64,000 bases of DNA, taken from assembly GCA_016930175.1 (NCBI GenBank), contig JAFGHJ010000013.1, positions 62,001 through 126,000 on the forward strand. Direction: 5' to 3'. Position numbers and translations under genes: made by a program. This DNA comes from Caldifarciminota bacterium (GTDB lineage: Bacteria; Hydrothermota; UBA3072). The notes below the pieces were generated by a model. The model was given only the letters and a program-made list of their open reading frames with translations, made no database searches and was not told the DNA's origin. This document shows, one piece after another, positions 1 through 64,000 of this stretch (position 1 is its first letter; the number at the start of each line of letters is the position of its first letter).

Positions 1-419
1 TCGGCAGGAATTGTACTGTTCCTTATCCATGAAACAGGATGAAAAGTCCTGAGATAGACACTGTGGTTTGGTAAGGAGAAACCGATAAGAAAATCGGCTG
101 AAAATCCAAAGTTATCTTCATCTTCTTGAGATAAATTTAAAAGAGAAGGTTCGATTATAAAAAAAGTTTTATCTATCTGTTTTATAAGGGTGCCTTCTAA
201 TATTAGTTCCCTGTAGAAAGAAGTGCCGAAGTGGGAAAATCCGATTCCGTAAGAGCCGTTTAGCCAGTCGATTTTGACCGTCTGTAGTTCCGGTATTGCG
301 TATAGATTCTGATAGGTAACAGAAAAGGAATTCTCCGGCTCCCTCGGTATATTACCGAATCCGAATTCCTCCGCCGTTCTTAAAGGAGGGAACAATGAAA
401 AAATTAATAAAAATACCAT
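1..419 (-). CDS. Envelope protein, C-terminus cut by window edge
   Basis: An open frame runs from ATG at 419 leftwards off the window with no stop (139 codons seen). The first 15 residues (MVFLLIFSLFPPLRTA) form a short signal peptide, so the protein is exported. The rest alternates hydrophobic and polar residues with many aromatics (for example GIGFSHFGTSFYREL and DFLIGFSLPNHSVYL), the look of outer-membrane beta strands. A good sigma70-type promoter lies just upstream. I do not recognise the family; a small beta-barrel or PorV/PorQ-like protein is possible but not shown. Confidence 0.7.
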   Translation of the reverse strand, partial: MVFLLIFSLFPPLRTAEEFGFGNIPREPENSFSVTYQNLYAIPELQTVKIDWLNGSYGIGFSHFGTSFYRELILEGTLIKQIDKTFFIIEPSLLNLSQEDEDNFGFSADFLIGFSLPNHSVYLRTFHPVSWIRNSTIPA

Positions 420-437
420 TCTCTACCCTATGGTTTT

Positions 438-465
438 AGTATAGAGAGAGATTTTGTAAAGTCAA
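438..465 (-). promoter_or_regulatory. Promoter of the partial envelope gene
   Basis: Read on the minus strand: TTGACT (460-465), 16-bp spacer, TATACT (438-443). The predicted start of transcription is near 431, leaving a leader of about 12 nt before the ATG at 419. Confidence 0.65.
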
Positions 466-622
466 GCTTTCCTTTATTGTAAAATGATGACTACTGGAAG
501 AGACTTGGTTAAAAGGAAATATAAAATCCTGATTAAAGACACAAAATGAGACTCTTTCGTTCTTAAAGTTTTGACCAAAAAGGACAGATAGTTTTTTACT
601 GTCGCTGTACTAGAAAAACTTT

Positions 623-2227
623 TTAGCGTTTTTCGTTATATAGAGCTTGGATCTCCTCATTAGAGAGAACTCGGTTATAGATACGAAGGTTATCAATTTC
701 CCCTGCCAGAGATTGGTCCGCCTCAATATGTAAGGTGTCTGATACGAGATCTTGTTCCTGTCCTATCATAACTCCTCCTTCTTCTATATTTAAGATTCTA
801 TTGCCTACATAAGTATTATGAGCTATACCATCAATGTAGATAGTTCCTTCACTGGCTTCTCTTACGAAAATTAAAGAGTGCCAGTCCTTATCAAAAATAG
901 TGGTATCCATCTGGAAATTTAATCTACTATCTTCAACCGAAAATTCCCATGCTTTCTTATCGCAACTGTAGAATATTAGAAACGCATTATATTGAGTTCC
1001 CCTTCTGCAGCTAATAACAGCATGTCCTTGCATACGTCCTTCTCTATGAATTGTATTAAGTTTAATAAAGAATGAAATGGTAAGATCTCCAAGACCACTA
1101 AAAACAGTACTCGGAACGGTCATATAGTCTTTGGTGTTATCTCCGATTTTTAAAACGCTATCAGCAGATGCGTTGCCCATAAGGCTTCCATGATTCCCGT
1201 TTCCGCTTCCATCGTTCGCATTTCCATTAAAAAGATATTCGGCGATGAGTCCATTATCTGGTGTATTCTCAGAGATTATCAAAGAGCAAGGTTCTGACCA
1301 TTGAGACATCTTATTTTTTGTATCAATAGCTCTGACATTTATGTTGTAAGTTCCTAAGTCACGCCATATGTGATTTGCCGAGACGGTTTCTCCGGATTCT
1401 ACGAAATTACTCCAATAAGATAGATTGCCATCTCCCCAGTCGAATTGATATGATATACTGTCTCCTTCCGGATCGGTTGTGCGCCCGTAAAATGTATATG
1501 TAGTGTTTATAGATCCGCTATCCACACCTGAAGGTGCGGGAGGTCGATCAGGAGGAAAGTTAGTATTTGTGAAAATATTTACCGGGAGAGCTTCTGACCA
1601 ATCGCTTATTTTATTTTTTGTATCAATAGCTCTGACATTTACGTTGTAAGTTCCTGTGTCTTGCCACGCGTGATTTACTGATGCTGTATCTCCGGATTCT
1701 AAGTAATCAGTCCAATAAGATAGATTGCCATCCCCCCAGTCGAACTGATACGATATCTTGTCTCCTTCCGGATCGGTTGTGCTCGAGTAAAAAGTATAAT
1801 ATGTGTGCACAAATCCGCTGTCGATTCCGGAAGGTACAGAAGGTTGGTTAGGCGGAAAATTTATACATGTGATAATATTTACCGGCAGAGCCGTTGACCA
1901 ATCGGATATATTGTCTTTTGTGTCCATAGCTCTGACATTTACGTTGTAAGTTCCCGTTTCACGCCATACGTAATTTGCCGAGACAATTTTTCCGGATTCT
2001 GTGAAATCGGTCCATTCTGATAGATTGCCGTCACCCCAGTCGAATTGATATGATATGTCGTCACCTTCAGGATCTGTCGTTGAAAATGTATAAGATAGAT
2101 AGCTGTGAGCTTCTGCTCTAGATTGTCCGGATGGAGAGGATGGGGTTGCTGGTGGACTGTTTTGAGAACAATTAGATAGAGTTACCAAAATTAATACGCA
2201 ATAAATTATTTTTAATAAATATTTCAT
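623..2227 (-). CDS. Lipoprotein with three PKD-like repeats and a LamG domain
   Basis: 534 aa. The N-terminus is a lipoprotein signal: hydrophobic stretch then TLSNC, with Cys20 as the lipidated residue. Three Ig/PKD-like repeats follow (about residues 25-320), each carrying TDPEGDxISYQFDWGDGNLS and RAxDTKxxxSxWS. Their coding DNA repeats with an exact 300-bp period (the block starting at 1321 recurs at 1621 and 1921). Residues about 325-530 form a concanavalin-like LamG domain (LIAEYLFNGNANDGSGNGNHG at the start, LRIYNRVLSNEEIQALY at the end). Such proteins are surface-exposed and often bind carbohydrate; the ligand here is unknown. It has its own promoter and a strong Shine-Dalgarno (GAGGAGG), so it is not simply the tail of the glycan operon. 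Confidence 0.88.
   Translation of the reverse strand: MKYLLKIIYCVLILVTLSNCSQNSPPATPSSPSGQSRAEAHSYLSYTFSTTDPEGDDISYQFDWGDGNLSEWTDFTESGKIVSANYVWRETGTYNVNVRAMDTKDNISDWSTALPVNIITCINFPPNQPSVPSGIDSGFVHTYYTFYSSTTDPEGDKISYQFDWGDGNLSYWTDYLESGDTASVNHAWQDTGTYNVNVRAIDTKNKISDWSEALPVNIFTNTNFPPDRPPAPSGVDSGSINTTYTFYGRTTDPEGDSISYQFDWGDGNLSYWSNFVESGETVSANHIWRDLGTYNINVRAIDTKNKMSQWSEPCSLIISENTPDNGLIAEYLFNGNANDGSGNGNHGSLMGNASADSVLKIGDNTKDYMTVPSTVFSGLGDLTISFFIKLNTIHREGRMQGHAVISCRRGTQYNAFLIFYSCDKKAWEFSVEDSRLNFQMDTTIFDKDWHSLIFVREASEGTIYIDGIAHNTYVGNRILNIEEGGVMIGQEQDLVSDTLHIEADQSLAGEIDNLRIYNRVLSNEEIQALYNEKR
1312..2110 (-). repeat. Three tandem 300-bp PKD-coding repeats
   Basis: Near-identical blocks recur at exact 300-bp steps (compare the text at 1321, 1621 and 1921, all reading into ATAGCTCTGACATTTA). 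They encode the three PKD-like repeats of the lipoprotein and must come from fairly recent duplication. Confidence 0.85.
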
Positions 2228-2249
2228 GTATACCTCCTCAGATACTATA

Positions 2250-2277
2250 ATGATAGTTTTATTTGAAAATATGTCAA
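2250..2277 (-). promoter_or_regulatory. Promoter of the PKD/LamG lipoprotein gene
   Basis: On the minus strand TTGACA (2272-2277), 16-bp spacer, TATCAT (2250-2255). A GAGGAGG ribosome-binding site sits at 2233-2239 before the ATG at 2227. Confidence 0.65.
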
Positions 2278-2307
2278 GAGGAAAAATTACCCGGCTAAAG
2301 CATATTT

Positions 2308-4722
2308 TTAAGCCTTAGCTTTGCCTTTTTTAAAAGAAAAAGCCAAAGCTGTAAGAAAGCTCAAAAAACCGATTAAACTCAGAACCGAAACAAAATTAAA
2401 TATTGCGGATTTATAGATAAAGCGAACCTCATGTTCTCCCTCAGGGACAAAGACCCCGTAGAATATGTAATCAGCCTTGTATATTTTTTCTTTTTTATTG
2501 TCTATATAGCATTTCCAGTCCGGATGATAATTCTCCCTGTAGATAAGAAATGCCGGTTTGTCGGTTTTTACATCTACTACTCTTTCGTTAGCGATATTTT
2601 TGACTATTTCAACCTCGCCTTGTCCTTTTGATACAGGGATTTCTACTTTTTCCTCTAAAAGTACAACATCTCCTGTTTTTAATTCGTTGGATAGAATTTT
2701 ACTTAGTACCTCCGGAGAGCTATCCATTATTATATAATTATACATCAAAGAAGCGCGTGGGAGGAAGTTTTTGTTTTGTAAAACCTGGTATTGGCGGCCC
2801 ACAAAAGCAACCTCGAAGTTAGAATAAAAATTATTGTATTCTTCAATCAAAGTTCTAATACGCGCATCATATCCGGACAGATCTTCCGGCAGGCGGGGAC
2901 CTATTATATATTTAACATTCAGCATAGACAAAAGATGTGGATATTTAAGAAGATTCTCAGGATTAAACATAGCGCTCTTACCTGCTCCGATGAATTCTTG
3001 ATATCTTGCGGGTGGGTTTGGTGCATAGCCGCCTAAATTTTCGATATTATGATATTGGAGATATCGATCACGACTCTTGCCTTCGTAATTAAAAGGAAAA
3101 ACCCTGAACAATCCTTTATCCTGTTTTACGAAACTGGTAACATCATCAGCTGCGAAATATCGTTTCGGCATTTCCACAGAAGACAGATATTTTTTGTCGA
3201 TGGACCACTGATCTATGATTAAAATCAAAGCCAATATCGGAATAAGCATTCGATAGTCAAATTTTTTATCTAGAAGCAAATAAATCAATAATCCGTTTAC
3301 TATAAACAGAAAAGATGAAAGCCATAAACTTTTTTTGAGACTGGAAAAGTTCATACTCATAATGTAGATTTTTTGTTGGATATTTTCTCTTGGGATGATT
3401 CCGGACCAATTACTGGCAAAATGACTTTTCATCCAGTTTAGAATGCTTTGGTCTCCGAGATTTACAATTAAGGCAAAGAGCAAAACCATTCCGGTTAATA
3501 CACCAAGATATATAAATGCATTTTTCTTTTCTTCCTCTTGTTTTTTTCCTTTAAGAGTTAAAAGAAATTCCGTTCCGAAGCCGGATAATACACAGATACC
3601 AAAAGTAGTGAGGAAAAAAAACATATTAGGGGCTCTGAATTTTTTAGCCATGGGAAGTAGATAATAATATATCCTGAAGAAAGGTGTATTTTTGCCTAAG
3701 GCGAAGATAAGTGTTATAGCAGTAAATAGTGCGAAAAACTTAACTAATTTTTTATTCTCTTTGTAGAAGAACGAAAATCCCATTAGGATTATTGGTAGAA
3801 TACCTAAGTAGCTTGAGTCCAACCTAAAATAATTTTCTCCCCAGTAATTTTCGAGAATACCGGAAAAGTGGGGAAAGATCAAATTGAATAGCTCTGAAGT
3901 TGGAAAAGACCAGGATGTTGTATATTCGTAACCTTTACTTGCACCTCTCACTCCGTAACTTAAAGCGAGAATCGGGGGAAGAACACTGATGGAAACGATA
4001 AGGAATAAAACAAAAAATCCCACCGCCGATCCGTAAAGCACTTTAAGTTTTTCTCTATTATCGGATTTTTTTCTTTGCCATACAAGCTCTAATATAAAGT
4101 ATATCAAAACAGCAATCATTCCCCAGTAACATAACTGAGGCTGTCCGGCAAGCATTATTAAACCGGTTACCCCGCCAAATATTGCAAAATCGATAATCTT
4201 TTTTGAGTTTATCGCTCTATGAATTAAGAAAAAAGCCCAGGGAAGCATCATTCCGGCTATCGTCCTGCTCAAGTGTCCTCCGTGGGTTGTCGATATAAGC
4301 TGTCCCGCAAACATGAATGCTAAAGCACCTATAAGTGAGGATAATGGAGAAAGCTTGTAGCCTCTTAATAAAAACCACATCCCAAGTCCGGCAAGAAATA
4401 TATGAATTAGGTATAGAATAGTCCAACCAAGATGAACGGGAAATATAAATTGTAAAATATTCAAAGGATAAACCAGACCTCCCGCTCCGGTGGTTGCTGC
4501 TGTCGGGTGTCCCGAGAAACTGAAGTTGTCCCACAATGGTAATGTTTTAAAGTCTTTAACGTAACTTACCCATGTAAGACGGCTTGGATAAATCGAGAGC
4601 AGCCAGTCCGAACCGTACATCATCTTTGCAGAAGTGAGTAAGTTCCAAAAATATATTAATGACAAAGTAAACAGGAGAAAAATTATAATACTTTTTCTTT
4701 CATATAAAGGTATCTTAGACAT
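2308..4722 (-). CDS. YfhO-like multispanning membrane protein
   Basis: 804 aa from the ATG at 4722, chosen because GGAGG (4728-4732) lies 5 nt ahead of it; a TTG at 4734 would add only four residues. About 12 hydrophobic helices fill residues 10-500, with long loops, a soluble part around 505-770 and a final helix near 775-800. The early loop (GSDWLLSIYPSRLTWVSYVK) and the Arg-rich, Tyr-rich periplasmic part (RVFPFNYEGKSRDRYLQYHN) fit the YfhO family (DUF/PF09586), GT-C-like proteins linked to glycosylation of lipoteichoic acid or other surface polymers. It is the last gene of the minus-strand glycan operon, 12 nt after its neighbour. The sugar donor and acceptor cannot be read from the sequence. 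Confidence 0.8.
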   Translation of the reverse strand: MSKIPLYERKSIIIFLLFTLSLIYFWNLLTSAKMMYGSDWLLSIYPSRLTWVSYVKDFKTLPLWDNFSFSGHPTAATTGAGGLVYPLNILQFIFPVHLGWTILYLIHIFLAGLGMWFLLRGYKLSPLSSLIGALAFMFAGQLISTTHGGHLSRTIAGMMLPWAFFLIHRAINSKKIIDFAIFGGVTGLIMLAGQPQLCYWGMIAVLIYFILELVWQRKKSDNREKLKVLYGSAVGFFVLFLIVSISVLPPILALSYGVRGASKGYEYTTSWSFPTSELFNLIFPHFSGILENYWGENYFRLDSSYLGILPIILMGFSFFYKENKKLVKFFALFTAITLIFALGKNTPFFRIYYYLLPMAKKFRAPNMFFFLTTFGICVLSGFGTEFLLTLKGKKQEEEKKNAFIYLGVLTGMVLLFALIVNLGDQSILNWMKSHFASNWSGIIPRENIQQKIYIMSMNFSSLKKSLWLSSFLFIVNGLLIYLLLDKKFDYRMLIPILALILIIDQWSIDKKYLSSVEMPKRYFAADDVTSFVKQDKGLFRVFPFNYEGKSRDRYLQYHNIENLGGYAPNPPARYQEFIGAGKSAMFNPENLLKYPHLLSMLNVKYIIGPRLPEDLSGYDARIRTLIEEYNNFYSNFEVAFVGRQYQVLQNKNFLPRASLMYNYIIMDSSPEVLSKILSNELKTGDVVLLEEKVEIPVSKGQGEVEIVKNIANERVVDVKTDKPAFLIYRENYHPDWKCYIDNKKEKIYKADYIFYGVFVPEGEHEVRFIYKSAIFNFVSVLSLIGFLSFLTALAFSFKKGKAKA

Positions 4723-4734
4723 TTTAACCTCCAA

Positions 4735-5727
4735 TTAATCGTCAGTGTTTTTTGAGCCTATATGTTTTATATTCAATCCAAGTGATAAAATTTTTCTTAT
4801 TATAAATATCCCTGAAATTCCCCCCAGGAGTAAAAAACCAACAGTTGAAAGAGCTCTCTGGAGTAGAGTCACGGTTACTCCTTCCGCAAACCCAATTTTT
4901 GTGATTTGCGAAACAAAACCAACAAGAGATTCTCTAATACCCAGATTGCCGGGTGTGAGTTTGAAGAAGTAACTCATCTGACAGGCAATGCCGGCAAAAA
5001 AGGCATCAGGAAAGTCGATTTCAAAACCCAATATGCTATAAGAAGAAAACATCCAGAAGGCAAACAAAACTGAACCCAATATTTCTAAGGAAGCTAGTTT
5101 CATAAGTAAAACGGGATTTGAGCGCAGCTTTTCCCAGCTTTCGATCATATTGTTTATTTTCTTTATAATCCACTTCTTACTGGAGAATTTCTTATTAGGT
5201 AGAAAAGCAAAGAAAATAGCCAGAGCAGCCATTCCTCCCATTATATACCACATATTGAGATTCCAGATATTTTTTCGTAAACCAACATAGAGTAATACGA
5301 CCATACCTTCTAAGCTCAATGTCAAAGCAAGAAGGATAGAGTTTCCGTAAATTATACTCGCGAAACTCGATATAGGAAGCTTATATTTTTTCTTTAAATA
5401 AGCAGCGCTGAAAATGAAATCTCCGCGGGCAGGGATGACAAGACTCAACATATTCGTAAAAAGATACAACCCATACCAATCAAGAAATTTCAGCCTGACT
5501 CCGAAAGAAGCAGCCATTATTTTTCGAGTGTAACTTCGAGAGAATGATAATAAAATCCAGATAAAAATCAATAACAAAAGGTCTTTTAAATTAATTTTCA
5601 AAAGTCCGGACAGTATTTCTCTCTTGTTACGCATATAAAAGAAAAGCATGGCTATAATTATTAAAGTGAACAGCCAGATAGAAATTCTGAAGAGGTTTTT
5701 TGCTTTATAATTAGTAGTATTTTTCAT
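4735..5727 (-). CDS. Flippase-like integral membrane protein (LPG synthase TM/AglD type)
   Basis: 330 aa from the ATG at 5727, which overlaps the stop of the upstream gene (ATGA); a longer frame to 5814 lies inside that gene and is less likely. About eight transmembrane helices. The segment PARGDFIFSAAYLKKKYKLPISSFASIIYGNS and the later FFKLTPGNLGIRESLVGF are the two signatures of the lysylphosphatidylglycerol-synthase transmembrane (UPF0104) superfamily, members of which sit in glycan clusters and are thought to move or modify lipid-linked intermediates. Role in lipid-linked sugar handling is inferred from family and from the operon. Confidence 0.8.
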   Translation of the reverse strand: MKNTTNYKAKNLFRISIWLFTLIIIAMLFFYMRNKREILSGLLKINLKDLLLLIFIWILLSFSRSYTRKIMAASFGVRLKFLDWYGLYLFTNMLSLVIPARGDFIFSAAYLKKKYKLPISSFASIIYGNSILLALTLSLEGMVVLLYVGLRKNIWNLNMWYIMGGMAALAIFFAFLPNKKFSSKKWIIKKINNMIESWEKLRSNPVLLMKLASLEILGSVLFAFWMFSSYSILGFEIDFPDAFFAGIACQMSYFFKLTPGNLGIRESLVGFVSQITKIGFAEGVTVTLLQRALSTVGFLLLGGISGIFIIRKILSLGLNIKHIGSKNTDD

Positions 5728-8411
5728 AAATCTAATTTTCTTAGAAGAGTACGTTTTACGAGGAATATTGCTTCGAGAGGTAGAAGAAAATATTTGAAGG
5801 GACTTCTCTTGCAAACGCTATTATAACTTAATTCAAGAATCGCTGTCAGGGTTCCTCTTTCAGGATTCACATTTTTATATGGGTTAGAGGAATATTTTGG
5901 TGGGTGTAATCCCAAAATCCTGCAGGCTTTAACATAAGCATTTATCTTATTTTTGTATCTTAGCGCTGTCTTTTGAGAGCGGCGAACAGCTTCTTCGTTT
6001 ATATCTTCTAATTCCTGTAAGTTTGAAGCAATCATTGAATTGAAAGCTTTTTCACCTCTTCTTGTTCTTACGATTACTATGGTCGAACCCTCCGGATGAT
6101 TCTTAATTACTTCGGGCAACCACGCATCTCCGAATGATATATCGGCAAGTTCTGCCGTTTCATCGCAGCAGAGCAGACATCGTCTTGGCGTAAAGAAATT
6201 ATGGAAGCCGAAGGTGGCTTCTGCCCGCAGAAGATCGAATAAGCTTCCGCTCCTCCGGTCTATACTTTTTTTGCTTCCGTCTTCTAATGAAATAAGTAAA
6301 TCTCCCAGCCCGCTTCCTCCTCTGTAATCAAGGCTTTTAACTTTTTTTAAATCTATACCTCTGCTTTCGAGAAGGTATCTCGTAGCCTCAAAATTTTTTG
6401 TGTTTCCGCAGAATAGACCTAAAACAAGAGTAATGCGTTTTTTCAGAGAAGGGAAATACTCAAACATCTTTCTGAGGCCATGAATATGACACGGAAGACC
6501 TACGAAAGCATAGTTTCCATTTTTTTCTTTTATTAATTCTTTTAATATTTCGCAAAGGGATACAGGGCAGTAACAGCTCGTGGCTGAATTTAACAGTTCT
6601 TTTTCGCTTCTGACAATTCTGGCTTTAGGGTAAAAAGGATTATTACCTGGAAGAACAACCACACATCCGTCTATACTTTTATTTTTCATTTCCCAGCGTA
6701 TTAGATCGGTAATAGTCCCACCTGAAGATCTTTCGATTAAGAACCTTTTATCTCTGGCTCTAGAAAGAAAGAGATGCCGGTAAGCTCCGAAAGCTGAAGT
6801 TTTACAATCTTTGTCGAAGATGTCATCTGTAAGTTTTTCGAAATCGACTTCGTTTCCTGGGCAGACATCGACGCATATCCCACAGAAATTGCATTTTCTA
6901 AAGTCGATAGACGCGACTAACTCTCCCAATTTATTTTCAAACATACTTATAGCATCGACAGGGCAGGAGGAAACGCAACTGCCGCACCCTACACAAAGAC
7001 CTCTTTTGACCACATCATTAACAGTTATTGGTTTTTTCTTATGAGTATTGACGAAATCAGCTATTATCCTGGCATTGTCTTTCGATAATTTTTTTATTTC
7101 AGTTAATTTAGACTCTATTTCTTTGCTGATTTTTTTTCGTTCTCTCCATAAGCGGTCAATTCCGGACAATAAGAAATGCTCGTTAAGTTTGTCATAACCT
7201 AAGGCAAATCTTTCCTGTTCAAGCATTTTCATCATCTCTTTGTATTTATGACTCCAGGAGACTGCAAGTGTCGGAATGTTTTGAGAAATTGAAGCCACAA
7301 CGAAATGAAAACGGGAACCAAAAGCGACTTCCGATTTGCCTATGATACCTTTTAATATTCTGGATGAAAACTTACCTTCAAGTATCTTAATTCTATCGGG
7401 GTTGCTGGACATTTTTTTAATTTTTCTGCAAATTTCCAGATCATCTAGAGGAGATTGTCTTACTGCTCTTGAGTGCGGTATCAGAAGAGTGTCGCAGTCT
7501 GATATTTTTATGAGTTTATCAATAGCTTTAGCCATCATTTGTGAGTATGGACTTTTCTCTGCACCGGAAATTGCTTTTTTATGTTTGAGATATCCGGCTC
7601 CAAATAGGGAACTCGAAAAATAAAAAAATCTTCCCTGCAGGAAGCGCATTTCTTTTCTTATAACTTTTTCTTCCATCTTCTCTTCGAGGACCCAGCTGGG
7701 GCCGACAGCACAGAAAGAAGCACCTTTTTTCATACCAGCATTGTCAAGTGCTTTACGGATTTCGCGGTCGGGAGCTGGTTTTAGATTAAAAGCGATATCA
7801 GGCAACTGGTAAAATTTCTTACCTGGAAGTAGTTCTCTTACAAATTTTGCGCTTTCATCTCCCCTCAGGATTAAAACCCTTGTCCTTGCAAGAAATAAAC
7901 GGGAGGCAAGTCTGACAAGGGGATTTTTGAATGGACCGACAGCCTGACATGCTTTAATCCATGGCAAACCGGTAGCTAAGGCTGGTATTAGCCAGAGTAC
8001 ATTTATTAATAGAGCGGAAAGCGGGCGATTATCGGAAAAGGAAATACCGGAAATGTCGATTAGTACATCATTGTTTACGTAAGCGGAAAAGGTGGAATTA
8101 AGTAACCATCCTCTGGGTAAATCAAATAATCTCAGAAGCCCATAGAAGATGGAAAAGGGAACTCCTTTAATAAGCTGAACTTTACTTGTAAAGGGGATCA
8201 TTTTCCATCCTTCAATACGGCATTGTCCTTTTTCATCAGAGGGATATTTGGCGAGTTGTGTTACTATAACTCTGTCTGCACCTAAAATTTCTTTAATTTC
8301 ATCAATAAGAGTTACACTCATAGCCTGAGCACCCATATTGCCTGCAAGCGGGGCTCCGCAAAGAAGAATCTTTAATTTGTTGTTGCGCAATTTGCTTAAT
8401 TTCTCAGGCAT
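5724..8411 (-). CDS. Polysaccharide pyruvyl transferase fused to ferredoxin/FrhB domain
   Basis: 895 aa, two usually separate proteins in one frame. Residues about 10-450 match polysaccharide pyruvyl transferase (CsaB/PF04230): LLCGAPLAGNMGAQAM near the start, ILRGDESAKFVREL, LLIPHSRA and AFGSRFHFVVASIS. Then two 4Fe-4S clusters, CVGCGSCVSSCP (from about 473) and CNFCGICVDVCP (from about 507), and residues about 540-800 match the coenzyme F420 hydrogenase/dehydrogenase beta-subunit family (GLPCHIHGLRKMFE, FCGNTKN, GDAWLPE). The transferase half would add a ketal pyruvate to a surface sugar; the FrhB half is a flavo-iron-sulfur redox module whose substrate is unknown. No stop or frameshift separates the halves. 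Overlaps both neighbours, so it is translationally coupled within the operon. Confidence 0.88.
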   Translation of the reverse strand: MPEKLSKLRNNKLKILLCGAPLAGNMGAQAMSVTLIDEIKEILGADRVIVTQLAKYPSDEKGQCRIEGWKMIPFTSKVQLIKGVPFSIFYGLLRLFDLPRGWLLNSTFSAYVNNDVLIDISGISFSDNRPLSALLINVLWLIPALATGLPWIKACQAVGPFKNPLVRLASRLFLARTRVLILRGDESAKFVRELLPGKKFYQLPDIAFNLKPAPDREIRKALDNAGMKKGASFCAVGPSWVLEEKMEEKVIRKEMRFLQGRFFYFSSSLFGAGYLKHKKAISGAEKSPYSQMMAKAIDKLIKISDCDTLLIPHSRAVRQSPLDDLEICRKIKKMSSNPDRIKILEGKFSSRILKGIIGKSEVAFGSRFHFVVASISQNIPTLAVSWSHKYKEMMKMLEQERFALGYDKLNEHFLLSGIDRLWRERKKISKEIESKLTEIKKLSKDNARIIADFVNTHKKKPITVNDVVKRGLCVGCGSCVSSCPVDAISMFENKLGELVASIDFRKCNFCGICVDVCPGNEVDFEKLTDDIFDKDCKTSAFGAYRHLFLSRARDKRFLIERSSGGTITDLIRWEMKNKSIDGCVVVLPGNNPFYPKARIVRSEKELLNSATSCYCPVSLCEILKELIKEKNGNYAFVGLPCHIHGLRKMFEYFPSLKKRITLVLGLFCGNTKNFEATRYLLESRGIDLKKVKSLDYRGGSGLGDLLISLEDGSKKSIDRRSGSLFDLLRAEATFGFHNFFTPRRCLLCCDETAELADISFGDAWLPEVIKNHPEGSTIVIVRTRRGEKAFNSMIASNLQELEDINEEAVRRSQKTALRYKNKINAYVKACRILGLHPPKYSSNPYKNVNPERGTLTAILELSYNSVCKRSPFKYFLLPLEAIFLVKRTLLRKLDL

Positions 8412-9486
8412 TTATTGTCGATTTGTTTGTGGTTTTTAATCTTTTTTTAAAATTTAATACAAAATCAAGCATCCAATCTGTCATGTCAATTTTATCTTCA
8501 AGCATTTTTTTTCTTTTCTTCTGCCATATTTCTTTTAGATCCTGTTTGTTCAACAGTTCTTTGATTTTATCAAACATTATTTCTTTTTCTTCTGGTCTAT
8601 AATTATAGATGAGGCCATATTTTTCATCTAATTCGTCCAGATAAGGAACCTTATCCGGAAATCCCACATAGGTATTGTTTCGAAAAGACGGCGTACCAAG
8701 AACTCCCGCTTCTGCTATAACGGTTTGAGAGTCTCCTATACACATGGTTGCGTAGTTCAGAACATCGAGAAGCTTATAAGGAGGTACTTTAATTCTAAAC
8801 TTGTCCATATTATCGGGAAGTTTTACTTCCGCATTAATGAAAACTTTCCCGTAATCAGAAAGTAACTCGATTAGTTGATATCCCACATTGCTGGGTATGC
8901 CGCTTTCTCTTATATCGTGACTTGCTTTAAATGAGACAAATCTTAAGATAAAAAATTTCTCTTCTTTTTTTACTTTTAAAACTTTAAGTATGCCCGTGTC
9001 GGGAACAAATCTCTTAGGATGTAAATAAGCTAGTTCCTGATAACTCGGATAAGTAATGTGTTTTCTGCCAAGATTGGTTTTAAAACAGTCCGGAGTACAA
9101 ATCGCGTCCATAAAAGGGTAGGCGATTTTTGATAATTTTTTTAAGTCCTGATTATCCTCTCCGAAATAAACGGCTGGCACTTTTTTTATTTTACCAATAT
9201 GGGAGATGCAAACGGAAGTTCCGATCATCAAATCTGGTTTAAAATTATTGACCACCCTTAGTAGTTTTATATCTCTTTCAATCAGTTCCACACCCAGACC
9301 TAAAATACCTTTCTGGGCTCTTGAAAGCATTCTGTAATTACAACTATAATAATCTAAAAGAGTTTTTAGAACATCTCTGGTTCTTGCAGTCCATAGAACT
9401 TTGTGGCCGAGTTTTTCCAATTCATTCGATAAATTTCTGAAAAGATGTACATGAGCGGGATGATTAACATCGATCAGCAGTCTCAT
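8404..9486 (-). CDS. DUF354 glycosyltransferase-like protein
   Basis: 360 aa from ATG at 9486 (MRLLIDVNHPAHVHLF), the conserved start of DUF354 proteins; a TTG start nine codons upstream is possible but adds a non-conserved stretch. The family has the GT-B/UDP-GlcNAc 2-epimerase fold. Visible family features are HPAHVHLFRNLSNELEKLGHKV, a central GTSVCISHIGK, and GDSQTVIAEAGVLGTPSFRNN near residue 260, the likely nucleotide-sugar site. First gene of the operon, overlapping the next by 8 nt, with its own promoter divergent from the M16 peptidase. Probably a cytoplasmic sugar-processing enzyme for a surface glycan; the exact reaction is unknown. Confidence 0.8.
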   Translation of the reverse strand: MRLLIDVNHPAHVHLFRNLSNELEKLGHKVLWTARTRDVLKTLLDYYSCNYRMLSRAQKGILGLGVELIERDIKLLRVVNNFKPDLMIGTSVCISHIGKIKKVPAVYFGEDNQDLKKLSKIAYPFMDAICTPDCFKTNLGRKHITYPSYQELAYLHPKRFVPDTGILKVLKVKKEEKFFILRFVSFKASHDIRESGIPSNVGYQLIELLSDYGKVFINAEVKLPDNMDKFRIKVPPYKLLDVLNYATMCIGDSQTVIAEAGVLGTPSFRNNTYVGFPDKVPYLDELDEKYGLIYNYRPEEKEIMFDKIKELLNKQDLKEIWQKKRKKMLEDKIDMTDWMLDFVLNFKKRLKTTNKSTINA

Positions 9487-9771
9487 AAAATTACGGCTCC
9501 ATGCATTTTTCAATCAAACAGATAGAATTTTGCTTTTTAAATGTTAATATTAGGCCAGATACTGCTAAAAGAAACAATAAAGCCATTTGCCTTATATTAC
9601 TGAAGTAGTATAAATTGTCAAGGGAAATCAGGAGTTGGCGTAAGAAGATTTTCCCATTGACATATATTGTTAAGTGTATTATTATAAACCACCAATTTAA
9701 TGATTTGGTTTAGTGTATTTGTTTCATAAAAAGCCTATAAATTAGGATTTTTTTAGAATAGGTTATGATTA
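9487..9771. promoter_or_regulatory. Divergent intergenic region with two promoters
   Basis: This 285-bp gap holds back-to-back promoters: minus-strand TTGACA (9616-9621), 16 bp, TAATAT (9594-9599) for the glycan operon, and plus-strand TTGACA (9657-9662), 17 bp, TATTAT (9680-9685) for the peptidase operon. The plus transcript would carry a leader of about 80 nt. No other feature seen. Confidence 0.65.
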
Positions 9772-11007
9772 ATGGATAATTATAGAAAAAGTGTTTTGCC
9801 TTCCGGGGTAACTGTATGTTCAGAGTTTATACCTTCGGCCTATTCTGTTATCATTGGTGTTTACATAACCGTCGGTTCAAGAGACGAGGATGACAAGAAA
9901 GCTGGTATATCTCATTTTACTGAACATTCGGTATTTAAAGGGACTAAAAAACGCAATGAGCGGGAAATTTCTCTGGCTATAGAGTCGAGAGGAGGATATT
10001 TGAATGCTTCTACTTCCAGAGAGTGGACTTCTCTTTATGTTCATGTCCTTCCGGAAGAAGTTAATCTTGCCTGCGACATTCTTGCTGATTTGATAGAGAA
10101 TCCCAAATTTTCAGAAGATGCGTTAGAGGCTGAAAGAGCGGTGATTTTACAAGAAATTAAAATGTTTAATGATTCTCCTGAAAGTTTACTTTTCGATTAT
10201 ACATTTAAGAGTACTTTTGGTGAGGACCACCCTCTGGCAAGGTTAATTTTAGGAAGCATTGAATCTGTAAACAATATAAAACGTAAGGATGTAATAGATT
10301 TCTGGGAGAAAAGTTGGACAGCGGAGCGGATATTTGTGTCCGCTGTAGGCAAGGTTAATCATGATGGTTTGTACGATTTAATTAACAAGAAAATTATTAA
10401 GAAAAAAGGCAGCGGTATTACGAGGGAGTTTCCTTCGGTCATAAGTAAAAAAATAAATGCTATTGCCAAACCTGATTTAAATCATAAATATGTCGCACTT
10501 TCGTTTCCTTCTTTTTCCTATAATCATGAACTGAGATTTGCGCTTCTCGTTGCCGGGACTATACTCGGTTCAGGTATGAGTTCGCTTTTGTTTCAAAGAT
10601 TGCGTCAGGACTTGAGTTATGTTTACGAAGTATCAACTTTTAACGAGTTTTTCAGCGATGCCGGAATTTTTGGCATATATTTTTCTACCGATGAGAATAA
10701 GTTACAGGATGCTTTAAATGAAACAAGAGGTTTATTATATTCTCTGGATTTTACAGAGGAAGAGGTTGCAACCGCAAAGGAAAGATTAAAAGGTAATATT
10801 GTAATATCTCTGGAAAGCAGCGGGAATAGAATGGAAAGGAATGTAAAAGAAGAAATATGCAGGGGAAAACGTTCCACCATAGCTGATCTTCTAAAGAAAA
10901 TAGAAGACGTCTCCATGGACGAGATTAATATTATTACAAAAAATCACTTGAAGCCGGATAATTTCGTTCTAACAGTTTTAGGGGAAGAAGATAATGTCTC
11001 TTGGTGA
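9772..11007 (+). CDS. M16 family zinc peptidase (insulinase/processing peptidase type)
   Basis: 411 aa, the usual length of single-chain bacterial M16 proteins related to mitochondrial processing peptidase. The inverted zinc motif HFTEH is at about residues 47-51, with the distal glutamate in ERAVILQEIKMFNDSPE about 75 residues later. The C-terminal half has the expected GTILGSGMSSLLFQRLRQDLSYVYEVS. No signal peptide, so it is either cytoplasmic or exported by another route. First gene of a six-gene run; the next frame overlaps it by 14 nt. Probable role: degradation or processing of peptides. Confidence 0.92.
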   Translation: MDNYRKSVLPSGVTVCSEFIPSAYSVIIGVYITVGSRDEDDKKAGISHFTEHSVFKGTKKRNEREISLAIESRGGYLNASTSREWTSLYVHVLPEEVNLACDILADLIENPKFSEDALEAERAVILQEIKMFNDSPESLLFDYTFKSTFGEDHPLARLILGSIESVNNIKRKDVIDFWEKSWTAERIFVSAVGKVNHDGLYDLINKKIIKKKGSGITREFPSVISKKINAIAKPDLNHKYVALSFPSFSYNHELRFALLVAGTILGSGMSSLLFQRLRQDLSYVYEVSTFNEFFSDAGIFGIYFSTDENKLQDALNETRGLLYSLDFTEEEVATAKERLKGNIVISLESSGNRMERNVKEEICRGKRSTIADLLKKIEDVSMDEINIITKNHLKPDNFVLTVLGEEDNVSW

Positions 11008-12163
11008 TATTTACAATTCAAGAAGATTTTCTTTGTATGATTCTTTTCTCTTTAATTTTTACCGGGAGAGATTTTCCTATTTTATAAATCGCGATGTGCA
11101 GATTATAAATCTTTTTTCTGTAGACCCCATCAACACGCATCATTTGACGGATATTAGACCTCTTACAAGCGATGAAGTTATAAGAAGGCTTAAGTTATAT
11201 CTCGGCATTTCTGATGATTATAAATTGCTTATTCTTCCAAACAGATACTCCGCATACTATCTTCTTTTCTTTACCACTACCGATGTAGGAGACGAAGTGT
11301 TGACTCCTGCACCCGCGCCTTATTTCATAAAGCAGTACAGCGATCTTCTTTCGCTGGATGTAAAACTTATGGAAACGAATTCTGCGGAGGATTTTAATAT
11401 TCCTTTGAGAAGAGATTTCGAAGATTCTTTAACGCCTCGAACCAAGCTGTTGTATTTTTCTGAACCTAATTTTTCAGGGAGTATTCTTTATCCGAAAGAA
11501 AGCCTTGAAAGGATGCTCTTTATTTCCAGAAATTACCAGCTTTTTCTGGCTGTTGATGAATCGCTTGTTCATTTGGTGCGGAATCCTAAAAGTTTTGTTT
11601 TTTTGAAAAATATTTCGATTAATAATGAAAGAGTGATCAGAGTGAACAATTTTTTAAGAGATTTTTCTCTTGGCGATTCAACTATAATCATTTACCACGA
11701 AACTTTATCTTCCAAGATCGAATTGATTGCGAGTGATTTATTTCCTATAACGCTTTATGATCTATCTTTAATTGATTATTTTCTCGGGAACCCATCCAGT
11801 TTGATAGATAATAGGCTTGCAGAGATAGAACAAAATAGGACTATCATCCAGGATTTTATTAAAAGCAGGGAAGATGTTACGGCAGCTTATTCAAACAGTA
11901 TTTCTTCTATTTTCTTAAAATTACCCGTACCAAGTGCCGATACATTTGTGGAATGGTTACTTTGCGAGTATAATCGGGATAAGAGAACAGTGTTTATCGC
12001 GCCTTCAATCTTTTTTCATTCCGATCAATATGAAGACGAGGGAGAAGTCCTGATCGACTATCGTTATCTCAATCCTGAAATTCTGGAAGAAGGTCTTGAT
12101 ATATTGCAGGATGCTCTTAATCAGTATCTGGGATTGCCGTCTGTGAAAGAAGTCGAAAAATGA
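10994..12163 (+). CDS. Aminotransferase-fold protein lacking the PLP lysine (pseudoenzyme candidate)
   Basis: 389 aa with the outline of a class I/II aminotransferase. Recognisable are the cofactor-domain start (LLILPNRYSAYYLLFF, then DVGDEVLTPAPAPYF), the SEPNFSGSILYPKESLERM stretch equivalent to the NPxNPTG loop, and FLAVDES with the Asp that binds the pyridine nitrogen (D188). The active-site block that should read SxSKxFSL reads NFLRDFSL, with Arg222 where the Schiff-base lysine belongs, and the C-terminal substrate Arg region reads EVLIDYRYL. It is therefore probably not a PLP transaminase; a structural or regulatory partner is possible. Start overlaps the peptidase gene by 14 nt. A distant PLP enzyme using another lysine cannot be excluded. 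Confidence 0.65.
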   Translation: MSLGDIYNSRRFSLYDSFLFNFYRERFSYFINRDVQIINLFSVDPINTHHLTDIRPLTSDEVIRRLKLYLGISDDYKLLILPNRYSAYYLLFFTTTDVGDEVLTPAPAPYFIKQYSDLLSLDVKLMETNSAEDFNIPLRRDFEDSLTPRTKLLYFSEPNFSGSILYPKESLERMLFISRNYQLFLAVDESLVHLVRNPKSFVFLKNISINNERVIRVNNFLRDFSLGDSTIIIYHETLSSKIELIASDLFPITLYDLSLIDYFLGNPSSLIDNRLAEIEQNRTIIQDFIKSREDVTAAYSNSISSIFLKLPVPSADTFVEWLLCEYNRDKRTVFIAPSIFFHSDQYEDEGEVLIDYRYLNPEILEEGLDILQDALNQYLGLPSVKEVEK

Positions 12164-12205
12164 GTTCGGTAAAGGGTATTTGGGAGATTTTACGAAAAGG
12201 TCTTT

Positions 12206-12640
12206 ATGCAATTAACAATAAAAATTAAAAAACTGGATGTAAGTTTACCACTTCCTCATTATCAAACAGAGGGTAGTGCCGGTTTAGATTTATACGCTTC
12301 TGAGGATTGTATTTTAGATTCCGGAGATTTTAAATTGATTCCTACAGGAGTTGCTCTTGAGATTCCTTTAGGGTACGAAGGAGAAGTCAGGGCAAGAAGT
12401 GGGCTCGCTTCAAAGTTTGGAATAGGGGTGTTGAATTCTCCGGGAACAATTGATTCCGATTATCGGGGCGAAGTAAAAGTTATTCTTTTTAATTTTGGTA
12501 AAGAAAAATTTGAGATAAAAAAAGGGAATAGAATAGCGCAGTTGATTATCTCTAAAGTCGAAAAAGTAAATTTAAAAGAGGTAAAAGAGCTGAAGGTAAC
12601 TAAAAGGGAGGATGGGGGTTTCGGTTCTACAGATTATTGA
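12206..12640 (+). CDS. dut: dUTP diphosphatase
   Basis: 144 aa, normal for trimeric dUTPase, which hydrolyses dUTP to dUMP and pyrophosphate and keeps uracil out of DNA. All five family motifs are visible: AGLDLYA, RSGLASKFGI, SPGTIDSDYRGEVKV, the GNRIAQLII stretch and the C-terminal P-loop-like RxxGGFGSTDY. Starts at ATG 12206, 42 nt after the preceding stop. Sits mid-operon between the pseudo-aminotransferase and an acyltransferase, a common kind of mixed housekeeping placement. Confidence 0.97.
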   Translation: MQLTIKIKKLDVSLPLPHYQTEGSAGLDLYASEDCILDSGDFKLIPTGVALEIPLGYEGEVRARSGLASKFGIGVLNSPGTIDSDYRGEVKVILFNFGKEKFEIKKGNRIAQLIISKVEKVNLKEVKELKVTKREDGGFGSTDY

Positions 12641-12642
12641 TT

Positions 12643-13482
12643 ATGAAAAAAACCTTTATGCTTTTAATGACTCAGTTATTACTCTTTACTCCCGCTTTTT
12701 TACGGGAGTTTTTGGCAATAACTCTCGGGACTTTGTGGTTTTATTTCGCAGGAGAAAGAAGAGAAATCATAAGAGAAAATTTAATTGCGGTTCTGGGTAA
12801 GGCTGAAGATAAGGATATCAGAGAAGTTTTTATCAATTTTATGAGAGTTTACGGTGATATTCTTAATATTCCCAATATGAGTAAAGCGTATATACAATCT
12901 ATGGTAAGGGTTAAAAACATTAACTATTTTCAACAAGAGTTGAATAAGGGTAAGGGTATAATTCTTGTTTCTCCTCACGTAGGAGGTATGGAATTGTCGG
13001 GTATTTATCTTACAAGTTTGGGTCTTCCTCTCTACTCTGTCGCGGAGACTAAAGGTCCGGGGATTAATTTTTTTAGATTTTATAATCGTTATAGAGCGCA
13101 TTTCGGAAATAAATTATTGCCTCTTGAGAGTAGAAAATTGCCATTTATGCTGATGAGAACTTTAAAGAAAAACAAGATTGTTGTTTTAATTGGCGATAGG
13201 GATATTTCGGATTCCGGAACGACAAGTGAGTTCTTTAATCGTAGGGCATCGATTCCGAAAGGTATTACTTTTCTTTCCAAGAAGACGGGTGCACCTGTTA
13301 TGATGGGGGTTCTTGCTCTTGACCCTGATTCGCCGCGATACTCAGGTGGGGTTTTTAAACCCATTTATCCTGAAGATTTTGATTCCGCTGATGAAATGTT
13401 AAAAGAAGTTATTCGTTTAATGGAAAAGGTTATAAGAATGTATCCTTTTCAATGGTTTGTTTTTCAGAAAATCTGGAAATGA
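12643..13482 (+). CDS. LpxL/HtrB-type lysophospholipid acyltransferase
   Basis: 279 aa from ATG 12643 (a TTG two codons upstream overlaps the dut stop). One N-terminal membrane stretch (MLLMTQLLLFTPAFLREFLAITLGTLWF) is followed by the acyltransferase signature SPHVGGMEL, an HX4E motif at about residue 105, and later GDRDISDSG and FFNRRASIPKGI, the second family block. LpxL-type enzymes add secondary acyl chains to lipid A precursors, on the cytoplasmic face of the inner membrane; the same family also acylates other glycolipids such as PIMs, so with the adjoining GT4 gene a glycolipid substrate is equally possible. Shares an ATGA overlap with the next gene. Confidence 0.88.
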   Translation: MKKTFMLLMTQLLLFTPAFLREFLAITLGTLWFYFAGERREIIRENLIAVLGKAEDKDIREVFINFMRVYGDILNIPNMSKAYIQSMVRVKNINYFQQELNKGKGIILVSPHVGGMELSGIYLTSLGLPLYSVAETKGPGINFFRFYNRYRAHFGNKLLPLESRKLPFMLMRTLKKNKIVVLIGDRDISDSGTTSEFFNRRASIPKGITFLSKKTGAPVMMGVLALDPDSPRYSGGVFKPIYPEDFDSADEMLKEVIRLMEKVIRMYPFQWFVFQKIWK

Positions 13483-14567
13483 AAATTCTTTTTGTCTCTG
13501 ACTTTTATTATCCCCATATCGGAGGAGTTACCGAACATATTTACCATCTGGCGAACGAGTTTGAAGAGATGGGACACAAGGTTTCAATCCTTACCGCTGA
13601 TATCAAAGGGGATTTAAAACCGGATGAAAGGAGAGTTGTACGTTTGGGAAAGTCGATTGTTATTCCTATGAATAAGTCTAATGCGAGAATGACCGGCTGG
13701 GTTAATCTATCTATGCTTTCAAGTGTTGTTAATGATTATGACGTTATTCATATTCATGGTGTAATTGCTCCTACTTTGCCTCTGCTTTCCCTTAAAGTAT
13801 CGAAGAAAACAAATATATTTACATTTCACCCGGCTTTTGAATCATCTAATTTGTATAAAATCTCTAAAAATTATTTGAAGCACTATTTCGAAAAGATAGA
13901 CGGTAAAATTGCCGTTTCGATTACCGCCAGAGATTCTATTCGAAGGTATTTTCCGGGAGAATATCGCGTAATTCCTAACGGAGTGGATAGAGACAGGTTT
14001 AAAGCTTTTGGCAAAGAAAAAAATCCTTTTGAAATTTTATTTGTTGGCAGAATAGAGCCAAGGAAAGGATTGCAGTTCTTAGTTAACGCTATGGTAGAAA
14101 TAAGGCGGAAGTTCCCGGAAGCGAGACTCACGGTAGCCGGCGGAGGTTATAAGGGGATGAAACTGGGTATACCTTCTGAAGTTAAGGATTCTATTAGATT
14201 CTTGGGTTTTGTCGCTCCTTCGGATTTGCCCGGGATATTTAGCCGGGCATCGGTTTTTGTCTCTCCGGCTATCAGCGGAGAAAGTTTTGGGATTGTCTTA
14301 TTGGAGGCGATGGCTACGGAGACTCCGGTTATTGCGTCAAATATATCTGGTTACAGATGTGTCATAGAAGACGGAAAGAACGGATTACTTGTAACCCCTG
14401 CGGATTCAAAAGATATAGCTGATAAAGTTATAACCCTTTTTAAAGATAGAAAGCTATGTGAAAATCTGGTTAAGGGAGGTCTCAAAACGGCTACGAAGTA
14501 CTCATGGAGTTCGATAGCAAAAGATATTATGGATTTTTATTATGAAGTCAATCCTTCTCTACCATAA
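13479..14567 (+). CDS. Family 4 glycosyltransferase (GT-B)
   Basis: 362 aa from ATG 13479, which overlaps the upstream stop (ATGA). The N-terminal domain has the typical DFYYPHIGGVTEHIYHLANEF, the donor domain has EILFVGRIEPRKGLQFLVNAM and the E-x7-E motif in GESFGIVLLEAMA (about residue 273). These are hallmarks of retaining GT4 enzymes similar to PimA/PimB mannosyltransferases. Placed directly after an LpxL-type acyltransferase and before a polysaccharide deacetylase, it probably helps to build an envelope glycolipid. Donor sugar unknown. Confidence 0.92.
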   Translation: MKILFVSDFYYPHIGGVTEHIYHLANEFEEMGHKVSILTADIKGDLKPDERRVVRLGKSIVIPMNKSNARMTGWVNLSMLSSVVNDYDVIHIHGVIAPTLPLLSLKVSKKTNIFTFHPAFESSNLYKISKNYLKHYFEKIDGKIAVSITARDSIRRYFPGEYRVIPNGVDRDRFKAFGKEKNPFEILFVGRIEPRKGLQFLVNAMVEIRRKFPEARLTVAGGGYKGMKLGIPSEVKDSIRFLGFVAPSDLPGIFSRASVFVSPAISGESFGIVLLEAMATETPVIASNISGYRCVIEDGKNGLLVTPADSKDIADKVITLFKDRKLCENLVKGGLKTATKYSWSSIAKDIMDFYYEVNPSLP

Positions 14568-15315
14568 TATAGCCAGAACTTTTTCGCCTTACGGTTCGAT
14601 CGTATTTCCGGATGTTTTTGCGAAACATATAAGATTTTTGAAAAGAAAAGGTATCAAATTTCTTAGTCCCTCCGAGTTTTTCGAGGCAGACTCGGGGGTT
14701 TTGCTTACTTTTGATGACGGATTCGTCGATTTATATGATTTCGCCTTTCCTGTGCTTACCGAGGAAAAAATTCCCGCTTTAATATTTGTGGTTTCCGGTT
14801 ATGCAGGAAAGAAAAACGAATGGGAAGTTACTCTTGGAAAATCATTTACTCATCTTTCCTGGGATAAGATAAAAGAAATGCATAAATATGGCATCACAAT
14901 TGGTTCTCATTCGCATCTTCATCCAGATTATTCACGCAGTCCTTTTGATTTAGTTAAGCGGGATATGGAAGTTTCTCTTAAGACTATTTCTGAAAAAATA
15001 GGGGAGAGAGTTAAGTATCTTTCTTATCCGTTTGGTAGAATAAGGAAAGACGAATGGCAATTAGCCGAGGACGCCGGTTACGAAAACGCGTTCATTTCTA
15101 CACCGAAAGAGACAATCAATCCTTACCTTTTAGGTCGCTGGGGTGTATACACGATAGATACTCTTTTCAATCTTTCGGCAAAAATAGGTTTAAATAGATT
15201 CGGAGGTCTTGATAGACTTAAATGTAAAGGCATCAACTGGGTTTCAAACGCGACGGGGATAATAAAAGACGTGTTTCCTGGCAAAGGAATACAAAATACA
15301 GATATTGAGATTTGA
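14542..15315 (+). CDS. Polysaccharide deacetylase (NodB homology domain)
   Basis: 257 aa, carbohydrate esterase 4 family. Visible are motif 1 TFDDGFVD with the catalytic/metal Asp pair (about residue 57), motif 2 GSHSHLHPD with the two metal-binding His (about 117), and SYPFGRIRKDE (about 155). No signal peptide, so it would act in the cytoplasm on a lipid-linked or nucleotide-linked amino sugar, as in deacetylases of glycolipid assembly. The frame starts 26 nt inside the preceding glycosyltransferase gene. Last gene of the operon. Confidence 0.92.
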   Translation: MKSILLYHNIARTFSPYGSIVFPDVFAKHIRFLKRKGIKFLSPSEFFEADSGVLLTFDDGFVDLYDFAFPVLTEEKIPALIFVVSGYAGKKNEWEVTLGKSFTHLSWDKIKEMHKYGITIGSHSHLHPDYSRSPFDLVKRDMEVSLKTISEKIGERVKYLSYPFGRIRKDEWQLAEDAGYENAFISTPKETINPYLLGRWGVYTIDTLFNLSAKIGLNRFGGLDRLKCKGINWVSNATGIIKDVFPGKGIQNTDIEI

Positions 15316-15319
15316 ACGG

Positions 15320-15500
15320 GTATAGTGTAAGAAACTACAAATTAAATATTAAAAATTAAAAAGCAAAATGACAAATAAGAATTTAAAAATAATTAGAACG
15401 CAGATAAACGCAGATTTAAAAGGATTTTTATTTATTGTTTTTCAATAGATTTTTGAACTTTGATTTGTAATTTTACTTTTTGATATTTGATTTTTGATCT
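15320..15500. repeat. Intergenic repeat remnant between convergent genes
   Basis: The 189-bp gap contains AACGCAGATAAACGCAGATTTAAA (15399 onward; a member of the A/C-rich repeat family) and A/T-rich mirror text of the kind AAATTAAATATTAAAAATT and TTTTGATATTTGATTTTTGA on its other side, which could pair and act as a two-way terminator. Confidence 0.5.
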
Positions 15501-15504
15501 TTTT

Positions 15505-16296
15505 TTATTTTGTTTCAATAACGACAGGGAGTTTTATGCGTTTGAAATGGGTTGATTCAACAAGATTAATAGTTTTTTTAATATGTTCTTCTTTAAAACC
15601 GGCTTCTATGATTTCCTTTTTACTTTTACCTTCATCTACATAGAGTTTAAGGATTGGGTCGAGTATTTTGTAGGGTAGGAGTTCTTCCTCGTCTTTCTGG
15701 TCTTTATTTAACTCCGCAGAAGGAGCTTTTTCTATAATCGATTTTGGGATTGGATTACCTTTATTTTTGTTAATCCACTCTGCCAGTTCATAAACTTCTG
15801 TTTTGTATAGACTTCCTATGGGAGCAATTGCGCCCACGGTGTCGCCGTAAAGTGTGCAATAACCTGTTAGTATCTCCGAGCGGTTTCCTGTTGCGATTAC
15901 GATCGCGTTCTTCCTGTTTGCAACGTACATTAATAAATTTGCTCTAATTCTTGCCTGGAGATTTTCTTCAGGTATTTCAATTTCTTTAATTATAAATTTT
16001 TTGGCGAGGGTTTCTATATATGTGTCGAAAATATTGGTTATATCAAATTCAGTTAGAGGTACCTGCATGTTTTTACAAAGTTCATACGCGTCTTCTTTGC
16101 TGCTCTCGGCAGTAAATTCCGTTGGCATAAAAATGCAGTCGATATTTTCTTTCCCAATTACGTGAGTTGTAAGCAAAGCAACGATACTTGAGTCGATACC
16201 GCCGCTTAATCCTATAACCGCCCGCGTAATATTATTTTCTTTGAAATATTTTTTTATCTCTTCTATTAGTTTATTGTATATATCTGGCGAATTCAT
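15505..16296 (-). CDS. nadE: NH3-dependent NAD+ synthetase
   Basis: 263 aa from ATG 16296. The frame extends to a TTG at 16347, but a promoter-like pair lies inside that extension and homologues begin near this ATG. It has the ATP-pyrophosphatase loop GLSGGIDSS (about residue 28), the NAD-binding ARIRANLLMYVANRKN and the GNRSEILTGYCTLYGD block. It joins deamido-NAD and ammonia with ATP to give NAD+. There is no glutaminase domain, so ammonia or a partner amidotransferase must supply nitrogen. Length fits the short ammonia-dependent form. Stands alone, convergent with the deacetylase gene. Confidence 0.95.
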   Translation of the reverse strand: MNSPDIYNKLIEEIKKYFKENNITRAVIGLSGGIDSSIVALLTTHVIGKENIDCIFMPTEFTAESSKEDAYELCKNMQVPLTEFDITNIFDTYIETLAKKFIIKEIEIPEENLQARIRANLLMYVANRKNAIVIATGNRSEILTGYCTLYGDTVGAIAPIGSLYKTEVYELAEWINKNKGNPIPKSIIEKAPSAELNKDQKDEEELLPYKILDPILKLYVDEGKSKKEIIEAGFKEEHIKKTINLVESTHFKRIKLPVVIETK

Positions 16297-16304
16297 TACT
16301 ATAA

Positions 16305-16331
16305 ATTTTATATTGTTTTGGTTTTTGTCAA
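16305..16331 (-). promoter_or_regulatory. Possible nadE promoter
   Basis: Minus-strand TTGACA (16326-16331), 15-bp spacer, TAAAAT (16305-16310). If used, transcription would begin about at the nadE ATG (16296), giving a leaderless message; no Shine-Dalgarno is present ahead of that ATG. Confidence 0.4.
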
Positions 16332-16357
16332 CTCTAAAAATTTCCAAATCTCTAACC

Positions 16358-16385
16358 TTGACTATATAATATTTTTATTTAGTAT
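16358..16385 (+). promoter_or_regulatory. Promoter of the TrkA-N channel-like gene
   Basis: TTGACT (16358-16363), 16-bp spacer, TAGTAT (16380-16385), followed by AAGGAGG at 16394-16400. Confidence 0.5.
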
Positions 16386-16407
16386 TTAAAAGTAAGGAGG
16401 TGAAGTG

Positions 16408-17532
16408 GTGAAAAGGAAAATTGCCATTTTCTATTCAAAAATGAAAAAATTTGGAGTCCACCGATTTATTCGTTTTTTACAAAAGCACTTTGTAATACGA
16501 CCATTAATCTCAGTTCTTAGTCTCTTTGTAATCATTTACGCTGGTATTACTATACTTATAACAATTCTTGAGGATCTAAGTTTCGCGGAAGCCAGCGTAA
16601 TGCTTTTGCCTGCTTTCCTTGGTGAATTGGGCGTTTTAGAAGTAAAATGCTTTTTGACCAAAATCGGTATGCTGGCTTCACTGTTAGTGAGTTTATTGTT
16701 TGTGGCTGTTGTTACCGCTAAAATTACAAGTGTATTTGTAGAATTTGTAGCAAGAGGAGGGAGTATTGTGAAAAAAGTAGACTTTTCAGATCATATTATA
16801 ATTTGCGGCTGGAATTTCCAGGGCAAGAAAATTGTAGAAAAATTGTATAATGCCGACTTAAAGAGGAAAAGAAATGTAGTTATTTTGGCAAATCTTGATA
16901 CTCGACCAGTACAGGATGAAAGGATTGAATTCATAAAAGGAGAGCCTACGCAAGATGAAGATTTAATAAACGCCGGCGTTAAAAGAGCAAGCAGCGTTAT
17001 TGTCTTGAGTGACCTTAGAAAGGAAGCAAATGAAGCAGATGCTGAAGCATTAATGATTGTCCTGGCAGTAGAGTCTTTGAATCGCCAGGTGCATACGAGT
17101 GTTCAGATACTCAATTCGGACAACAGAATTCATCTTGAGAGAGCTCATGCGGATGAAATAATTTCTCTAGACCAGTTAGGCGGAAGTCTCAGCGTAGCTT
17201 CTTCTCTAAATCCTGGAGTTTCAAATATAGTAACAGAATTATTGACATTTAACTCAGGTAGCGAATTCTACCGGTATGATAGAAAACTCTCTGATGAGAT
17301 TATAGGAAAGGAATTTTCAGAAGTTGTTAGTATTCTGGCGAGACGTAAAATTATATTATTAGGAGTTGAAATCGATGATTCGCCGGAAATAAGAAAAAAG
17401 TTAACCATGGATGTGCTTCATCCTGTAGAAGAGAAAGGAAGGCTTATTATGGTTAATCCTCAGAGTTCATACAAGATTCGCCAGGGGGACGCCCTTTTTA
17501 TAATCGCAGAGTCTGAGCCAATTAAATTATAA
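16408..17532 (+). CDS. TrkA-N (RCK) ion-channel-like protein with altered pore
   Basis: 374 aa from GTG 16408, 7 nt after AAGGAGG; the in-frame GTG at 16405 is the alternative. Layout is that of a two-helix RCK channel: TM1 (about 33-53), pore helix (58-70), TM2 (85-108), then a Rossmann RCK domain beginning HIIICGWNFQGKKIVEKL and a C-terminal TrkA-C-like domain. The selectivity filter of potassium channels (TVGYG) is absent; the aligned place reads PAFLGELGVLE. The RCK part also has HADEIISLDQLGGSLSVASS, as in Castor/Pollux-like and related channels. It is probably an ion channel of different selectivity, or gated by a nucleotide or ion; potassium transport should not be assumed. Confidence 0.75.
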   Translation: MKRKIAIFYSKMKKFGVHRFIRFLQKHFVIRPLISVLSLFVIIYAGITILITILEDLSFAEASVMLLPAFLGELGVLEVKCFLTKIGMLASLLVSLLFVAVVTAKITSVFVEFVARGGSIVKKVDFSDHIIICGWNFQGKKIVEKLYNADLKRKRNVVILANLDTRPVQDERIEFIKGEPTQDEDLINAGVKRASSVIVLSDLRKEANEADAEALMIVLAVESLNRQVHTSVQILNSDNRIHLERAHADEIISLDQLGGSLSVASSLNPGVSNIVTELLTFNSGSEFYRYDRKLSDEIIGKEFSEVVSILARRKIILLGVEIDDSPEIRKKLTMDVLHPVEEKGRLIMVNPQSSYKIRQGDALFIIAESEPIKL

Positions 17533-17547
17533 TAGAAAAGAGGAGAA

Positions 17548-17754
17548 ATGAATTTGATAAATAAGATGAATAAACGGGTGGAACATATGAGCGTTTTTGA
17601 TCTGAAGTTGACGCAATGGGCGACATTGTTTATAGCTTTTATTATAGCCAAATTGTTCCCCAAGATATTAAATATTAATATCTGGTGGTTCGTTGGATTG
17701 TTTATGCTTTGCCTTATAAAACCAGTATATGTGTTTTATTTTAAGAAGTCTTAA
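17548..17754 (+). CDS. Small two-helix membrane protein
   Basis: 68 aa, preceded by AGGAG (17541-17545) 2 nt upstream of the ATG, with later in-frame ATGs at 17566 and 17587 as alternatives. Two hydrophobic segments (WATLFIAFIIAKLFPKIL and WWFVGLFMLCLIKPVYVFYF) are joined by a short turn. Small proteins of this shape are common in uncultivated bacteria and archaea but have no assigned function. It lies 15 nt behind the channel-like gene in the same direction, so the two may be co-expressed. Confidence 0.65.
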   Translation: MNLINKMNKRVEHMSVFDLKLTQWATLFIAFIIAKLFPKILNINIWWFVGLFMLCLIKPVYVFYFKKS

Positions 17755-17879
17755 AAAAGCTAAGCAAATAATTTTAACTATTTTTCAATTTAATTTGGAT
17801 TCGAAGGAACTACTTAAACAAATCAAGAAGTGCGAAAAAAAATCTAAATCCTATATACCAAATCCTAAATTCCGGATTA

Positions 17880-20675
17880 CTATTTTACCAGTACAACCTT
17901 ATTTATTTTGATGAATTTTTTCTTATTCTCTTCCATCCTGACGAAGTACACGCCTGCCGGTTTGCCGCTCATATCTATCTTCCCTGAATAGAAGCCTGCG
18001 GGCTTTTCTTCTGAAAGCTCTTTTATCTTCGTTCCTTTTATATCGTACACCTCAAGTTTGAGCTTAGCCTTTTCGGGAAGGGCGTATTTGATATCAAGCT
18101 GATTACCTACTGTTATTCCTTTAATATTGAAAGAATAAACCTCGGGCAGTTCGGGTGTAGGTATGGCTGTAACAGAGACGAAGGAAAATACAGCGTCGCT
18201 GGTGTCCGCCGGACTTCCGCTTGTATCGGATATTATCACAAGGCAGCTATCTGAAGTTGTATCGGGTATTGTCCAGAAATAGACCCCGGTATCGGGCATC
18301 TCAGCAATCACGTCTAACCAGCTCGAACCATTGTTTATAGAATACTCGATTTTGACCCTGCCGCTTGTACCAGTTGAAGTCCAGGTAATATAATAACTAT
18401 AACCTCTTCCCCAGTCTTCTCCGCCGTTTGGAGCCGTAACCGTTATATATGGGATAGGGGAGATTTTGAATATCGCATCACTGGTATCCGCCAGACTTCC
18501 GTTTGTATCGGCGATGCGCAAAAGGCAGCTATCTGAGGGTGTATCGGGTATTGTCCAGGGATAAACCCCTGTATCGGGTATCCCGGCAATCACGTCCGAC
18601 CAGCTCGAACCGCTGTCGGTCGAATATTGGATTAGGACACCTCCGCTTACGCCGTAAGAAATCCAGGTGACATTGTGAATACTATCTACCTCGAAGTCTT
18701 CTCCGCCGTTGGGAGAGGTAACTGTTATGTATGGAATGGGTGAAATCTTAAATATAGCATCACATGTATCCGATGGGCTTCCGATTGTATCGGTTATACG
18801 AAGAAGACAACTATCCGAAGGTGTGTCTGGTATCGTCCAGGGATAAACTCCTGTGTCGGGTATCCCGGCAATCACGTCCGACCAGCTTGAACCATTGTTG
18901 GTCGAATATTCGATTCTAACACCGCCGCTGGTACCGCCTGAAGTCCAGGTGACGTTGTGAACACTATCTACATGAAAATCTTCTCCGCCATTGGGGGATG
19001 TGACAGTTAAAGAAATGTCGGGCATTTCGACTTTTCCCCAACCGTATACATTATCTTTTCCTGATGCGCCCAGATCGACCGTGCAATTCGTATATAGATA
19101 ATCCCGGATTTCGCTGTTATTATATCCGGGAAATCGTGATTTAATTAAAGCACAGACTCCTGCTGTATGCGGGGATGATAAAGAAGTACCGGACCAGTAT
19201 CCGTAGGCGTAACTGTTGCAATTGTCGGGTGCCGCAACGTCTGGTTTTGTTCTTCCGTCTGTTGTCGGTCCCTGAGAACTGAAGGTTTCCTGAGGGCCGG
19301 AGGTATAATTGATTCTATTAATAGCTCCAACGGTTACAACATCCGTAATCGTCCCCGGATCAGTCAGACTGCTTGAATTTGTGTGATAGCCGAAGCTTCT
19401 ACTCAAATCGAATAATGTAAAATCCCAATCATCACTTGTAGAATACTCTTTTACTGCAACACCATACATCCCATTTGCATATGGGTTTGTGTAAACTATT
19501 GTTTCTTCCGGATATGAAGATCCGGTTTGTCTTTCTGTAGAACTGGCAACAATTGACCAATGTGGTGTTGGAATGGTGTCATATCTTGCCAGGTAAAGGT
19601 CGTAGTCCTGATTCGAATATATATAGTCATCCCAGTTCAGGGTAATTATAATGGCTTCCCCGGGGTCGTGAAGCCACACGTGAGTAGGATCGGGACCGAT
19701 TGGGTTTACATTACCTGATCCAAAAGCATGATAACCAGATCCGTCATCTGCGAATATCGATCTATAATGGTCTTCGGCTGAGTTACCTGCCGAATTTACC
19801 CACAGAATTCCATTGCTTAATGCGTTATTGACAATATTGCATATGAATCCTGTTCCGTCATAGTAACCTCCCGTGTTGAACCATCCCATTGAATGATTTA
19901 CGATGTCTACGCCATTGCTGATACAGGTATCTTTTGCGTTTTCAAAATCGGTTACATCTGCTATCTTGTATAAATAAAATTCTGCGTTAGGGACCAGATC
20001 AAAAATAGCTTCAGCTACTGCTGTCCCGTGAGGAGTTCCTGTTTGAAGCCCGGTTCCGGTAAAGTCATGACTTGTATAAGATGACGGTATATCACCTTCG
20101 GTTTGCGCGTTAATTAAAGACGTAAATCCACCGTCGATAACGGCTACTTTAACGCCTGAACCCGAATCACCTACTGAGTGCCAATGGTCGGCATTCATAA
20201 GGGCAACACCTTCACTGGTGACTGCATGCTCCTTTGGTCTCATCGGGGGTATGATTTCTGCAAAATCTTTAATAGAGGTTGCTACATTTTCAAGCTCGCT
20301 TATTGGTATTTCAACTCTCATGGAGTGGTTCGCTTTTGCTTGAATTCTCGAACCGAAAGCTCTTAAATTATTTCCATCGATGTTTGCCGTTGTAATACCG
20401 GGTTTCGTTAGAACAGTTACGACTACTCTGTCTTCAACAAGTTGCAGGTCGGATTGTCTGGCAAATTGTCTATATTCTTTTTTTTCGGCATAAAGTTTGT
20501 AAAGTCTGTCTAAACTCGAGGAAAGATTTTTTATTTGTTTGGACTTATGGTCCATTTTGGTGGGTGGCTCGACTCGCAAATCATTGATTTTAATTGTTTT
20601 AAAATCTCCGGCAAAAACCGGATGGATATATATAACCGTGGTAAAAAGTATTAATATAAATATACTTTTGTTCAG
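17880..20675 (-). CDS. Secreted subtilisin-like protease with T9SS-type tail; CTG start
   Basis: 931 aa if started at CTG 20675. That codon lies 5 nt after AAGGAG (20681-20686), an in-frame TAA is four codons upstream, and it opens a perfect signal peptide (LNKSIFILILFTTVIYIHPVFA). The first conventional start, TTG 20579, would delete the signal. A propeptide-like region is followed by an S8 catalytic domain with Asp (VAVIDGGF), His (GTPHGTAVAEAI), the Asn oxyanion residue (WVNSAGNSA) and Ser (GTSLSSPHTAGV). Then come three 94-aa Ig-like repeats (PNGGEDF...VTW...IEYSTNNGSSW...DTGVYPWTIPDT) encoded with a 282-bp period, and a C-terminal sorting domain (LKLEVYDIKGTKIKEL...GVYFVRM). Likely an extracellular or surface protease. 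Confidence 0.9.
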   Translation of the reverse strand: MNKSIFILILFTTVIYIHPVFAGDFKTIKINDLRVEPPTKMDHKSKQIKNLSSSLDRLYKLYAEKKEYRQFARQSDLQLVEDRVVVTVLTKPGITTANIDGNNLRAFGSRIQAKANHSMRVEIPISELENVATSIKDFAEIIPPMRPKEHAVTSEGVALMNADHWHSVGDSGSGVKVAVIDGGFTSLINAQTEGDIPSSYTSHDFTGTGLQTGTPHGTAVAEAIFDLVPNAEFYLYKIADVTDFENAKDTCISNGVDIVNHSMGWFNTGGYYDGTGFICNIVNNALSNGILWVNSAGNSAEDHYRSIFADDGSGYHAFGSGNVNPIGPDPTHVWLHDPGEAIIITLNWDDYIYSNQDYDLYLARYDTIPTPHWSIVASSTERQTGSSYPEETIVYTNPYANGMYGVAVKEYSTSDDWDFTLFDLSRSFGYHTNSSSLTDPGTITDVVTVGAINRINYTSGPQETFSSQGPTTDGRTKPDVAAPDNCNSYAYGYWSGTSLSSPHTAGVCALIKSRFPGYNNSEIRDYLYTNCTVDLGASGKDNVYGWGKVEMPDISLTVTSPNGGEDFHVDSVHNVTWTSGGTSGGVRIEYSTNNGSSWSDVIAGIPDTGVYPWTIPDTPSDSCLLRITDTIGSPSDTCDAIFKISPIPYITVTSPNGGEDFEVDSIHNVTWISYGVSGGVLIQYSTDSGSSWSDVIAGIPDTGVYPWTIPDTPSDSCLLRIADTNGSLADTSDAIFKISPIPYITVTAPNGGEDWGRGYSYYITWTSTGTSGRVKIEYSINNGSSWLDVIAEMPDTGVYFWTIPDTTSDSCLVIISDTSGSPADTSDAVFSFVSVTAIPTPELPEVYSFNIKGITVGNQLDIKYALPEKAKLKLEVYDIKGTKIKELSEEKPAGFYSGKIDMSGKPAGVYFVRMEENKKKFIKINKVVLVK
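18190..19010 (-). repeat. Three tandem 282-bp repeats inside the subtilase gene
   Basis: Related text recurs at 18241, 18523 and 18805 (AGGCAGCTAT, AGGCAGCTAT, AGACAACTAT), an exact 282-bp period encoding the 94-aa Ig-like repeats. The first two units are closest to each other. Confidence 0.8.
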
Positions 20676-20680
20676 CTTTT

Positions 20681-20686
20681 CTCCTT
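20681..20686 (-). promoter_or_regulatory. Shine-Dalgarno that fixes the CTG start of the subtilase
   Basis: AAGGAG on the minus strand, 5 nt ahead of CTG 20673-20675. The local arrangement (AAGGAGAAAAGCTG) is nearly the same as the one before the TTG start of rplY (AGGAGGAAAAGTTG). Confidence 0.7.
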
Positions 20687-20756
20687 ATCTAATAGCAAAT
20701 AGTAATTAGATTTTTTTAATAAGCAAAAATGGATAATCCTTTCCAAATGCGTAGTA

Positions 20757-20784
20757 ATAGTAAGATTTTTTTTTATTTTGTCAA
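20757..20784 (-). promoter_or_regulatory. Promoter of the subtilase gene
   Basis: Minus-strand TTGACA (20779-20784), 16-bp spacer, TACTAT (20757-20762). The -35 is perfect, the -10 weak. Confidence 0.45.
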
Positions 20785-20879
20785 TCATTTTTTATTATGT
20801 AATGTAATCCGAGCAAATAATTAACTACTGAATAAATTATTAGTTCATTTGTACTATTCGTTATAAAAAATAGCAATTG

Positions 20880-21075
20880 GCTTTTAGCCTTTAGCTTTTA
20901 GCATAAAAACAAAAGACATTTCGTGCGTTTCGTGGTTAAATAAATTGTTTTCTTTGTGTCTTTGTGATCTTTGTGTGAGATTAATTTGCGGATGTGGGTT
21001 GGGTTTTAAACCGCAAAAAATCTCTTTGGTCTCCGTGTGTTCTTTTTTTTCTCTGCGTCCTCTGTGGTTAAATAG
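20880..21075. repeat. Dispersed repeats between subtilase and queD
   Basis: Both repeat families occur here: GGCTTTTAGCCTTTAGCTTTTAGC (20879 onward) and long G/T-rich text (CTTTGTGTCTTTGTGATCTTTGTGTGAG at 20951, CTCTGCGTCCTCTGTGGTTAA at 21051). The 450-bp gap otherwise holds only the two flanking promoters. Confidence 0.75.
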
Positions 21076-21080
21076 GGTGC

Positions 21081-21109
21081 TTGACAAACCTACGGGCGGT
21101 TTTTATACT
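21081..21109 (+). promoter_or_regulatory. Promoter of the queDEC operon
   Basis: TTGACA (21081-21086), 17-bp spacer, TATACT (21104-21109). Transcription should begin near 21116, only about 10 nt before the queD ATG, so there is no room for a preQ1 riboswitch. Confidence 0.75.
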
Positions 21110-21125
21110 AATTTGAGGTTTGAAA

Positions 21126-21512
21126 ATGGGTAAAGAAAAACCAGTGTATAAAACATTTGTGGAGACGAGTTTCTCGGCTGCGCATCAGTTAAAAGGTTAT
21201 AAGGGCGCGTGCGGAGAGCTGCATGGTCACACCTGGACCGTACTGGCTGAAGTGGAAACGGGTAAACTTGATAAATTGGGTATGACTATCGATTTTAAGG
21301 ACTTAAAGAGAAAATTAGATTCTGTTGTACGCGAATTTGATCACCGCTGTATTAATCAGAGGAAACCTTTTATCAAGGAAAATCCTACCGCTGAAAATCT
21401 TGCCAGGTATATTTACCTGAAAATGGGACAAATTTTATCTGACGATATTAAGATTATTGAAGTGACGGTTTTAGAATCTCCGAATTACGGAGTTAAGTAT
21501 TCGGAGAGATGA
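21126..21512 (+). CDS. queD: 6-carboxytetrahydropterin synthase
   Basis: 128 aa from ATG 21126, preceded by GAGG (21115-21118). It converts dihydroneopterin triphosphate to 6-carboxy-5,6,7,8-tetrahydropterin, the second step to 7-deazaguanines. The zinc-binding His of SAAHQL and of ELHGHTW, and the catalytic Cys of KGACGELHGH, are present, as are DFKDLKRKLDSVVREFDHRCIN and the C-terminal E in VTVLESPNYGVKY. First gene of queD-queE-queC; the next gene starts 1 nt after its stop. Confidence 0.95.
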   Translation: MGKEKPVYKTFVETSFSAAHQLKGYKGACGELHGHTWTVLAEVETGKLDKLGMTIDFKDLKRKLDSVVREFDHRCINQRKPFIKENPTAENLARYIYLKMGQILSDDIKIIEVTVLESPNYGVKYSER

Positions 21513-21513
21513 T

Positions 21514-22152
21514 TTGCTTAAGGTTAACGAAATCTTTTATTCTATTCAGGGTGAATCTTCTTTTTCGGGAATCCCTTTTGTGTTTGTAAGACTGACCGGC
21601 TGCAATCTCAGATGCTCTTATTGTGATACAAAATATGCCTACGAAGAAGGAGAAGAGCTCACGGTCGAGCAGATTCTAAAAAAAATCAAGAAATATAAAT
21701 GCCGTTATGTTGAAATTACCGGGGGAGAACCTCTGCTTCAGGAGGAAACTCCATTTCTGGTGGATTCTCTGGTCGATAAAGGTTTTAACGTTCTTGTTGA
21801 AACAAACGGAACTAAAGATATAAGTGTTATATCCGATAAGGCTGCAATAATTATGGACATAAAGTGTCCTTCGAGCGGAGAAGTGGATAAAGTCGATTGG
21901 GAAAATATAAAAAGGCTCGATAAAAAAGACGAAGTTAAGTTTGTAATCGCTGAAAAATCAGATTACGTTTGGGCAAAGAAAATAATAGCCGAGAGGGACC
22001 TGACTTATAAAGCTAAGGTTCTATTGTCTCCCGTTCAAGAAAAATTGAGACCGTATTTACTTGCCGAATGGATTTTGAAAGATAATCTAAAGGTCCGTTT
22101 TCAGCTTCAATTACATAAAATTTTGTGGCCTGAAGAGAAAAGGGGGAGGTAA
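21514..22152 (+). CDS. queE: 7-carboxy-7-deazaguanine synthase (radical SAM)
   Basis: 212 aa from TTG 21514, with GGAGA just upstream. QueE rearranges 6-carboxytetrahydropterin to 7-carboxy-7-deazaguanine using SAM and a 4Fe-4S cluster. The cluster motif is CNLRCSYCD (CX3CX2C), preceded by the family signature [20 protein letters not shown] and followed by [10 protein letters not shown]. Cytoplasmic, mid-operon, 1 nt from each neighbour. Confidence 0.95.
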
Positions 22153-22153
22153 G

Positions 22154-22846
22154 TTGGAAAAAAAAGCGATTGTTTTGTTGAGCGGCGGTATAGATTCCGC
22201 GACCACGCTCGCGATTGCAAAAGATTCAGGATATGAAGTATACGCGATCAGTTTTCGTTATGGTCAGCGACATCATTTTGAGATTGAGGCAGCAAAGAAA
22301 ATTGCCATTGCTATGGGTGTAAACAGGCACTTGATTATGGATATCGACTTAGCTTCTTTTGGCGGTTCTGCATTGACTGATGATATACCGGTTCCGAAGA
22401 GAGGAGAAGTCGAAGATATAGGAAAAGAAATCCCCGTTACTTACGTTCCGGCTCGAAATATAATTCTTTTAAGTCTTGCTATCGGTTGGGCTGAAGTTAT
22501 GGGTGTGTCCGATATATTTATTGGAGTTAATGTGATCGATTATTCCGGCTATCCCGATTGCAGGTCCGAATTTATTGAGGCTTTTGAAAAAGCAGCAAAT
22601 CTTGGAACAAAAAATGGGGTAGAGGGTAAGAGAATCAACATTCATACTCCCCTTATAACACTTTCAAAAGCCGAAATAATAAAGAAAGGTGTGATATTTG
22701 GGGTCGACTATAGCTTAACCCATAGTTGCTATGATCCCGACGAGAAGGGACGAGCCTGCGGCAAGTGTGATAGCTGTTTGTTGCGAAAAAAAGGATTTGC
22801 GGAAGCAGGTATCGAGGATCCGACTGTTTATACTTATATTGAGTAG
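22154..22846 (+). CDS. queC: 7-cyano-7-deazaguanine synthase
   Basis: 230 aa from TTG 22154, behind a very strong GGGGGAGG (22142-22149). QueC turns 7-carboxy-7-deazaguanine into preQ0 with ATP and ammonia. It has the PP-loop [11 protein letters not shown], the SFRYGQRH and [10 protein letters not shown] blocks and the zinc site C-x8-C-x2-C-x2-C ([17 protein letters not shown]). preQ0 can feed queuosine in tRNA or 7-deazaguanine DNA modification. The reductase QueF and the transglycosylase are not in this window, so the end product cannot be decided here. Confidence 0.95.
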
Positions 22847-22849
22847 TTA

Positions 22850-23060
22850 GCAGAAAGCAGTTACACTAAGCTTTTAGCTCTTAGCCTTTGGCTGTTAGCT
22901 AAAAAAAACAACAAAAATCCTTTGTGTGCTTCGTGCGTATTTTTTTCTCTGTGTGCTCTGTGGCTAGTTTGAAGTTAGGAGGTTAGAGAGTTAAAAAAAA
23001 TATAATCATTAAAATCTGCGTTTATCTGCGTCCTATTATCTCTGTGTTCTCTGTGTCTCT
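22850..23060. repeat. Dispersed repeats between queC and the DUF167 gene
   Basis: AGCTTTTAGCTCTTAGCCTTTGGCTGTTAGC (22869 onward), then G/T-rich units (CTTTGTGTGCTTCGTGCGTA at 22920, CTCTGTGTGCTCTGTGGCTAG at 22950, CTCTGTGTTCTCTGTGTCTCTG at 23040). The last runs into the 3' end of the DUF167 gene. Confidence 0.8.
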
Positions 23061-23314
23061 GTGGCTAATTCTTCCAGTTTTGCAATAAATTCCTTTTCCT
23101 CAATATCAAATTCTATCGTTTTGTTTTCGGATGTTAGCCCCGAAACAATCCTTACCGGAACGCCGGTATTTTTCTTTAGGTATTTCTGCAGTTCTTTATT
23201 GGCTTTCCCTTTCTCAGGGGCGCTTTTTATCCAGATTTTATAAGTACCGTCTTCCATTTTAACGATTCTGTTTTTATTTGAAGACGGCTTTACTTTTATT
23301 CTTAATTGTGACAT
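23036..23314 (-). CDS. DUF167 (YggU) family protein with repeat-derived C-terminus
   Basis: 92 aa. The core (LRIKVKPSSNKNRIVKMEDGTYKIWIKSAPEKGKANKELQKYLKK, then RIVSGLTSENKTIEFD) is the full DUF167/YggU domain, a small alpha-beta fold of unknown function often near proline or envelope genes. The last residues (ELATETQRTQR) are read from the dispersed G/T-rich repeat on the plus strand and have nothing to do with the domain, so the original stop has been lost or replaced. Alone on its strand, about 190 bp after the Asp-box gene. Confidence 0.85.
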   Translation of the reverse strand: MSQLRIKVKPSSNKNRIVKMEDGTYKIWIKSAPEKGKANKELQKYLKKNTGVPVRIVSGLTSENKTIEFDIEEKEFIAKLEELATETQRTQR

Positions 23315-23349
23315 AAAAGAAATATATTGAAAGTGCGAGATTGCACAAG

Positions 23350-23475
23350 ATTCTTTTTAAACCACGAAACACACAAAATACACTAAACCCCACCACTTTC
23401 TTAAATCTATGTTAAATAAACACACGAAAAAAATTTCTCTCACAGAGCCACAGAGGACACAGGGGTTTTATTTAT
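23350..23475. repeat. A/C-rich dispersed repeats
   Basis: AAACCACGAAACACACAAAATACACT (23359 onward), AATAAACACACGAAAAAAAT (23415) and CACAGAGCCACAGAGGACACAGG (23443). Same family as elsewhere, here A/C-rich on the plus strand. Confidence 0.8.
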
Positions 23476-23501
23476 CTTTTACTGAAATTCCTAAATCAGG
23501 G

Positions 23502-25889
23502 TTATTTTATAAAAGTAACTTTGCTTCTATCTCTTTTCCCTTCAAGTTCTAAACGGTAGAAGTATATGCCAGTAGCTATTTTTTCGCTATTCCAGATTAC
23601 CTCGTTTTTGCCTGCGGGTCTTTGTTCGTTTAGAATCTCTGTTACTTCTCTACCCATAACATCGTATAGTTTTAGAGATACTATGCCGGCTTTTGGTAGA
23701 TTAAATTGGATGAGATTGGATGCTCCGGAGATTTCAAGAGAACATTCTCGGAAAAATGCGGGTTTGTTTTCTATCTTCTGTTCGTCTATCCCTGAAAGTT
23801 CAGGATGGATATAGTAGAGACCTGAACCGTAAGTTCCGGCGATGAGTAAGGCACTGTCATTTTGGGAGATATCCAGAGAGTAGAGAACAGGGTAGAAAAT
23901 GCCATCACTGTAGTCGTGCCATGTTTCACCGCCGTCTGTTGACCGTAAGACACCGTAACCCTCTGTCGCGGCGTATACGAACTGGGGATCTCGGGGGTCG
24001 TATTCAATGTCGTAAACAAAAGCAATCAGGGAATCTTTTTTGACCCAGCTTTCTCCTCCGTTTATGGATTTATATATGCTTCCATTAGCATATCCGATAT
24101 ATCCTGTTCCGACTAAAATTTCGTTACTGTTGTTAGGATTAACCGTAATGCAGTTAACATAATCTTCGTTAGTTAGTCCTTTACCAGTCCATTCATCTCC
24201 GCCGTTTAATGATTTTACGATACCCTCTTGTTCGGTGCCCGCCCAGACGACAGATGTGTCATTGGGGTCAATGGCTATCGATATAATAGGCATAAACATC
24301 CCAGCCATCAACTCGGGTAGTCCATTGTTTTTCTGTTCCCAGGTTGTTCCGCCATTTGTGGTTTTATATATTCCGTGGAGAGAACTTCCTACGTATATTG
24401 TATTCGTCAAAAGAGGATTTATCGCTATGCATTGCGGATGTTCAACCTCGCTTATTATATCGAAATTATCACCATAATCTGGGGATTTATATAAACCGGT
24501 TAAAGATGCTAAATAGACGTTAGCAGAGTTTGCGGGATCTATTTTGATGTCAGTAAATTCGTCGGCATTAAGATATTCGTGATACCAATTTGTACCGCCA
24601 TCCTCTGTACGGTAAAAATGTCCGTTTCCTTCCCCCGCATAAATTCTATTAATATTTTGAGGGTCTATTGCGACACTGCTAATTACCGCTGCCGTAATTC
24701 CCTCTGAGTTTTCATTCCAGTTTTCTCCCTGATCGGTTGATTTAAATACACCTCCGTCGAAATCAGACAGTATATCGGTTGCGGCGAAGAGAGTATCGGG
24801 AGTTAAAGAATTGAAAGCAATGTCGGGAACATTGCTGCAGTCAGTGTTCCCTCCCCATCCCAAATAATTCTCCCAATTTTCTCCGCTGTCTATACTCTTT
24901 GAAAAGCGATTACCTGAACTGTATATTATGGATGTGTCAGTAGGGTAGAAGTAAAGATAAGCGCATTCAATCGATTTATTGATAAAATCGCCGCATTTTA
25001 ACTGCCAGTAGGAACCATTATAGATATAATAACGACCTTGGATTATAGCGCAAACCCTGCCGCTGTTATTTGGGTGGGCGGCTAAACCGTTAACTGTTTG
25101 ATAATAATCTCCCGATAATACCGGTAGACTATCGTTAATCGCACTCCATGATTTGCCCGTATCGTTTGACATAAAGGCTCCGTCAAAATTTGTGCCTGCG
25201 TAAAGTATGCTTGAGTTATCGGGATCGATTGCTAAAGAAATAATCGCGTTTTTGTAACTTTCGGAGTGCGGAGTCAATCCATCATCACTTAATTCCCAGT
25301 TTGTACCGCCATCTTTTGATTTGTAGATGTTGCCAATCGTAAGGCCGATTCCTCCTCCCAGTCCTGCGTAAAGAATATCGGGATTTTGTTGGTCGACAAT
25401 CACGTTAAATATCAACAGCCCCTCGTAAAGTCCGTTACTAGATTTGAACCAGGTTGCTCCACTATCATTAGATTTCCATATTCCGTCATAATCGGTACCC
25501 GCATATAAAATGCCTGAATTAGCGGGATTAATCGCAAGACTTCTTATAGGATAAAAAGTAAGCCCGTTGCGTGCAGGTAACCATGAGTTACCTCCATTTC
25601 TTGTTTTAAAAACTCCCGCGTCACGCGTACCAACATATACGATCTTGGGATTGTTCGGGTCGATTGCAATGGAAGTCATCTCACCGCCGTATAGGGGATA
25701 GGAGTCCCAAATTGTACCTCTAATCGAGCTAGAAACGTCGTTCTTTTTTAAAGTTAGATTATTAGATTCTTTGTCGAGAAGAATCGATGATTTGTTGGGT
25801 CCATACTTTTCCGTTGCAGAGTTGCCCGAAGCTAAAAGGGTCGTAGTGTTTAATAAAATTAATACAAAAACAATTAGGGTATTTCTCAT
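23502..25889 (-). CDS. Secreted Asp-box (VPS10/BNR-like) propeller protein with T9SS tail
   Basis: 795 aa. Signal peptide at 1-21 (MRNTLIVFVLILLNTTTLLASG). Residues about 55-700 hold at least 12 Asp-box motifs of the S-x-D-x-G-x-T-W type (SNDSGATW, SKDGGTNW, STDQGENW, TEDGGTNW, TTNGGTTW, SINGGESW, STDGGETW), often paired with IDPxNPxxxYxGT, which gives a sortilin/sialidase-like beta-propeller, probably a double one. The final 75 residues (LKLYDVMGREVTEIL...GIYFYRLELEGKR) are a T9SS type A sorting domain. No sialidase catalytic residues can be assigned, so it is best called a surface or secreted protein of unknown ligand. Divergent from the Fur-family gene. Confidence 0.9.
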   Translation of the reverse strand: MRNTLIVFVLILLNTTTLLASGNSATEKYGPNKSSILLDKESNNLTLKKNDVSSSIRGTIWDSYPLYGGEMTSIAIDPNNPKIVYVGTRDAGVFKTRNGGNSWLPARNGLTFYPIRSLAINPANSGILYAGTDYDGIWKSNDSGATWFKSSNGLYEGLLIFNVIVDQQNPDILYAGLGGGIGLTIGNIYKSKDGGTNWELSDDGLTPHSESYKNAIISLAIDPDNSSILYAGTNFDGAFMSNDTGKSWSAINDSLPVLSGDYYQTVNGLAAHPNNSGRVCAIIQGRYYIYNGSYWQLKCGDFINKSIECAYLYFYPTDTSIIYSSGNRFSKSIDSGENWENYLGWGGNTDCSNVPDIAFNSLTPDTLFAATDILSDFDGGVFKSTDQGENWNENSEGITAAVISSVAIDPQNINRIYAGEGNGHFYRTEDGGTNWYHEYLNADEFTDIKIDPANSANVYLASLTGLYKSPDYGDNFDIISEVEHPQCIAINPLLTNTIYVGSSLHGIYKTTNGGTTWEQKNNGLPELMAGMFMPIISIAIDPNDTSVVWAGTEQEGIVKSLNGGDEWTGKGLTNEDYVNCITVNPNNSNEILVGTGYIGYANGSIYKSINGGESWVKKDSLIAFVYDIEYDPRDPQFVYAATEGYGVLRSTDGGETWHDYSDGIFYPVLYSLDISQNDSALLIAGTYGSGLYYIHPELSGIDEQKIENKPAFFRECSLEISGASNLIQFNLPKAGIVSLKLYDVMGREVTEILNEQRPAGKNEVIWNSEKIATGIYFYRLELEGKRDRSKVTFIK

Positions 25890-25919
25890 TTTTTTCTCCT
25901 TATTTGTTTGTTGGATACG

Positions 25920-25947
25920 ATAATAATATTGTTCTTTTACTTGTCAA
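25920..25947 (-). promoter_or_regulatory. Promoter of the Asp-box protein gene
   Basis: Minus-strand TTGACA (25942-25947), 16-bp spacer, TATTAT (25920-25925); the -35 lies only 25 bp from the -35 of the divergent fur-like promoter. Confidence 0.65.
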
Positions 25948-25971
25948 GTATTCTTATCTAAAATTCACCCC

Positions 25972-25999
25972 TTGACAAAACAAAATTTTTTTGTATAAT
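25972..25999 (+). promoter_or_regulatory. Promoter of the Fur-family gene
   Basis: TTGACA (25972-25977), 16-bp spacer, perfect TATAAT (25994-25999). Confidence 0.8.
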
Positions 26000-26016
26000 T
26001 GAGAATGAGATTCAAT
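25998..26016 (+). promoter_or_regulatory. Candidate Fur/PerR-type operator
   Basis: ATTGAGAATGAGATTCAAT overlaps the end of the -10 and the expected start of transcription. It has 5-bp outer arms (ATTGA/TCAAT) and a centre of the GAAT-x-AGATTC kind, resembling the 7-1-7 box of Fur-family proteins. Position fits autorepression of the gene downstream. Confidence 0.5.
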
Positions 26017-26023
26017 TGCAATT

Positions 26024-26458
26024 ATGAAAAAAGAAAAAGAGATATTTAAAAAGTATTTGGTTGGTAAGGGCTTAAAGCTTACTTCGGAAAGAGAGCTAAT
26101 TTTGGAGGAGGTTTTCTCCAGGCATGATCATTTTGATGCGGAGGCTCTTTTTCAGGCTTTTCGTGCGAGGAGTGAGAATGTTTCTCGGGCTACGATTTAC
26201 AGGACTTTACCTTTGCTGGTAGAGAGCGGGCTCGTTCAGGAAGCGCTGAGATGTGGAGAAAGGGTTTGTTATGAGCATATTTACGGGCATAAATCTCATG
26301 GGCATATGATATGTATTGGATGTGGTAAGATAATAGAGTTTGAAAATAAAGCATTGGAAAAGATAAGGAAAAAGGTGTGCGAAGAATATGGTTTCAAGCC
26401 GGTGGAGTTTAGATTTGGAATAAAAGGTTATTGTAAAGATTGTCAAAAGAAATTGTAG
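26024..26458 (+). CDS. Fur-family metal-responsive regulator
   Basis: 144 aa, typical length. The N-terminal winged helix (LTSERELILEEVFSRHDHFDAEALFQAF, then ATIYRTLPLLVESGLV) is followed by the dimerisation domain with the regulatory-metal ligands (HIYGHKSHGHMICIGCGKIIEFEN) and the second CxxC pair (CKDCQKKL) that forms the structural zinc site. Iron (Fur), peroxide (PerR) and zinc (Zur) types cannot be separated by eye. A Fur-like palindrome overlaps its own promoter. No Shine-Dalgarno precedes the ATG. Confidence 0.93.
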   Translation: MKKEKEIFKKYLVGKGLKLTSERELILEEVFSRHDHFDAEALFQAFRARSENVSRATIYRTLPLLVESGLVQEALRCGERVCYEHIYGHKSHGHMICIGCGKIIEFENKALEKIRKKVCEEYGFKPVEFRFGIKGYCKDCQKKL

Positions 26459-26486
26459 TTTTTTAGGGTAAAATAAGGGGCTAATT

Positions 26487-27071
26487 TTGGATTTGAAAAA
26501 AGATTTTAACGAAAAAATATTTGCTGAATTATATATTAAAAAGCATAAGAAAATTTTGCGGAAATTGGGTCATTATTATGCCAAAAAATTGAAGAACGTT
26601 GGTTTTAGTGAGGGGAGAATAATAGATGTTGGTTGTGGTTTTGGCGAGATGTGTATGGTTTTAGCTGAAGAAATTCCGGGGTGTGAGGTGGTTGGTGTCG
26701 ATTTATCTAAGCCTTTATTGGATTATGCAAGGAATAGTATACATGAAGGAACGATTAAAAAAAAGGTAAAATTTGAAATGGGGAATGTAGAAAAAATGAG
26801 TTTTGAGGATGATTCCTTTGATGCGGTATTTAACGTTAATATGGTTCATTGTGTTAGTAATCCGATTTCTATGTTGAATGAAATCGAACGGATTTTAAAA
26901 CCCGATGGGCACCTCTTTATAAAGGATTTAAGATATTCTTACTTAAAAGTATTTGAAAAAGAAATAAATAATGCTTTTAACATAGAACAGGCAAAAAAAA
27001 TGATAGGTGACTCAGAGCTCAGGGAAGGCGCTTTTTCCTGCAGTCTCCTATGGTGGAATTTTGAAGTATGA
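26487..27071 (+). CDS. Class I SAM-dependent methyltransferase
   Basis: 194 aa from TTG 26487 with AAGGGG ahead. Motif I is IIDVGCGFGEMCMVLAEE, motif II VVGVDLSKPLLDYAR, and NVNMVHCVSNPISMLNEIERILKPDGHLFIKDLR is the post-motif stretch of Methyltransf_11/25 enzymes. Length suggests a small-molecule or lipid methyltransferase; substrate unknown. It begins 28 nt after the Fur-family gene and may share its promoter. The C-terminus is short compared with homologues of about 220-260 aa. Confidence 0.85.
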   Translation: MDLKKDFNEKIFAELYIKKHKKILRKLGHYYAKKLKNVGFSEGRIIDVGCGFGEMCMVLAEEIPGCEVVGVDLSKPLLDYARNSIHEGTIKKKVKFEMGNVEKMSFEDDSFDAVFNVNMVHCVSNPISMLNEIERILKPDGHLFIKDLRYSYLKVFEKEINNAFNIEQAKKMIGDSELREGAFSCSLLWWNFEV

Positions 27072-27133
27072 TGAGAAATGTTAAGATAAAGTTAAAAATA
27101 GATGATTTTACTGTTAATTTCTTGGTTTGCCCC

Positions 27134-27161
27134 TTGACAAATAAAAAAACCTATGTATATT
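27134..27161 (+). promoter_or_regulatory. Promoter of the TetR/RND efflux operon
   Basis: TTGACA (27134-27139), 16-bp spacer, TATATT (27156-27161). The ATG at 27172 is 10 nt after the -10, so the message is essentially leaderless. Confidence 0.75.
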
Positions 27162-27171
27162 AACCGACGTT

Positions 27172-27753
27172 ATGACTGACCAGTCAGTAAGAAGGAAGCA
27201 GATAATGGAAATAGCAAAAGCTCTTTTCGCGGAGAAAGGGTATCATCCTGTTACTGTTGAAGAGGTTGCTGATGCATGTGGTGTCGCAAAGGGAACGTTG
27301 TACCTGTATTTTGATTCCAAAGCAGATCTTTTTATTGAGATATTCGTGGAAGCGCATAAAGAGATTATCGAACAAGTAAGGAAAATAATTGGTTCAGGGA
27401 AAAGTTTTGAAAAGGTTTTTTCGGAAGTTTTTGATTATTTTGAGCAATTTATAAGAGGAGACGGATTTTTTTCCCGGTTTGGTAAGGTTCAAAAAGGGAT
27501 GAGGGGAGCCAATATTCCGATCGAGTGTATGCAGAAAATTAACGAGTCGATCGCTGAAATAATCGGAAACTTGGAAGAAGAGGCGGTGAGTGTTTTAAAG
27601 GATTATTTGCCGCATAGTAAATTAAATTTTAGTGATGTTTATGAAGTAATTGTTTCTTTGATAATAGCTGTTGAAGAATCTGAGTCTGAAACAATAAAAA
27701 ATACCGCTCTTTCTGTTCTTTTAGATGGAGTGAGGAAGGAGGCTAGATGTTAA
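27172..27753 (+). CDS. TetR/AcrR-family repressor of the efflux operon
   Basis: 193 aa. The N-terminal helix-turn-helix is typical (RRKQIMEIAKALFAEKGYHPVTVEEVADACGVAKGTLYLYFDSKADLFIEIF), and the rest is a helical ligand-binding domain. Heads a six- or seven-gene efflux operon and overlaps the tolC-like gene by 7 nt. Autoregulation through the palindrome at its own start codon is expected; the inducer is unknown. Confidence 0.93.
   Translation: MTDQSVRRKQIMEIAKALFAEKGYHPVTVEEVADACGVAKGTLYLYFDSKADLFIEIFVEAHKEIIEQVRKIIGSGKSFEKVFSEVFDYFEQFIRGDGFFSRFGKVQKGMRGANIPIECMQKINESIAEIIGNLEEEAVSVLKDYLPHSKLNFSDVYEVIVSLIIAVEESESETIKNTALSVLLDGVRKEARC
27173..27186 (+). promoter_or_regulatory. TetR-type operator overlapping the start codon
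   Basis: TGACTGACCAGTCA, a 14-bp inverted repeat with one mismatched central pair, begins at the second base of the ATG and encodes the first residues of the repressor (MTDQS). It closely resembles the TGACTGAC/GTCAGTCA operators of AcrR-like repressors, and binding there would block transcription from the promoter just upstream. Confidence 0.65.
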
Positions 27754-29042
27754 AATTTAAGGTTATTCTTATTCTGATTTTGATTTTTTCTTTTTCTTTG
27801 TATTCTTTGACTTTTGAGGAGGCAAGGAAAATAGCTCTGGATAAGAATAGGAGTATGAAGATATCTGAGTTTGAAGTGAAAAAAGCTGAAATTGCGATGA
27901 GAGAATCATGGGCGTCTTTTTATCCTACGGTGAGCCTGCAGTCCAGTTACACAAGACTTTTGAGCGTACCTCAGTTCGAGATGCCTATGGGCGATGGAAG
28001 TACGCAGTATATTTCTCTCGGTTTTCCTGATAATTTTAGAAATTCTCTTGAGGTAACATTCCCTGTTTTTACATTCGGGAAAAGATTTGCGGTCAAGGAA
28101 ATTGTAGGGAAAAGTAAGGACATGCAGATTTTGCAGCACGAGACCGACAAAATGAATTTGATAAAGGATCTAATAACATATTACTATGGAGTCGTAGTTG
28201 CCGGAGAAGGATTCAAGATAGCTGAAGGCGCTGTGGAAAGAGCGGAGGACCATTTGAGGACAGCCCGTATTCAGTATAATCAAGGGAGGATAACTAAGCT
28301 TGATTTGCTTCAAGCTGAAACAGATTTTAACAGCAGAAAGACAGAATTGTTGAACGCGTATAATGGACTCGAGCTGGCTAGATCCGCATTGAATATGATG
28401 CTTGGTTTTTCGCTGGATACACTTATTGAAGTAGAAGGGCAAGTTAATCTTGAAATAGATACTTTTGCTTTAGATTCGCTTAAAGATTTAGCTCTTACGG
28501 GGAGACCGGAAATTCAGAGCATCAAAAAATTGAGCGAACTCAACAGTATTAGTAAATCCTTGCAATATCTTTCTTTTCTTCCCGATATAGCTTTTGTAGG
28601 TAGTTTTTCTTATGATAAACCGGTCGGTTTTTTGAACGAATGGGATAATGACATGACTGCTACAATCGCTGTTTCGTGGCCGATTTTTCAGGGTTTTTCA
28701 AGAACAAATGCGATACAGAAATACAGACTTACATTTGAACAGGCGGTTATAAGAGAAAATATAGTAAAAGAAGGTATAAAAATGGAGATAAAGAATCTTC
28801 TGCTTTCATATCGCTTGAACAAACAGAAGTTGATTCTTTCCGAGGAACAGTTAAAAAGAGCTAAAGAGGCATATGAAATGGCAGATAAACAGTACAAAGC
28901 CGGTTATATATCTGCTCTTGATTATAAAGATATCGAATTGGGTTACAGGAGCGCAGAATTTGGGCATCTTAATGCTCAGTACAATCTAATTGTTTCAGCA
29001 AAACAAATTAAAGTTGCCACAATGATGGATAAGGAGGAATAA
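27747..29042 (+). CDS. TolC-family outer-membrane efflux channel
   Basis: 431 aa with AAGGAGG 4 nt before the ATG. Signal peptide 1-20 (hydrophobic run ending FSFSLYS). Two OEP repeats are visible: TFEEARKIALDKNRSMKISEFEVKKAEIAMRESWASFYPTVSLQSSY and the second AIQKYRLTFEQAVIRENIVKEGIKMEIKNLLLSY, with the coiled-coil stretch ARIQYNQGRITKLDLLQAETDFNSRKTELLNAYN. Forms the outer-membrane trimer of a tripartite pump with the next two genes. Confidence 0.95.
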   Translation: MLKFKVILILILIFSFSLYSLTFEEARKIALDKNRSMKISEFEVKKAEIAMRESWASFYPTVSLQSSYTRLLSVPQFEMPMGDGSTQYISLGFPDNFRNSLEVTFPVFTFGKRFAVKEIVGKSKDMQILQHETDKMNLIKDLITYYYGVVVAGEGFKIAEGAVERAEDHLRTARIQYNQGRITKLDLLQAETDFNSRKTELLNAYNGLELARSALNMMLGFSLDTLIEVEGQVNLEIDTFALDSLKDLALTGRPEIQSIKKLSELNSISKSLQYLSFLPDIAFVGSFSYDKPVGFLNEWDNDMTATIAVSWPIFQGFSRTNAIQKYRLTFEQAVIRENIVKEGIKMEIKNLLLSYRLNKQKLILSEEQLKRAKEAYEMADKQYKAGYISALDYKDIELGYRSAEFGHLNAQYNLIVSAKQIKVATMMDKEE

Positions 29043-29935
29043 TGAAAAAGTGGATTATTATTGTTGTTGTTGTTTTAGTTCTGATTATCCCTGGATTTAT
29101 CAGATTCTCGAAATCACAAGAGAAAGTTGTAAAAGAAGATGGCGGGGTTCCTGTCGTGGTTACCACCGCAAAAGTTAAGGATGCGGTCAAGACAATGAGT
29201 TTTTCATCTCAAGTGGAAGGTATAGAACAGGCTCAAGTTTATCCCGATATACCGGGTAGATTTTTGCGGTACACAGTCGATAATGGTCAGTGGGTGAAGA
29301 AAGACCAGATTATAGCTTATTTAGAACAGGATATACCTGGAGTTGTGAGAGAGCCGATTGCCGTTAAAAGTACTATACCGGGTATTATTTCTTTGCGGGC
29401 GGTTGACAAAGGACAGCTTATTCGTCAGCAGGATCCCATGTTTCCCGATCCACCTCTGGCGGAAGTCGCGAGAATAGACAAAATTAAAGTTGAATTTAAT
29501 GTTCCTGAGAAGTTTTTTATTAAGGAAGGATTACCTATGAAAGTAGAGATACCTTCTCTTTCGAAAACTTTTGAGGGTAAGATTGAGAAAGCTTCGGTTT
29601 TTTACAATTCAACTACCCGGACTCAGAACGTCGTGGGAGTTGTTCCAAATCTTAAAAAAGAAATTCTACCGGGTATGTTTGCGAAGGTATGGGTTGAAGT
29701 CGCACGTGAAAACAATGCTATTTCCCTTCCTATAGACGCGGTGATAGGTCTGGTAGATAAGTATGTTTTTAAAGCGAAAGGTGGCAGAGCATTTGTTGCG
29801 CCGGTTACTGTCGGTTTTACCAACGGTAACAGTTTGATTATAAAAGAAGGTGTTTCCCCCGGTGATACTGTTATCGTTGTAGGACAAAATATTGTTAAAG
29901 ACAGCGCAAAAATTGACATAAAGGAGATAAGATGA
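29042..29935 (+). CDS. RND periplasmic adaptor (membrane fusion protein)
   Basis: 297 aa. N-terminal signal anchor (IIIVVVVLVLIIPGFIRFS), then the lipoyl-like half motif (VYPDIPGRFLRYTVDNGQWVKKDQIIAYL ... STIPGIISLRAVDKGQLIRQQDPMF) and a beta-barrel domain (VEFNVPEKFFIKEGLPMKVEI) plus membrane-proximal domain. It lacks a long alpha-hairpin, so it is shorter than AcrA (about 370-400 aa). TAATG overlap with the preceding gene and ATGA overlap with the next. Confidence 0.93.
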   Translation: MKKWIIIVVVVLVLIIPGFIRFSKSQEKVVKEDGGVPVVVTTAKVKDAVKTMSFSSQVEGIEQAQVYPDIPGRFLRYTVDNGQWVKKDQIIAYLEQDIPGVVREPIAVKSTIPGIISLRAVDKGQLIRQQDPMFPDPPLAEVARIDKIKVEFNVPEKFFIKEGLPMKVEIPSLSKTFEGKIEKASVFYNSTTRTQNVVGVVPNLKKEILPGMFAKVWVEVARENNAISLPIDAVIGLVDKYVFKAKGGRAFVAPVTVGFTNGNSLIIKEGVSPGDTVIVVGQNIVKDSAKIDIKEIR

Positions 29936-32900
29936 TTCGGGGAGCAGTAAATCGACCTGTTTTAACTGCGGTAGGTTTCATTGTACTAGTTCTTTTAGGG
30001 GTTTTTGGTTGGTCTAATCTTCCTATTTCTTTTTATCCGGATATTACGCTTCCAACCTTGATTGTAATTACCGAGTACAGAGGAGCTTCGGCACTGGATG
30101 TTGAAGAAGAGATTTCAAAGGAATTGGAAGATGCCCTTGGAAATATTTCTAATCTTAAAGCAATTAAATCTGATTCAAGAGAAAATATATCTATAATTTA
30201 TCTCGAATTCGAGTTTGGTACGGATCTTACTGAAATTGCGAATGATATCAGAGATGCGCTTGGTTTTGCTTTTCTGCCTGACGACGCGGGAAACCCTATG
30301 CTGTTAAAGCTTTCCGGTTCTATGGCTCCTGTTATTGGTTTTACAGCATCTACTGAAAATCCAGGTATCGATATGAAAACTGTTCTGGAGGACAGAGTCT
30401 TAGAAGACCTTTCCAGAATTCCGGGAGTAGGTAATGCGGATTACTGGGGAGGAGGATATGAAAAGCAGGTAAATATAGATGTTTCTCAGGTAAAACTTGA
30501 ACAGCTTGGCGTTTCACTCATGCAGGTCGCTCAAATCTTAGAAGCCAATAATTTGAATTTTCCTCTCGGTCAGTTAGAACAGGGCGGAGTCGAGTATAAT
30601 TTACGACTTCCGGCGAAGTTCGAAAATCTCGACGAGATAGAAAAAATTGTTGTGGGAAATAATAAAGGGGAATTAGTACGGTTGAGTGATGTCGCTTCTG
30701 TTAGCTGGGGTGCGGGCGAGACAACCGGGTATTTTAGAAGGAACGGAGAAGAAGCGGCTATGTTTGGTATTTTTAAAAAAACCGACGCTAATACTGTAGA
30801 GGTAGCAAGATCAGTAAAAAAAAGAGTAGAAGAGCTTGATGAAATATATCCGGGATTGGATTTCGAGGTTATTTTTGACCTTTCGGAAATCGTAGAAGAT
30901 TCAATAAGTAATCTTGTGAACACAATAGCAATAGCAATTATCCTTGTTCTCATTGTTTCGTTTTTGCTTCTCGGTAACATAAGGGCGAGTATAATTATCG
31001 CTGTGGCTATTCCTGTTTCTTTGATTATATCCTTTATATATCTGTACTTATCGGACAGCAGTTTAAATATCATATCCCTTTCTGCTATCGCAATCGCTGT
31101 TGGGATGGTTGTGGATAACGCCGTTGTGGTTCTCGAGAATGTTTTCCGTCACAGGGAATCGGGAGAGACGCGTAAAGAAGCTGCCATATTCGGCGCTCAG
31201 GAGGTTTCCCAGGCGATACTCGCTTCGACTATAACTACAATCGTAATATTTTTACCCTTGATGCTTACTAGAGGTATTGTTTCTGTTATGTTCAAGGAGC
31301 TAGCTGTTACGATGCCTTTGATGCTTTCGGTATCTTTTATTACGGCGATAACACTTGCTCCTATGCTTTCTTCCAAGTTTCTGAAAATGAAAAAGGAAGA
31401 AGACTTCTCGGATAGATTTTTCGGTAAACTTGAGAACGGTTATTCGGGGATGTTAGATTGGGCTCTTAGAAGAAGAGGGCGGACTTTGGGAATATTTATT
31501 TTAGTTTTTATCATCGGGATGTTTCTCTTTACTTACGTTCCCATGGATTTCTTCCCTAATCCGGGAAGCGATCAATTGCAGGCAGAAATAGAACTGCCTA
31601 TAGGAACCAGAGTAGAGAAAACAAACGAGATGGCGAAGAAAATTGAGGAACTTATCTGGAAAGAAGTTCCCGAAACAAAAAGTATAACTGTTCAGGCAGG
31701 TGGAACAGGAGATTTCTTCGGAGGTTCGGAGGGCTCTCATTATATTTCTATATATGCTTCAATCGGAAAAACGGAAAAGTCTAAATTCGATATCGCGGAT
31801 GAACTTAATAGAAAAGTCAAGGAAATTCCGGGGATAAGCAGAGTTAAATTCAGTGTTATGGGGGGTATGTTTGGCGGCGGAGAAGAAGGCATTTTTGGAG
31901 GAGCTCCTATAGAAGTTGAAGTTATCGGGGATGATCTCGAAAGGGCAGATTCCCTGGCGCAGTTGTTGATGGATACTCTTGAAACAGTGAAAGGAATTTC
32001 TTCTATAGAAATTTCCAGAAAAAAAGGAGGCAGAGAATTGTGGCTGGATCCCCGAGTTTCGGAAATGTATTCCTACGGATTTTCAGCCTATACTGTCGGA
32101 TATCAGTTGAGGACCGCTTTCTACGGTACTGAAGTCGGAAAATTCAGTGTAGAAGGAATAGAATATCCCATTATAGTTCGATTGGATGATGAGAGTAGAA
32201 ATTCCTTCGAGACCATAGATAATTTACAGCTTGTTGGTCAGATGGGTATGCCGGTTCATATTTCTAACTTTCTTGAGCCAGTGGAAAAAAGAGCGTCCCT
32301 CGCGATTGAAAGAAAAAACAAACAGCGTATGCTAAAATTGAATATTTACGTTTCCGCGGCTCTCGGAGAAGTTCAAAAAGAGGTTGAAAAAATCGTTGAT
32401 TCATTTGTTAAACCAAAGGGATTGACCATCAATTACGCCGGTCAGGTAGAACAGCAGGGAGAGACTTTCGGAAGTTTAATCTTCGCGATAATGCTTGGAA
32501 TAATACTGGTTTATCTCGTTATGGCTGCTCAGTTTGAATCTTTCTTCGATCCTTTCATAATTATGTTCTCCGTACCTTTTGCCTTTGTAGGGGTTTCTCT
32601 CGCTTACTGGGTTAGTTTTCAATCCATGAGTTTAATGGGTATGGTTGGAATCGCGATGCTTGTGGGTATTGTCGTTAATAATGCCATCGTTATGATAGAC
32701 TATTTCAATATCTTGAGAAAAAGAGGTATGAATTTGGACGAAGCCGTAAAAACGGGTGCTAAAAGAAGACTCAGACCAATACTTATGACCACGGGTACTA
32801 CAGTTTTTGGACTTTTGCCTCTTGCAATTTCATCCGGCAGCGGAGCGGCTTTATGGAAATCTCTCGGTATTTCGGTTGTTGGAGGTATGATTGTTTCGTC

Positions 32901-32976
32901 TTTCATAACATTACTTTTAATACCGACGTTATATATGATTTTTGAATCAAAGTTAAAAAGGAGATTGTCAGAATGA
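29932..32976 (+). CDS. RND-family efflux transporter (AcrB/CusA-like)
   Basis: 1014 aa, 12 transmembrane helices in the usual two halves. Visible landmarks are the first helix (PVLTAVGFIVLVLLGVFGW), ISFYPDITLPTLIV, the TM4 segment AIAIAVGMVVDNAVVVLENVFRHRE with the proton-relay Asp (VDNA), the second-half equivalent MLVGIVVNNAIVMIDYF, and LAPMLSSKFLK. Large periplasmic porter loops lie between TM1-2 and TM7-8. The HAE-type loop sequence suggests organic substrates (drugs, lipids or signals) rather than copper/silver, since no metal-binding Met triad is apparent. Powered by the proton gradient. Confidence 0.95.
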   Translation: MIRGAVNRPVLTAVGFIVLVLLGVFGWSNLPISFYPDITLPTLIVITEYRGASALDVEEEISKELEDALGNISNLKAIKSDSRENISIIYLEFEFGTDLTEIANDIRDALGFAFLPDDAGNPMLLKLSGSMAPVIGFTASTENPGIDMKTVLEDRVLEDLSRIPGVGNADYWGGGYEKQVNIDVSQVKLEQLGVSLMQVAQILEANNLNFPLGQLEQGGVEYNLRLPAKFENLDEIEKIVVGNNKGELVRLSDVASVSWGAGETTGYFRRNGEEAAMFGIFKKTDANTVEVARSVKKRVEELDEIYPGLDFEVIFDLSEIVEDSISNLVNTIAIAIILVLIVSFLLLGNIRASIIIAVAIPVSLIISFIYLYLSDSSLNIISLSAIAIAVGMVVDNAVVVLENVFRHRESGETRKEAAIFGAQEVSQAILASTITTIVIFLPLMLTRGIVSVMFKELAVTMPLMLSVSFITAITLAPMLSSKFLKMKKEEDFSDRFFGKLENGYSGMLDWALRRRGRTLGIFILVFIIGMFLFTYVPMDFFPNPGSDQLQAEIELPIGTRVEKTNEMAKKIEELIWKEVPETKSITVQAGGTGDFFGGSEGSHYISIYASIGKTEKSKFDIADELNRKVKEIPGISRVKFSVMGGMFGGGEEGIFGGAPIEVEVIGDDLERADSLAQLLMDTLETVKGISSIEISRKKGGRELWLDPRVSEMYSYGFSAYTVGYQLRTAFYGTEVGKFSVEGIEYPIIVRLDDESRNSFETIDNLQLVGQMGMPVHISNFLEPVEKRASLAIERKNKQRMLKLNIYVSAALGEVQKEVEKIVDSFVKPKGLTINYAGQVEQQGETFGSLIFAIMLGIILVYLVMAAQFESFFDPFIIMFSVPFAFVGVSLAYWVSFQSMSLMGMVGIAMLVGIVVNNAIVMIDYFNILRKRGMNLDEAVKTGAKRRLRPILMTTGTTVFGLLPLAISSGSGAALWKSLGISVVGGMIVSSFITLLLIPTLYMIFESKLKRRLSE

Positions 32977-33275
32977 AACAGATAGAAGTCGTCATATTCA
33001 TGGGTTTACAGGATCAATTTCAGGAAATATTGGAGGAACAGAAAGTCGATGAATATTTTATGGTACCAAAAGTCATAGGTAAACTTAGAGGAACAGATCC
33101 TAAACTCGATACTCATATCTGGCCTGGATATTTTGTGAATTATAAATTCTGCCTTGATGATAAGAAGTACGAAAGTTTCCGAAAGAAAATCGAGAAAAAT
33201 AAGGATACCTGGATTCACGAAGGTTTCTTACTAACGGTTAAGGAAATCGAAGAAAGGTGCGGAGGTTGCTCATGA
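32973..33275 (+). CDS. PG0541-type transporter-associated protein (P-II-like)
   Basis: 100 aa, cytoplasmic. Sequence and position match the PG0541 family, small ferredoxin-fold proteins encoded next to RND pumps in Bacteroidetes-like bacteria (PKVIGKLRGTDPKLDTHIWPGYFVNYKFCL, and ending EIEERCGGCS). The C-terminal Cys pair could bind metal or form a disulfide. Start overlaps the transporter stop (ATGA). The family is structurally like P-II, suggesting a sensor of pump or metabolite status; this is inference. Confidence 0.75.
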   Translation: MKQIEVVIFMGLQDQFQEILEEQKVDEYFMVPKVIGKLRGTDPKLDTHIWPGYFVNYKFCLDDKKYESFRKKIEKNKDTWIHEGFLLTVKEIEERCGGCS

Positions 33276-33859
33276 TATTTTATATTTTGCTCTCGTTTAC
33301 AGTGGGACTTGAAGGAGGAATGTTCGAGCTTAAGGGGAACGATGTTGTTTCTCCTGAATTTGGTACTACTTATGGTATTTTCGGAGATTTTTATGTGATT
33401 CCTAATCTGAATTATTGTTTGTCTTTTGAGAAGGGCAGCGCTCCTGCTTCGACTCGAACCATGGCTTTTACTTATGATTCTCTGGGACAGCAACATTTTT
33501 TTTCGGCAGTGCGCGGGGAAGATTTTGAGCATTTTAGCGGAAATATGTCCGTGAGTTGGTTCCCGGTTAGAACAGTTCTTTCTCCTTATTTATCAGGGCG
33601 ATTGGGTTTTAAAAGCTGGAAATTTGTAAGCGGCGGTGATGTGGTTATGAGTCTTAACGGGAATGAGTTCAAGGGGTTAAGTCTGTCTCTGGGGGGAGGT
33701 GCGGGCCTGCGAGGTGAAATAGCTGGTTTTGTTCTTTCGGCGGAAGCATTTTCGGATTTTATATTTTCCGAGAACAGTGACTGGTATGATGGTTTCGGTA
33801 GTGGCGACGATAATGAATGGATTTTGGAGTATGTATTTAGATTGGGGAGAAATTTTTAG
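33272..33859 (+). CDS. Exported envelope protein, probable small beta-barrel
   Basis: 195 aa from ATG 33272 in ATGA overlap with the upstream stop; the longer frame from 33257 lies inside that gene. Signal peptide MIFYILLSFTVGLEG, then alternating strands with glycine-rich turns (GLSLSLGGGAGLRGEIAG), ending with an aromatic (EYVFRLGRNF) typical of outer-membrane barrels. Function unknown; presence in the efflux operon suggests a role in the outer-membrane part of the pump or in coping with its substrate. Confidence 0.75.
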   Translation: MIFYILLSFTVGLEGGMFELKGNDVVSPEFGTTYGIFGDFYVIPNLNYCLSFEKGSAPASTRTMAFTYDSLGQQHFFSAVRGEDFEHFSGNMSVSWFPVRTVLSPYLSGRLGFKSWKFVSGGDVVMSLNGNEFKGLSLSLGGGAGLRGEIAGFVLSAEAFSDFIFSENSDWYDGFGSGDDNEWILEYVFRLGRNF

Positions 33860-34486
33860 ATGGTCTTTCTAATATTAGGGCTCTCCACCGGAATCATATC
33901 TGTAGACAAAGACTATACCGCGCATCCTTCCATCGACAGATTAAATGAAAGAATTGATTTCACTCAAGGATTTAAGGAAAAGGAGTGGGGCTGGAGTTGG
34001 AATTTACTTCTTGTTGAGAAAAACCTGGCGTTGGGTATAAAGGGACTGAAAGGAAATGAAATGAAAGATTTAGATTCACTGTTACTTGATCTTTCTTTTG
34101 ATTCCAAGTTGATTGAGTTAGGTTACGCGGCTGAAATTTCGCGAATTATCTTTTTCTTGAGTGGAGGGGGCGGATATTCTTCCGTGACTTTGAAGTCAGT
34201 TAAAGAGAACGAGACAATCGATTTTAACTCGTCTCTTTTAAATCCGGAAGGGAGTGTTAATTATAAAGGTTCCTCTTTTGTCCTCTCGGCAAGTGCGGGT
34301 TTAATTTTAGCTGTTTCAGACTACATAGGCGTTGGTGCTTCTGCCGGTTATGTACACGGTTTACGTACTCCCGAGTTGATTTTGGATGGGATGGAGGAGA
34401 TAGAGATACAGAATGCTCCTGAAATGCCTCTCCATCAGTGGTACGTGAAGTTTAGTGTTGGAATCGGTGATTTCGCGAATTTGTGA
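33860..34486 (+). CDS. Exported envelope protein, probable small beta-barrel
   Basis: 208 aa, starting 1 nt after the previous stop. The N-terminus (MVFLILGLSTGIIS) looks like a short signal sequence. Repeated amphipathic strands (GYSSVTLKSVKENETI, SSFVLSASAGLILAVSDYIGVGASAGYVHGL, WYVKFSVGIGDFANL) suit an 8-stranded outer-membrane barrel. It shares general style, not clear sequence, with its neighbour. End of the efflux operon. Not recognised. Confidence 0.7.
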   Translation: MVFLILGLSTGIISVDKDYTAHPSIDRLNERIDFTQGFKEKEWGWSWNLLLVEKNLALGIKGLKGNEMKDLDSLLLDLSFDSKLIELGYAAEISRIIFFLSGGGGYSSVTLKSVKENETIDFNSSLLNPEGSVNYKGSSFVLSASAGLILAVSDYIGVGASAGYVHGLRTPELILDGMEEIEIQNAPEMPLHQWYVKFSVGIGDFANL

Positions 34487-34489
34487 CCC

Positions 34490-34680
34490 ACACCCTACCC
34501 CTGAAAAAATAAACCACAGAGCACACAAAATAGTCATTAGTCATCAGTCTCTAGTCACGAGTCGAAACTAAAACCTAAGAGCCAAAAGCTCTTTTTATCA
34601 CATTTAGAGTATGTAGGTATTCTAGTTTTTTGCTGATTAACAAATTTACTAATTACTCAATTGACTGATCCGAAGAATCT
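34490..34680. repeat. Dispersed repeats downstream of the efflux operon
   Basis: AAACCACAGAGCACACAAAATAG (34511 onward) followed by GTCATTAGTCATCAGTCTCTAGTCACGAGTC (34534) and GAGCCAAAAGCTC. The A/C-rich unit comes straight after the last stop of a plus-strand gene. Confidence 0.75.
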
Positions 34681-34696
34681 CTAAGTTTTCTTCACC

Positions 34697-34725
34697 TTGA
34701 CAGAGAGAGAGTCTCTATTTATAAT
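34697..34725 (+). promoter_or_regulatory. Promoter of the lsrF-like operon
   Basis: Perfect TTGACA (34697-34702), 17-bp spacer, perfect TATAAT (34720-34725). The strongest promoter in the window by match, followed by AGAGGAGGG at 34751-34759. Confidence 0.8.
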
Positions 34726-34765
34726 GCCAGATATAGGAAAAAGGCTAATAAGAGGAGGGTAATAT

Positions 34766-35650
34766 ATGGCAGACAAAGATGGAATTCGAAAAGATCATAA
34801 TTATCACCTGGATATTCCCATGAAAAATGAGCCTTTTACACTTCGTGGCTCAAACTCAATTGCCTGGGGCATGAAAAATAGATTTTCCAATATTTTTAAT
34901 CCTGATACCAATCGAACTGTGATGCTTGCCGTCGATCACGGATATTTTCTCGGTCCGACCACTGGTTTGGAAAGAATCGACGTAACCATTGTTCCTCTGC
35001 TTCCTTATGCTGATACACTGATGTGTACACGAGGAATTTTACGCTCAACAATACCCCCAACCTTTACAAAAGGAGTTGTTCTCAGAGCCAGTGGTGGTCC
35101 AAGCATACTTAAAGAACTATCAAATGAAGAGATTGCTGTCGATATTGAAGATGCCATACGTCTTAATGCTGCCGCGCTCGCGGTTCAGGTTTTTATTGGT
35201 GGTGAGTTTGAAACTAAATCGATACATAATCTAACGCGGCTTGTGGATATGGGTAATAGATATGGAATTCCAGTTCTTGGCGTAACCGCGGTGGGTAAAG
35301 AGATGAAACGGGACGCTCAATATATGCGTCTGGCAACGAGAATCTGCGCGGAACTGGGCGCTTCTTACGTTAAAACTTATTATGTTCCGGAAGATTTTGA
35401 GACCGTAACTGCAGCCTGCCCCGTTCCTATAGTTATAGCCGGGGGAAAGAAAATCCCGGAACTCGATGCGCTCAAGATGGCATATAATGCGATACAGCAG
35501 GGAGCATGCGGTGTTGATATGGGACGAAATATATTCCAAGCTGAAGCTCCCATCGCTATGATTCAAGCGGTTCGAAAGGTTATTCATGAAAATATGAAAC
35601 CTGAAGAAGCGTTAAAAGTATATCAGACTTTAAAGAAAGAAAAAAAATAA
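34766..35650 (+). CDS. lsrF: LsrF-type 3-hydroxy-2,4-pentadione 5-phosphate thiolase / DhnA-family aldolase
   Basis: 294 aa; very similar in wording to E. coli LsrF throughout ([81 protein letters not shown]). LsrF is a class I aldolase-fold thiolase that transfers the acetyl group of phosphorylated AI-2 to CoA, giving acetyl-CoA and DHAP. The Schiff-base lysine is in YVKTYY. No LsrK, LsrG, LsrR or AI-2 transporter is nearby, and a sugar-phosphate aldolase role on another substrate remains possible. First gene of a three-gene operon with a perfect promoter. Confidence 0.85.
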
Positions 35651-35659
35651 AAGTGGTCT

Positions 35660-36370
35660 ATGCCGGCTAATAAAGCCTTTAATCTCCTTCTCAGAAGTTC
35701 TCCTACTCTAAGTGTGGGTATAACATCGGCCGACTTCTTGAACATTGGTAAAGAAGTTGAGTTGCTTGAAAGTACGGATATAAAGATAATGCATTTTGAT
35801 GTTATGGATGGGTGCTTTGTGGAAAGACTGACGGTAGGACCAGTATTCATAAAAGCCGTAAAAACTGAATTGTTAAAAGATGTCCACTTGATGATTCAAA
35901 ATCCGGAAGAAAAGATACACGAATATGTGGATGCAGGTGCCGATATGATTACAATTCACCTGGAATCCTCCAAAAACGCTTACTCAGTTCTCACAGAGCT
36001 TGGAAAAACGGAAAATAAAAACGACCCGGAAAGAGGAATAATAAGGGGCGTAGCATTAAATCCCGATACGCCGGTTGAACGTATTAAAGGATTACTCGGC
36101 GATATAGAGATGATTGTAGTCCTTGCTGTAAATATCAAAAAGAAAGGATTTCCTTTCTTTAATTCTTATGCGGATAAATTTATGGAAGTGAAAGACCTTG
36201 TTTCTAACTCCGGCAAAGAAATCCTTCTGTGTCTTGATGGCGGTATAAAGATGGATAATATTTCCGAGTTCGCTAAAGTGGGTGCTGATATTCTGGTTAG
36301 CGGAAGCGCAATATTTAGTGGAGAAAATCCGGTAGAAAACATCAAATTTATGTTAAAGGAAATTGAATGA
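35660..36370 (+). CDS. Ribulose-phosphate 3-epimerase family protein (LsrE/AlsE-like)
   Basis: 236 aa, TIM-barrel of the RPE family. Conserved pieces are SPTLSVGITSADFLNIGKEVELLE, IMHFDVMDGCFVERLTVGP (metal Asp), DVHLMIQNPEEKI, MITIHLES, LCLDGGIKMDN and VSGSAIFSGENP. Residue changes from canonical Rpe (for example FDVMDGCFVERLT for VDVMDGHFVPN) fit the LsrE/AlsE-like branch. It begins 9 nt after lsrF and would interconvert phosphoketoses epimeric at C3 for the same pathway. Confidence 0.85.
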   Translation: MPANKAFNLLLRSSPTLSVGITSADFLNIGKEVELLESTDIKIMHFDVMDGCFVERLTVGPVFIKAVKTELLKDVHLMIQNPEEKIHEYVDAGADMITIHLESSKNAYSVLTELGKTENKNDPERGIIRGVALNPDTPVERIKGLLGDIEMIVVLAVNIKKKGFPFFNSYADKFMEVKDLVSNSGKEILLCLDGGIKMDNISEFAKVGADILVSGSAIFSGENPVENIKFMLKEIE

Positions 36371-38475
36371 AGAATAGATGGTCGAAGAAAGAAGCATCCA
36401 AGTTCATCGCTAAATACGGTAAAAAATGGGGAGAAGATCTTGCTCTCCGAACCTACACCAGTAGACTTATAGGAGAGGCAAAAGAACTTGTGCTTCATGG
36501 GGGTGGAAATACATCGGTGAAAGGAGTATTCAAGAACGTTCTTGGCAAAAAATTTCCCGTTATTTACGTTAAAGCATCCGGTCAGGACCTTTCGAATATC
36601 GAACTGGAAGGACACACAGGAATCGATCTTGATTATATAAGACAACTGCAAAATTTAAAAAAACTTTCCGATGAAGATATGGTAAATGAAATATTAACCC
36701 ATCGTTTTAATGCTAAGAGCAGAACTCCCTCGATTGAAACATTGATGCATGCCTTTATACCCGCAAAATACATCGATCACACTCACGCGGATGCGATACT
36801 CGTTCTGACCAATCAGATTAATGGAGAAAAAATCACCCGGGACGCATTGGGTGATGATGTTATAATACTGGAGTACAAAAAGCCGGGATTCGAGCTGGCC
36901 AAAGCCGCAGCTCGTGCGTTTGGTGAAAACCCAGATTGTAAGGGTATGGTGCTGATGAAGCATGGACTGCTTACCTGGGGAGAGAGCGCCCGGGAATCGT
37001 ATGAAAGGACAATTGAACTTGTAACAAAAGCGGAGCGTTATCTGTCAAAGAAGTGCAGAAAACCTCTAAAAGTAAAAACTACCACCTCTCTATCAAAAGC
37101 CAGAGAAAGATATCTAAAGGTTGCTCCAATCCTTAGGGGACTTCTTGCTATCCCGACGGGAAACGCTGATTGGGCATATTCGCGTTTTATATTAAAACCT
37201 TTAATAAACAAAGAAATTCTTAACCTTGTCGATTCGTATAAGGGTAAGGTGGTAGCATTGACGCCCCCTCTGACTACCGACCATCTTATAAGAACTAAAG
37301 CTTATCCTCTGTGGATCGACGAACTTAACTATGATGATGAAGAAAAATTAAGAGGGAAAATTAAGACTTCAGTAGCAAAGTACATAGAAAAATACGATAA
37401 GTATTTCGAGCGTTATTCTAAAAAGATTAAACAAAAAATTAACCGTTTTGATTCAATGTCGCGGGTGATTCTAATACCGGGGTTAGGAGCAATATGCGCT
37501 GGTCAGGATGTAGTAGAAGCTGATATAGTAAAGGATATCACTTTCCAGACTTTATCTGCTAAAATGAAGATTTATTCGATGGGAGAATATGAGGGGCTGA
37601 ATGAAAAACATCTCTTTGGCATGGAATATTTTAGTCTTCAACATGCAAAGCTTGCCCGAAAAGATAAATTTCCTCTTGGGAGTTCTGTTGCAATTGTCAG
37701 TGGAGCAGCGGGAGCAATCGGAAGTGGTATTTGCGAGGAACTCCTTAAAAATGAATGCCATGTGGCTGTCTCAGATTTGCCCGGTGATAATTTGAATTCA
37801 TTGGTGGATGAGTTTAAAGCTAAGTATAAAGAAAGAGTAATTGGTGTTAACCTTGATGTGACAAATCCGAAATCAGTCGCAAATGGCTTTGATAAAGTTA
37901 TTGAAAGTTGGGGAGGAATTGACCTGGTGGTTGTGAATGCCGGTATCGCAAGTGTCTCATCTCTTATGGGGATGGATCCAAACACATTCCGGAAACTGGA
38001 ACAGGTAAATATTGAAGGAACACTTAATTTCCTATCTGAGTCCGGAAGACATTTTCGAGTGCAGGGAACAGGAGGTGATGTTGTAGTAATATCCACTAAG
38101 AATGTTTTTTCTCCGGGTACGAAATTCGGAGCTTACAGCGCAACTAAAGCAGCAGCACACCAGTTAGCTCGAATCGCAAGCCTGGAGTTTGCGGAAATGG
38201 ATGTGAGAGTCAATATGGTTTCTCCCGATGCGGTATTTTCTCATGGTAAGCGTAAATCCGGATTATGGGCTGAAGTTGGACCGGACAGGATGAGGGCAAG
38301 AGGTCTATCCGAGAAAGAGCTCGAGGAATATTATAAAAATCGAAATCTGCTTAAAGCGAAAGTAACTGCTGAACATGTTGCAAAGGCGGTATTATTCTTT
38401 GCAACCCGTCAAACTCCGACAACAGGTTCGACCATCCCGGTTGACGGGGGGCTACCGGATGCAACTCCGAGGTGA
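36367..38475 (+). CDS. Class II aldolase / short-chain dehydrogenase fusion
   Basis: 702 aa. Residues about 10-410 are a class II aldolase/adducin domain (LVLHGGGNTSVKG, the zinc pair in DHTHADAIL, MVLMKHGLLTWGE). Residues about 430-700 are a Rossmann SDR with the NAD motif SGAAGAIGSGICEEL, NAGIAS, the catalytic Tyr-Lys in YSATKAAAH and the C-terminal GSTIPVDGG. This is the layout of bifunctional rhamnulose-1-phosphate aldolase/lactaldehyde dehydrogenase proteins (RhaEW/YuxG type), which cut a 1-phosphoketose to DHAP and an aldehyde, then oxidise it. ATGA overlap with the epimerase. Together with LsrF it suggests breakdown of a deoxy- or branched sugar phosphate to DHAP and a two- or three-carbon acid derivative. 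Confidence 0.88.
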   Translation: MKNRWSKKEASKFIAKYGKKWGEDLALRTYTSRLIGEAKELVLHGGGNTSVKGVFKNVLGKKFPVIYVKASGQDLSNIELEGHTGIDLDYIRQLQNLKKLSDEDMVNEILTHRFNAKSRTPSIETLMHAFIPAKYIDHTHADAILVLTNQINGEKITRDALGDDVIILEYKKPGFELAKAAARAFGENPDCKGMVLMKHGLLTWGESARESYERTIELVTKAERYLSKKCRKPLKVKTTTSLSKARERYLKVAPILRGLLAIPTGNADWAYSRFILKPLINKEILNLVDSYKGKVVALTPPLTTDHLIRTKAYPLWIDELNYDDEEKLRGKIKTSVAKYIEKYDKYFERYSKKIKQKINRFDSMSRVILIPGLGAICAGQDVVEADIVKDITFQTLSAKMKIYSMGEYEGLNEKHLFGMEYFSLQHAKLARKDKFPLGSSVAIVSGAAGAIGSGICEELLKNECHVAVSDLPGDNLNSLVDEFKAKYKERVIGVNLDVTNPKSVANGFDKVIESWGGIDLVVVNAGIASVSSLMGMDPNTFRKLEQVNIEGTLNFLSESGRHFRVQGTGGDVVVISTKNVFSPGTKFGAYSATKAAAHQLARIASLEFAEMDVRVNMVSPDAVFSHGKRKSGLWAEVGPDRMRARGLSEKELEEYYKNRNLLKAKVTAEHVAKAVLFFATRQTPTTGSTIPVDGGLPDATPR

Positions 38476-38915
38476 TTATCGGAACCACAGATTACACAAT
38501 ATTATTTAAACCACGAAACACACGAAATACACGAAAACCCAACATCCTTTTTAAATTGTGGTAACAAAACACACTAAAGAAACAAAATCACCGTAAAGAC
38601 GTAGAGAACGCAAAGGAAACAAATAAGATTTGATTTATTCAAAACTACTTCCATACTACCAAGGCTAAGAGAAACAACAGATTACACGAATAACACGAAT
38701 GTTCACTTTCTGGGATTTAAGCATTTTTGAATTTGACAGCCCGAATTAGGTTTAAGAAATCTATGAGGATTTACACGAATCTTTTTTGTCTGTAACTTTA
38801 TATGGAATTGTTATATTTGTATGTACTGTATATAAATTTTTCGTATGATTTTTAGAGAAACAACAAAAAATCTCGTGTTAATCTGTGTAATCTTGTGGTT
38901 TCTTCTTTTAATTTT
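38476..38915. repeat. 440-bp repeat-rich gap between convergent operons
   Basis: No gene. The left end has ACCACAGATTACACA (38484-38498) and AAACCACGAAACACACGAAATACACGAAAA (38509 onward); more A/C-rich pieces lie at 38570-38640 and 38680-38700. The right end carries the inverted counterpart, TGTGTAATCTTGTGGT (38884-38899). The two ends can pair, so the block may act as a two-way transcription stop. The interior also has ordinary AT-rich sequence. Confidence 0.7.
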
Positions 38916-39377
38916 TTAAAAAGGAAGTTCTTCGTCGTCCTCAGGCGGAGACTCCATATCTTCCGTTGCTTCTGTTGTGTCTTCTGCTAATTCCTCTTCT
39001 GTTTTCTCTGTTCCGTTTTCAGGATAAGGAGTCGTGGATTTTAGCAGTACCTGAACCCTGAATGCGTTTATACTTAATTCGGTTCTTTTAAATCCGTCAA
39101 CCTCTCTTGTGTAACTGGATAATCGCCCTTCCACCATAACCGGAACTCCCTTTTTTATGCGTTCACTTAGTCTTTCTGCCTGGTTTCCCCATAATGTTAT
39201 GCCTGCAAAGGTCGTTTCTTCCTTCCATTCTCCACTTTTGTCTTTAAAATTCCGATTTGATGCTATACGAAATTTCAGATAAGCGCTGCCTGATTCCGTG
39301 TAACTTAAAATAGAATCAGCAGTCGCTCTTCCCGTGATGAGTACAGAATTTATGTTTGGAATTCTATATTCGGCCAT
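38916..39377 (-). CDS. ssb: Single-stranded DNA-binding protein
   Basis: 153 aa. N-terminal OB fold (NSVLITGRATADSILSYTESGSAYLKFRIASNRNFKDKSGEWKEETTF, then VEGRLSSY), an acidic disordered linker, and the partner-binding tip ending DDEELPF. It binds single-stranded DNA in replication and repair. Directly after rpsF (4 nt); in many bacteria rpsR and rplI follow, but here they are absent. Confidence 0.95.
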   Translation of the reverse strand: MAEYRIPNINSVLITGRATADSILSYTESGSAYLKFRIASNRNFKDKSGEWKEETTFAGITLWGNQAERLSERIKKGVPVMVEGRLSSYTREVDGFKRTELSINAFRVQVLLKSTTPYPENGTEKTEEELAEDTTEATEDMESPPEDDEELPF

Positions 39378-39380
39378 GTT

Positions 39381-39665
39381 TTATTTCTCCTTTACCACAA
39401 GAATATGTCTTAGTATGTTGTTGTTTTGACGCATGAATTCTTTAAGATTATTGATTTTTTCAGGATCTGCCTCAAAATTAATTACAGTGTAGAACCCTTT
39501 ATCATGTCCGTCAATTTCGTATGCGAGTTCTTTAATTCCCCATTCGTCTACTTTTTTAATTTTTGCTTTATTCTTTTCAAAGTACGCCTTTATTTCTTCT
39601 GTAATTTGTTTTGACTCTTCTTCTTTTTCTGGATTGATGATGAACGTGCATTCGTATTTTCTCAT
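39381..39665 (-). CDS. rpsF: 30S ribosomal protein S6
   Basis: 94 aa, the usual bacterial S6 length. Starts MRKYECTFIINPEKEEE and carries KKVDEWGIKELAYEIDGHDKGFYTVINFEADPEKI, the RNA-facing core, then the short C-terminal helix with NILRHILVVKEK. Overlaps pth by 4 nt (ATGA). Binds 16S rRNA with S18. Confidence 0.96.
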   Translation of the reverse strand: MRKYECTFIINPEKEEESKQITEEIKAYFEKNKAKIKKVDEWGIKELAYEIDGHDKGFYTVINFEADPEKINNLKEFMRQNNNILRHILVVKEK

Positions 39666-40231
39666 TTAACCTCCTTTTGATTCCCGTTAATTTTTGACAT
39701 AGCCACATCAATACTTTCATCTTTCCAAATGAAAACAGCTTCTTTAGCTTTTTTCAATATTTCGGGTATTGCTTTTTCTTCCTCTTTACTAAACTTCGAG
39801 AGTACCCAATCCGAAGTTTCATTATTTTCAGCATTTCCTATTCCGATTCGTAGGCGTGGTATATTTTCGCTATCAAGATGATATATTATAGATTGTAAAC
39901 CATTATGTCCGCCATCGCTTCCCTTGTTTCTTAACCTTAATTTACCGAAGGGTAAGTTTATATCATCGAGGACGATGAGAATATTTTCCAGGGAAAGCGA
40001 AAAGTCTTCATGTAATTCACGTACAGCGATTCCACTGTTATTCATAAAGGTTGTCGCGTAAGCCAGGATAAGATTTTCTTTTAGCGAATAGTAATAATGC
40101 CCTTTGCCAGGTTTAAACCTCAATTTTTTCTTCGAACAAATAAATTGTATTAGTCTTCCTCCAAGGTTATGCCTGGTTCCGATGTAAAGGGCTGAGGGAT
40201 TGCCAAGCCCTATAGCTGCACGATATTCTAT
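39662..40231 (-). CDS. pth: Peptidyl-tRNA hydrolase with an apparent AUA start
   Basis: 189 aa if started at ATA 40231. The frame from the first usual start (TTG 40123) would lack the first 36 residues, including conserved catalytic parts. The upstream stretch reads EYRAAIGLGNPSALYIGTRHNLGG, with the substrate Asn (GLGNP) and catalytic His (TRHNLG); Asp (LDDINLPFG) and Asn (GGHNGLQS) follow. GGAG (40240-40243) stands 8 nt before ATA, and ATA overlaps the TAG of rplY (ATAG), mirroring the ATGA overlaps seen elsewhere. There is no ATG, GTG or TTG in the right place. Pth releases tRNA from peptidyl-tRNA. A base error in the assembly is the main alternative. Confidence 0.9.
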   Translation of the reverse strand: MEYRAAIGLGNPSALYIGTRHNLGGRLIQFICSKKKLRFKPGKGHYYYSLKENLILAYATTFMNNSGIAVRELHEDFSLSLENILIVLDDINLPFGKLRLRNKGSDGGHNGLQSIIYHLDSENIPRLRIGIGNAENNETSDWVLSKFSKEEEKAIPEILKKAKEAVFIWKDESIDVAMSKINGNQKEVK

Positions 40232-40902
40232 TCGGCACTCTCCTTTTCTTTTTGTTCTTCTGCTTTTTTTACTACTTCTTCTCCCTCTTTTGCAATAACT
40301 TCTGGTTCCTCTGCTTCCTCACCTATTGCAATCTCTTCCTCAGCAGGTTTGACTTCTATGAGTTTTCTTGGAGATAGAATGTTTACGATAGTTGAAGAGG
40401 GGTCCTCTTCAACTTTAACACCTTCTGGTATTTGAAGGTCTTTAATGTGTATGGATTGTCCTATTTCAAGATTACTAACATCCACCACTATTTTTTCAGG
40501 TATATCTTTGGGTAAGCACCTGACTATTAAAGCCCTGTGTTCTAAATTTAATATTCCGCCTTCTTCTATGCCTTTAGCTTTGCCCTGAAGTTCAAGTATG
40601 ACGTGGACACTAACTTCTTCGTTTTCATGTATATGTTGAAAATCTACATGTAATAGTTTCTCATTTAGTGGGTTTCGGCTCACCTCGCGCATGAGTACCT
40701 GAAGTTTTTTCCCTTCGTAGTCTAGATTTAACAATGTCGCTTCGGAGTGCAGGGAGTGTAATACGTTTTTTAGTTCTTCTTCCTTAATCATTATTGGTCT
40801 GCTTTTTTCTCCGTGACCATAAATGATGCCAGGAATCCATCCCTCTTTTCTGAGATGATTGACTTTCCTACTTCCTAGTTCTGTTCGATCTTTTGCTTTC
40901 AA
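40228..40902 (-). CDS. rplY: 50S ribosomal protein L25 (CTC form)
   Basis: 224 aa from TTG 40902, five nt after AGGAGG. Residues 1-90 are the 5S-rRNA-binding L25 domain (RKVNHLRKEGWIPGIIYGHGEKSRPIMI); about 95-185 form the TL5/CTC C-terminal domain (VHVILELQGKAKGIEEGGILNLEHRALIVRCLPKDIP), and the end is a charged Glu/Lys-rich tail. The long form is found in Thermus and many other bacteria and may act as a general stress protein. Sits between prs and pth, as in Firmicutes. Confidence 0.95.
   Translation of the reverse strand: MKAKDRTELGSRKVNHLRKEGWIPGIIYGHGEKSRPIMIKEEELKNVLHSLHSEATLLNLDYEGKKLQVLMREVSRNPLNEKLLHVDFQHIHENEEVSVHVILELQGKAKGIEEGGILNLEHRALIVRCLPKDIPEKIVVDVSNLEIGQSIHIKDLQIPEGVKVEEDPSSTIVNILSPRKLIEVKPAEEEIAIGEEAEEPEVIAKEGEEVVKKAEEQKEKESAE
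40240..40243 (-). promoter_or_regulatory. Shine-Dalgarno serving the AUA start of pth
   Basis: GGAG on the minus strand within the last codons of rplY, 8 nt before ATA 40231. Confidence 0.55.
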
Positions 40903-40926
40903 CTTTTCCTCCTAAATTGCATTTTC

Positions 40927-41865
40927 TTATATAAAAAGCGATGACACGGATTTGTTCTCGTGGATTCTTGTGATAGCTTCGCTTAGAAGTTTGGCTACAG
41001 AAACCACTTCTATTTTTTTGCTCTTCTTTTCGTCCATTGGAATAGTATCTGTTACAACAAGTTTATCGAGCGATGAGGTTGTAATCTTTTCAATCGCTTT
41101 GCCCGAGAGTACCGGATGTGTTATATACGCGTAAATTGCACTGGCTCCTTGCTTTTTTAACTCGTTTGCCGCTTCTGTCAAGGTTCCTGCTGTGTCTACA
41201 ATATCGTCGATTATTATAGCTGTTTTATCCTTTACGTCCCCAATTATATTAACAACTTCGCAATGATTCGGCTCGGGTCTTCTTTTGTCGACGATGGCTA
41301 TGGGTATATCCCTGTTGATTTTCTTTGCTATTGCTCTGGCTGCCTCAACCCTTCCCACATCAGGAGAAACTATAACAGTTTTTTTGTAATCTAAATTTAG
41401 TTTTTTTATGTGTTTAACCATTACTGGTGTTGCAAAGAGATGATCCACTGAGATATCAAAAAAACCTGTTATCTGAGGAGCATGTAAGTCTATGGTTACA
41501 ATCCGATTGGCGCCTGCTTTCTCGAATAAATTCGCAAAAAGCTTCGCTGAAATCGGAACCCTGGGTTTGTCCTTTTTCTCTTGTCTACCGTAACCAAAGT
41601 ATGGTATAATAGTGGTTATTCTTCCCGTCGAGGAACGGCGTAATGCGTCTATAATAAGTAAAAGTTCGATAATGTTCTCTGCAGGAGAGTTTGTTGATTG
41701 AACAACAAATACATCTCTTCCTCGAACATTCTCTTTTATCTGAATAAAAATCTCGCCGTCCGAAAATTTCCTTTTTTCAAGGGAAGACAAAGGTCTTTTC
41801 AAACATTTGCTAATACCTTTTGCAAGGCTTAAACTTCCGGAACCTGAGAAAACTTTCAATTCCAA
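40927..41865 (-). CDS. prs: Ribose-phosphate pyrophosphokinase
   Basis: 312 aa, normal length. PRPP synthetase makes 5-phosphoribosyl pyrophosphate from ribose 5-phosphate and ATP for nucleotide, His, Trp and NAD synthesis. Motifs: FVVQSTNSPAENIIELL, IPYFGYGRQEKKDKPRVPISAK (flexible ATP loop), IDLHAPQITGFFD, VSPDVGRVEAA, and the PRPP loop IIIDDIVDTAGTLTEA. Lies between rplY (25 nt) and tRNA-Gln (14 nt). Confidence 0.97.
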   Translation of the reverse strand: MELKVFSGSGSLSLAKGISKCLKRPLSSLEKRKFSDGEIFIQIKENVRGRDVFVVQSTNSPAENIIELLLIIDALRRSSTGRITTIIPYFGYGRQEKKDKPRVPISAKLFANLFEKAGANRIVTIDLHAPQITGFFDISVDHLFATPVMVKHIKKLNLDYKKTVIVSPDVGRVEAARAIAKKINRDIPIAIVDKRRPEPNHCEVVNIIGDVKDKTAIIIDDIVDTAGTLTEAANELKKQGASAIYAYITHPVLSGKAIEKITTSSLDKLVVTDTIPMDEKKSKKIEVVSVAKLLSEAITRIHENKSVSSLFI

Positions 41866-41878
41866 TTTTACTTCTCTC

Positions 41879-41950
41879 CTGGGGCGGTAGGATTCGAACC
41901 TACGAATGCGAGACCCAAAATCTCGTGCCTTGCCGCTTGGCGACGCCCCA
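41879..41950 (-). tRNA. tRNA-Gln (anticodon UUG)
   Basis: On the minus strand the acceptor arm TGGGGCG (41944-41950) pairs with CGCCCCA (41880-41886), discriminator G at 41879. The anticodon arm is CGAGA-TTTTGGG-TCTCG with anticodon TTG, and the T arm is TAGGTTCGAATCCTA with the invariant TTCGAAT. Length 72 nt, CCA not encoded. It lies inside the spoVG-prs gap, so it is probably processed from a longer transcript or has its own promoter; no clear promoter is seen between it and spoVG. Confidence 0.95.
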
Positions 41951-41973
41951 CATAATTTTGTAAGGGCAAATTT

Positions 41974-42420
41974 TTATAAAAGATCTTCTTCTATTTCTTC
42001 TTCTAATTCCCCGTCGTCCTCGATGTCCTCAATATCCTCAATGTCTTGTTCGATTTCTTCTTCGCTGCCAGCTTCTTCTTCATCTAATGCATTTATTTCG
42101 ACGTTTTCATCGGGTGCTTCGAAGTCTTCCTGCTCAAGGTCTGAGCCCTTTGGACTTTTACCTTCCTCTTCACATTTGCTGTAGTATTCGTCAAGGACAA
42201 CTTTCTCAAGCCTTTTTCGCATGGTGTTATTAATTGGGTGAGCGATGTCTCTAAAAGTTCCGTCCTTTCCTTTTCGGGAAGGCATTGCAACAAAAAGCCC
42301 TTTTCTTCCTTCGATTACTTTCATGCCGCGTATAACAAAGTCGTCATCAAAGGTTACGTTGACAAATGCTTTTAATCTGGGCTCATCTCTTAATGTTACA
42401 CGTACTTCTGTGAATTCCAT
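41974..42420 (-). CDS. spoVG: SpoVG family RNA/DNA-binding regulator
   Basis: 148 aa. The first 85 residues are the SpoVG domain (MEFTEVRVTLRDEPRLKAFVNVTFDDDFVIRGMKVIEGRKGLFVAMPSRKGKDGTFRDIAHPI), which binds nucleic acid in Firmicutes and spirochaetes. The remainder is a very acidic tail with the repeated unit EDI and runs of Glu, probably disordered. First residue ATG 42420 overlaps the ispE stop (TAATG). Its order before prs, rplY and pth matches the Firmicute spoVG-glmU-prs-ctc-pth block, but glmU is missing. Confidence 0.92.
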   Translation of the reverse strand: MEFTEVRVTLRDEPRLKAFVNVTFDDDFVIRGMKVIEGRKGLFVAMPSRKGKDGTFRDIAHPINNTMRKRLEKVVLDEYYSKCEEEGKSPKGSDLEQEDFEAPDENVEINALDEEEAGSEEEIEQDIEDIEDIEDDGELEEEIEEDLL

Positions 42421-43313
42421 TAGTCCTCCTTTGGTTTTAACAAGTTGAAGTACTCTTTTCGGGAGATGCTTCTGCAGTTCGTTAATGTATATTTATCTTC
42501 TTTTAAATCTCCCATCCTATAGTTGTATTTTTCTGATCCGAATATTGCAAATATAGTAGGACCAGACCCGCTTAACATAACATTTATTGGTTCTAATCTA
42601 TTTAACTTTTCCATAATATCTTTTAATTGAGGATATTTCCCCACTATTATCCCTTGGAAGGAATTTCTTAATTTGCATAAAATTTCTTTTTTCCCTTCTT
42701 GCATTCTCTGGAGTATAAGGCTTAAGTCTTCATTTGTCAAGTCTTGTTTTTCACTGTTATCCCACCATTTATAGGCATCTTTTGTGGATATTGTAAATGA
42801 GGGATTTGCAAGCAGAAAATTGAGTATTGGAATGTCTTTTTTCCATTTTATTTTTTCCCCCCTTCCGCTTACCAGGGCAGTTCCACCTTTCAGGAAAAAA
42901 GGTACATCTGAGCCAAGATGCTGGGCGAATTCCGTTAATTCTTCAAACTTCTTAGGATAGTCAAACAGACGGTTTAGGGTTAAAAGAGTTGCGGCAGCAT
43001 TTGAGCTTCCACCTCCGAGGCCCGAACCGAGCGGTATTCTTTTATCTACTCTTATTTTTACTCCAAAGTTTTTACTTTCTGTATTTTTAAAGAACTGGGC
43101 AGCTTTATAAATTAGATTTGAAGAATCATTCGGTAAGTCTGGATTATTGGAGGTTATTTCTATTTTTCTGCCTTCCAGTTTAAAATAAAGTAAATCTTTT
43201 AACGATATCGTTTGGAAAATAGATTCGATCGAATGAAAACCATCTGTTCTTTTTTCTAGAATGTAAAGACCGAGGTTTACTTTTGCGAAAGAAGGGACTT
43301 TAATCCAGTTCAT
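42420..43313 (-). CDS. ispE: 4-diphosphocytidyl-2-C-methyl-D-erythritol kinase
   Basis: 297 aa, GHMP kinase. It phosphorylates CDP-methylerythritol in the non-mevalonate route to isoprenoids. Motif 1 is SFAKVNLGLYI, the ATP loop GSGLGGGSSNAAATL at about residue 95, and motif 3 VMLSGSGPTIFAIFG near 235. First gene of the housekeeping block; the upstream gap (43314-43465) has repeat text and no strong promoter was seen. Confidence 0.95.
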   Translation of the reverse strand: MNWIKVPSFAKVNLGLYILEKRTDGFHSIESIFQTISLKDLLYFKLEGRKIEITSNNPDLPNDSSNLIYKAAQFFKNTESKNFGVKIRVDKRIPLGSGLGGGSSNAAATLLTLNRLFDYPKKFEELTEFAQHLGSDVPFFLKGGTALVSGRGEKIKWKKDIPILNFLLANPSFTISTKDAYKWWDNSEKQDLTNEDLSLILQRMQEGKKEILCKLRNSFQGIIVGKYPQLKDIMEKLNRLEPINVMLSGSGPTIFAIFGSEKYNYRMGDLKEDKYTLTNCRSISRKEYFNLLKPKED

Positions 43314-43379
43314 AAAATATTATTAGCCAATGATTTTTACTGATAATCACTGATCTTTCCCCCCTACTCATTTAATTTT

Positions 43380-43440
43380 TTAAAAACAACAAAACATTTT
43401 TTTAATCTGTGTCTATCTGTGTTCATCCGTGGCTATTTCC
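43380..43440. repeat. G/T-rich dispersed repeat between ispE and the DUF2723 gene
   Basis: TTTAATCTGTGTCTATCTGTGTTCATCCGTGGCTATT (43401 onward), G/T-rich on the plus strand, hence A/C-rich reading out of the minus-strand gene that ends at 43466. Confidence 0.75.
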
Positions 43441-43465
43441 TTTTTTTGTTTTGATTTGTCGTATT

Positions 43466-46138
43466 TCATTGAAATCTTCTCTTTTTAAGTTCTTTTATTG
43501 CTGAATCGACACTTGCAGATTCATCAGGATAAAGTTCTTTCCAACTCTCAAGCAGTTTGATTGCTCCTTTGGGATCATATCGGACAGAAAGAAGGAAAAT
43601 TTGATCCATGAGTTTTGGGTCGTTTTTTATATTCAAAATAACTTCTTTTATTTTTTCATAGTCATTAGACATAGAGTAAAGTTCGATAAGTCCCCTGTAT
43701 CCTAAAGGCTTGAAATCTTTGTTATTAATTAAGTATGAAAATTCTTCCATTGCTTTTTTAAATTCTTCCGAATTATCTTTCTTTGTTTTTGATTTTAAGG
43801 TTAACATCTCCGCGTGCAAAAGATGGAGTGAAGGTGTGTTTATTATCGTAAAAAGAGAATCGCAAAAATTTGTTGCTCTTTCTTCCTCTCCAAGTAATGA
43901 ATATATATCTTTAAGATTATTTGCTGCTTGCGATGTTATCGCTGAAGAAAACTTTGAGTCATGGGAAAATATAAAGGCTCGATTCACAATAGTTTCCAGA
44001 ATTCTCAATGTGTCTTTTTGAGCGGAAGAAATTGCTCTTCTGTCTTGCCCTGCGAAATTTTCTAATACATAATCGCTAAATATCAGGTAAATATATGTGT
44101 GATTATTTAAGGGTTTCTTCTGTGCTCTTCCGGTATAAATAGTTGGATTTTCGCAATAACTTATTTTGAATTCGTCTTTAAGTTTACCGAACATCTTTCT
44201 GTAGTTTATCATGTCTTTACCTTTTTTTCCTGCCAGGCGGTAGGCGAAGCCTTCCAATTCCAGATGGGGTCCGAAGAGATCCATTGAATAGATTTCTACG
44301 GGGAAGGAAAAATAGATATTGATTGAAGGGTTAAAATCCTCTTTTATGTATCTGTCAACGAATACGTCTGCCGGCATCATTAAATCCTCAAGAGATGGTT
44401 TTATCCCGCTGGAGGTAAGAATTATGTTTCTGACTACGATATCTGCCGGTCGTAACCATTTTCCGTCGTCGCACCTTAAAGGTATAATGTTGTTGATCAT
44501 CCAATCCTCAAATTTCAAAATCGTCTCTCCCTTTTTTTTCTTTACATTATAGGTTCTTTCCATATTGGTTCCTTTAAATGGAGAAGAAAAATCCATGGGT
44601 ACGCCGGCTGCCTTTAACTGCCTTATATACCAGGTAGTATTCATAAGAGAAAAGTTAGCCAGTTGAATTCCTTTTTTGTTTTTCGAGTCAAATTTCCTGA
44701 AATTTTTTACTTCCTGGAGAAACCAAGCAGGAAATGTATCGTTGTCACCGTATGTGAATAGAATTGAATTATCCTCGGGAGTGAGTAGTAGATTATAAGC
44801 ATAATCGGAGGCGATCCAGTTTCCTCTTCTGTTAACATGGCTTTTTATGTTTGAAATGAGCGGTGAAAATCCTATTAAAAAGGATAGGATTATCCCTGCG
44901 TAACCATAAGAAATATTTCTCTTTCTGAATTTTTCATATATCCAGTATAATCCAATGGATACGTAAAACATAAAAAGGAAGAATGCGGGACTCCAGAAAT
45001 AATCTCTTTCTCTGACTTCTCTTCCCCGATGAGCAGGATTGGGATCGGAAGGAGAAAATTTTAAGTTCAAGTAAAAAACAAGACCCAAACTCACGAGAAG
45101 GTACAAAATGAAAAATAGATAAAAAGATTTTCTGTATTTTTTATAATGAAGGAGCATTCCCGATAGACCTATCAAAACATATATATATGTCCCTGCTATT
45201 GACGTAATTTTAAGCAGGTTGTTTACGTTTGATTCTCTCGGATAAGGGAAATATTGCCATGAAAAATATTTGAAAAATATTTTTATCTGTTCGTATAATG
45301 CCACAACTGTAGAGAGATTGGTGTTGATTTGAGTCTTCCTGGGAAACATCTTCATTGGTCCGTACTGTTCTCTTGATATGACTTCCCATAAAGCCGAAAA
45401 GGTGCCTGGATCCGCCTCGTTTATTGCCGGATTACTGTGAGCCCTGACCATCAAATAATAATATGTTGTGATTCCTATTAAGACGAGAACTAATGAAAAG
45501 AAGATTAATTTTGGATTATTGAATACTTTTTTGTTGGTTATTAGCACAAAGACCAAAGTTCCGGGAATGAGAAGTAAAGGCATCAGGTGAATGCCGAATG
45601 ATAGGAAAATCAAATAAACGAGAAGCAGAAGATAGTTGTCGGCACCTCTCATTTTACGGTTTTCATCCCAGTGGAGAGCAAGCCACAAACCTATCACCAA
45701 TATTAGAATTGATGTGGAGTAAACTTCTGCTTCTACCGATGTATCCCATACGCTGTAAGAAAGTCCGGCGCAGGTAGAGCAAAATATAGCGATCAAGTGA
45801 ATTTTCAGAGGCAGTATTTTCCCTCTGTTTTCCCTGAACCTTTGAAAAACCGAAAGTATGATAAGATAAAGAAAACTTCCTGCTAATGCGGATGAAAGAG
45901 AGGAAAAAAAGTTTATCCTTTTTGCCACTTCATCAAAGGGAATAATTATGTCGAATATTCTGCCGAGCAAAGTAAAGAAGGGAGTTCCCGGAGGGTGTGC
46001 GACTCCTAAAATGTGCGCGCAGGCTATGAATTCTCCGCAATCCCAGAGTGAGACAGTGGGAGCAATAGTATATAAATATGCAGAAATTAAAACTATTGAT
46101 ACAGATAAGAACCCTACAATTTTTCTTTTGTCGTACAT
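43466..46138 (-). CDS. DUF2723 family membrane protein (GT-C glycosyltransferase type)
   Basis: 890 aa. Residues 8-450 contain about 13 membrane helices with the family opening YTIAPTVSLWDCGEFIACAHILGVAHPPGTPFFTLLGRI; the Asp of WDCGEF is the GT-C catalytic position. The middle part holds RGREVRERDYFWSPAFF and FTYGDNDTFPAWFLQEV, also typical. The last 250 residues are a helical, TPR-like domain. DUF2723 proteins are predicted protein O-mannosyl- or other lipid-linked-sugar transferases of FCB-type bacteria. Stands alone; start ATG 46138. Confidence 0.88.
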   Translation of the reverse strand: MYDKRKIVGFLSVSIVLISAYLYTIAPTVSLWDCGEFIACAHILGVAHPPGTPFFTLLGRIFDIIIPFDEVAKRINFFSSLSSALAGSFLYLIILSVFQRFRENRGKILPLKIHLIAIFCSTCAGLSYSVWDTSVEAEVYSTSILILVIGLWLALHWDENRKMRGADNYLLLLVYLIFLSFGIHLMPLLLIPGTLVFVLITNKKVFNNPKLIFFSLVLVLIGITTYYYLMVRAHSNPAINEADPGTFSALWEVISREQYGPMKMFPRKTQINTNLSTVVALYEQIKIFFKYFSWQYFPYPRESNVNNLLKITSIAGTYIYVLIGLSGMLLHYKKYRKSFYLFFILYLLVSLGLVFYLNLKFSPSDPNPAHRGREVRERDYFWSPAFFLFMFYVSIGLYWIYEKFRKRNISYGYAGIILSFLIGFSPLISNIKSHVNRRGNWIASDYAYNLLLTPEDNSILFTYGDNDTFPAWFLQEVKNFRKFDSKNKKGIQLANFSLMNTTWYIRQLKAAGVPMDFSSPFKGTNMERTYNVKKKKGETILKFEDWMINNIIPLRCDDGKWLRPADIVVRNIILTSSGIKPSLEDLMMPADVFVDRYIKEDFNPSINIYFSFPVEIYSMDLFGPHLELEGFAYRLAGKKGKDMINYRKMFGKLKDEFKISYCENPTIYTGRAQKKPLNNHTYIYLIFSDYVLENFAGQDRRAISSAQKDTLRILETIVNRAFIFSHDSKFSSAITSQAANNLKDIYSLLGEEERATNFCDSLFTIINTPSLHLLHAEMLTLKSKTKKDNSEEFKKAMEEFSYLINNKDFKPLGYRGLIELYSMSNDYEKIKEVILNIKNDPKLMDQIFLLSVRYDPKGAIKLLESWKELYPDESASVDSAIKELKKRRFQ

Positions 46139-46245
46139 TTATTACTTTCCATTTAGAGACAAATATAACGGGTAAATACAATAAATCAAGACCGTAACAT
46201 AGCCTTGAGTTACCAGTCTTTTCGTCTTGAGATAAAAAAACTTAC

Positions 46246-46288
46246 CCCAGTGTTGCATATAAAATTATAACAAAAAAACAACAATGGG
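46246..46288 (-). terminator. Possible terminator after the cold-shock gene
   Basis: CCCCATTGTTG and CAACACTGGGG (minus-strand reading) form an 11-bp stem with one mismatch around a long A/T loop, with T-rich runs on both sides. It lies 56 nt behind the cspA stop. The long loop makes it uncertain. Confidence 0.4.
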
Positions 46289-46343
46289 GCTTTTTTGTCT
46301 TTTATTTTTTTATCTATCGAAACTTTATATTGAGAACTAAAGT

Positions 46344-46547
46344 TTAACGAATCTTTTTAACTTTTTCGGCTTTTGGTCCTTTATCACTTTCTATAAGCTC
46401 GAACTCTACCTCGTCTCCTTCGGAAAGTGTAACCAGACCTTCACTAAGGGATGTTGTGTGGACGAATATATCCTGTGAGGTGTCATTCGCTGTAATAAAA
46501 CCATATCCTTTCCTGTCACTGAACCATTTTACTTTACCTTCTGCCAT
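46344..46547 (-). CDS. cspA: Cold-shock protein (CspA family)
   Basis: 67 aa, single cold-shock domain. RNP1 is KGYGFI (within GKVKWFSDRKGYGFITAND) and RNP2 is DIFVHTT. Binds single-stranded nucleic acid as an RNA chaperone. Strong AAAGGAGG before the ATG and a clean promoter. The leader of about 55 nt is shorter than the long cold-regulated leaders of E. coli cspA, so constitutive expression is likely. Confidence 0.96.
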   Translation of the reverse strand: MAEGKVKWFSDRKGYGFITANDTSQDIFVHTTSLSEGLVTLSEGDEVEFELIESDKGPKAEKVKKIR

Positions 46548-46609
46548 ACTGAAAAAACCTCCTTTGGTTTTTTTGGGTATACAATGAAACTTAAATAAAC
46601 AATCGGTTA

Positions 46610-46637
46610 ATCATATTCTTTTTTGTTTATTTGTCAA
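46610..46637 (-). promoter_or_regulatory. Promoter of cspA
   Basis: Minus-strand TTGACA (46632-46637), 16-bp spacer, TATGAT (46610-46615). Confidence 0.7.
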
Positions 46638-46659
46638 GGCTTGATTTTTTTTTGGGGAT

Positions 46660-46800
46660 ATTGCCACCAAGACACTAAGACACAAAGCCCCACCTGCAAC
46701 CCATTTATTTTTATTTGTTTAAAACCCATCCCTACAACCCCATTTTCTTATATGTAGAGCATGTAGTGATTGTAGTTTATTTTTTTTTGTTTGCTGTTTT
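46660..46800. repeat. A/C-rich dispersed repeat between cspA and the GT2 gene
   Basis: GCCACCAAGACACTAAGACACAAAGCCCCACC (46661 onward), followed by AT-rich text without a readable gene. Confidence 0.65.
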
Positions 46801-46823
46801 AAATTGTGTTGATAGAGTTATGT

Positions 46824-47540
46824 TTATTTATTACTTCTAATTTTGTTTTTAAGTCTTAGAAGTAATAACATTTTTATTCCTCTGAACCAATCTATCCATG
46901 AGATTTTTTTTCCGGCTTTTTTTGAACGGGGATTATAATTAATAGGAACTTCTTTTATTTTCTTTCCCGCGAGAAGTATTTTTGCCGTTAGTTCGGCTTC
47001 CAATTCAAAACCATTTGCTCTTATTTTAAAATCCCTTATTAAATAATTGGGAATTAATTTATAGCAAGTATAGACATCGGTTAGGTGACTGCCGAATAAA
47101 ATATTGGTAATCCAGGTTATTGAAATTCTTCCTATATATAACATCCTATCCCTATTTGAATTTTTATTCTTATCGAGAAGCCTGGAGCCAAAAACAACAT
47201 CCGTTTCTTTACTTAAAATAGGTTTAAGTAATTTTGGATATTCATTCGGATCATACTCTAAATCTGCATCCTGAATTATTATATAATCTCCATTTGCCAA
47301 TGATAAACCTTTTTTGATAGCTTGTCCTTTTCCAAGGTTTTTGTCGAGATGTAATATTTTTATATCATAATTGTTTCTTAAGTCTTTTTTTACGTCTTGC
47401 AGCAATTTTTTTGTTCCATCGTCCGAACCATCGTCGATTATAATTATTTCTTTTTTTACAGGAGACTGCTTCACTTTTTCGATTACCTTCTTGATGGTAT
47501 CTTTTTCGTTAAAGACAGGTATAATTACTGATAACTTCAA
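46824..47540 (-). CDS. Family 2 glycosyltransferase (dolichol-phosphate-mannose synthase type)
   Basis: 238 aa, soluble GT-A domain. LSVIIPVFNEKDTIKKVI opens it, the DxD region is IIQDADLEYDPNEYPKLL, and VFGSRLLDKN and ANGFELEAELTAKIL follow. These match GtrB/DPM1-like enzymes that transfer a sugar from a nucleotide donor to polyprenyl phosphate; the C-terminal membrane helices of GtrB are absent. It could supply the lipid-linked sugar used by the GT-C proteins (DUF2723 or YfhO-like) in this window, which is inference. Confidence 0.9.
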   Translation of the reverse strand: MKLSVIIPVFNEKDTIKKVIEKVKQSPVKKEIIIIDDGSDDGTKKLLQDVKKDLRNNYDIKILHLDKNLGKGQAIKKGLSLANGDYIIIQDADLEYDPNEYPKLLKPILSKETDVVFGSRLLDKNKNSNRDRMLYIGRISITWITNILFGSHLTDVYTCYKLIPNYLIRDFKIRANGFELEAELTAKILLAGKKIKEVPINYNPRSKKAGKKISWIDWFRGIKMLLLLRLKNKIRSNK

Positions 47541-47591
47541 TATAACCTCATTTGTATAAGTATTATAAAAGCTTTGTTTTATTTGAATTTT

Positions 47592-47619
47592 AATGTAAAC
47601 GTATTTTAATATAAGTCAA
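47592..47619 (-). promoter_or_regulatory. Promoter of the GT2 gene
   Basis: Minus-strand TTGACT (47614-47619), 16-bp spacer, TACATT (47592-47597). Confidence 0.5.
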
Positions 47620-47639
47620 GCAGGAAGGATGGTTTTCTT

Positions 47640-47825
47640 TTATTTATCTTGGCTTTTGATAGTTTGCCTTTGGCTATTAGCTTTAAAAATAAAGCTTTTT
47701 GCTTTTATAGTTGATTTTAAAATCCGTGCGTTGTGATGCGGTTTTTATGCGAAAACGAAAAGAGCGATGAGCTATGTTTGATGCGGTTAGCCGATAGCGG
47801 TCAGCGGATAGCCCATTTTATAGCC
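47640..47825. repeat. TTAGCTTT-type dispersed repeats
   Basis: TTTGCCTTTGGCTATTAGCTTT (47661 onward) and GATGCGGTTAGCCGATAGCGGTCAGCGGATAGCCC (47779 onward). The gap 47541-47919 contains these plus the two flanking promoters. Confidence 0.65.
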
Positions 47826-47869
47826 TTGACAGTGGTAGATAATTAAATAATAGTTTACTTGAATTATGG

Positions 47870-47875
47870 TATAAT
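47870..47875 (+). promoter_or_regulatory. Extended -10 promoter of the porin-like gene
   Basis: TGGTATAAT (TATAAT at 47870-47875 with the extended TG). A TTGACA at 47826-47831 is too far away to pair with it. The ATG at 47920 follows AAGGAGG at 47908-47914. Confidence 0.55.
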
Positions 47876-47919
47876 TTTAAGAGATGATTTTTCTATCTGG
47901 AAAACTGAAGGAGGTTTTT

Positions 47920-48930
47920 ATGAGAAAGGTTAAGTTCATTTTATGTTTGATTATGAGTTTCTTTATTTCTGTAATCCCCGTTAGTTTAATTGGTGGAGAA
48001 ACAAAGGTATCTATGCTTTTATGGAATAGATATACGAGTGAGATTGTAGATGATGAATTAATTGAGAGCAAACTTACCTTAGAAAGAGGTTACTTCCGGA
48101 TTGAACCTACCATTACAGATAAGATAGATGGTAGATTTAATCTCGATTTCTTTTCGGATGAAACTTCTACCTCAGGTAGCGGTGTAAGAGTAAAGTATGC
48201 CTATATTAATTTTAAAGATGTTTTACCTATACCTGCAAGTGAAATTAGCGCTGGTATAATTCAACATTATTTTGGGTTTGGCTACGATTGGGCATACATT
48301 ACAATAGAGAAAGTTTTGGAAGAAGTCGAAGGTGTTGCAAAATCCGCGGATTACGGGATAGCTTTTTGCGGTAGTTTTCCGGGTAATAAAGGAGTGTACT
48401 CTCTCTCCGTTTTAAACGGAGAAGGCTATACCAGTACCGGCAGCGATCTAGACAGGACTCCTGAGTTTTTGGGTAACTTTAGATTTGCTCCCATTCCAGG
48501 TTTTACTTTTGGCAGTTCTTTATTATATGAAAATAATGCCGCTGATAGACTCGCATATATTGCATTGGGACGTTTTTCAACTGGAGTATTTGAGCTCTGG
48601 GGAGAATATCTACTTCGTAATATGAATGATGCCACTAGTAGGGGATTTATGGTTATGCCTATTCTTAAGCTGCGAGAGCTTATGGGAGTTGACTTTGATA
48701 TTGTAGGGAGATTTGATGTATGGGATAGGTATACCGATATGGCTGATGACGGCCATAAGCGTATTATCGGAGGATTAAACTGGAATATTCTTAGGAATAC
48801 CGAGGATAAACCTCAAGCTTTGCTTCAGATTCAAATGCAAAAAACCATATTTGAAAGCGATATGCGGAGCGATATTACTCAACTAATGATTCAATTGCAG
48901 TGGGGTTTTAGTAATACTTTTACCCAATAA
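47920..48930 (+). CDS. Outer-membrane porin-like protein
   Basis: 336 aa from ATG 47920, 5 nt after AAGGAGG. Signal peptide MRKVKFILCLIMSFFISVIPVSLIGG. The rest is alternating strands rich in Tyr, Phe and Gly (KYAYINFKDVLPIPASEISAGIIQHYFGFGYDW, LGRFSTGVFELWGEYLL) with a last strand LMIQLQWGFSNTFTQ, all as in porin-like barrels of the phosphate-selective OprO/P style. Specificity unknown. Followed by a good terminator. Confidence 0.8.
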   Translation: MRKVKFILCLIMSFFISVIPVSLIGGETKVSMLLWNRYTSEIVDDELIESKLTLERGYFRIEPTITDKIDGRFNLDFFSDETSTSGSGVRVKYAYINFKDVLPIPASEISAGIIQHYFGFGYDWAYITIEKVLEEVEGVAKSADYGIAFCGSFPGNKGVYSLSVLNGEGYTSTGSDLDRTPEFLGNFRFAPIPGFTFGSSLLYENNAADRLAYIALGRFSTGVFELWGEYLLRNMNDATSRGFMVMPILKLRELMGVDFDIVGRFDVWDRYTDMADDGHKRIIGGLNWNILRNTEDKPQALLQIQMQKTIFESDMRSDITQLMIQLQWGFSNTFTQ

Positions 48931-48965
48931 TTTTTGATCTTTAAAAACGATATAGACTTTTACTT

Positions 48966-49000
48966 AAACCCGGAGTTCTCCACTCCGGGTTTATTTTATT
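48966..49000 (+). terminator. Rho-independent terminator after the porin-like gene
   Basis: AAACCCGGAG (48966-48975), 7-nt loop, CTCCGGGTTT (48983-48992), then ATTTTATT. A perfect 10-bp stem. Confidence 0.85.
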
Positions 49001-49520
49001 GGGAAGATTAATTTTTTGATTTTACGTACTTATAATACAGGACCAACCCTTTTGCCTCATATGATGTTTACTAGCAACAACTTATCTTCCACAATTTATC
49101 AACTTTTTAGCCGGCTAAAAATCTCTAAGGTTATTTATGTTAAAAAAATTCTAAGAATTTTTTTTAAGAATTTTTCTGTTTATAGTTGCTCTATTTCATA
49201 CTTCCCCAAGATGAGTTTTCCATATGGGTAAAACCCGATATCGGGAGGAAGATAAAGAATACAATTTTTAAAATATTATTAAGATTTCGTTAAGTTTCTA
49301 ATAATTAAGGGCTTATAATAAATCGTTGTGGATAAGTCGGATAGACTAAAACTATGTATGTCAGTATCTTATAGGGTATATAGACATCTTTTAACAACTT
49401 TTCCACATGATTTATTTTTGCCTTTTTTGTAATTTGTTTATGGATAAGTAGAGGTGTTTTTTCCATTTTTGCCATTAGAGATAGTTCTTGACATTCAATA
49501 ATTTTCTTCTATAATGAATC
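49001..49520. other. Candidate replication origin region
   Basis: AT-rich gap without a credible gene. TGTGGATAA (49327-49335) is a perfect DnaA box in reverse; TTTTCCACA (49399-49407) and TATGGATAA (49439-49447) each miss the consensus by one base. Between them and to the left are long A/T stretches (TAAAAAAATTCTAAGAATTTTTTTTAAG around 49141, and 49261-49320). Genes to the left (38916-47540) are all on the minus strand and the run to the right is mainly plus, as expected around an origin. dnaA and dnaN are not in the window. Confidence 0.5.
49488..49515 (+). promoter_or_regulatory. Promoter of the lamin-tail protein gene
   Basis: TTGACA (49488-49493), 16-bp spacer, TATAAT (49510-49515). The ATG at 49524 begins 8 nt after the -10, so the message is expected to be leaderless; no Shine-Dalgarno is present. 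Confidence 0.75.
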
Positions 49521-49523
49521 AAA

Positions 49524-51122
49524 ATGTATTTTTTGTTTTTGTTATTTTCGGCTGTATGTATTAACGAAGTGATGTCAAACCCACTCGGGTCCGGCGGTGT
49601 TGGGTCTCCTGAAGACAGGAATGAATTTGTGGAGATTTTCAATATTGGTCCTGACGCGGTAGATTTAGGCGGCTGGCAGATTACGGATCTCGATGCTGTC
49701 GATGAAATTATTCCTTTTTATGAGCTTTTGCAGGATTCTAATACTATTCTTTTGCCCGGGGAATTCGCTCTTGTTATGGATCCCGAGTATTCGGATTCTG
49801 GGGAAAATTATATGCCTTATGGAATTCCAACTTGCGTTTTACTTACGGTTGATAATACAACAATAGGAAACGAGCTTTCAACTACGGATCCGATTGCTCT
49901 TATTTCTCCTGAAGGCGATACGGTTTCTACCTATTATAATACATTGAATCCGGGAGATGGGATTTCTGTAGAGAGGGTTTACCCCTATAATGGAGATGTT
50001 CCGGAAAATTGGAGAAGTTGTGAAGATATTTCCGGGTCCACGCCCGGAAGAGAGAATTCGGTTTATGCGTCTCCCGATTTCGTACTTGATTCTCTGTGGG
50101 TTAATGGTAATACTGTATTTATTCTTTTGTTTAATCCTCATGAAACGGAACTTAGCGGTACGGTGGAGGTTTTTAATGACGAGAATCGGAATGGGATTCT
50201 CGATGAAGGGGAGCTGATTGATTCTTTTGTTCTTGCGGGTGTTTCAGAGGATTCTCTTTGCCAGATTAATTTTTCGTTATCTTCTGAGGGCTTTTATGTT
50301 CTCGGTTTTGATTTAATTGAGGGAACTATTTTTAGAAGGGTTAGAATAGGAGAGGGGATTTCGGATATTATTATAAACGAGATTATGTTCGCGCCGGCAG
50401 GACATCCTGAGTGGGTAGAGCTTTTTAATAGGTCCGCGTATGATGTTTCTCTCGATTTCTTTTTGTTAGATAGTGAATCTGCCGGTGGAATAGAAGTTCT
50501 TCCCGGAGGTTATGTATTGATATCTTCTGATTCGGTTGCTTTTTTGGGTTATTACGGAGTAATTACGGCTTCTATTTTACAAATGGATTTGTCCTTTTCG
50601 AATAATGGTGATAGCGTTTTTTTGTTTGATGAGAATGGCTTTATTCTTGATAAAGTTGTTTATTCCGGAGATCAAACTGATGGTAATTATTCTTTAGAAC
50701 GGATTAACCCGGATATATCTTCCGATAATTCTACTAACTGGGGGCAGTCTGTTTCTGAGGGTGGTACGCCGGGGGCGGTAAATTCGGTATTTGCCGAATA
50801 CAAGAGGACGGACGTTGCTCTTGCCGTGACTCCGAGACATTTTACGCCAGATGGAGATGGAGAAGATGAAATGAGTGTTATTTCATTTAATCTTCCTTAT
50901 CTAAGAAATGAGGTAACATTACAAATATATGATAGAAGGGGACATCTTTTATTGGAAAATACGCAAGTTTATGGAGGAGAAAGAGGCGAATGGATTTGGG
51001 ATGGAAAAGATAGAAGGGGTGAAACGGTTTCTACAGGTCTTTACGTAGTTTTTTTATTAATTGAAGATGCCGACGGTGGAAAAAGGAGTTCTGAAAAGGC
51101 AGTCGTTTCGGTGGGGAGATAG
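49524..51122 (+). CDS. Secreted protein with lamin-tail domains and gliding-motility-type C-terminus
   Basis: 532 aa. Signal peptide MYFLFLLFSAVC. Two lamin-tail (LTD) domains: residues about 13-180 (INEVMSNPLGSGG...EFVEIFNIGPDAVDLGGWQITD) and about 280-430 (IINEIMFAPAGHPEWVELFNRSAYDVSL). The end (FTPDGDGEDEMSVISFNLPY...LQIYDRRGHLL...WDGKDRRGETVSTGLYVVFLLIEDADGG) is a FlgD/CHU_C-like Ig domain common in T9SS-associated surface proteins. LTD domains in bacteria are found in nucleases and surface proteins, here without a nuclease domain. Function unknown. Confidence 0.85.
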   Translation: MYFLFLLFSAVCINEVMSNPLGSGGVGSPEDRNEFVEIFNIGPDAVDLGGWQITDLDAVDEIIPFYELLQDSNTILLPGEFALVMDPEYSDSGENYMPYGIPTCVLLTVDNTTIGNELSTTDPIALISPEGDTVSTYYNTLNPGDGISVERVYPYNGDVPENWRSCEDISGSTPGRENSVYASPDFVLDSLWVNGNTVFILLFNPHETELSGTVEVFNDENRNGILDEGELIDSFVLAGVSEDSLCQINFSLSSEGFYVLGFDLIEGTIFRRVRIGEGISDIIINEIMFAPAGHPEWVELFNRSAYDVSLDFFLLDSESAGGIEVLPGGYVLISSDSVAFLGYYGVITASILQMDLSFSNNGDSVFLFDENGFILDKVVYSGDQTDGNYSLERINPDISSDNSTNWGQSVSEGGTPGAVNSVFAEYKRTDVALAVTPRHFTPDGDGEDEMSVISFNLPYLRNEVTLQIYDRRGHLLLENTQVYGGERGEWIWDGKDRRGETVSTGLYVVFLLIEDADGGKRSSEKAVVSVGR

Positions 51123-51149
51123 GATTAATTTGAGTACTCAAATTAATCC
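51122..51149. repeat. Perfect 28-bp palindrome at the gene end
   Basis: GGATTAATTTGAG followed by TACTCAAATTAATCC (51122-51149) reads the same on both strands over all 28 bases and begins in the last base of the stop codon. It may terminate transcription in either direction, but it has no T tract. A binding site for a dimeric protein is the alternative. Confidence 0.7.
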
Positions 51150-51447
51150 GTTAGTCTGTTGGACCTTTAGTGCAAAGTAAATGGCACGAAGTGCGGAGTT
51201 CCGAGTGCTGAGTTTTTTGGTTTTGTTGAGTCAAAGATTAATAAAAAAAACTTAAAAGTTTATTCGTTAATTTGTGCTATTTGTTGTTATATTTTCTTTT
51301 GGTGAGGGGTTGGGGTATAAAAAAATAAAAATTTTTTGTTGTTTCTCTGTGTTCTCTGTAGTTCAAAATCCTGAAGTGTGGGGTGGTTTTTACTGAAACA
51401 TATAATCTTTAGTTTTTCTCTGCGTACTTTGCGTCTCTGCGGTGAGA
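51150..51447. repeat. Repeat-rich gap before the methyltransferase gene
   Basis: About 300 bp with GCACGAAGTGCGGAGTTCCGAGTGCTGAG (51182 onward) and G/T-rich units (TTTCTCTGTGTTCTCTGTAG at 51341 and TCTCTGCGTACTTTGCGTCTCTGCGGTGAG at 51417). No gene seen. Confidence 0.7.
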
Positions 51448-51951
51448 TTAGAACAGTTCCTCTTCGGGGGCGAATTTCCTTCCGATAACAATATTGTCGT
51501 TTCTTTCCGTTTTCATCATGGTATTTAAAAATCTTTCCTGAACTTTTGCTCGCTCGATATTAGATTCTGTAATGATTACAAGTCCATCACATCTTAATAC
51601 TCTCATAGCTTCCTTATAAGCTATAAGAGGTTCGGTTCCGAATTGTTCGAGCCATGATACAGAATACAGAAAAAGTATTCCATCAATACATTCTTCAGGA
51701 AAAGGCAGATTAACGGCGTTTGCTTTTAAGGGAATTATTTTTTTCGAAATTTTTTTACTGATTTTCTTGCTTTCTACAGAACAGATGAGTTTTTCCTTAA
51801 ACTGGGTCATTTTTTGGTAACGGTCGATTGCGAAAACGACTACTCCTTTAGATGCAAGGGTTATTGAAGGTTCAATGTTATCCCAGCACCCTATATCTAT
51901 TACTTTTTTCCCCGGTCCGAAAAATGGTATCGACGCAAAATTTTCTTTCAT
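51448..51951 (-). CDS. Class I SAM-dependent methyltransferase
   Basis: 167 aa. Motif I is KVIDIGCWDNIEPSITLASKGVVVFAIDRYQKM, motif post I ANAVNLPFPEECIDGILFLYSVSWLEQFG, then EAMRVLRCDGLVIITESN. Short for the family (a usual Methyltransf_11 core is about 200 aa), but start and core are intact. Alone on the minus strand, with a promoter whose start point coincides with the ATG. Substrate unknown. Confidence 0.82.
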   Translation of the reverse strand: MKENFASIPFFGPGKKVIDIGCWDNIEPSITLASKGVVVFAIDRYQKMTQFKEKLICSVESKKISKKISKKIIPLKANAVNLPFPEECIDGILFLYSVSWLEQFGTEPLIAYKEAMRVLRCDGLVIITESNIERAKVQERFLNTMMKTERNDNIVIGRKFAPEEELF

Positions 51952-51958
51952 TGAGAGA

Positions 51959-51986
51959 AAATTAGATTATTAATCTTCATTGTCAA
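51959..51986 (-). promoter_or_regulatory. Promoter of the short methyltransferase gene
   Basis: Minus-strand TTGACA (51981-51986), 16-bp spacer, TAATTT (51959-51964). The ATG at 51951 is 7 nt from the -10, so the message is leaderless if this is used. Confidence 0.6.
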
Positions 51987-52014
51987 GTATAATTTGAATT
52001 ATTGTTGAAAAAGA

Positions 52015-52110
52015 AGTTAGTAGTTGGAAGCTAGTAGTTAGAATAAACAACAAAAATCTCTGTGCGCTCTGTGCTCTCTGTGTGAGAATAATTCGGGGTT
52101 GGGAGTGGGG
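52015..52110. repeat. Dispersed repeats upstream of wecC
   Basis: TTAGTAGTTGGAAGCTAGTAGTTAG (52018 onward) and TCTCTGTGCGCTCTGTGCTCTCTGTGTGAGAATAATTC (52051 onward). The two repeat families stand side by side here. Confidence 0.7.
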
Positions 52111-52116
52111 TGAGTC

Positions 52117-52144
52117 TTGACACATAAGAAAGTAGTAATATATT
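52117..52144 (+). promoter_or_regulatory. Promoter of the exopolysaccharide locus
   Basis: TTGACA (52117-52122), 16-bp spacer, TATATT (52139-52144). The ATG at 52151 is 6 nt after the -10, so the first gene should be translated from a leaderless message. Confidence 0.75.
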
Positions 52145-52150
52145 GAATCT

Positions 52151-53449
52151 ATGGAAGATAGTAAAGAAATACGCGAAAAGGTTCTTGGCATAATTGGTTT
52201 GGGTTATGTTGGATTACCTCTTGCTATGGAATTTGTGCGTGCCGGTTACAAAACAATTGGTTTCGACATCGACGTAAAAAAAATCGATAAGCTTTCCAAC
52301 GGAGAAATTTATTTAAAACACATACAAGAAGAAAGGGTCAAAGATTTTTTTAATTCGGGTCTTTTTGCCGCGACGACAGATTTTTTAAGGTTAAACGAAG
52401 TGGATTTAGTTTCTATTTGTGTCCCTACTCCGCTTGATAAATACCGTCAGCCTGATTTGTCCTTTGTTGAGAATTCAGCCAGAGCGGTAGCGGAAAATTT
52501 TAAGCAGGGAGCTATAGTTGTCCTAGAATCTACGGTTTATCCCGGTACCACGAGAGAAGTTCTACTTCCGATATTAGAGACAGGTGGTAATAAATTAGAT
52601 ATGGAATTTTATCTCGCGTTTTCCCCTGAAAGAGAAGATCCGGGTAATGAGAAATTTACAACGAAAAACATTCCTAAAGTAGTTGGTGGTCTTACTAAGC
52701 AGTCTAGAAGAAAAGTTGTAGAAATTTATAAAACTATTTTTGACGAAATTGTAGAAGTTTCGTCTGCCGAAGTAGCGGAAGCGACAAAAATATTGGAAAA
52801 CACTTACCGTTCTGTAAATATTGCTCTTGTAAACGAGCTTAAGATTATATTTGACAAGATGGGAATAAATGTGTGGGAAGTAATCGAGGCGGCTAAGACA
52901 AAACCTTTTGGTTTTACGCCTTTTTATCCCGGACCTGGTCTTGGTGGTCATTGTATTCCAATAGATCCTTTTTATCTTTCCTGGAAGGCTCGAAAGTTTG
53001 GAGTTAATACAAGATTCATTGAGCTTGCAGGTGAAATAAATACGATGATGCCCGAATATGTAATAATGAAAACTATATCCGCCTTGAATAGGAAGAAAAA
53101 ATCTTTAAAAGATTCAAAGATACTTGTTATAGGTATTGCCTATAAAAGAAATATCGATGACTCAAGAGAATCTCCGGGTATAAAGATAATAGAGCTTCTT
53201 CAGGAAGGTGGGGCAGAAGTATCTTATTATGACCCTCATATTCCTCAGATATATGATATGAGGCAGACCGATTTAGTGATGAGTTCGGTAAAATTGACGG
53301 AAGAACTTTTAAAGGAACAGGATGCGGTTATTATCGTTACCGCTCATTCCAATATCGATTACAAGAATATTGTCGATAATTCTTCAGTTGTTATAGACAC
53401 GCGCAACGCTCTTTCTGGCATTAAAAGTAGTAAAATTTTCAGAGCCTGA
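52151..53449 (+). CDS. wecC: Nucleotide-sugar dehydrogenase (UDP-ManNAc/GlcNAc dehydrogenase type)
   Basis: 432 aa. The NAD-binding start is LGIIGLGYVGLPLAMEFVRAGYKTIGFDID; VVLESTVYPGTTREVL and the catalytic Cys motif PGPGLGGHCIPIDPFYL follow, then the C-terminal UDP-binding GIAYKRNIDDSRESPGI. The family oxidises a UDP-hexose to the uronic acid in two NAD-dependent steps. Pairing with a wecB-type epimerase suggests UDP-N-acetylmannosaminuronate; a WbpA/UDP-GlcNAc 6-dehydrogenase is the alternative. First gene of the locus, one base before wecB. Confidence 0.9.
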   Translation: MEDSKEIREKVLGIIGLGYVGLPLAMEFVRAGYKTIGFDIDVKKIDKLSNGEIYLKHIQEERVKDFFNSGLFAATTDFLRLNEVDLVSICVPTPLDKYRQPDLSFVENSARAVAENFKQGAIVVLESTVYPGTTREVLLPILETGGNKLDMEFYLAFSPEREDPGNEKFTTKNIPKVVGGLTKQSRRKVVEIYKTIFDEIVEVSSAEVAEATKILENTYRSVNIALVNELKIIFDKMGINVWEVIEAAKTKPFGFTPFYPGPGLGGHCIPIDPFYLSWKARKFGVNTRFIELAGEINTMMPEYVIMKTISALNRKKKSLKDSKILVIGIAYKRNIDDSRESPGIKIIELLQEGGAEVSYYDPHIPQIYDMRQTDLVMSSVKLTEELLKEQDAVIIVTAHSNIDYKNIVDNSSVVIDTRNALSGIKSSKIFRA

Positions 53450-54532
53450 ATGAAGCTTATTCATGTGGTTGGAGCCAGACCTAATTTCATGAAAATAGCT
53501 CCGATTATGAGAGTGGCTTCGCGCTATGATAATATCGAACAAGTTCTCGTTCATACAGGACAGCATTATGATGATAATATGTCACAATGGTTTTTCGATG
53601 AACTTGGAATAAAACAACCGGATGTGAACCTTGAAGTGGGTTCAGGTTCTCATGGAGAGCAGACCGGTGAAATAATGAAAAGATTCGAGAAATTTATTAT
53701 GAAAGAGGGAGGAGATGTTGTTGTGGTTGTTGGCGACGTCAATTCAACCATAGCTTGCGGACTTGTCGCTGCTAAGCTGCAAATACCTTTAGCTCACGTT
53801 GAAGCGGGCTTAAGAAGTTTTGATAGAAGTATGCCTGAGGAAATAAACAGACTTCTTACCGATTCGATTTCCGATTATCTTTTTACGCCTGCGGAAGAGG
53901 CAAATGAGAATCTTAAAAAAGAAGGAGTCTCAGAAGAAAAAATACATCTGGTCGGTGATATAATGATAGATACATTAATCTGGGAGATGGAAAGAACTGC
54001 CGATATAGATAAGCCTCCGTTTGAATATCTTGAAGCGGGTAAATATGCTGCTTTAACCCTTCATCGTCCCAGTAATGTGGATAATGAAGAAACTTTCAAA
54101 GAAATTGTCGAGGCTTTAAATATCGTTTCTAAAAAAATAAAAATAGTATTTCCTGCCCATCCGAGAACTCAGGAACGAATGAGGAAATTTAAAATTGACC
54201 TTGATGTAGATACCGTTAAAGTTATCAATCCTATTTCGTATAGAGATTTTCTAAGATTATATAAGAATTCGAAATTTGTTTTAACTGATTCGGGCAGCAT
54301 TCAGCAAGAAACCACGTATCTGAATATCCCATGCCTCACGATAAGGGAAAATACAGAGAGACCTTTTACTATCACTAAGGGTACTAATGTATTAGTTGGT
54401 AAAAAGGGGAATGTTATCGTGGAGGAATCTTTGAAAATACTAAATGGTAAACAGAAAGAATCATCAGGTATACCCTTATGGGATGGAAAAACCGCGGAGA
54501 GGATAATTAAAGTTTTTTTAGAAGTCGAATAA
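53450..54532 (+). CDS. wecB: UDP-N-acetylglucosamine 2-epimerase (non-hydrolysing)
   Basis: 360 aa. KLIHVVGARPNFMKIAPIMR is the family start. Others are VLVHTGQHYDDNMS, VVGDVNSTIACGLVAAKLQIPLAHVEAGLRSFDRSMPEEINR, TLHRPSNVD, and LTDSGSIQQETTYLNIPCLTIRENTERP. It interconverts UDP-GlcNAc and UDP-ManNAc in the cytoplasm. Follows wecC with no gap, and is followed by a strong A/T hairpin. Confidence 0.95.
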   Translation: MKLIHVVGARPNFMKIAPIMRVASRYDNIEQVLVHTGQHYDDNMSQWFFDELGIKQPDVNLEVGSGSHGEQTGEIMKRFEKFIMKEGGDVVVVVGDVNSTIACGLVAAKLQIPLAHVEAGLRSFDRSMPEEINRLLTDSISDYLFTPAEEANENLKKEGVSEEKIHLVGDIMIDTLIWEMERTADIDKPPFEYLEAGKYAALTLHRPSNVDNEETFKEIVEALNIVSKKIKIVFPAHPRTQERMRKFKIDLDVDTVKVINPISYRDFLRLYKNSKFVLTDSGSIQQETTYLNIPCLTIRENTERPFTITKGTNVLVGKKGNVIVEESLKILNGKQKESSGIPLWDGKTAERIIKVFLEVE

Positions 54533-54591
54533 ATGGAATAATTTTTACAAAGTATGGTACGAAATTTTACTTTTCGGTCATTATACATAAG

Positions 54592-54621
54592 AAAAAATAA
54601 TTCTTTAGAGAATTATTTTTT
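54592..54621. terminator. AT-only bidirectional hairpin after wecB
   Basis: AAAAAATAATTCT (54592-54604), loop TTAG, AGAATTATTTTTT (54609-54621): a perfect 13-bp inverted repeat with T tracts on both strands. It divides the locus into wecCB and the downstream genes. Confidence 0.7.
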
Positions 54622-54714
54622 GTGTTGAAACATAAGGTAAAGATGGAGATTTTTATGGTAAAAAGGAATGTAGATTTTGGTAGGTATAGATTTTTCTAAA
54701 TTAAGGGGATTATT

Positions 54715-56850
54715 ATGAAACAGGTTTTTATAAAAAAGGGTAAAGTTTTGGTCGAGGAAGTTCCTTCTCCTTTAGTTGAAGAAAATACCGTATTAGTTGA
54801 AGTTGCGTATTCCGTTATAAGTCCGGGAACGGAATTATCTGGAGTTGAGAGAACTGGAGAATCTCTCATAAGCAAAACCTTGAATAATCCGAAGAAAGTA
54901 AAAAAAATGTTCGATTTTCTTAAAGGTAATGGTGTAAAAAAAACAATAGATATTATAAAGAGCAAGACCGGAGGAATATTAACTCCGGGATATTCTTGCG
55001 CAGGGTATGTAATTCAAGTAGGGAAGAATGTTTCTGATATAAAAAATGGCGACTGTGTAGCTTGCGGAGGGGCGGGTAGAGCATTTCACGCAGAGATTGT
55101 AAGTGTTCCTAGAAATCTTGTTGTGAAGATCCCGGAAGGGTGTGATCTTAAACAGGCAGCGTCTGTAACTATCGGCAGTATTGCCATGCAGGGATTGAGA
55201 AGATGTAATCCGCAACTTGGGGAATTCATTGCCGTTGTTGGGCTTGGTTTATTAGGACAGATAACAACTCAGTTATTAAGAATCAATGGATGTAGAACAA
55301 TAGGTTTCGATGTAAAGCAAGAACGAGTGAAAAAAGCTATGGAACTTGGAATGGATAAAGGTTTTGTAGTGAGAAGAGTAAATGTTCAAGAAGAAGTTAA
55401 GAATTTTACTGAAGGTCATGGTGTTGATGCTACTATTATAACCGCTTCATCAAAAAGTAGTGAAATAACTCAGATGGCTTTAGAAATAACAAGAAAAAAA
55501 GGTAGGGTTGTTGTTGTTGGAGATGTTGGTATGGATATAAAAAGAGAACCATTTTATCGGAAAGAATTAGACTTTCTTATTTCCTGTTCTTATGGGCCTG
55601 GGAGATATGATGAAAATTATGAGGAAAAGGGCATTAATTATCCATATCCATATGTTAGATGGACAGAAAACCATAACATGAAGGAATATCTTAATCTTAT
55701 TGCGGATAAAAAAGTAGATTTTACGAGCTTAGTAGAAGGAGAATATAAGGTATCGCAGGCACCCGATGCTTATAAGGAGTTACAGAATAAAGAAAGAAAA
55801 CCTTTGTCGATTTTAATAGATTATGAAATTGATAAAAAAGAAAACCGGAAATTAGATATGAAAATAAACTTGAAGAAAAGAGTTCCTTCTCGAAATAATA
55901 AAATAAAAATTGCTGTGATTGGTGCCGGTAGTTTTGCGACTGGGTTTCATCTTCCCAATTTAAAGAAACTCTCTAATCTATATTCGATTACTGCGATTGT
56001 TGATGTAAATGGAGCATTGGCAAGAAAGGTTGCAGATAAATTTGATGCCGAATATTGTACTACCGATTATAAAAAAGTTTTAGAAGATTATGCAATTGGT
56101 TGCATTTTTATCACAACAAGACATAATCTTCACTCGCAAATAGTTATCGATTCGCTGAAAGCGGGAAAAAATGTTTTTGTTGAAAAGCCACTTGCGTTGA
56201 ATGAAAAGGAATTAGATAATGTTATTAAAACCTATAAGAAATCCGATTCCGTTTTAATGGTAGGCTTTAACAGGAGATTTTCTCCAGCCGCGGATATGGC
56301 TTTTGACATTATAGGGGAAAGAAAAACCCCTGTTGTTATAGTTTACAGGGTTAATGCTGGTTATATTCCTCTTGATCATTGGGTCCATACAAAAGAAGGT
56401 GGGGGAAGAATAATAGGAGAGGCATGTCATATGCTTGATTTTTTTAGATTTTTCACTAAAAGTGAAGTAGAGTCAGTAGATGTGAGTAGCATATCTCCGA
56501 AGACAGATCACATTTCCCCTTTTGATAATTTCAGCACAACCGTTAAATATCTGGATGGATCAATGTGTTCTTTGATATATACTGCTGTAGGGTCAAAAGA
56601 CATGAGTAAAGAATACATAGAAATATATAGTGAAAATAAAGTCCTTGTGATAGATGATTTTAAACGCTTGGATATTTACGGAAAAAATATAAGAGGCTGG
56701 CAGGGGAAACAGGATAAAGGCCATTTTAAAGAATTGATAGATTTAGGTTTGTCTCTAAAAGAAGGTAGGCGGATTCCAATTCCATTCAATGAAATTGTAG
56801 AGACAACTAAATTAAGTTTTTTGATAGATAAAGGAATCAGAAGCTCTTAG
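54715..56850 (+). CDS. Bi-domain oxidoreductase (MDR dehydrogenase plus Gfo/Idh/MocA)
   Basis: 711 aa. Residues 1-360 are a medium-chain dehydrogenase (VAYSVISPGTELSGVERTGESLI; nucleotide fold IAVVGLGLLGQITTQLLRINGCRTIGFDV) without the usual catalytic and structural zinc cysteine arrangement. Residues about 385-705 are a Gfo/Idh/MocA domain (IKIAVIGAGSFATGFHLPNLKKL, the catalytic EKPLALNEKE, and GGGRIIGEACHMLDFFRFF). The pairing is the known bi-domain oxidoreductase of surface polysaccharide clusters. It probably oxidises and reduces a sugar linked to a nucleotide or lipid; the reaction is unknown. Confidence 0.88.
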   Translation: MKQVFIKKGKVLVEEVPSPLVEENTVLVEVAYSVISPGTELSGVERTGESLISKTLNNPKKVKKMFDFLKGNGVKKTIDIIKSKTGGILTPGYSCAGYVIQVGKNVSDIKNGDCVACGGAGRAFHAEIVSVPRNLVVKIPEGCDLKQAASVTIGSIAMQGLRRCNPQLGEFIAVVGLGLLGQITTQLLRINGCRTIGFDVKQERVKKAMELGMDKGFVVRRVNVQEEVKNFTEGHGVDATIITASSKSSEITQMALEITRKKGRVVVVGDVGMDIKREPFYRKELDFLISCSYGPGRYDENYEEKGINYPYPYVRWTENHNMKEYLNLIADKKVDFTSLVEGEYKVSQAPDAYKELQNKERKPLSILIDYEIDKKENRKLDMKINLKKRVPSRNNKIKIAVIGAGSFATGFHLPNLKKLSNLYSITAIVDVNGALARKVADKFDAEYCTTDYKKVLEDYAIGCIFITTRHNLHSQIVIDSLKAGKNVFVEKPLALNEKELDNVIKTYKKSDSVLMVGFNRRFSPAADMAFDIIGERKTPVVIVYRVNAGYIPLDHWVHTKEGGGRIIGEACHMLDFFRFFTKSEVESVDVSSISPKTDHISPFDNFSTTVKYLDGSMCSLIYTAVGSKDMSKEYIEIYSENKVLVIDDFKRLDIYGKNIRGWQGKQDKGHFKELIDLGLSLKEGRRIPIPFNEIVETTKLSFLIDKGIRSS

Positions 56851-56864
56851 TTTTTAGTTGTTTA

Positions 56865-58331
56865 ATGACTGCAAAATTTGTTAGGGATTTATTAAAATAT
56901 TTGCCATCGATGGTTGTACCGGCCTTAATTGGTCTTGTTACCATTCCTATTGTAGCGCATTTTTTTACACCAGAAGATTATGGACAATATATTCTTGTTA
57001 AGATCACAATATCAGTTCTTTTAATTATCATCGGATGGCTAAGTATGGCTATTTTGAGATTTTATCCAGAGTATGAAAAAAATAATAGAATTGAAGAATT
57101 TTATTCTACGGTAGTGAAATTGTTATTTTTATCTGTATTTATTGTGGTATTTTTATTTTATGTTGTTCTTTCGCTTCTTAAGAAAAGTATCGATAGTTCT
57201 TTATATTCCTTAATGCTGATAGGGTTATCAATTTTTGTGTTCAACGCAGTTTTTGATGTTTTGTTAAACTTTTTAAGAATAAGGAGAGAAGTAAATGCTT
57301 ATAATGTTTTTCGGGTTTGGGAGAGTGTTGCTTCCCTTGGTTTAGGCGTTTTTCTTGTATTTTTTATTGGTATGGATGTTGAGGGATTACTGTGGGGTAT
57401 GCTGATAAGTCTCTTTTTTGCTTTACCGTTTTTATGGAAAAGTGCGGTTAAATATTTTGCTATGAGTAGCGGATTTTCTAAAAAACTATCATTGGAAATG
57501 TTTACGTATGGTGTACCTTTAATGGTAGGGAATCTTGCCGCATGGGTATTAAGTCTATCTGACCGGTATATTCTTAACATATTTTATACTTCAAGGGAAG
57601 TAGGTATATATTCTCTGAGTTATGCCGTTTCAGAAAAGAGTATATTATTCTTATCCAGTCTTTTTTTGTTGGCATCTAGACCTCTTGGAATGAGAATATG
57701 GGAAAACGAAAGAGAAGATGTTGCCAAAGAGTACATAACTAATATAACAAGATTTTATTTAATTTTGTCAATTCCTATGGTTGTTGGATTAAGTGTGCTT
57801 GGAGAACTTATTATTAATGTAGTTGGTAGCCCAGAATATTATGAGGGGTATAGAATAATATCTTTTGTGGCGGTTAGCGGATTATTACTTGGTTTACAGC
57901 AAGAATTTCAGGTACCTTTAATTTTCAAAAAGAAGACCAATCTTATAATGTTATCAATTTTGATTTCAGGCCTTCTAAATATAGTGTTGAATTTTATCTT
58001 TATACCCGAATATGGATATTTTGCAGCGGCTGTATCGACACTTGTTTCTTATGTAGTTTTATTGGTTTCTGTAATTGTTTTTTCAAGAAATTTTTTGATA
58101 TGGAAATTTCCATTTAAAACTCTTTTAAGAGTACTAGTATGTTCTGCAATAATGGGTTTTTTTATTTATTTAATAAATAATTTTCTGGAATCTTCTTTAT
58201 TCTCTTTAACGATACTTGTAATTTTAGGAGTAATTATATATGCGATAAGTATATATATTGTGGGAGAAATTGAAAAGAAGGAAAAACATTTTCTGATAGA
58301 AAAAATAAGATATATATTAAAAAAAATATAA
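56865..58331 (+). CDS. Oligosaccharide-repeat flippase (Wzx/MATE-like)
   Basis: 488 aa, 12-14 membrane helices, starting VRDLLKYLPSMVVPALIGLVTIPIVAHFFTPEDYGQYILVKI, typical of polysaccharide-transport proteins. PLMVGNLAAWVLSLSDRYILNIFYTSREVGIYSLSYAVSEK and VPLIFKKKTNLIMLSILISGLLNIVLNF are also family-like. It moves lipid-linked repeat units across the inner membrane. Sits 14 nt behind the oxidoreductase and shares TAATG with the next gene. Confidence 0.92.
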   Translation: MTAKFVRDLLKYLPSMVVPALIGLVTIPIVAHFFTPEDYGQYILVKITISVLLIIIGWLSMAILRFYPEYEKNNRIEEFYSTVVKLLFLSVFIVVFLFYVVLSLLKKSIDSSLYSLMLIGLSIFVFNAVFDVLLNFLRIRREVNAYNVFRVWESVASLGLGVFLVFFIGMDVEGLLWGMLISLFFALPFLWKSAVKYFAMSSGFSKKLSLEMFTYGVPLMVGNLAAWVLSLSDRYILNIFYTSREVGIYSLSYAVSEKSILFLSSLFLLASRPLGMRIWENEREDVAKEYITNITRFYLILSIPMVVGLSVLGELIINVVGSPEYYEGYRIISFVAVSGLLLGLQQEFQVPLIFKKKTNLIMLSILISGLLNIVLNFIFIPEYGYFAAAVSTLVSYVVLLVSVIVFSRNFLIWKFPFKTLLRVLVCSAIMGFFIYLINNFLESSLFSLTILVILGVIIYAISIYIVGEIEKKEKHFLIEKIRYILKKI

Positions 58332-60358
58332 TGAAGAAATTTAAAAAGTTGAGCGAAAAAATAGTAAGAAAAATTTCTAGACAAATTGGAGCTTTAAAAG
58401 CTGTGTTTTCTTGGGGTTTAATCTCTGATAAAGAGTTTCTTTTGGCTTTAAAAGGAGATTACGAGTCGACTTGCCAATTTATTGAAGATTTCAATAAGAG
58501 AAAGAATCCGGCTTTTTTTATTTATCCCTGGAATAAAAAAGCAACTATAAAACAGTTAAAACGTAAATTTCCAGATAATGTGAATAGTATAATCGAACGG
58601 GCTGATAATATATGTAATGGTATATTAGATATTACAGGTGCGGGAAAGATAGATTTAAAGAAGTTTTCTTATATACCCTGGCAGTATGATTTTATAAACG
58701 ATTATCGATGGAGTCAAAAATGTTATTATAAGAACATCAGGGTGCCCTATGGTAGAGGGGAGATAAAGGTGCCATGGGAGTTATCCAGGTTTCATTATGC
58801 AATAACTCTGGGTCAGGCGTATTATTTAACAGAGGAAGAAAAATATGCAAAAAAGTTTATTGATCTGGTGAAAAATTGGATTGATAATAACCCTTATCCT
58901 TTCGGTGTTAACTGGAAGTGTACAATGGAAGTTTCAATTCGTGTATCGAACTGGATATGGGGCTATTATTTTTTTAAAGAATCACCTTTTTTCTCTGAGG
59001 ATTTTCTTTTGCTGTACTTAAAAAGTATCCTACAACATTCAAGACATATAATGAATAATCTTGAAAATATAGGACCGGTAAATAGAAATCATTATCTATC
59101 GAATTTAACTGGATTAATATATGCGGGTATTTTATTTCCGGAATTTAAAGAAGCGGGTGAATGGAAAAACTTCGGAATAAAAGAAATATTCCTGGAGATA
59201 AAAAAACAAGTGAACTCTGATGGTATGGATTTTGAAGGTTCCGTCTGTTACCACTGTTTTGTTACTGAGTTATTATTCTATACTTTTGCTCTATTAAGGC
59301 TCAATAATATTTGTATCCCCAATGAAATTAATGATAGATTAGAAGATATGTTTAAATTTTTATTAAGTACGATAAAGCCTGATGCAAGGGTGCCTCAAAT
59401 CGGAGATAATGATAGTGGGCATCTTCATATAATTAATGTTCGAGCACCTCTTGACTTTTCCTATCTGCTGACTTTTGCGACCTTATTTTTCAATAAATCT
59501 GTTTTTAATATAAAAGAATTTGATTTTGCTCCAGAAGCTTTATGGGTTTTTGGAAAGAAGGCGTATGATAGATGGAAAGGAATTAAGAAAAACCGTTTGA
59601 GTGAGATTAAATCTCAATATTTTAAAAGAAGCGGTATATATATAATAAGGCATAAAAGGGATTATATTATTATTTCAAACGGGACTAACGGGCAAAACGG
59701 AAAAGGAGGACACAATCATAATGATAAGCTAGGTTTTGAGCTTTCAGTGGAAGGGCAGGATATTATAGTTGATCCTGGAACGTATATTTATACTTCGAAT
59801 CCCAAATGTAGGAATAAATTTAGATCTACGAAATACCATAATACTGTTGAGGTGGATGGGAAAGAGCAGAATATACTGGGAGATAATCTTTTTCGGATGG
59901 AAGGAAACGCGAATACACATTTAAAAGAAATTAAGGAAACGGAAGAAGCAATAGATATATCACTTAGTCATGATGGTTATCGGAGATTGGGGAATTGCGT
60001 TGTTCATTCTAGGAGATTTATATATAATAAAATAAATAGATTTCTGAAAATAGAGGATAAAATTTCCGGCGATGGAGAACACAATATTATATTCAATTTG
60101 CATTTTTCGGATGAAGTAAAGATAAAAAAGACAGGTATTAAAACATTCACACTATTTCATAATAAGTTGAACTTTCCTCTTCACATAAAAGCGTGTAATA
60201 TTAAAGAAGTTAATATAGAGGAAGGATTTATTTCGAGAAAATACGGGAAAAGATTGAAAGCAAAGGTAATTAGAGGAATCATAAAAACAGTACTGCCATT
60301 CGAATATGGATTAATTATATATATTGATGATATAAAAAATCCCAAGGAGAAAAAATAA
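58331..60358 (+). CDS. Heparinase II/III-like polysaccharide lyase
   Basis: 675 aa. N-terminal alpha/alpha toroid (about 60-400) with WQYDFINDYRWSQ, PVNRNHYLSNLTGLIYAGILFPE and FEGSVCYHCFVTELLFYTF (the proton-abstracting Tyr region), then a beta-rich domain (about 430-660) with the zinc/catalytic region GHNHNDKLGFELSVEGQDIIVDPGTYIYTSN and RSTKYHNTVEVDGKEQN. Family members cleave acidic glycans by beta-elimination and are common in EPS loci. No signal peptide is visible, so either export uses another route or it acts before polymer release. Substrate unknown; a uronic acid polymer fits wecCB. Confidence 0.85.
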   Translation: MKKFKKLSEKIVRKISRQIGALKAVFSWGLISDKEFLLALKGDYESTCQFIEDFNKRKNPAFFIYPWNKKATIKQLKRKFPDNVNSIIERADNICNGILDITGAGKIDLKKFSYIPWQYDFINDYRWSQKCYYKNIRVPYGRGEIKVPWELSRFHYAITLGQAYYLTEEEKYAKKFIDLVKNWIDNNPYPFGVNWKCTMEVSIRVSNWIWGYYFFKESPFFSEDFLLLYLKSILQHSRHIMNNLENIGPVNRNHYLSNLTGLIYAGILFPEFKEAGEWKNFGIKEIFLEIKKQVNSDGMDFEGSVCYHCFVTELLFYTFALLRLNNICIPNEINDRLEDMFKFLLSTIKPDARVPQIGDNDSGHLHIINVRAPLDFSYLLTFATLFFNKSVFNIKEFDFAPEALWVFGKKAYDRWKGIKKNRLSEIKSQYFKRSGIYIIRHKRDYIIISNGTNGQNGKGGHNHNDKLGFELSVEGQDIIVDPGTYIYTSNPKCRNKFRSTKYHNTVEVDGKEQNILGDNLFRMEGNANTHLKEIKETEEAIDISLSHDGYRRLGNCVVHSRRFIYNKINRFLKIEDKISGDGEHNIIFNLHFSDEVKIKKTGIKTFTLFHNKLNFPLHIKACNIKEVNIEEGFISRKYGKRLKAKVIRGIIKTVLPFEYGLIIYIDDIKNPKEKK

Positions 60359-60360
60359 TT

Positions 60361-61305
60361 TTGGTTGATATAATATTTACAATAATAAATCACAATCATA
60401 AAGATATGACTATTGATTGTCTAAAATCGATCAAAAGTAGTGTGAGGATGATAAATTATAAAATAGTTGTCCTCGATAACGCATCAACCGATAATAGCAG
60501 CAGTGTTATAACAAAATTATTCCCTGATGTTATTTATATAAGACAAAATGTTATAAAAGGCTTTAGGGCGAATCAGAACAGGATGTTAAAAGAATTCTCC
60601 GGAAGGGCTAGATATTATATTCTTTTGAATGACGATACTATTGTTTTGGATGATAGCATCAATAAAATATTTCAATTTATGGAGGGCAATCCTGATGTGG
60701 GAATCTGTGGCGCAAGGCTTATATTCCCTAACGGTAAATATCAAATAAGTGGAGGAATCTTTCCATCAATGATAAAAGAAATAATAAGATTGCTAAATCT
60801 AAGGGCCTGGGGTTTATCTTCAGATTTAAAAGGTTTTATCGGTAGATATTTAGGATGGATGTTGCCATATGAATTTCGGGAATATCTTAGAGGGTTTATC
60901 GATGAAACTGGGGTGAGAGAGGTTGATTATGTCAGTGGAGCTTGTATGGTGGTAAGGAATAAAGTTTTTGAGAAGATCGGATTTCTTAATGATGATTACG
61001 AAATGTATGCAGAGGACATCGATCTATGTTTCAGAGCAAAATTGCATAAATGGAAAATATATATTAATAATGATGCAAAAATCATTCATAAGCTGAGTAT
61101 GAGTAAGAGTCCGTATACTGTTGAACAATTTGAGATAAGCAAGGTGAAATTTTTCAAGAATTATTACAAAAGTAAGCCGATTTTTTTTTATAAAATCGCC
61201 GTTTCACTAATAACCTTTATAAAAGGCATATTATCTCAAATTGAAGGACTCTCTTATATAGCTGCTGCTGATTTTGCGGTCTCAAGGAAAATATGGTTAA
61301 TATAA
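60361..61305 (+). CDS. Family 2 glycosyltransferase
   Basis: 314 aa from TTG 60361 behind AAGGAG (60345-60350). GT-A fold: IIFTIINHNHKDMTIDCLKSI, VVLDNASTDNSSSVI, YYILLNDDTIVLDDSINKIF with the metal DD, and YVSGACMVVRNKVFEKIGFLNDDYEMYAEDIDLCFRAKLHKWKI at the acceptor side, the rhamnosyltransferase-like pattern. A short hydrophobic stretch at about 275-295 may tether it to the membrane. Assembles the repeat unit on the cytoplasmic side. Confidence 0.92.
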   Translation: MVDIIFTIINHNHKDMTIDCLKSIKSSVRMINYKIVVLDNASTDNSSSVITKLFPDVIYIRQNVIKGFRANQNRMLKEFSGRARYYILLNDDTIVLDDSINKIFQFMEGNPDVGICGARLIFPNGKYQISGGIFPSMIKEIIRLLNLRAWGLSSDLKGFIGRYLGWMLPYEFREYLRGFIDETGVREVDYVSGACMVVRNKVFEKIGFLNDDYEMYAEDIDLCFRAKLHKWKIYINNDAKIIHKLSMSKSPYTVEQFEISKVKFFKNYYKSKPIFFYKIAVSLITFIKGILSQIEGLSYIAAADFAVSRKIWLI

Positions 61306-62477
61306 TCTTTTTTCTTGTTGCTTTTTGCGCCAAAGAAGTGAGTATAAATAAGGATTTTGTTGCGCCTATCCGCACCAGAGAATTTAATATAAATGTAGGC
61401 TTTAATGCTCCTTTTTTTTCTCAATATATTAATAATGCTGAATACAAAAAAAGATACAAGATGCAATTGGATTCTCTGAAAGCTGGTGGAATCAAATGGA
61501 TAAGGCCTAATAGTGCTTTCAACTGGGATAATATAAATCCTCAGGAAGGAGTTTTTGATACCAGAGTGATGGATTCCATTGTGAAGTGGACAGGTGAAAG
61601 AGGATTACATATAATTCCCTTTATAATGTATACACCCGAATGGGCTGTTGATACGGTTTATAATTTTTTGGATGCGAAACAAAAAGGGGAATATTTTAGG
61701 CGATTATTGCCGGCAAAAATGGAATACTGGAGAGATTTCTGGCAGTTTGTTGTGGAAAGATATGATGGAGATGGGTACAAAGATTTTTGTGAACTTAAAA
61801 TACCGATAAAACATTATGAAGTATGGAATGAACCAAGGGCTAAGAAATATTTTCTCGGGAGTTTTGAGGACTATTGTAATCTATACATAGAAGCACAAAA
61901 AGGAGCTTTAAGGGCTGATACCGAGTGTATTGTTATTGGCCCTGTAATTGAGGGGGGTAATAGATCGACAGGATGGGCTTTTTATAAATCAAATAAAAGA
62001 AAAATCAGGTATTCTTTTAAGAAACCTTTCATAAACATACACAGAACTGCAAATTGGATTGATTATATTTTTTATTTTCTTTCTTACGTTAAAGAGAAAA
62101 CAGGAAAATATCCGCCTATAATTTCAGCTCATCTTTATTATGCGGATGAAACAAATAATCCTTTTGGTAGGATGGATACATTATTATTTTCCCATATCGA
62201 TTCACTTTTTTACTACTTCGAGCAGAATGATATTGATGAGACAGATGTTTGGATTACAGAAATTGGAAGAAAAATTGTAGAACCTGAGGGAGAAGAAGAG
62301 AAAAGATTAGAATTCACAGAGTATATTATATCCGAGCTACAAGATTCTCCTTATTCTGATAGGATAAAAATGTTTTTTTTCGCAGGTTTTACAAAAACAT
62401 ATTCATATCTTAAAAAGAAGAATTTTTCCCCTACACCTGCTTTTAAGTATATAAGGGAAAAAATAACATCAGAATAA
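61293..62477 (+). CDS. GH39-like glycoside hydrolase
   Basis: 394 aa, TIM-barrel (clan A). IKWIRPNSAFNWDNINPQEGVFD opens the barrel; HYEVWNEPRAKKYF has the acid/base Glu after Asn, and VWITEIGRKIV contains the likely nucleophile Glu. A short hydrophobic N-terminus (NIIFFLVAFCA) looks like a weak signal sequence. Such enzymes in EPS loci (PslG-like) trim or remodel the polymer in the periplasm. The specific substrate is unknown. Overlaps the GT2 gene by 13 nt and the opposing GT4 gene at its 3' end by 9 nt. Confidence 0.85.
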   Translation: MVNIIFFLVAFCAKEVSINKDFVAPIRTREFNINVGFNAPFFSQYINNAEYKKRYKMQLDSLKAGGIKWIRPNSAFNWDNINPQEGVFDTRVMDSIVKWTGERGLHIIPFIMYTPEWAVDTVYNFLDAKQKGEYFRRLLPAKMEYWRDFWQFVVERYDGDGYKDFCELKIPIKHYEVWNEPRAKKYFLGSFEDYCNLYIEAQKGALRADTECIVIGPVIEGGNRSTGWAFYKSNKRKIRYSFKKPFINIHRTANWIDYIFYFLSYVKEKTGKYPPIISAHLYYADETNNPFGRMDTLLFSHIDSLFYYFEQNDIDETDVWITEIGRKIVEPEGEEEKRLEFTEYIISELQDSPYSDRIKMFFFAGFTKTYSYLKKKNFSPTPAFKYIREKITSE

Positions 62478-63551
62478 TCTCTTATAGGCTGAAATTACTT
62501 TTTCCGCGTATTTTTCCAATGTATAGTTTTCTCTGATGAACTGTTGTGTTCCGTTGACAGGACCTTTGTTAAAGGCCTTTAATACTTGGTTTTTTATTGA
62601 CTTTATAGAATCAGGATCGCAATAGTAAGCATAATTTTTCATATATTCTCTATTAACCGGAATATCGCTGCATACAACGGCGGCACCTGCGGCACCTGCT
62701 TCCAGATTTACTCTTCCTGTTGTTTCTGAATAACTTATTAAAATTCCTACACTTGCGGACGCGAAAGCGGATGCGACCATTTCTCTATTTAATTTTCCCA
62801 GATAAATAATATTCTTACTCAGATCTTTTTTAAATAACTTATTGTATTGATTATTCTTTCCCATTCCGCCAATAAACACAACCGGTATGTTGGAATCCCT
62901 TAGTGCCTTTATTAAATTCAACTGGTTTTTCAATGGGATAATATTTCCTACGCTAATAATAAAATCTTTTAAGCCGAATTTTTTGGTAAAAAGATCAGGC
63001 GAAGCCTGATGAAAAATATCTTCGATGCCTGGGTAAATTACAAGAGTATTTGTGTTCATTCCATAAAGAGAAGTTATTTTTTTAGCTTCTGATTCGCTTC
63101 CTGGCAGTAACAGATCGGCTTCTTTAATTAATTCTTTTTTTGTCCTTTCTAATAGTTCAGCATCATATTCTAGATTTTTTGATTTTCTTTTATGGGGTGA
63201 TAAGGGATATTTGAGAAAATTGAACACGGGTCTGAGAATCTGGTTTTTTTTCACGAGATCTTTCATCTTATCCTTTTTGCTGTGATTATGATATATTTTA
63301 GGTATATGAATTGGGGTCAAGACAACCGGTTTTTTCTGTTTTTTGGCATTTTTAAATTGAAAGTATGTATCTCCTTGAGTTATATTGAATAGATGAACTA
63401 AATCATATTCTTTAAGGCAAATGTGCGAGGATAGTGAATAAGAAACGTCAATTCCCTGATTTTTTAATGAATTTAAAAGGGAAAAGAAATGAATCCGATC
63501 TCCCGCGCCGGTTTGCAAAAGAGTGAATCTATTTTGCAGTAGAACTTTCAT
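62469..63551 (-). CDS. Family 4 glycosyltransferase
   Basis: 360 aa, GT-B. RFTLLQTGAGDRIHFFSLLNSLKNQGIDV opens it, the donor domain starts FIISVGNIIPLKNQLNLIKAL, and the E-rich site is SYSETTGRVNLEAGAAGAAVVCSD. No membrane helix. Overlaps the stop of the upstream minus-strand GT4 gene by 23 nt and the converging GH39-like gene by 9 nt. Confidence 0.9.
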   Translation of the reverse strand: MKVLLQNRFTLLQTGAGDRIHFFSLLNSLKNQGIDVSYSLSSHICLKEYDLVHLFNITQGDTYFQFKNAKKQKKPVVLTPIHIPKIYHNHSKKDKMKDLVKKNQILRPVFNFLKYPLSPHKRKSKNLEYDAELLERTKKELIKEADLLLPGSESEAKKITSLYGMNTNTLVIYPGIEDIFHQASPDLFTKKFGLKDFIISVGNIIPLKNQLNLIKALRDSNIPVVFIGGMGKNNQYNKLFKKDLSKNIIYLGKLNREMVASAFASASVGILISYSETTGRVNLEAGAAGAAVVCSDIPVNREYMKNYAYYCDPDSIKSIKNQVLKAFNKGPVNGTQQFIRENYTLEKYAEKVISAYKRLF

Positions 63552-64000
63552 TTAACAAATTTTTATAAACCCTTCTGTAAGTTTCAATTAAATTATCCCA
63601 TTTCCTGTTTTCCTGAACCCAAAATTTTGCTCTATCGGCAACTTTTTTGCATAAGTTTTTACTATTTATTAGTTTTTTTAAAACTTTTGCAAGGTCTTCG
63701 GGGTTTTGAGGTTCGAACAAAAAGCCATTGACTCCATCTTTAATTATTTCAGCAATTCCTCCAACATTACTTCCGATAACCGGTATTCCAATTCCCATTG
63801 CTTCAAGGATTTTGAGCGGACTAATTGTTTCGGTCATTTTATTTTTTAATCTTGGGATTACAAATATATCAAGCATGCTGTAATATTTTTTGATTTCCGA
63901 ATTAGGTACTCTACCTATAAACCTAACCATTTCCTTTATTCCGATATTTTTTGCATGGTTATTGAAATATGAAAACATTGGACCTTCTCCGATGATTATT
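63529..64000 (-). CDS. Family 4 glycosyltransferase, N-terminal part cut by window edge
   Basis: Only the C-terminal donor domain is seen. The frame continues past the apparent ATG at 63978 to the window edge (residues IIIGEGPMFSYFNNHA, the usual VGxGP loop), so that ATG is internal. Then VRFIGRVPNSEIKKYYSMLDIFVIPRL, the ILEAMGIGIPVIGSNVGGIAEII block and ENRKWDNLIETYRRVY. Works with the downstream GT4 gene on a surface glycan. Confidence 0.9.
   Translation of the reverse strand, partial: IIIGEGPMFSYFNNHAKNIGIKEMVRFIGRVPNSEIKKYYSMLDIFVIPRLKNKMTETISPLKILEAMGIGIPVIGSNVGGIAEIIKDGVNGFLFEPQNPEDLAKVLKKLINSKNLCKKVADRAKFWVQENRKWDNLIETYRRVYKNLLNESSTAK

Follow-up and report, generated by a model that had tools for sequence, protein, structure and literature searches.

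A probable CTG start in a subtilase gene and probable near-cognate starts that recur in a WOR-3 family

In textbooks, bacterial genes start at AUG, GUG or UUG, and the few exceptions are regulated. The AUU codons of infC and pcnB in Escherichia coli are weak starts under the control of IF3. Both of these AUU starts are conserved, and they are cited in PMC13009471 and PMC9845219. In Staphylococcus aureus, PMC13009471 gives conserved non-canonical starts for infC (AUA), cvfC1 (AUU), ccpN (AUA) and citZ (AUA), and near-cognate reporters there, in poor medium, reached about 10% of the AUG level. Annotated CUG makes up 0.024% of bacterial initiation codons (PMC11497404 and PMC9845219), and in E. 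coli a CUG start gave 0.86% of AUG expression (PMC11497404). In the lineage described here the start rules look looser than the textbook allows.

The window analysed is a stretch of 64,000 nucleotides from genome G000, and its features are collected in Table 1. It holds a subtilase that combines a Peptidase_S8 domain with Ig-like repeats, a C-terminal T9SS-type sorting domain (Por_Secre_tail) and a signal peptide. The translation matches PF00082 and contains VIDGG, HGTAV and GTSLSSP when read by eye, which we take to be the D, H and S motifs of Peptidase S8. The initial annotation had placed the start of this gene at CTG 20675, five nucleotides behind AAGGAG and four codons after an in-frame TAA, and direct reading of the minus strand bore this out (AGA TAA GGA GAA AAG CTG AAC AAA AGT ATA TTT). 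As it had also stated, the 32 codons from CTG to TTG 20579 are open, include no ATG, GTG or TTG, and encode a signal peptide, which by eye is typical and has a V-F-A cleavage site. In the census described below, the Shine-Dalgarno (SD) sequence scored as a 7-base match, TAAGGAG, at an aligned spacing of 4. This is the arrangement of a CUG-initiated gene, with CTG behind a properly spaced SD and a standard start out of reach. Ahead of the sorting domain, at 18200-19020 of the window, lie three Ig-like repeats that resemble one another and are each about 100 residues long (SPNGGEDF...NVTW...DTGVYPWTIPDTPSDSCLLRI), and stretches related to them occur elsewhere in the genome. Three consecutive queD-, queE- and queC-like genes, each with a TTG start, occupy 21120-22846.

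Table 1. Positions in the window of the features of the subtilase and pth loci
Feature	Position	Strand	Evidence
Secreted subtilase, 931 aa counted from CTG	17880..20675	-	Intact frame; Pfam PF00082 2.8e-27, PF18962 1.2e-07
Probable subtilase start codon CTG	20673..20675	-	SD spacing, open frame, paralogue and orthologue ATG exactly aligned
SD AAGGAG of subtilase	20681..20686	-	5 nt before CTG; read directly in sequence
In-frame stop TAA, four codons before subtilase CTG	20685..20687	-	Sequence reading
First standard in-frame subtilase start, TTG	20577..20579	-	Without SD; would cost the protein its signal peptide
Subtilase signal peptide (L/M)NKSIFILILFTTVIYIHPVFA, then GD	20610..20675	-	Translation; homologues have one too
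pth, peptidyl-tRNA hydrolase, from ATA	39662..40231	-	PF01195 8.6e-53; AUA in 6/6 family genomes
ATA start of pth, overlapping rplY stop TAG as ATAG	40229..40231	-	Sequence reading
SD AAGGAG of pth, 8 nt before ATA	40240..40245	-	Sequence reading
Presumed rplY, upstream of and overlapping pth	40228..40902	-	ORF list; overlap with pth

The subtilase was compared with a paralogue in the same genome (contig C28, locus L011; 65% identity) and with the orthologue of the sister species G001 (locus L010; 65% identity), the sole other genome of the genus compared for this gene. The paralogue reads GGAGGAGAA-ATG-AAC-AAA-AAA-ATA and the orthologue AAAGGAGGAAAA-ATG-CAT-AAA, and the SD and ATG of both align exactly onto the CTG. 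The start-codon comparison across relatives that the initial annotation had proposed thus found all three genes beginning at one position. That annotation had named homologues lacking the signal peptide as evidence against its proposal; both homologues have one (MNKKIFTLIIFSLLININLASA and MHKKIIMLFVLVVSVNYLFA, against (L/M)NKSIFILILFTTVIYIHPVFA in the CTG copy). Because the homologous SD and ATG sit exactly at the CTG and the signal peptide is retained, the start site is correctly placed. Translation from TTG 20579, with the signal-peptide-like stretch upstream left untranslated, would draw on a codon in common use as a start here (of 301 sampled genes in which an SD precedes a standard start, 54 use TTG), yet it is hardly credible, since this TTG has no SD and starting there would drop a signal peptide that both homologues carry and that proteins with a T9SS-type C-terminal domain need.

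The CTG copy is closer to the sister species than the ATG paralogue is (66.7% versus 59.2% identity to G001), and the comparisons among these genes gave dN of 0.24-0.27 and dS of 1.5-3.2; for the CTG copy against G001, over 549 aligned codons, dN was 0.27 and dS, near saturation, was 3.2. Judged by its intact frame, these dN/dS values and its closeness to G001, the gene is intact, under purifying selection and without visible decay. It could be argued that the start codon was lost by mutation and that the gene is a young pseudogene whose work is done by the ATG-started paralogue, particularly as CUG gave less than 1% of AUG expression in E. coli (PMC11497404), but 931 unbroken codons, a low dN/dS and the greater closeness to the sister-species orthologue make this very improbable. 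An error offers another route to the same observation. CTG at this position is known from one assembly, both homologues read have ATG there and a one-base change separates the two codons, so that the CTG might be an error in the consensus or else a minor strain variant in a gene that starts at ATG like its relatives. We consider this unlikely, since the same genome has near-cognate starts fixed in independent assemblies as well as a second single-gene case, ACG, and 0.02 to 0.2 errors would be expected in the roughly 1,800 start-codon bases of 595 genes at an assumed rate of 1e-5 to 1e-4 per base. Overall, the subtilase CTG start is probably real.

A second non-standard start had been noticed in the window, the AUA of pth, and it was confirmed at 40231-40229 behind AAGGAG. 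The gene upstream, named from its sequence, we take to be rplY, encoding a ribosomal protein L25-like product. We examined six genomes of the family, of which G000 and G001 form one genus and G002-G005 represent four others. In all six, pth has an AUA in the same position, preceded by a GAGGAG-like SD and overlapping the rplY stop as AUAG or AUAA, and because of this conservation the pth AUA is, on comparative grounds, not a base error. The start AUA is unanimous in the six genomes, where a single codon is kept in none of the 7 all-Ile columns of pth and in 7 of its 70 conserved columns, a unanimity partly forced by the overlapping rplY stop. The same type of pth occurs in named relatives, which are bins assigned to candidate division WOR-3, Ca. 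Stahlbacteria and TA06.

When 147 genomes of the phylum were searched, pth matched in 133, and 70 of these were read. In 10 of the 70 the stretch from the in-frame stop to the GLGN motif contained no ATG, GTG or TTG; these were all six family genomes, three from family f10 (AUAAUA) and G075 (AUC or CUG). G009 has as its sole standard codon a GTG lying one codon ahead of the motif, and an AUC stands behind AGAGGAGG; the remaining 59 have a standard codon further upstream in that stretch. In family f5 (G010-G014), pth matches were split over two places or contained stops, as if broken or frameshifted. A distant pth in a Bacillota MAG (JAAZIE010000098.1, locus L031) is also without ATG, GTG or TTG before GLGNP and begins near an ATT directly after an in-frame TAA.

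The gene for ribosomal protein S5, rpsE, has AUU behind AAGGAGG and overlapping the end of rplR in each of the six family genomes. No standard codon lies ahead of the S5 core in G002, G003 and G005, and in the other three a standard codon without an SD lies nine codons past the AUU. The AUU is unanimous in the family, which the other 4 all-Ile columns of rpsE are not, and it is partly fixed by the C-terminal Phe codon of the overlapping rplR. At 24 rpsE loci read outside the family a standard start, nearly always ATG, was at hand. A near-cognate codon conserved among relatives in the manner of infC is therefore found in pth and rpsE, each in six of six genomes, and was not found for the subtilase, where both homologues have ATG. 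The infC gene itself starts with AUU in both genomes read.

Further near-cognate starts were seen in genes with other functions. A HEAT-repeat protein starts at a near- or non-cognate codon in five of five genomes, namely AUA in G000 and G001 (the latter with an in-frame ATG about 16 codons upstream), AUC in G002 and G003 and GUA in G004. For a bacterial sugar transferase (PF02397), the AUA of G000 and the AUU of G001 are firm cases, and G002-G004 have either AUA or an upstream standard codon (in-frame ATG in G002 and G004, TTG in G003). The sequence ATGGAACT stands about 40-90 nt ahead of the sugar transferase start in five of five genomes (L142-L146); in G000 a short frame, possibly for a leader peptide, begins with it and terminates at a TAA overlapping the AUA. 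Two cases belong to G000, an exported beta-helix protein with a T9SS domain that starts at ACG (C35:78720) and a GGDEF protein that starts at AUU (C24:17024); close orthologues of these two were looked for and none was found, leaving them as single-genome cases. Upstream of the ACG gene, at about 78,760-78,860 of the same contig (L130), a T run follows a long inverted repeat rich in G+C (GGGGGATCAC ... GTGATCCCCCC), an arrangement that resembles a terminator or attenuator. G001 has in addition a lipoprotein-like frame with an AUU start. A trkH candidate with AUU (C35:34983) was dropped, as its relatives have a conserved ATG nine codons on.

The initial annotation had also suggested counting upstream extensions with good SDs over the whole genome. 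We ran such a census on 800 kb of G000 (34% of the genome; 595 genes), entering coding frames in which no standard start follows an SD of at least 5 bases, and scored as hits those with a codon one base from ATG that follows an SD of at least 6 bases at an aligned spacing of 4-9 and precedes the first standard codon by at least 5 codons; these thresholds were tightened after looser first passes and were not preset. Eight of the 595 genes qualified, and seven were credible: with domains assigned by Pfam, the hits were the subtilase (CTG), pth, the sugar transferase and the HEAT protein (AUA), rpsE and the GGDEF protein (AUU), the beta-helix protein (ACG) and one AAG. Seven more genes were flagged with other codons alone. 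The AAG hit, on C13, and the hits on other codons were judged to be chance, having a standard start with a plausible N-terminus just downstream or the SD as their sole support. Under the same rule, 400 kb of E. coli K-12 gave no hit among 319 genes. In G063, which belongs to another family of the phylum, 5 of 315 genes in 400 kb were flagged and two were credible, a gene starting at AUA (MAIIFDSHCHLND...) and one starting at AUU, which from their sequences we presume to be tatD and an SDR. Behind an SD, the surplus of near-cognate codons relative to other codons had an uncorrected Fisher p of 0.045 in G000 and 0.038 in G063, and is weak taken alone.

The initial annotation had attributed its two starts to relaxed start selection or base errors. 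The first part is supported by the recurrence of near-cognate starts, several of them fixed in independently assembled relatives, and the second fails for pth, whose AUA is conserved. We consider it likely from these comparisons that the subtilase CUG is one case of a lineage trait, near-cognate initiation in this WOR-3 family and in one or more further families of the phylum. In all six genomes the initiator tRNA has a CAU anticodon and the three G-C pairs, its first base is unpaired (C1 and U72 by eye), and decoding would therefore use the usual tRNA with one mismatch. A search of the six genomes for an initiator-type stem (GGG/CCC) with a non-CAU anticodon found none; GGGCTNNNAACCC matches with another triplet were not tRNAs by ARAGORN, and the palindromic GGGTTNNNAACCC matches were partly checked. 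The two initiator tRNA gene copies of G000 (C47:103909 and C26:48038) both lie at contig ends and are perhaps one gene at a repeat boundary. Both genomes of the genus encode IF3, which rules out its loss; two of its positions, presumably E. coli R99 and R129, are F and W here, a mere hint.

On the proposed mechanism, the subtilase would be translated from CUG 20675 under the guidance of a strong SD at close spacing and exported by its signal peptide. More generally, AUA, AUU and AUC, with CUG, ACG and GUA as single cases, may initiate with the ordinary CAU initiator tRNA and insert fMet, a strong SD or an overlap with an upstream stop codon putting the near-cognate codon in the P site. What the sequences show is where these codons lie, that they are conserved and that standard starts are absent; their use, the insertion of fMet and the role of IF3 are inferred. 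The genes fall into two classes. In pth, rpsE and tatD the codon overlaps an upstream stop, and a terminating ribosome could restart there; the subtilase, sugar transferase, HEAT, ACG, GGDEF, SDR and lipoprotein genes have their own leaders, in which the SD alone can place the codon. For the lineage, as distinct from the subtilase, the conserved starts may result from termination-reinitiation at the overlapping codon and not from a general relaxation of start selection. We give this somewhat less than an even chance: it accords with the overlaps AUAG in pth, AUUUUAA in rpsE and AUAG in G063 tatD, behind upstream frames of 227, 126 and 124 codons, whereas the seven other genes, the subtilase included, have no upstream frame of at least 50 codons ending near the start. 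The simplest common cause would be that a strong SD suffices and that IF3 proofreading of the start codon is either weaker here or serves as a control, as for infC, which has AUU in this lineage too. A broader form of this reading we put forward only tentatively: in much of phylum WOR-3 proofreading could be relaxed, with the SD placing the ribosome so that AUA, AUU, AUC, CUG, ACG and even GUA start proteins, the essential rpsE and pth having fixed such codons, and gene finders confined to ATG, GTG and TTG mis-calling or truncating about 1% of genes.

A family in which S5 always has AUU, Pth always has AUA and a protease probably has CUG would be a natural system for separating the share of the SD from that of IF3 and the initiator tRNA in start choice. 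There is also a practical consequence, in that gene callers limited to ATG, GTG and TTG would, in three of the six family genomes, cut 22 to 31 residues off S5, and would strip signal peptides from exported enzymes. Conserved AUU and AUA starts and rare CUG starts are known already, and the wider lineage pattern is a more interesting result than the subtilase CTG. In the open-access literature we found no report of an rpsE AUU, a pth AUA or odd starts in WOR-3, no near-cognate start fixed family-wide for a ribosomal protein or pth, and no set so large in one genome.

Compared with subtilases that carry a T9SS C-terminal sorting domain, the protein described here has the same Peptidase_S8 domain, Por_Secre_tail and signal peptide, and the start codon alone differs. 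As in annotated bacterial CUG starts, the CUG would be read by the CAU initiator tRNA; unlike them, it is backed by homologues that have ATG in this position. The lineage shares with E. coli infC and pcnB a conserved near-cognate start with a strong SD, including the AUU of infC itself, and differs in the genes concerned (pth, rpsE, the HEAT protein and the sugar transferase) and in codons that extend to AUA, AUC, GUA, CUG and ACG. There is a further parallel with the S. aureus set, in which AUA and AUU likewise stand behind strong SDs and are conserved among relatives; those starts were experimentally mapped and belong mostly to small or regulatory genes, whereas the starts described here were read from sequence and include those of an essential ribosomal protein and of pth.

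Follow-up and report, generated by a model that had tools for sequence, protein, structure and literature searches.

Introduction

The infC gene starts at AUU, AUC or AUA in Escherichia coli, Streptomyces and Staphylococcus aureus, where this start serves the autoregulation of its product, the initiation factor IF3. Another AUN start, the AUU of pcnB in E. coli, is not known to lie over a stop codon, and we know of no feedback of peptidyl-tRNA hydrolase (Pth) on IF3. In S. aureus the AUA starts of infC, ccpN and citZ are real, those of ccpN and citZ yielding about 10-30% of AUG, according to PMC13009471, which cites Binns and Masters 2002 for the AUU start of pcnB, which limits expression. IF3 represses non-canonical starts, for example the GTC of Streptomyces sigR (PMC5472188).

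The pth gene of the window—the whole stretch of 64,000 nucleotides analysed here—resembles infC of these three bacteria: a rare AUN codon, a strong Shine-Dalgarno (SD) sequence, conservation and a function in translation. The start of pth in the family studied, unlike that of infC, overlaps the stop codon of the ribosomal-protein gene before it. The ccpN (AUA), citZ (AUA) and cvfC1 (AUU) genes of S. aureus also have conserved AUA/AUU starts that lower the yield, as that of pth probably does; they differ in being experimentally mapped, in concerning other genes and in having an extended SD, and the accessible part of PMC13009471 reports no stop-start overlap for them. With sigR the likeness is that of a non-canonical start kept taxon-wide (across a genus) as a throttle, and mis-annotated by gene finders, except that the codon is GTC rather than AUA and that repression by IF3 is demonstrated for sigR (PMC5472188). 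The AUU of pcnB likewise limits expression, in a different gene. In the openly accessible literature no report of a non-canonical pth start was found. pth is a new gene among those starting at AUA or AUU, and the notable part is its conservation.

The start of pth in the window

The rplY/pth pair is an overlapping one (NTGA type), start and stop having bases in common, and pth would begin in the manner of infC: an AUN codon stands at SD spacing and no ATG, GTG or TTG would give the conserved protein (Table 1). The frame is open from 39662 to 40318 on the minus strand, that is for 29 codons upstream of the ATA in G000, the genome of the window, and is the -1 frame of rplY. Over 39662-40231 (-) it contains no ATG, GTG or TTG upstream of the conserved GLGNP core; the first one, TTG 40123, comes 36 codons in, past both GLGNP and TRHNLG, which the sequence-only reading had noticed and the reading frames reconfirm. 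The start which that reading had proposed, ATA 40229-40231 with GGAG 8 nt away, is borne out by the same joint in six of six genomes of the family, and the length of 189 aa that it had counted agrees with ours. ATA 40231-40229 is confirmed as the sole workable start that can be predicted for pth.

Table 1. Coordinates in the window of pth, its neighbours and the elements of their joints
Feature	Position	Strand	Remarks
rplY, ribosomal protein L25 (Ctc type, TL5 C-terminal domain), acidic tail	40228..40902	-	putative upstream coupling partner
Shine-Dalgarno core GGAG, inside the end of rplY	40240..40243	-	8 nt before AUA; spacing exact in 6/6
AUA start codon of pth	40229..40231	-	kept in 6/6 family genomes
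Stop TAG of rplY	40228..40230	-	two bases common with the AUA start (ATAG overlap)
pth, peptidyl-tRNA hydrolase	39662..40231	-	189 aa from AUA; PF01195; alignment to solved Pth chains
rpsF-like gene, downstream of pth	39381..39665	-	ATGA overlap with pth

The product matches Pfam PF01195 over the whole domain (E 8.6e-53, profile positions 3-183 of 183), and that of the upstream gene matches L25 plus TL5_C. The Pth core aligns with solved Pth chains beginning at query residue 4-7, so that a protein begun at ATA would have, as is usual, a few residues ahead of the first strand. In the alignment (ten relatives) N11, H21, N64 and D89/D90 are invariant; we take them to be the catalytic Asn, His, Asp and Asn residues of Pth. 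Production of Pth from a start further down is very unlikely. The Ile codon ahead of GLGNP is admittedly AUA or AUU in six of six genomes, but it stands 26 nt from the SD and its use would remove the first beta strand, whereas TTG 40123 would lose the catalytic Asn and His segments that the alignment shows to be invariant.

At its other end pth forms a true ATGA overlap at 39665-39662, its TGA lying over the ATG of the rpsF-like gene. This is the ordinary counterpart of the rplY/pth joint, and it matches the resemblance previously drawn between ATA over the rplY TAG and ATG over TGA elsewhere in the window.

The rplY/pth joint in the family

The source genome is a draft of 2.34 Mb in 48 contigs, and the named relatives of the clade are MAGs of candidate division WOR-3, Stahlbacteria and TA06. 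Its family (f1) comprises six genomes, G000-G005, of five genera, assembled separately, and the identity of Pth among them is only 57-66%. Nevertheless GGAG-N8-ATA-[A/G] is found at the joint in all six: GGAG-AGTGCCGA-ATAG in G000, GGAG-AGTGAAAA-ATAA in G001, GGAG-ACTAAGGA-ATAG in G002, GGAG-AGCGGTAA-ATAG in G003, GGAG-ACCAAGGA-ATAG in G004 and GGAG-ACTGAGGA-ATAG in G005. None has ATG, GTG or TTG at the ATA codon, and a conserved alternative start with intact GLGNP, sought in the same six genomes, was not found.

Four of the six have an in-frame stop above ATA, either directly before it (TAA in G003) or two codons before (G001, G002 and G005). Between stop and GLGNP, G003 reads ATA GAA TTA AAG GCA GCG ATT, of which only ATA suits the SD. 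Stops one or two codons above ATA, together with the common joint, rule out a longer frame, a fusion with rplY and a base error. A fusion of L25 with Pth, made by a -1 frameshift where rplY ends, would suit the relative frames of the two genes and the 29 codons open upstream in G000; faced with the stops just listed, and since a slippery heptamer common to the joints of the family was not found, we hold it highly improbable. The base error in the assembly that the sequence-only reading had kept as an alternative is rejected: the draft state of the assembly could be invoked for a wrong call at 40229, but the identical codon in five further genomes makes its probability practically negligible.

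The rplY codon making the SD is GAG in six of six, as against 40% GAG among the Glu codons of these rplY genes, which by chance would occur with a probability of about 0.004 (if the genomes are independent, with an expected frequency of 0.40). This suggests a site maintained as a putative ribosome-binding site, bearing in mind that the Glu/Lys-rich tail of rplY readily yields an SD-like GGAG. Besides, ATA has only one base that the overlapping stop leaves free, so that conservation of the codon by itself is weaker than it appears. Altogether, the comparison confirms the predicted AUA start of pth as a real feature of the family, shared by six of six genomes.

Other non-canonical starts in the clade

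In G000-G005 infC starts at AUU or AUA behind AGGAGG, and in G006-G009 and G035 at AUA (L255 4940-5491 (+), L168-L175); AUN starts are found in several other WOR-3 families; those of the family appear to match the IF3 autoregulation known elsewhere. For tyrS, AUA follows GGAGG in five of the six family genomes (L271 6359-7531 (-), L312-L316) and G004 has an ATG adjoining the AUA position; in the other WOR-3 genomes shown the start is ATG or GTG in nearly all, G037 being ambiguous. A comparison of G000 with G003 covered 206 orthologous ORF pairs, screened for a frame conserved upstream of every canonical start together with an SD-placed AUA/AUU; infC, tyrS and pth were the only ones to show this in both genomes. 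The stretches of genome examined amount to 1.04 Mb, about 44%.

A survey of coding potential gave a few more candidates, tatD and clp among them. The apparent start of a tatD-like gene (L362 5099-5824 (-), G018) and of a clp-like gene (L370 1572-3947 (-), G003) is GGAGG-N4-ATA. In controls, which are small samples, G018 gave one candidate (tatD, AUA) and G009 none convincing. As tatD and clp may use AUA, the set would not be made of translation genes alone, and a regulon dedicated to these is not established.

Several AUA starts within one family might point to a special initiator tRNA, or to AUA decoded as Met. Either is extremely improbable: the initiator genes found are two copies with anticodon CAU and the usual initiator features, a UAU tRNA was not found among the tRNA genes scanned, and AUA is common internally (4862 of 11312 Ile codons). 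We also rejected a relaxed IF3 as sole cause. In E. coli numbering, IF3 of the family carries F or Y at position 99 and W at 129. Both sites are highly variable across the phylum, and W129 also occurs in G022, a genome with a pth that begins at ATG; R131 and R133 are retained.

Other genes call for separate remarks. obg (L294 3013-3996 (+)) has ATT (or ATA) in G000 and ATG or GTG in relatives, and may have switched to AUU/AUA in G000 alone. An AUU start of cdsA in six of six was discounted, its ATTCGG apparently also coding for RFG in the uppS frame that overlaps it. At stop overlaps across the genome ATAA is enriched (23, versus 12 GTAA and 11 TTAA); A-rich last codons can explain the excess, and we do not take it as a sign of widespread AUA starts. 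In the window, a subtilase with a Por secretion tail (17880-20684 (-)) retains its signal peptide only if started at CTG 20675-20673, after GGAG. A PAS-GGDEF gene (L274 16155-17015 (-)) has GGGAGG-N6-ATT as apparent start. In a Cys/Met PLP enzyme (L266 12375-13682 (-)) no canonical start and no AUN codon stands at the SD of the conserved N-terminus, perhaps because of a frameshift in an A-rich stretch. prfB (L295 8581-9636 (+)) is ordinary, with apparently the usual RF2 frameshift region.

Pth starts beyond the family and origin of AUA

Pth was surveyed in WOR-3 families and in Ignavibacteria, Zixibacteria, Omnitrophota, Firmicutes and others, comparing non-truncated loci. In the remaining ones a canonical start lies in frame with GLGNP, 4-13 codons upstream of it, with the exceptions of f9 (n=3), G008 and G087. 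In f9, another WOR-3 family, the three genomes have pth at ATA (GGAG-like SD, ATA-ATA); G008 has ATA in GGAG-N8-ATAG, or ATC; G087 (L200) has GGAG-N8-CTGA, an apparent CUG start over the rplY stop. f1 and f9 are separate in both the Pth and the IF3 trees, whose deep branches are weak, and AUA was probably gained at pth at least twice (f1, f9).

In 21 other WOR-3 rplY/pth joints ATG, GTG or TTG overlaps TGA at precisely the site that ATA, over TAA or TAG, occupies in f1 and f9. New with respect to the sequence-only reading are the family-wide ATA, the similar starts of infC and tyrS, and the ATGA at the joint in other families. A single G>A in an ATGA overlap would give ATAA, changing AUG into AUA and UGA into UAA at once, and a subsequent UAA>UAG would lock AUA, as reverting to AUG would destroy the rplY stop. 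The locked ATAG is present in five of the six family members; G001 and f9 still have ATAA, from which one A>G would restore AUG and a UGA stop.

Such a history might also leave AUA as a start with no regulatory role, a slightly harmful G>A that became trapped, SD and coupling being sufficient for expression. The geometry of the overlap, with ATGA, GTGA or TTGA at the same position in the 21 other joints, and the locked form in five of six members would suit this possibility, which keeps an appreciable chance although we find it rather doubtful: the revertible ATAA is still there in G001 and f9, AUA is retained at tyrS in five of six genomes of the same family, and the rare starts of infC are regulatory in other bacteria.

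In family f13 (L161 G039, L162 G020, L163 G031, L164 G026, L165 G040) pth consists of two overlapping frames. It is split at a T9-T10 run directly after GKG and full-length Pth requires a -1 shift, for which ribosomal or transcriptional slippage would be needed; the split occurs in five genomes of three genera, which makes a common error unlikely. In a single genome, G054 (L166), pth is split further into the gene, at a run of 9 A, and this may be a sequence error.

Discussion

We favour a regulatory reading of the AUA start. In WOR-3 family f1 the ordinary fMet-tRNA(CAU) would translate pth from AUA. From the anatomy of the joint we infer that ribosomes terminating rplY at UAG would re-initiate on the overlapping AUA, helped by GGAG 8 nt upstream within the rplY tail. 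Being a poor start, disfavoured by IF3, AUA would hold Pth low and tied to the translation of rplY, and the level of Pth would follow the activity of IF3, as with infC. The proposed re-initiation and IF3-limited use of AUA are supported by the reality of the AUA starts in S. aureus and by the repression of the sigR GTC by IF3. It is quite likely, judging from the joints compared, that AUA is a weak, IF3-disfavoured start, derived from an ATGA overlap and coupled to rplY, which keeps Pth low; it probably acts as a throttle on Pth production.

The succession ATGA, ATAA, ATAG offers a simple one-base route to a locked AUA start in overlapping genes. Gene finders overlook the start codons of infC, tyrS and pth, so the N-termini annotated for these genes in the clade are probably incorrect.

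A wider idea, conceivable but unlikely, is that a fidelity-sensitive pth recurs in WOR-3—AUA in two families, CUG and AUA/AUC in two more, and the f13 frameshift—so that Pth reports fidelity. If this were true, the level of Pth would register the fidelity of initiation and of frame, like the level of IF3 does via infC. The AUA pth and the split pth of f13 make a link between Pth supply and translation fidelity testable, and pth adds an essential gene to the very few bacterial genes known to start at a conserved AUA.
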